From an uncultured Synergistales bacterium (GTDB lineage: Bacteria > Synergistota > Synergistia > Synergistales > Aminobacteriaceae): a stretch of 13,265 nucleotides of DNA. Under the pieces are notes generated by a model. That model was not told where the DNA came from. It searched no databases and saw nothing but the letters and a program-made list of their open reading frames with translations. The translations under genes were made by a program, and so were the position numbers. This document shows, in pieces, positions 1 to 13,265 of the stretch (position 1 is the first letter of the stretch; each line of letters begins with the position of its first letter). The DNA is taken from contig CAJOGG010000014.1 of NCBI GenBank assembly GCA_905234205.1, positions 1-13,265 on the forward strand, in the 5' to 3' direction.

Positions 1-1
1 A

Positions 2-430
2 GTGAACGACCTATCGCGGGCATGTTTGCAGGAGCTTGCGCGGCACAGGCACATTAGCTTGAGCGTTGAGAGCACAAGGCACACACTGAAGAAAAAAATA
101 CTAGGTGAAGAAATACTCTCGCTATTTAGCGATTACACACTGAACTTCGAAGGGAAAAAAATTCAGGCAGAAGATTTGAATGTGTCGATCCTGTTGAACA
201 TGATACGTGAGTTTCCACGCATTCCCAATGACGATCTCAAGTACTTTATTCCAGAATGGTGGTCAGTCAATCTCGTTCTCACACTCAACGTCAGAGAGCT
301 GCGCCACATTCTCAAACTACGTACAAGCCCTGCGGCACTGGAAGAATTTCAGGACCTTGCGCACAAACTCTTTGAGGCTGTGCCAGAAGATTATCGCTAT
401 ATGTTGGAAGACTGCGTACATGACAAATGA
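2..430 (+). CDS. thyX: FAD-dependent thymidylate synthase ThyX (5' end cut by window edge)
   Basis: ThyX makes dTMP from dUMP using methylene-tetrahydrofolate, with FAD and NADPH for reduction; it supplies thymidylate for phage DNA synthesis. The visible 142 residues begin just before the family signature: RHRHISLSVES (residues 14-24 of the visible part) is the RHRxxS-type ThyX motif that binds FAD and dUMP. Further on, NVRELRHILKLR matches the conserved N-x-R-x-L-x-H-x-x-x-LR block whose arginine contacts dUMP, followed by a helical tail. The motif normally sits about 80 residues into a 200-250 residue protein, so the GTG at base 2 is not the true start and roughly the first third lies upstream of the window. 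The usual AQWEIR after the LR block reads ALEEFQ here. The next gene overlaps its 3' end by 11 bases. Family call is confident. Confidence 0.9.
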   Translation: MNDLSRACLQELARHRHISLSVESTRHTLKKKILGEEILSLFSDYTLNFEGKKIQAEDLNVSILLNMIREFPRIPNDDLKYFIPEWWSVNLVLTLNVRELRHILKLRTSPAALEEFQDLAHKLFEAVPEDYRYMLEDCVHDK

Positions 431-641
431 TTTAACTAAGAAACAAATGGACGTGCTATATCTCATGTGTTGTGGGTATTACATTAGTGAAATAGCTGAG
501 AAATTAGGGGTAAGCATAAGTACTGTTAAAACGCGTAGAAAGAAAATTTTGGACACTTTTGACGTGGAAACACCGCGAGATATGGTTGCTTATGCTATTA
601 GACATAGACTTTTGGAGGGGTATGAATATAAATGCAAATAA
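420..641 (+). CDS. Small LuxR/GerE-type helix-turn-helix DNA-binding protein
   Basis: This 73-residue protein is almost nothing but a GerE-type HTH. TKKQMDVLYLMCCGYYISEIAEKLGVS followed by STVKTRRKKIL matches the pattern of the four-helix LuxR C-terminal domain (LTxRExEVLxLxAxGxxxxEIAxxLxxSxxTVKxHxxxI). The tail, with ETPRDMVAYAIRHRLL, also fits the last helix. There is no receiver or ligand-binding domain, so it would be a stand-alone regulator, perhaps of the early operon; that role is inference. The ATG at 420 overlaps the end of thyX by 11 bases. An in-frame ATG at 207 would add 71 residues that only read thyX in another frame, so 420 is preferred. The end overlaps the next gene by 10 bases, which suggests translational coupling. 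Confidence 0.8.
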   Translation: MTNDLTKKQMDVLYLMCCGYYISEIAEKLGVSISTVKTRRKKILDTFDVETPRDMVAYAIRHRLLEGYEYKCK

Positions 642-1288
642 TGAGCGGCAAGGATATAACGACCGATAAAGTAACCTGCCTAATCTACGGTACTCCAGGC
701 ATGGGCAAAACAACGTTGCTAGGCACATTACCTGGTAAGACGCTAATAATTGACATCGACCGCGGCACAAGCGTTTTGGCTGGCTGTGAAAATGTTGATA
801 TTGTGAGAATTTCTGAAGATCTTCATGAACTACGTGAACTCATGACAATGTTAAACGCTAAATGTGAGTACCAGAATGTTGCGCTTGATAGCGTTTCAGA
901 ATTTGAGCGTGCGATGCTTGCATATTATGGACGCAAAGGCAATAACAACGGAGTGCCAGATCAGGCAAGTTATCTCCGCACAGATTACAAAATCATTGAC
1001 TGGTGCAGATTATTTAGAACTTTGCCATGTAACGTGATATTCACGGCGTGGGAAACTCAAAAGGAGGTGATAGCGGTAACTGGAGAGAAATACACGCAAG
1101 CGCGACCAATGATCCGAAAGGACAACGCAGAAAATATCTGTGGTTTATGCGACATTGTGGGCCGTCTCATGATTAATTCACAAGATGGAACGCGTTATGT
1201 ATGCCTTGAAGGTTCACAGACGATTGTTGCGAAAGATAGGTTATTCAAGCGTAAGAATTGTAAATTTGAGGAAGTAATAGGAGGATAA
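632..1288 (+). CDS. Sak4-like RecA-fold ATPase (phage single-strand annealing/recombination family)
   Basis: A 218-residue P-loop protein of the phage AAA_24/Sak4-like family, small RecA-fold ATPases that act with phage single-strand binding proteins in homologous recombination. The Walker A is GTPGMGKTT at residues 20-28. The Walker B-like strand is NVALDSVSE at 82-90 with Asp86. A later strand NVIFTAWE at 134-141 fits a sensor position. It lies two genes upstream of a DUF669 putative ssDNA-binding protein, a common pairing in phage early regions. ATG 632 is preferred over ATG 641 because GGAGGGG at 614-620 sits 11 bases before 632 and 20 before 641. The general P-loop assignment is firm; the Sak4 role is from family knowledge and context. 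Confidence 0.8.
   Translation: MQIMSGKDITTDKVTCLIYGTPGMGKTTLLGTLPGKTLIIDIDRGTSVLAGCENVDIVRISEDLHELRELMTMLNAKCEYQNVALDSVSEFERAMLAYYGRKGNNNGVPDQASYLRTDYKIIDWCRLFRTLPCNVIFTAWETQKEVIAVTGEKYTQARPMIRKDNAENICGLCDIVGRLMINSQDGTRYVCLEGSQTIVAKDRLFKRKNCKFEEVIGG
1279..1284 (+). promoter_or_regulatory. Ribosome binding site for the TTG-started clamp gene
   Basis: A perfect AGGAGG lies 7 bases before the TTG at 1292. No ATG occurs in frame nearby at a proper distance, so this site decides the unusual start of the dnaN-like gene. Confidence 0.8.
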
Positions 1289-1291
1289 ATT

Positions 1292-2416
1292 TTGAAATTA
1301 GAATTGACGCGGCAAGAATTTATGAAGAGCTGGCAGTTAGTAGCTAAGTTCTCGAATGTGCGATTTGTGGTTACGGAGTTTGGCGTTACTCTGGAAGCTA
1401 CGGACCTGAAAAGCTCTGTGAAGTGTAATGCGTTGGGAGTTAATGTTTTAGAAACTGGTTCAGCATTAATTCCTACTGAAACATTTGGAAACATGCTAAA
1501 GAAATCTAACGAAGAGGATTTACTTCTTGAAGTGAACTCGTCAAGAGGTTTATTGAGAGCTGGTCGAAACAAGATGCGATTCCCCGTAATGCCTATTGAA
1601 GAATTTCCCCAAATACCAACAATTGAAGGAGCTAATTATATCTGTGAAATCAATGCAAATTCGTTAGCAAAACTCATTAATGAAGGTTCCGCAGCAGCTT
1701 CTCAACCACAGGATTTTCCACGATATTTGGGTACGTGCTTGTTAAAGCTAGAAGATTATTATTTGAAGGCAGTATCAACGGACGGGAAGAGATTGGCAGT
1801 AGCGAAAGTTCCATGCGTAGAAAATAATGGCATTGAGGACGATATATTAGTGTTAGCTCAAAGTCTTAAGGAAGTCAGCAAAACGTTAACATTAGATACA
1901 AATGTGAAGATATACGCTGACGCAGCGACTGTGTGGTTTCAGGTTGAGAACATAGAACTTTCATTGCGAAAGGTTGATGCGACATTCCCACAATACAATA
2001 GGATTTTGAATGATGAGGTCTATACGCGATTGAAATTTCATGCGCCAGACCTTATTCCAGTGCTTGATCGTGTGGACATCATAGCGAAAACGAATCCGGC
2101 TCATATTATGGCAATGACACTTTATAACAATGAAGTGCGAGTTACTTCAAGATCGGCTGAGCATGGTGTGGTTACTGAAGTATTTTATGGCGAGACTTCA
2201 GAGAATGGTTTAACTGTTGGCTTTAATGCAGATTTCTTTATTGCTGGCGTGAAAGCTTTAGGAAACAGTGAAGCCGTAATAGAGTTCAGCGGCGAAGACA
2301 CTCAAATGCGAATGATGCGTGAAGGTGATGATAGTTTTCTGTATATGCTAATGCCGGCGCGATTATCAAATGTGGATTTCTTAACTGATGAAGAAATGGA
2401 GATTGTGAATGTTTAG
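1292..2416 (+). CDS. dnaN: DNA polymerase III beta subunit (sliding clamp) homologue
   Basis: This 374-residue protein has the length and layout of bacterial beta clamps (about 365-380 residues, three similar domains), which form a ring on DNA and tether the polymerase. Recognisable segments are the N-terminal strand-helix MKLELTRQEFMKSWQLVAKF; LIPTETFGNMLK and the FPVMPIEEFPQIP segment at the end of domain 1; YLKAVSTDGKRLAVAK in domain 2 (typical clamp phrase AT/STDGxRLA); and the C-terminal LMPARL, corresponding to the LIMPVRL end of domain 3. The C-terminus carries a short acidic addition after LMPARL (residues about 357-374) that typical host clamps, which end soon after that motif, do not have. 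The start is TTG with a perfect AGGAGG 7 bases upstream. Its end overlaps the next gene by 8 bases. No polymerase gene is in the window, so it may load the host or a phage polymerase. Confidence 0.9.
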   Translation: MKLELTRQEFMKSWQLVAKFSNVRFVVTEFGVTLEATDLKSSVKCNALGVNVLETGSALIPTETFGNMLKKSNEEDLLLEVNSSRGLLRAGRNKMRFPVMPIEEFPQIPTIEGANYICEINANSLAKLINEGSAAASQPQDFPRYLGTCLLKLEDYYLKAVSTDGKRLAVAKVPCVENNGIEDDILVLAQSLKEVSKTLTLDTNVKIYADAATVWFQVENIELSLRKVDATFPQYNRILNDEVYTRLKFHAPDLIPVLDRVDIIAKTNPAHIMAMTLYNNEVRVTSRSAEHGVVTEVFYGETSENGLTVGFNADFFIAGVKALGNSEAVIEFSGEDTQMRMMREGDDSFLYMLMPARLSNVDFLTDEEMEIVNV

Positions 2417-2735
2417 TAACCTTAATGACTTGGCAGGCAGAATAAACGAGACAGCCAGAATACTTGGTTGGTGGGATAAAGACCGTACGTTTGGAGACGT
2501 GATAGCACTGTGTCATTCAGAGTTATCGGAAGCTCTGGAAGAGTACAGAAATCATAAACCGTTTATGTATATGGTTGATGGTAAGCCTGAAGGTGTAGCG
2601 GTAGAAATGATTGACTGCATAATCAGGATTTTAGATTGGTGCGCTCAATCTGGCGTAAATGTTGATGGCATTATGGAAGAGAAATTGGACTATAACGAGA
2701 CGAGACCGTATAGACACGGCGGAAAGGAATTGTAA
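2409..2735 (+). CDS. MazG-like nucleotide pyrophosphohydrolase
   Basis: A 108-residue all-alpha NTP pyrophosphohydrolase of the MazG-like/dUTPase superfamily. These enzymes hydrolyse (d)NTPs to monophosphates and can trim the nucleotide pool or damp host (p)ppGpp signalling. The metal-binding pattern is visible as E38-L-S-E41 within HSELSEALEEYR, and E66-M-I-D69 within VAVEMIDCIIRILDW. The tail with KLDYNETRPYRHGGK is the usual C-terminal K-x-x-YN-x-x-RPxRHGGK phrase of phage MazG-like proteins. It overlaps the clamp gene by 8 bases and stands 5 bases before the DUF669 gene, within the same operon. The exact substrate cannot be told from sequence. Confidence 0.82.
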   Translation: MFSNLNDLAGRINETARILGWWDKDRTFGDVIALCHSELSEALEEYRNHKPFMYMVDGKPEGVAVEMIDCIIRILDWCAQSGVNVDGIMEEKLDYNETRPYRHGGKEL

Positions 2736-2740
2736 TAGCA

Positions 2741-3190
2741 ATGGTAGATTGGACATATAACCCCGAAGATTACGGGAAGCAAAACTTGATCCCTGAAGGG
2801 ATTTATAGGGTACGAATTGACGAGGCAAGAGAGCGTGTTTCAAAGTCGGGCAAAGACATGTACGAGCTTGTGATTAAGGTGAGTGGCCAGCAAAGTAAGG
2901 TTTGGTATTACTTGGTATTTGATGGGTCAACGCCAGAGAGACAGCAGCAAACAAACAATAAACTGGGCGCGATATTCGACAGCTTTGACATACCCCGCGG
3001 CGATCTCAATCTTGAGCACTGGAAGGGTAAAGTTGGGGCAGCAAGGATACGCCACCGACCAGATCAGAACGAGGAACTCAGGGCGGATGTGCATTTTTTC
3101 GTCAAGCGGCAGAAACAGGACGAGTTACCAGTCTGGCAAGAACACCCCAATGTTGGCGAAATGGCAAGTATAGATGATGTACCGTTTTAA
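2741..3190 (+). CDS. DUF669 family protein, probable phage ssDNA-binding protein
   Basis: A 149-residue DUF669-type protein. The family is usual in phage replication and recombination modules and is thought to have an OB-like, single-strand-binding role. The typical start (WTYNPEDYG..NLIPEGIYRVRIDEA) and the middle (SGKDMYELVIKVSG.....WYYLVFD, then NNKLGAIFDSF) fit the family. The C-terminus ends IDDVPF, closely like the acidic DDIPF tail by which bacterial SSB recruits partner proteins; this tail resemblance is what I see, and a partner-docking role is inference. GGAAAGG at 2722-2728 precedes the ATG by about 12 bases. It is the last gene before a small gap with a palindrome and a hairpin. 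Confidence 0.78.
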   Translation: MVDWTYNPEDYGKQNLIPEGIYRVRIDEARERVSKSGKDMYELVIKVSGQQSKVWYYLVFDGSTPERQQQTNNKLGAIFDSFDIPRGDLNLEHWKGKVGAARIRHRPDQNEELRADVHFFVKRQKQDELPVWQEHPNVGEMASIDDVPF

Positions 3191-3200
3191 CGTTAACGTT
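3189..3200. repeat. 12-bp perfect palindrome AACGTTAACGTT at the end of the DUF669 gene
   Basis: The sequence AACGTTAACGTT reads the same on both strands. It overlaps the last two bases of the DUF669 stop codon and lies just before the hairpin at 3206-3225. It could be an operator or just part of the terminator region; nothing else in the sequence decides this. Confidence 0.4.
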
Positions 3201-3205
3201 TTAGT

Positions 3206-3229
3206 GAAGGGGCTTCGGCTCCTTCTTTT
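3206..3229 (+). terminator. Possible intrinsic terminator with UUCG tetraloop
   Basis: GAAGGGGC-TTCG-GCTCCTTC forms an 8-bp stem with one G-U pair and a stable UUCG loop, followed by TTTTAT. The stem is strong but the T run is short, and the next gene starts only 13 bases later. It may therefore attenuate rather than stop the operon, or act as an mRNA-stabilising or processing hairpin. It is the only clear gap before position 11918. Confidence 0.5.
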
Positions 3230-3242
3230 ATAGGGGGATATT

Positions 3243-3899
3243 ATGAATAAGAAATTGAAATTTACGCCGCTGCTTTCTTCAAGTCCATATATGGAGTGGA
3301 CAAAGGAAAAAGGACTCGTGGGCTACGATGAACCTGGGATCGCAGAATATTTTCGTGATTACTGCGGCGGAAGTCTCTGGAACCTTATGCCCGATTGGAA
3401 TAAACGCATTGATAGACTTATTGCAGGGCGAGAGAGTTTCTATGAATTCTTTATGAATACTTATGGCAATCTTGCACACCTTATGTCTGATGATGGAATG
3501 CAGATAATAACGTTTGCTCATAAAAGTCCTGATATATGGGCGGATATAACTTCGGCATTTTTGCATGCTGGTTTGAAAGTGACTGCTGTGTATAGTATCC
3601 AAGACACACCACCAAACGGGCTAAAGAAGGGCGATTACTTGACGTGTATGGTGCTAATAATCCTACGAAAAGCTAAAGATGGCAGGACAATAACTCATGA
3701 TGAAGTTATTAACGAAGCTGTACAACAGGTCAATATTCTGCAAGATATTGAAGATTGCACATACTCTAAAGCAGATTACGTTCAAGCAGCTTACTCTGGC
3801 GCAATGAAAATTTTGACGCAAGCGGATAAGTTGAGTGATTGTCTAGGTATCATGAAGGAAGTGAGAGACATTGCGACGAGATTGTGTAAAACCGCTTGA
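3243..3899 (+). CDS. Protein resembling the C-terminal part of DUF1156/adenine-specific DNA methylase
   Basis: This 218-residue protein resembles the C-terminal portion of large Zn-ribbon/DUF1156 adenine methylases. The stretch at residues 65-120 has a helix (SFYEFFMNTYGNLAHLM), then SDDGMQIITFAHKSPDIWADI, then SAFLHAGLKVTAVYSI. That matches the family order: final Rossmann strand after a DG turn, FxHKxxxxW, then AGFxVTAxxPV. GDYLTCMVLIILRK (130-143) fits the next strand pair. No DPPY/NPPY catalytic tetrapeptide and no glycine-rich SAM loop are visible, so it is probably not a methylase on its own. It may be a remnant, or a partner or decoy protein. Start ATG 3243 follows AGGGGG. Its end overlaps the helicase start by 29 bases. 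The family link is from memory of the motif pattern, without an alignment. Confidence 0.5.
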   Translation: MNKKLKFTPLLSSSPYMEWTKEKGLVGYDEPGIAEYFRDYCGGSLWNLMPDWNKRIDRLIAGRESFYEFFMNTYGNLAHLMSDDGMQIITFAHKSPDIWADITSAFLHAGLKVTAVYSIQDTPPNGLKKGDYLTCMVLIILRKAKDGRTITHDEVINEAVQQVNILQDIEDCTYSKADYVQAAYSGAMKILTQADKLSDCLGIMKEVRDIATRLCKTA

Positions 3900-5868
3900 A
3901 TTACGTCCATATCAGCAAGAAGCTCTCGACTCGATCCCCGAATCGGGAGCTTATGTTATCTGCCTATTTACAGGGGCTGGAAAAACTGTGATTATGTCTC
4001 AAATCCCACGGCGCGGACGCATGCTAATACTTTCACACAGAGACGAATTAGTACATCAGCCTGAGAAATATTTTGATTGCTCTTTCGGGGTTGAACAGGC
4101 AAGCGAGACTTCACATGGCGAAGAAGTTGTAAGTGCGTCAGTGCAATCACTCGTGAGACGTTTAGATAAATTCAAGCCTGATGATTTTGACGTGTTAGTT
4201 ACCGACGAATGTTTTCCCGCGGGAACTAAAGTAAACGGTGTACCTATAGAAGAAATTAGGGTTGGTAATTATGTAACAGCTTACAATCATGAGTTGCAAA
4301 GGTTAGAATCGCGGCAAGTCTTAAGAGTAATTAAGCGTCCGGCACCTGAAAAAATGCTGAAGATCGGAAAACATTTTGTCTGCACTAAGAACCACCCGAT
4401 CTATGACGTTGAAGCACATGACTATGTTAAAGCTGAAGATTTACCGCAATTCTTGCTCACTAATCGAAACGTTGTAACACGAGCGGGGAGCATAGAGGAA
4501 GTAGACGCGTGGCATTATTGCCCTGATGGTTTTGTCTATAATCTCGAAATTGAGGGCCTGAATAACTATTTCGCTAACGGCATTCTCGTTCATAACTGCC
4601 ACCATTCGACAGCTGCAAGTTATCGCAAAATCTATGACTACTTTAAGCCAAGGTTACACCTAGGATTTACTGCGACCCCGAACAGAAATGACGGTGTAGG
4701 ACTATCAGCGATCTATCAGGATATCATCTTTGAACGGGATTTACGGTGGGGAATAGAGAATAAATATCTGTCGCCTTTGAAGTGCTTGCGCGTGGAAATA
4801 GGCTATGACTTGCGCGGGATCGCTACTAGGCTTGGCGACTTTGCGAATGACCAATTAGAGATGGCTATTAATATTGAAGGTGCCAATAAAGCTGTAGCTG
4901 AGGCATACAAGAAATTTGCGAAGCCACCATGCTTGATATTTTGTGCGTCAGTAGCTCATGCGGAGGCGTTGGCGAAAGAAATTCCAGGTGCCGTAGCCGT
5001 GAAAGGCGGTGAAGATCGAAGCGAGATTGTTAAAGCGTTCAGTAATGGCGAAATACCGTGCTTAACAAACTGCATGATATTCACTGAAGGCACAGATTTA
5101 CCCAACATTAATACAATCATAATGGCACGTCCGACGAAAAATATAAGTCTATATACTCAGGCTATCGGACGCTGTTTGAGATTGTATCCAGGCAAAGACA
5201 ATGCGCTTGTTATAGATTGTGTAGGAGCTGGCGATAACGTTGATATTTGCACAGCACCTTCACTAATTGGATTAGATATTAAGGAAGTCCCACCGTCAAA
5301 GCGTAAGAAGTTGCAGGGAGATTTATTTGCGCTGCCAGAATTAGCACTTGAATATATGGACAATCCGGAGAGTTGGATTCAGAACGCACATTATGTTGAA
5401 CTCTGGGCGAAAGAGCAAAGTTATAACTTGCATAACATAAATTTCTTCAGAATGCCTGATGGTAGCATGAGCGTGTTGGATATTTACATACCACCGGCTG
5501 ATAGTTTTGGACGTGTACGTTGGAAAGGAACCTTAACACCTATGCAATGGGTAATTGACGAAGTGTATGAAACGCTAAGACGAGATTATTCAGATAAGCT
5601 ACGTTTTTGGGACTTGGACTATGTGAAAGCGTGGGGAGATGGTCCAGCAACAGAAAAACAGCTCGAGATAATTCGAAGGATTGCTCCGTTATTCAATTAT
5701 AAAGGCTTGACGAAATTTGAGGCTTCACAAATTCTTGCGCGAAACTTCAGGCCAGAGCCACCGACGCCAAAACAGGTATATTTCTTGAGACGGCATGGTT
5801 ATGATCCCAAAGGCTTAACTAAGCGTGAAGCATCGAGTTTAATCGGAAAGATAAGGGCGAGTGCATGA
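3871..5868 (+). CDS. SF2 DEAD/DEAH-type helicase interrupted by a mini-intein
   Basis: A 665-residue precursor; after removal of a 129-residue intein the helicase would be 536 residues. Visible motifs: Q-type start LRPYQQEALDSI (11-22), motif I TGAGKT (34-39), motif II D112-E113 joined across the intein to C243-H244-H245 (DECHH), motif III TAT (267-269 in FTATPNR), and motif VI QAIGRCLR (430-437). It looks like the RadD/YeeB-like phage helicases that act on replication or recombination DNA. The C-terminus has two similar units, TEKQ...LTKFEAS (594-621) and TPKQ...LTKREAS (632-658), perhaps a small DNA-binding repeat. The start is TTG 3871, the only usable start in frame near the Q motif; GGAAG at 3857-3861 lies 9 bases upstream. 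The start overlaps the previous gene by 29 bases, and the stop overlaps the next ATG as ATGA. Confidence 0.88.
   Translation: MRRDCVKPLELRPYQQEALDSIPESGAYVICLFTGAGKTVIMSQIPRRGRMLILSHRDELVHQPEKYFDCSFGVEQASETSHGEEVVSASVQSLVRRLDKFKPDDFDVLVTDECFPAGTKVNGVPIEEIRVGNYVTAYNHELQRLESRQVLRVIKRPAPEKMLKIGKHFVCTKNHPIYDVEAHDYVKAEDLPQFLLTNRNVVTRAGSIEEVDAWHYCPDGFVYNLEIEGLNNYFANGILVHNCHHSTAASYRKIYDYFKPRLHLGFTATPNRNDGVGLSAIYQDIIFERDLRWGIENKYLSPLKCLRVEIGYDLRGIATRLGDFANDQLEMAINIEGANKAVAEAYKKFAKPPCLIFCASVAHAEALAKEIPGAVAVKGGEDRSEIVKAFSNGEIPCLTNCMIFTEGTDLPNINTIIMARPTKNISLYTQAIGRCLRLYPGKDNALVIDCVGAGDNVDICTAPSLIGLDIKEVPPSKRKKLQGDLFALPELALEYMDNPESWIQNAHYVELWAKEQSYNLHNINFFRMPDGSMSVLDIYIPPADSFGRVRWKGTLTPMQWVIDEVYETLRRDYSDKLRFWDLDYVKAWGDGPATEKQLEIIRRIAPLFNYKGLTKFEASQILARNFRPEPPTPKQVYFLRRHGYDPKGLTKREASSLIGKIRASA
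4210..4596 (+). mobile_element. Mini-intein (129 residues) inserted in helicase motif II
   Basis: Precursor residues 114-242 have all splicing blocks. Block A is CFPAGTKV starting with the nucleophile Cys114. Block B is TKNHPIY with its T-x-x-H. Block F is VYNLEIEG...NYFANGILV, and block G is His241-Asn242, followed by Cys243 as the +1 residue. There is no room for a homing endonuclease (A-to-G is only 129 residues), so it is a mini-intein that cannot home on its own. The exteins join as DE-CHH, restoring the ATP-hydrolysis motif, so the helicase should be inactive until splicing occurs. The extein on both sides stays in frame. Confidence 0.92.
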
Positions 5869-6599
5869 AATGTGAACTCTATAACGATAATTTTCAGAAT
5901 TTCAAACAATATAATATCCCGAAGGCACAATTAGTCATAGCTGATATTCCTTATAATGTTGGACACAATGCTTATGCTTCAAGCCCTGAATGGTACAAGA
6001 ACGGAGACATAGCGCAAGGTGAAAGCAAACTAGCTAACAGTACATTTTTCAACACGGATATTAACTTCAATATCGCAGAATATTTTCACTTTTGTAATCG
6101 CATGGTGAATAAGTCAGGCTGCATGATCGTATTCTGTGCGTTTGAACAGATGCAAACAGTAATTTCATATGGTAAGCGTTATGGGTTTGCTAAGAATATC
6201 CCGCTATTTTTCATTAAGAATTATTCTCCGCAGGTTTTGAAAGCTAATATGCGAATAGTTGGAGCGATGGAATATGCGATACTGCTATATCGTGATAAGC
6301 TCCCGAAATTCAACAATCATGGCAAAATGATATTTAACTGGCAATACTGGAAGCGAGACAACAGGGACATACCCAAAATTCACCCTACCCAGAAGCCGTT
6401 GAACGTTTTGATGATGTTGATTGACTTGTTCACAGATGAAAGCGACGTAGTAATTGATCCGTGTGCGGGCAGGGGTGCAACATTAAGGGCGGCAAAGGAG
6501 ATGCATAGGAATGCTTATGGCTTTGAGGTGTCAAAAGAGTTCTATAAGCTGGCATTGACCCAAATGCTAAATCCAAAGCAATTATCCATATGGCAATAA
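5865..6599 (+). CDS. Phage DNA adenine/cytosine-N4 methyltransferase with DIPY motif
   Basis: A 244-residue amino-methyltransferase that transfers methyl from SAM to an exocyclic amino group in DNA. Motif IV is A26-D27-I28-P29-Y30 (DIPY instead of DPPY), followed by NVGHNAYASSPEWY. HPTQKP lies at 173-178 and the SAM-binding motif I, VIDPCAGRGAT, at 196-206. The catalytic motif coming before the SAM motif gives the beta-type order. The central phrase with FNTDINFNIAEYFHFCNR and FIKNYSPQVLKANMRIVGAMEYAILLYRDKLPKF is typical of a methylase family common in Firmicutes phages. It overlaps the helicase stop by ATGA and the next gene by 10 bases. It may protect phage DNA from host restriction; target sequence unknown. 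Confidence 0.87.
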   Translation: MKCELYNDNFQNFKQYNIPKAQLVIADIPYNVGHNAYASSPEWYKNGDIAQGESKLANSTFFNTDINFNIAEYFHFCNRMVNKSGCMIVFCAFEQMQTVISYGKRYGFAKNIPLFFIKNYSPQVLKANMRIVGAMEYAILLYRDKLPKFNNHGKMIFNWQYWKRDNRDIPKIHPTQKPLNVLMMLIDLFTDESDVVIDPCAGRGATLRAAKEMHRNAYGFEVSKEFYKLALTQMLNPKQLSIWQ

Positions 6600-6895
6600 G
6601 ATGGACAAAGGATGCAGAATGCTATGTGGATAAAGAGTATTTCTATGATGACGCGCCAGACTTACAAATAAAATTCACGAGCAATTCACATGCATTCAAA
6701 CCAAAGTATTTAACAATCAAGAATTATTCAGAGTTGATAGCTTGTGAAGTGCTACTGAAATACCCTAAGCAAGGTAGGCACTTTGAAGATGGCATATTGA
6801 ATTTCTGGAAACAGAAAGGATTGAACATTAACCAATGCCCCATGTGCGGCGTGGCAATAACAATAAGGAGGCAAAAATATGGAGCCAATCAATAA
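6590..6895 (+). CDS. Hypothetical protein, 101 residues, with C-terminal CPMC
   Basis: I do not recognise this gene. It is a mixed alpha/beta soluble protein without signal or membrane segments. The only motif is a single CPMCG near residue 86-90, half of a zinc-ribbon pattern with no matching second pair close by. The ATG at 6590 overlaps the methylase end by 10 bases and the protein's end overlaps the next start by 17 bases, so it is translated as part of the operon. Overlap with the methylase could hint at a related job, but that is only context. Confidence 0.6.
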   Translation: MAIRWTKDAECYVDKEYFYDDAPDLQIKFTSNSHAFKPKYLTIKNYSELIACEVLLKYPKQGRHFEDGILNFWKQKGLNINQCPMCGVAITIRRQKYGANQ

Positions 6896-7061
6896 CACAC
6901 ATTATTTTGATTTTTGTGTCGCAACCATCCATGAAGCAAAAAGATTATTTAATGAAGGTTGGGAAGTCATAAGTTGGCATAGAGGCAGCGTGAATGACAT
7001 TTTTCTTATGGCTATATCTAACGAACGAGCTTATGAGAAACAAAGACAAGAACGAGAGTGA
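6879..7061 (+). CDS. Hypothetical small protein, 60 residues, probably shortened by a TGA
   Basis: Unrecognised. It starts at an ATG with a perfect AAGGAGG at 6865-6871, 7 bases upstream, so translation is well supported. The middle (HEAKRLFNEGWEVISWHRGSVNDIFLMAIS) looks like a small phage domain with an 'alpha helix then GW-x-x strand' layout. The C-terminus is charged (EKQRQERE) and is followed by TGA at 7059-7061. The same frame stays open and protein-like for 39 more codons after that TGA, see the 7062-7181 entry. Confidence 0.6.
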   Translation: MEPINNTHYFDFCVATIHEAKRLFNEGWEVISWHRGSVNDIFLMAISNERAYEKQRQERE

Positions 7062-7181
7062 GAAAAGGCTCGAGCTACCAAAAAGGAATTATCTCCAGAA
7101 CTTATGAGGGAACTGTTTGGAGAAGAAGTCATGGAATCTTTAACGACGAAGGAATTTAACAGCGTGACAGAAAGGAAATAA
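7062..7181 (+). pseudogene. In-frame continuation of the 6879 gene after a TGA codon
   Basis: Directly after the TGA the same frame runs 39 codons to TAA 7179-7181, two bases before the next ATG. It reads as a charged, helical tail (with TKKELSPELMRELFGEEVMESLTTK), unlike random sequence. A CGA-to-TGA change would give ERE-R-EKARATKK, so a C-to-T nonsense mutation or sequencing error is likely. TGA is a normal stop elsewhere here (430, 3899, 5868, 8769), so recoding is unlikely. A separate 25-residue start at ATG 7104 is possible but has a poor ribosome site. Confidence 0.45.
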
Positions 7182-7183
7182 TC

Positions 7184-8074
7184 ATGAAAATATTAACAAC
7201 ACGTGAGTTTCATTTTGTGAGAGTCGACTTTTATGTTGACAGCGAAGACAGCAGTGAATTTTGGGTGACGCGAGAACAGATAGGTAACTTGCTGGGCTAT
7301 TTCAAGACGCCCGAGGAATCAATTAGGCAACTTCACGAAATGTATCACGAGCATCTGCGCTACTCGTTCATAGAAGCTGAAATAAATACCCGATCCAAGG
7401 ACGCTTGTACAAGTATTCTGTACAACTCTGATGGCTTGATACAACTTTGCGTATTCTCAGGTAAGAAACGTACAGCAGAACTTGTAAACTTTTTCTGGGA
7501 AATGAAGCGAGAATTTGAGGGTGAGAAGTCACAGGAAAATTTACCAGCGTTGCAAAAATTGAGCTATGGCAAGAATCAAATGCGAATGATAAAGCAGAAT
7601 GATGAGTATTGGTTTGTAGCTGATGATATTTGCACCATTCTGGGATTTACGAATTCGCGAGAAGCTATAAATTCGCTGGCGGGCGACGAAAAGAGTACCC
7701 TAAGATTTTCTGACGGAACCTCAAAACTAGGTGGTAAACCGAATATAAATATTATCAATGAACCTGGCGTATATCGTTTAGTTTTAAGGAGTAATAAGCC
7801 GAAAGCTGAGCCCTTCAAGCGCTGGATTTTCCATGAAGTTCTTCCATCTCTTCGTAAGACTGGAAGCTATAGCGTGAAATCAATGGCTATGAGAATGCTA
7901 ACTGGCAAGTTTTATACACCAAACGAATTAGCGGCTGAACTAGGTTTGTGCGAATATGACATAGTAACCCTTGCTTTGGATAATGACCTGCTGATGTACA
8001 TATTCACAGAAGATGGTGAATGGTATTTCACAGAGGAAGGCCGCGAAAAAATGATCGAGATTATAAGGAGATAA
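7184..8074 (+). CDS. Bro-N domain protein (phage antirepressor-like), with degenerate N-terminal copy
   Basis: A 296-residue protein. Residues about 129-226 form a clear Bro-N DNA-binding domain: MRMIKQNDEYWFVADDICTILGF, then INEPGVYRLVLRSNKPKAEPFKRWIFHEVLPSLRKTGSY. The first 115 residues follow the same order in weaker form (EFWVTREQIGNLLGYFKTPEESIRQL, then YNSDGLIQLCVFSGKKRTAELVNFFWEMKREF), so the protein may hold two Bro-N-like units; this is my reading, without alignment. The C-terminal 60 residues contain a winged-helix-like stretch (FYTPNELAAELGLCEYDIVTLALDNDLLMY). Such proteins act as phage antirepressors or regulators. It starts 2 bases after the preceding frame's TAA with GAAAGGAAA upstream, and is followed at once by a second Bro-N gene. 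Confidence 0.78.
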   Translation: MKILTTREFHFVRVDFYVDSEDSSEFWVTREQIGNLLGYFKTPEESIRQLHEMYHEHLRYSFIEAEINTRSKDACTSILYNSDGLIQLCVFSGKKRTAELVNFFWEMKREFEGEKSQENLPALQKLSYGKNQMRMIKQNDEYWFVADDICTILGFTNSREAINSLAGDEKSTLRFSDGTSKLGGKPNINIINEPGVYRLVLRSNKPKAEPFKRWIFHEVLPSLRKTGSYSVKSMAMRMLTGKFYTPNELAAELGLCEYDIVTLALDNDLLMYIFTEDGEWYFTEEGREKMIEIIRR

Positions 8075-8076
8075 CT

Positions 8077-8769
8077 ATGGAAAACAGTTTGCAGATATTT
8101 AATTACAACAACAATGAGATACGCGTGATTGAGAACAACGGCGAGCCCTGGTTCGTGGTTAAAGATGTTTGTGAAGTGCTCGAACTTGCAGATGTAACAA
8201 GTGCCTTGAGAGTGCTTGACGACGATGAAAAGCTAACCCGCTTAATTAGCGGAGCAGGTCAAAGTAGGCTTATGAACTTAATTAACGAGCCTGGACTCTA
8301 TGCCCTAACATTTCGTAGCAATAAGCCCGAGGCTAAAAAATTTAGCAAATGGGTACGTGCCGAAATATTGCCAACGCTAAGAAAAACCGGCAGTTACAGT
8401 ATTGCAGGGTTAAACCCCGTAAACATTAGAGCCGCTGAAGCCTTGAGAGACATTGCGCAATCAACAGAAGATAAAAACGATAAAGCTATCATATTACGCG
8501 AGGCATTCAAACTCATTACAGGGCATGAACTCCCGCAAAAGAAACGCTCCAAAAAAGAGCCGCGCCCTAAACAATGGATAGGGGAGGGAAGCATGGTTGA
8601 GAAGTGTTCATTGTGTGATGCGGACGCTTTTCCCGCTGCGAAAGAAATGAACGGCACTTTCTATTTGAGATGTCCATATTGTGGTACAGATGCGTGGGCG
8701 GACACGTTGCAAGAAGCGGTCGAATTGTGGAACTCCATACAAGAACGAAATTATGCGACGCGGCTATGA
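8077..8769 (+). CDS. Bro-N domain protein fused to a Lar-like zinc ribbon
   Basis: 230 residues. The Bro-N domain spans residues 1-108: IRVIENNGEPWFVVKDVCEVLEL, then INEPGLYALTFRSNKPEAKKFSKWVRAEILPTLRKTGSY. A helical region (112-150) and a basic linker (KKRSKKEPRPK, 155-165) follow. The C-terminal 58 residues have C177-x-x-C180 and C199-P-Y-C202-G, then DTLQEAVELWN, the pattern of the Lar restriction-alleviation ribbon (C-x-x-C...C-P-x-CG...EA-x-x-WN). The start at ATG 8077 is chosen over in-frame ATG 8020 because AAGGAG at 8065-8070 lies 6 bases before it, and 8020 would overlap the preceding gene by 55 bases. It is a neighbour and probable paralogue of the preceding Bro-N gene. Confidence 0.8.
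   Translation: MENSLQIFNYNNNEIRVIENNGEPWFVVKDVCEVLELADVTSALRVLDDDEKLTRLISGAGQSRLMNLINEPGLYALTFRSNKPEAKKFSKWVRAEILPTLRKTGSYSIAGLNPVNIRAAEALRDIAQSTEDKNDKAIILREAFKLITGHELPQKKRSKKEPRPKQWIGEGSMVEKCSLCDADAFPAAKEMNGTFYLRCPYCGTDAWADTLQEAVELWNSIQERNYATRL
8581..8588 (+). promoter_or_regulatory. Internal ribosome-binding-like site ahead of the Lar-like domain
   Basis: GGGGAGGG sits just before an in-frame ATG at 8593, exactly where the Lar-like domain begins. It encodes the glycine-rich linker (GEGS) too, so it could be coincidence. Confidence 0.4.
8593..8769 (+). CDS. Possible separate Lar-like protein from an internal start (58 residues)
   Basis: If translation starts at ATG 8593, it yields a free 58-residue protein with C5-x-x-C8 and C27-x-x-C30 followed by the EAVELWN helix, the usual size and make-up of Lar-type restriction alleviation proteins. 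It would share the frame and stop of the Bro-N fusion. The strong GGGGAGGG 4 bases upstream supports it; absence of a separate stop between the domains leaves the fusion equally possible. Confidence 0.35.
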   Translation: MVEKCSLCDADAFPAAKEMNGTFYLRCPYCGTDAWADTLQEAVELWNSIQERNYATRL

Positions 8770-9166
8770 ATTCGAAAATGAGCTTAACCGGCTCGCGAAA
8801 TACCTAGACAAAATCGGCGTTCATATGCACAAAAATCACGCTAAGAGAACTGAAAGTGGCGTGTATCTGGAAGGAGAACCATTTGATTATGAGGTCTTGA
8901 AGGGAGGTGGTGAGCTTCATGTGTTTGATGCTAAAGAGTGTAACAGCAAGCGCTGGAACCTAAACAACGCCAAATTATCGCAACTTCACAATATGCTTGT
9001 GTGCCAGAAAAATGGTGCGCAGGCATATTTTCTTGTGTGGTTCAGACTTAGCAACAAGATTATCCGCTTCGATGTTGACTTGATTCAGCAGGTGCTAGCG
9101 GAAGGCAAGAAAAGTTTATGTGAGGAGGATGGGAAATTATGGCAATGGACAGAATTGAGTACATAA
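8753..9166 (+). CDS. RecU-like Holliday junction resolvase (PD-(D/E)XK nuclease)
   Basis: 137 residues from ATG 8753. It has the RecU-like order: RRGYEFENEL with Glu7, FDYEV with Asp45, ELHVFDAKECNS with Asp59-Ala-Lys61-Glu, and NNAKLSQLHNML with Gln77, then AYFLVWF. Asp45, Asp59-x-Lys61 form the nuclease core. It would cut four-way junctions made during replication or recombination, which fits the Sak4-like and DUF669 genes upstream. The family is usually near 170-200 residues; this one is shorter at the N-terminus. An in-frame ATG at 8681 lies inside the Bro-N/Lar gene and would add non-conserved residues, so 8753 is preferred. It overlaps the preceding gene by 17 bases and the primase gene by 28 bases. 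Confidence 0.8.
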   Translation: MRRGYEFENELNRLAKYLDKIGVHMHKNHAKRTESGVYLEGEPFDYEVLKGGGELHVFDAKECNSKRWNLNNAKLSQLHNMLVCQKNGAQAYFLVWFRLSNKIIRFDVDLIQQVLAEGKKSLCEEDGKLWQWTELST

Positions 9167-11628
9167 AGAGTAAGTACAACGTTCTGGATTATGCCCGTGA
9201 TGTTTTGGGACTGCCAGTTAATAAGAGTGGCGATCGGTGTACTTCAATAGCACCTGGGCCGCATAAAACTGACAATGCGTTTGTAGCTTATGATGACTGG
9301 TGGTATGACTTCAGCTCCGGTAAGGGTGGAGACATCATAGACCTTTGCGCGGAAGCTAAACATGACGGGGACAAGGGCGCGGCTATTCGTGAATTAGCAG
9401 GCGATTATGGCGTTAATCCTGATTGGGTTGCATATACTGACAAGCTGGAAGATAAAGTTAAATACTGGCATTCTCAGCTTAGAGAAAGTGATTGGCGATA
9501 CTTGCAGCGACGCAAGATTAAGAAGACCACTGTTGACCGTCTCATGATAGGTTACAGCGAAAAACGGCAGAGGCTCATAATCCCCTACTGGAAGAACGGC
9601 TGTGTTGCCTACTGGATAGGGCGAGACAGGAGCGGGGACCCAAAGGCAAGCAAATACGTGAAGGCTTATCTTGACGGGCACAATGAGAATATCCCGTGGG
9701 GGTTGCACAGTTTTACGCCGGAGAATTGTAAACGCGTCGAAAGCGAAATATCTGGCGACACAGAGGGCATGTCGAACGACACGGCTTCTATGTCGGATTC
9801 GGGGGTGTGCATGTCGTTACAGAATATTCAGACTTCAGAAACAATTTCAAAAATGCGTAGTTCAGCGGATAAGCTGCGGCTCATAAAAAAGTACGCGGTT
9901 ATCGCCGAGGGAGCGTTCGATGCTTTGAGTTTTGAGCAGGAAGGGTTCAGGGTTCTTTCTCCAATCAGTGGCTACTTCAATAAGGAATCTACTAAGCAAG
10001 TTGTGTGTATGTTAAAGCATGTGCCTTCAGTGTTCATCTTATTCGACAATGATAAGGCCGGTTCAAAGTTTACCCTGAATATGTGCATGACGTTGTTTAG
10101 AAATCGTATACCGTTTGTGTGTGGCGTTCTCCCCAAAGAGTACAAGGACACTTCAGAATTTTATGAGGCTGGCGGAGATTTATTCACTCTCGTGGACTCT
10201 GCAAAGCCAGGTATACCAATGCTTGCGGCACGTATCACTGACAGGGACGAGTTCAAGAAATTCGTGTATGAAGCGGCGCGATTTGTTGATAAAGCTGATA
10301 TCACAGAATTAATCGAGAACTCCACGCAATTTTCTTCACGTTGGCTCAATACTGTACTGAAGGAAGCTTTGAAGATGCCACCTGAAAGCGTAATTATTGA
10401 TGAAATGCTCAAGCAGTACAAGCTAAAATATGTTGAGAACATCGGCTTTTACGAATATGTTCGCGGAGTCTGGACTAAGCGCACGGACAACTTCATACGC
10501 AGCTATTTTGTAGACCGCCTAGGCTCTTACGCTCAAGGTAACAAGTTGGAAGCACTCCTAAAATACCTGAAAGCAGAGACCACGACGGAGGAGTTATTCA
10601 ACCGTAGGCCAATCTTCAATTTTCGAAACGTAACGCTAGATTTAGCAACAAGTGAAGAACGCGAGCATAGCCCTTCAGATATGTCTTCGATCCAGATGAA
10701 TTATGACTATGACGTGAAAGCAAAGTGTCCACAATGGGAAAAATTTATCTCTGAAATCATGGACGATAATGCGCCTAAAATGAAGTTGTTGCAAGAAATG
10801 GCGGGGTACATACTCTTTGAAGATTGCTCACTCCAGAAATGTTTTATGTTGATTGGCGACGGCTCCAACGGCAAAAGCGTCTTACTGAATGTGATCGCGG
10901 CAGTGTTCAACGAGAAAAACGTATCAAACGTTGAAATGAGTAGCTTACTTGAACCCTTCCAGCGCATAAGCATGATGAATTCGCTTGTGAACATAACCAC
11001 GGAGACTAATTCAAACGTCAAGGGCGCAGAGAGCATTTTCAAGCAAATAGTGGCTGGCGACCCTATTAACGGTTGCTTCAAGAACAAGGATTTTGTAACC
11101 TTCAAACCGCGCTGCAAAATTATCACCGCTAGTAATGAATTCATGAAATCTCGCGATACAACCTACGGCTTCTTGAGACGAATACTTTTTGTGAAATTCA
11201 CACGTACATTTGAAGGCAAGAGCAAGGATAAGAATCTGGAAAGCAAGCTGAAAACTGAACTTTCAGGGATATTCAATTGGGCGTATGAAGGCTATAAACG
11301 CTTACGAGATCAACTGGAATTCACAGAGACCGAAGAGCAAACCGAAATCATGGAAGAATTTATGAAGGTCATGAATCCTGTAGCCGCCTTTATTCAGGAA
11401 GAACTCACAAATGAAACTGGTAGGCTTGGCACGGCTGAACTTTATGAGAAATATAAGGAGTGGGCGACAGAAGCGGGGCATGAGAAAGCTGGCCGTAACA
11501 AGTTCTTACAGAAATTCCGCCAGACCGTAAAACAGCTACTTCCTTACGTCCAAGAGAAAACTATTGCGGGGTTCCGTTGCTTTGACTTTGACAGGCAGCT
11601 TCCTTCGAAAGAGGAAGTTTTCGGATAG
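9139..11628 (+). CDS. D5-type phage primase/helicase (Toprim + SF3 helicase)
   Basis: 829 residues. The N-terminus (1-95) resembles a CHC2-type primase zinc-binding domain but the cysteine set is broken: Cys34 and His42 remain, while the later Cys pair reads YDFSSGKGGD. The Toprim core has EGAFDAL at 257-263 and DNDKAG at 303-308. The C-terminal SF3/D5 helicase has Walker A GDGSNGKS at 573-580, KIITASNEF (motif C) at 660-668 and a GFLRRILFVKF arginine-finger segment at 677-687. It would make primers and unwind at the fork. Residues 204-231 are a linker made of 7-residue repeats (see repeat entry). The start at ATG 9139 follows GGAGG (9124-9128) at 10 bases; ATG 9145 is an alternative. The next gene starts immediately after its TAG. 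Confidence 0.9.
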   Translation: MAMDRIEYIKSKYNVLDYARDVLGLPVNKSGDRCTSIAPGPHKTDNAFVAYDDWWYDFSSGKGGDIIDLCAEAKHDGDKGAAIRELAGDYGVNPDWVAYTDKLEDKVKYWHSQLRESDWRYLQRRKIKKTTVDRLMIGYSEKRQRLIIPYWKNGCVAYWIGRDRSGDPKASKYVKAYLDGHNENIPWGLHSFTPENCKRVESEISGDTEGMSNDTASMSDSGVCMSLQNIQTSETISKMRSSADKLRLIKKYAVIAEGAFDALSFEQEGFRVLSPISGYFNKESTKQVVCMLKHVPSVFILFDNDKAGSKFTLNMCMTLFRNRIPFVCGVLPKEYKDTSEFYEAGGDLFTLVDSAKPGIPMLAARITDRDEFKKFVYEAARFVDKADITELIENSTQFSSRWLNTVLKEALKMPPESVIIDEMLKQYKLKYVENIGFYEYVRGVWTKRTDNFIRSYFVDRLGSYAQGNKLEALLKYLKAETTTEELFNRRPIFNFRNVTLDLATSEEREHSPSDMSSIQMNYDYDVKAKCPQWEKFISEIMDDNAPKMKLLQEMAGYILFEDCSLQKCFMLIGDGSNGKSVLLNVIAAVFNEKNVSNVEMSSLLEPFQRISMMNSLVNITTETNSNVKGAESIFKQIVAGDPINGCFKNKDFVTFKPRCKIITASNEFMKSRDTTYGFLRRILFVKFTRTFEGKSKDKNLESKLKTELSGIFNWAYEGYKRLRDQLEFTETEEQTEIMEEFMKVMNPVAAFIQEELTNETGRLGTAELYEKYKEWATEAGHEKAGRNKFLQKFRQTVKQLLPYVQEKTIAGFRCFDFDRQLPSKEEVFG
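9748..9831 (+). repeat. Four degenerate 21-bp tandem units in the primase linker
   Basis: Units at 9748-9768, 9769-9789, 9790-9810 and 9811-9831 begin ATATCT, ATGTCG, ATGTCG, ATGTCG. They encode ISGDTEG, MSNDTAS, MSDSGVC and MSLQNIQ. The copies have drifted except at the first six bases, so this is an old in-frame expansion in the flexible link between primase N-terminus and Toprim domain. Not essential to fold, so it may be freely variable. Confidence 0.6.
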
Positions 11629-11629
11629 C

Positions 11630-11917
11630 ATGAGTAAGTTCTTAGAGCAGTGCAAGAAATGGCATTTGAAGCCGGTTTATTGTGCTGGTGAAGTTCACGT
11701 AGAGGGTGGCGACATAACAGCGCGGGATCATTTCAATACATTATTGCAGAACACAGATTCGCAAGTCGCAGCACTTCTTGAAATGTATGAAGTCGATGAA
11801 AATTTAAGAGATGATGTTGATGAACGGGCGGCACTTCATGTAGATTACGGCGGATCGGGAGACATAGAAACCGCGATAAGAATCAACTTACAGCTCTTGC
11901 CATACATAAATAAGTAG
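11630..11917 (+). CDS. Hypothetical protein, 95 residues, after the primase gene
   Basis: Unrecognised. From ATG 11630, one base after the primase TAG, it reads MSKFLEQCKKWHLKP then VYCAGEVHVEGGDITARDHFNTLLQ and a long acidic helical part. The first half (amphipathic helix, strand-turn-strand with GG, helix ending ALLEMY) vaguely recalls the small TubC-N-like domain found near primases and helicases, but this is a weak resemblance. An in-frame ATG at 11564 would only read the primase end in another frame. It is acidic overall, without signal or membrane segments, and it closes the operon before the repeat-rich gap. Confidence 0.6.
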   Translation: MSKFLEQCKKWHLKPVYCAGEVHVEGGDITARDHFNTLLQNTDSQVAALLEMYEVDENLRDDVDERAALHVDYGGSGDIETAIRINLQLLPYINK

Positions 11918-11928
11918 TTCCTGCAAAT

Positions 11929-11971
11929 TTAGGTGCACTTCTTCAAAATAAAAACTGCACCTAACTTTTTT
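11929..11971 (+). terminator. Possible intrinsic terminator after the replication operon
   Basis: TTAGGTGCA (11929-11937) pairs with TGCACCTAA (11956-11964) as a 9-bp perfect stem with an 18-base loop, then C and TTTTTT (11966-11971). Position right after the last gene fits. However, the same arms are part of the repeat family, and the long loop weakens it. Confidence 0.4.
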
Positions 11972-12118
11972 GGCCTAAACATTGATGATTACTTACTTCT
12001 GTTTAGGTGCACTTTTTTTGTAACTTAGTTGAATAGAAAATGAAATTTTGAAGGCGGAAGGGGGGTGAAAATCAAGAATTATTGGAGTATATAGGAAAAA
12101 AACTGCACCTAAGAATTG

Positions 12119-12133
12119 TTTAGTGTTCATGCG
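12119..12133. repeat. 15-bp direct repeat, copy 1 (with copy 2 at 12270-12284)
   Basis: TTTAGTGTTCATGCG occurs exactly at 12119-12133 and again at 12270-12284, 151 bases apart, in the same orientation. It is a second, unrelated repeat class in the same gap, and could be a regulator or initiator site. Confidence 0.75.
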
Positions 12134-12306
12134 CCTTTGGGCCAAATTTATTAGGTGCACTTTCTGATTCAGCGCTTTATATGGTTAGATAAGGTCAAAC
12201 CTTGAGGGAGGTTTACAATACCCCCAAAATGGGCAAAATTCGGTTTACTGACACGCTAAACGGGGATTTTTTAGTGTTCATGCGTGTTTATCTTAGGTGA
12301 TTTTTT

Positions 12307-12312
12307 AGGAGG
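12307..12312 (+). promoter_or_regulatory. Ribosome binding site for the TTG-started nrdD
   Basis: AGGAGG 6 bases before TTG 12319. It overlaps the tail of the T-rich partial repeat copy (12293-12306), so a protein bound there could also block translation initiation or transcription. Confidence 0.8.
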
Positions 12313-12318
12313 AAAATT

Positions 12319-13265
12319 TTGAAACAGTATTCTGATGAGTTGTTAAGACTCAATGGCGTTTCTGATGAGCAAGTCAACATTGAAAGTTTTTATCGGACAT
12401 TAACGAATGGAAATTTCGCTGATAACTCTGTAGACTCAAATGCGAATGTCGCGTCCAGGTCTTCGGCGGCTATCATGCAGGAAATAGACAAACCACGACA
12501 GAAGAAATTCGCACTTCAACAAATCCACAAACTTCTCTCTGAATGGCATGATTCAAGCTATGCTGATGAAGTGATTGACAACATTTTGACGGGGCTTCTT
12601 TATCCTCACGATCTGGCATTATTTATGTACTGCCATTATTGCTATGCGTACTCGGCCGAAGAAATCATGAAGAAAGGTTTGCCCTTCATTCCGAAACTGT
12701 ACTCGAGACCGGCTCAACATGCTAGGAGCTTCATAGCTCACGTGAATCAATTCGTGCAATATGCAGCGAATCATCAATCGGGCGCCGCGGCGATTCCTGG
12801 CTTATGGGTTGCTTATGCCTACTATGCTAAGAAAGACAATCTTACCCTGAAAGAACGTCAGCAGGATTATCAAGAGTTCATATTCACCATGAATCAGCCT
12901 GTGAGATATTCAGCTCAAAGTCCATTCATCAACACTTCAATGCTTGATCATGATTACATGCTCGGACAATATGGCAACTTCACGTATCCTGATGGTAGCA
13001 AGCCTGATTTTGAATTCGTCGATCAGATTCAGCGAGAATTTTATGAGTTTTTCAATGATACGATTGACGTTTTAGGACACCCTGTAACTTTCCCTGTTCA
13101 GACCGCCGCAATGATAAAGGACGAGAAGACGGGACTTCCAAAAGATCGTGAGTTCTTGAACTGGTTTGTGAAAGAGAATGTGCGCCACTGCTCTTCAAAC
13201 ATTCTGCTGAATTACGACCCCAATAACTTCGCTTCATGTTGCAGAATGCTCAATTACACCGACCC
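12319..13265 (+). CDS. nrdD: Anaerobic (class III) ribonucleotide reductase NrdD, 3' end cut by window
   Basis: 315 codons from TTG 12319 to the window edge, no stop inside. Class III enzymes reduce ribonucleoside triphosphates to dNTPs with a glycyl radical, activated by NrdG, without oxygen. Visible family features: HDLALFMYCHYCYAYS at residues 97-112, QSGAAAIPGLW (153-163), NQPVRYSAQSPFINTS (192-207), and NPNNFASCC-type motif with Cys307-Cys308 near the cut. The Cys pair and the active-site cysteine region fit NrdD. There is no N-terminal ATP-cone domain: the first conserved block comes within the first hundred residues. The C-terminal glycyl-radical segment is outside the window. The long region upstream gives it its own control. 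The strong AGGAGG at 12307-12312 fixes the start. Confidence 0.85.
   Translation, partial: MKQYSDELLRLNGVSDEQVNIESFYRTLTNGNFADNSVDSNANVASRSSAAIMQEIDKPRQKKFALQQIHKLLSEWHDSSYADEVIDNILTGLLYPHDLALFMYCHYCYAYSAEEIMKKGLPFIPKLYSRPAQHARSFIAHVNQFVQYAANHQSGAAAIPGLWVAYAYYAKKDNLTLKERQQDYQEFIFTMNQPVRYSAQSPFINTSMLDHDYMLGQYGNFTYPDGSKPDFEFVDQIQREFYEFFNDTIDVLGHPVTFPVQTAAMIKDEKTGLPKDREFLNWFVKENVRHCSSNILLNYDPNNFASCCRMLNYTD

Follow-up and report, generated by a model that had tools for sequence, protein, structure and literature searches.

A candidate phage replication origin with iterons downstream of a D5-type primase-helicase gene, and a sister phage with the same layout and different repeat letters

Origins described beside primase and helicase genes

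Where a putative primase gene ends, the record of Streptococcus phage Sfi21 marks an 'origin of replication, 302 bp non-coding region', an element that, according to a later paper, acts as an origin in its own right once infection activates it (PMC6356513). The locus reported here lies on a 13,265-bp stretch of DNA, hereafter the window, which is the entire contig C14 of a 2.3-Mb bin of 311 contigs. As in the window, the Sfi21 origin is located directly 3' of the putative primase gene (22% over 280 residues to the window primase, E 2e-16), genes for a Sak4-like protein and a helicase are found upstream, and a short motif recurs in opposing groups, in this case the six-mer AGTAAC, seven times in 400 nt. 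By eye, GTTACT and AGTAAC repeats of Sfi21 point towards one another from either side of an AT-rich core, and a reversed copy lies about 45 nt further out. Unlike the window, Sfi21 has Streptococcus thermophilus as its host and a separate DNA polymerase/primase gene; its iteron letters also differ, and its AT core consists of a simple repeat of the AAAT type.

Other described systems belong to satellites and a chromosomal cassette. The SaPI/PICI origin lies immediately 3' of rep (Rep, or Pri-Rep), much as in the window, and the C-terminal domain of SaPI Rep is reported to recognise its iterons (PMC7581432). The same source describes the SCCmec protein Cch2 as a D5-type helicase whose C-terminal domain alone binds repeats downstream of its gene and whose helicase activity requires the AAGTG iteron (PMC7581432). 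Cch2 thus resembles the window system in helicase type and in having repeats just downstream, but three iterons are reported for it, it belongs to a chromosomal cassette, and its priming depends on a separate protein pair. PICIs are satellites, whereas the window contig suggests a full phage, because it has a beta clamp, ThyX, NrdD, a methyltransferase and antirepressor-like genes; structural genes were not identified on this contig. A sequence profile match to the alpha protein of satellite phage P4 reached only E 0.35. The P4 origin has iterons and a second site, crr, and no counterpart of crr was seen in the window. The origin type is already known; the locus reported here adds a sister phage in which the five repeats have all changed together and the layout has stayed.

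The repeat array between the primase-helicase gene and nrdD

A scan of ten proteins from the window identified a ThyX fragment, a Sak4-like protein, a beta clamp, a ResIII-type helicase, a DNA methyltransferase, two Bro-N proteins, a D5-type primase-helicase, a 95-aa protein and, after a 400-nt gap, NrdD. The primase-helicase (829 aa; 9139..11628, + strand) is the proposed initiator. It comprises Toprim, D5_N, DUF5906 and a Pox_D5 C-terminal domain, and has the combination expected of such an initiator, a D5-type helicase with a C-terminal winged helix (residues 745-829; 11371..11625, +), the proposed iteron reader. The closest solved relative found for this protein is the SaPI5 primase-helicase. 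Foldseek returned no match at E 0.001 or better for the last domain; 1dp7 ranked 11 (E 0.21) amid many winged helices, and 1ka8 was not among the best 50. Most of the named loci nearest the window primase are from bins of Synergistaceae and Fretibacterium, so the host probably belongs to this group, and viral contigs yielded one close relative each for the primase and for NrdD. The 95-aa protein, encoded between primase and candidate origin (11630..11917, +), matched nothing in Pfam or PHROG at E 0.001. NrdD, an anaerobic ribonucleotide reductase cut by the contig end (12319..13265, +; Pfam NRDD, E 1.4e-29), is a neighbour outside the candidate origin. As a separate observation, the DEAH box of the ResIII-type helicase (3871-5868) is split by a mini-intein-like insert some 125 residues long (about residues 114-243 of the product); the homologue at locus L009 has an uninterrupted box.

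The non-coding gap (11918-12318) lies downstream of the primase gene, with the single 95-aa ORF between them. All five alternating motif copies claimed in the earlier note are present as exact TTAGGTGCA, at 11929+, 11956-, 12003+, 12104- and 12151+, each trailed by a T-rich run on its own strand. Iteron 1 (11929..11943, +; outer left) and iteron 3 (12003..12017, +; core-proximal left) face a central core of 80 nt (12018..12097), the proposed melting site, which iteron 4 (12098..12112, -; core-proximal right) faces from the other side. Iterons 2 (11950..11964, -) and 5 (12151..12165, +) are reversed outliers, 46 nt outside iterons 3 and 4, respectively. The core-proximal iterons are inverted, and the copies form two facing sets, + - + and - +. 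The core is 67.5% AT, compared with 64% for the gap and 58% for the contig (0.70 versus 0.62 using 8-mer borders), and is 69% purine on the + strand. The same note had pointed to a sixth, partial copy and to an interleaved direct repeat, and both are real: TTAGGTGATTTTTT (12293..12306, +), a doubtful member of the array, stands immediately 5' of AGGAGG and then the TTG start at 12319, and the interleaved repeat is a 24-nt family of two copies (12115..12138, +, and 12266-12289; 88%).

The number of motif matches in the whole contig is not unusual when one mismatch is allowed (6 versus 2.9 expected; 16 of 200 shuffles reach 6), nor does a 13-mer with up to three mismatches exceed expectation (7 versus 7.1). 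The exact clustering is unusual, with one 8-mer occurring five times within 800 nt downstream of the primase (p 0.005, the lowest value that 200 shuffles allow) and five copies where 0.19 are expected per 750 nt. Across the 2.3-Mb bin, the 13-mer with at most one mismatch occurs nine times, as the five array copies and four scattered singles, compared with five occurrences of a backward control pattern. In viral contigs, the TTAGGTGCACTTTT pattern was found in at least 119 stretches, with one match each among the 80 stretches listed. DNA pattern scans of the same contigs gave no match for a 20-mer common to the window and its sister and four loci for a second 20-mer.

Adjacent + and - copies can pair, and the mutually exclusive hairpins proposed in the earlier note are thus possible, but they are modest (-10.7, -11.9 and -17.8 kcal/mol; z -1.87, -2.26 and -1.71 against shuffles). 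No Rfam family matched the window at its gathering score (all sub-threshold matches had E 1.1 or worse), and a promoter and terminator scan gave nothing above chance, with one promoter-like site against 2.0 expected and no terminator-like site.

Arrays downstream of D5-type primase genes at other loci

We collected 200 D5-primase loci from host-genus genomes, the wider order, GTDB contigs and IMG/VR. The primase end was present in 197, and 167 remained after those with identical last 150 residues were dropped; seven of these had less than 400 nt downstream, leaving 160 for the array test. A significant array (p ≤0.01) was found within 800 nt after the stop in 67 of the 160 loci, compared with 8 of 535 control windows from the same loci, and clustering at 70% identity left 51 of 129 clusters with such an array. 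Because gaps may be repeat-prone, the test was redone on long gaps only (≥250 nt, crude ORF caller). In 98 loci such a gap followed the primase, and 39 of these gaps had an array, compared with 8 of 242 gaps elsewhere; 69 loci had no such gap after the primase. The array letters vary by lineage (AAGTGCCC, AATGACAG, TGTGTAAG, TGAAACAG, GGTCAGGG and others), and many D5-primase loci have no detectable array.

Ten cultured-phage regions, hand-picked from tblastn lists, showed no enrichment, with significant arrays downstream in two and upstream in two; one of the two downstream-positive regions is a Staphylococcus record labelled PI. Paenibacillus phage Wanderer has GTAAC-like repeats by eye and failed the array test (p 0.116). 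TerL_ATPase (PF03354) was found in 1 of 19 records of array carriers, so that the carriers may be phages or satellites. Locus L199 contains 25 copies of AAATCTCT, largely in opposing blocks, in a gap that starts about 6.2 kb before the primase stop; this resembles a further origin that uses some other initiator.

The arrays share a layout. Their longest inter-copy gap measures 60-110 nt in 44 of the 67 significant arrays; the copies flanking it are oppositely oriented in 43 of these 44, and it is AT-richer than the surrounding 800 nt in all 44. We picked 37 non-redundant arrays in which the copies at such a core face opposite ways; a reversed copy stands 40-59 nt outside the core-proximal copy in 26 of them, and at 46 nt on both sides in the window. 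The + - + - + arrangement of the window, with its core at 12018-12097, is thus this common two-block layout in small form. In many relatives, same-orientation neighbouring copies stand 8-11 nt apart. Such copies cannot pair with each other, which argues against reading the repeats as RNA structure.

We therefore consider it very likely that 11929-12165 is a phage replication origin, from which replication would proceed in both directions once the adjoining D5-type primase-helicase has bound the iterons and melted the core. This was the first candidate of the earlier note, and it is strongly supported. The analysis shows the array, its position, the layout it has in common with other loci, the relationship of the protein to the SaPI5 primase-helicase and the joint change of all five copies in a sister phage; binding, melting, priming and bidirectionality are inferred. 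The five TTAGGTGCA iterons would act as two blocks (+ - + and - +), the innermost copy of each pointing at that of the other across the 80-nt core. Binding by the C-terminal winged helix could build one helicase ring on each side of the core, and the two rings would melt it, after which the primase half may initiate synthesis outward in both directions. A puzzling repeat array thereby becomes a testable origin-initiator pair and, if confirmed, would help to trace the evolution of initiator-origin specificity and the reach of the SaPI/PICI layout beyond satellites.

The sister phage and the rival readings

Contig C78 of the same bin (locus L162), which we call the sister phage, has the single further copy of the window gap found among 43 genomes of the genus. 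Its gene order is that of the window: primase (84% over the shared part, the C-terminal half), 95-aa protein and NrdD. The sister primase falls in two open frames (5749-6684 and 6696-7271 of L162, - strand) and is cut by the contig end, and thus may be broken or misassembled. Over 11918-12200, 177 of 233 positions outside the iterons are identical in the two phages, compared with 22 of 50 inside the five 10-mers (Fisher p 2.5e-5). The changes run in parallel: T2 and G4 are both replaced by A in all five sister iterons, T1 by G and C8 by A in four of five each, and all five retain A3, GTG and most of the T-run. Two more distant relatives, L166 (TAGGTGCA, TAGGGGCA) and L168 (TTGGGTGCA), resemble the window iterons, and L161, L165, L169 and L170 do not; the sister is thus probably the changed side. 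The earlier note had taken related phages with the same flanking genes and no motif as evidence against its proposal. The sister is literally such a phage, but its array stays in register with other letters. The accompanying expectation, that the motif and not the spacing would be kept, is the reverse of what is seen, as the sister keeps the layout and changes the letters.

About 86 nt of the window (12221-12306) have no counterpart in the sister. This stretch holds interleaved copy 2 and TTAGGTGATTTTTT, both of which, for this reason, probably lie outside the conserved element. TTAGGTGATTTTTT reads like the left half of a window iteron joined to the right half of a sister iteron.

The sister contig provides a natural comparison, with 84%-identical initiator C-terminal halves and the same scaffold but different array letters. 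In the winged helix, the stretch around the third helix (residues 786-800; 11494..11538, +) is identical at 22 of 22 positions, compared with 10 of 16 in the stretch 803-818 around the wing hairpin (residues 805-816; 11551..11586, +). In RFX1, the wing reads the major groove. The contrast between helix and wing suits, but does not prove, a wing that reads the changed iteron positions; the third helix would then read the part shared with the sister (A-GTG) and the wing the changed part, as in RFX1. A Mantel-type comparison of iteron and protein divergence over 70 loci gave p 0.002 for every part of the protein and did not single out the C-terminal domain, which bootstrapping favoured for closer locus pairs only. 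More tentatively, D5/RFX-like phage primase-helicases could in general have a deeply conserved origin geometry with free letters, iterons and wing switching in concert as an incompatibility-like label. If so, what has been described as an origin organization unique to phage-inducible islands would represent a general type of phage origin.

That the third helix is identical in window and sister despite their differing repeats also fits an origin whose repeats are bound by another protein, whether the 95-aa neighbour, one of the Bro-N proteins or the LuxR-type HTH protein named in the earlier note, which would load the primase-helicase, and the 95-aa protein does lie directly 3' of D5 primases in several relatives. 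We find this unlikely, since arrays recur with D5 primases at very distant loci, whereas the 95-aa protein is matched in just 8 of the 43 genomes, its own included. Moreover, the relatives SaPI Rep and Cch2 are reported to bind their repeats themselves (PMC7581432).

The array could instead comprise operator sites for a repressor of nrdD or later genes, the second candidate of the earlier note. The gap is directly upstream of nrdD, the partial copy abuts its ribosome site, and one array can serve both replication start and transcription control. Across relatives, however, the arrays track the D5 primase whatever gene follows: NrdD adjoins the array in only one of eight loci whose next genes were scanned, that of the sister, and a 68%-identical nrdD at L010 lacks the motif (by eye, no D5 primase was recognised in the 3 kb upstream of it). 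With the partial copy missing from the sister and promoter-like sites below expectation, such an operator is very improbable. A structured or processed RNA that controls nrdD or ends the primase transcript, the last of the earlier candidates, is the least probable reading: although the sister's parallel changes largely preserve pairing (an RNA fold of an L162 stretch left out the greater part of its array and says little), folding is just mildly better than in shuffles, neither an Rfam family nor a terminator-like site is present, and the sister lacks the T-run that follows the first hairpin.

The bin of the window (G000) contains at least five different D5-primase fragments, on contigs C14, C78, C128, C158 and C209 (the window and L161-L164), and C14, C78 and C128 differ in the motif downstream of the D5 primase.
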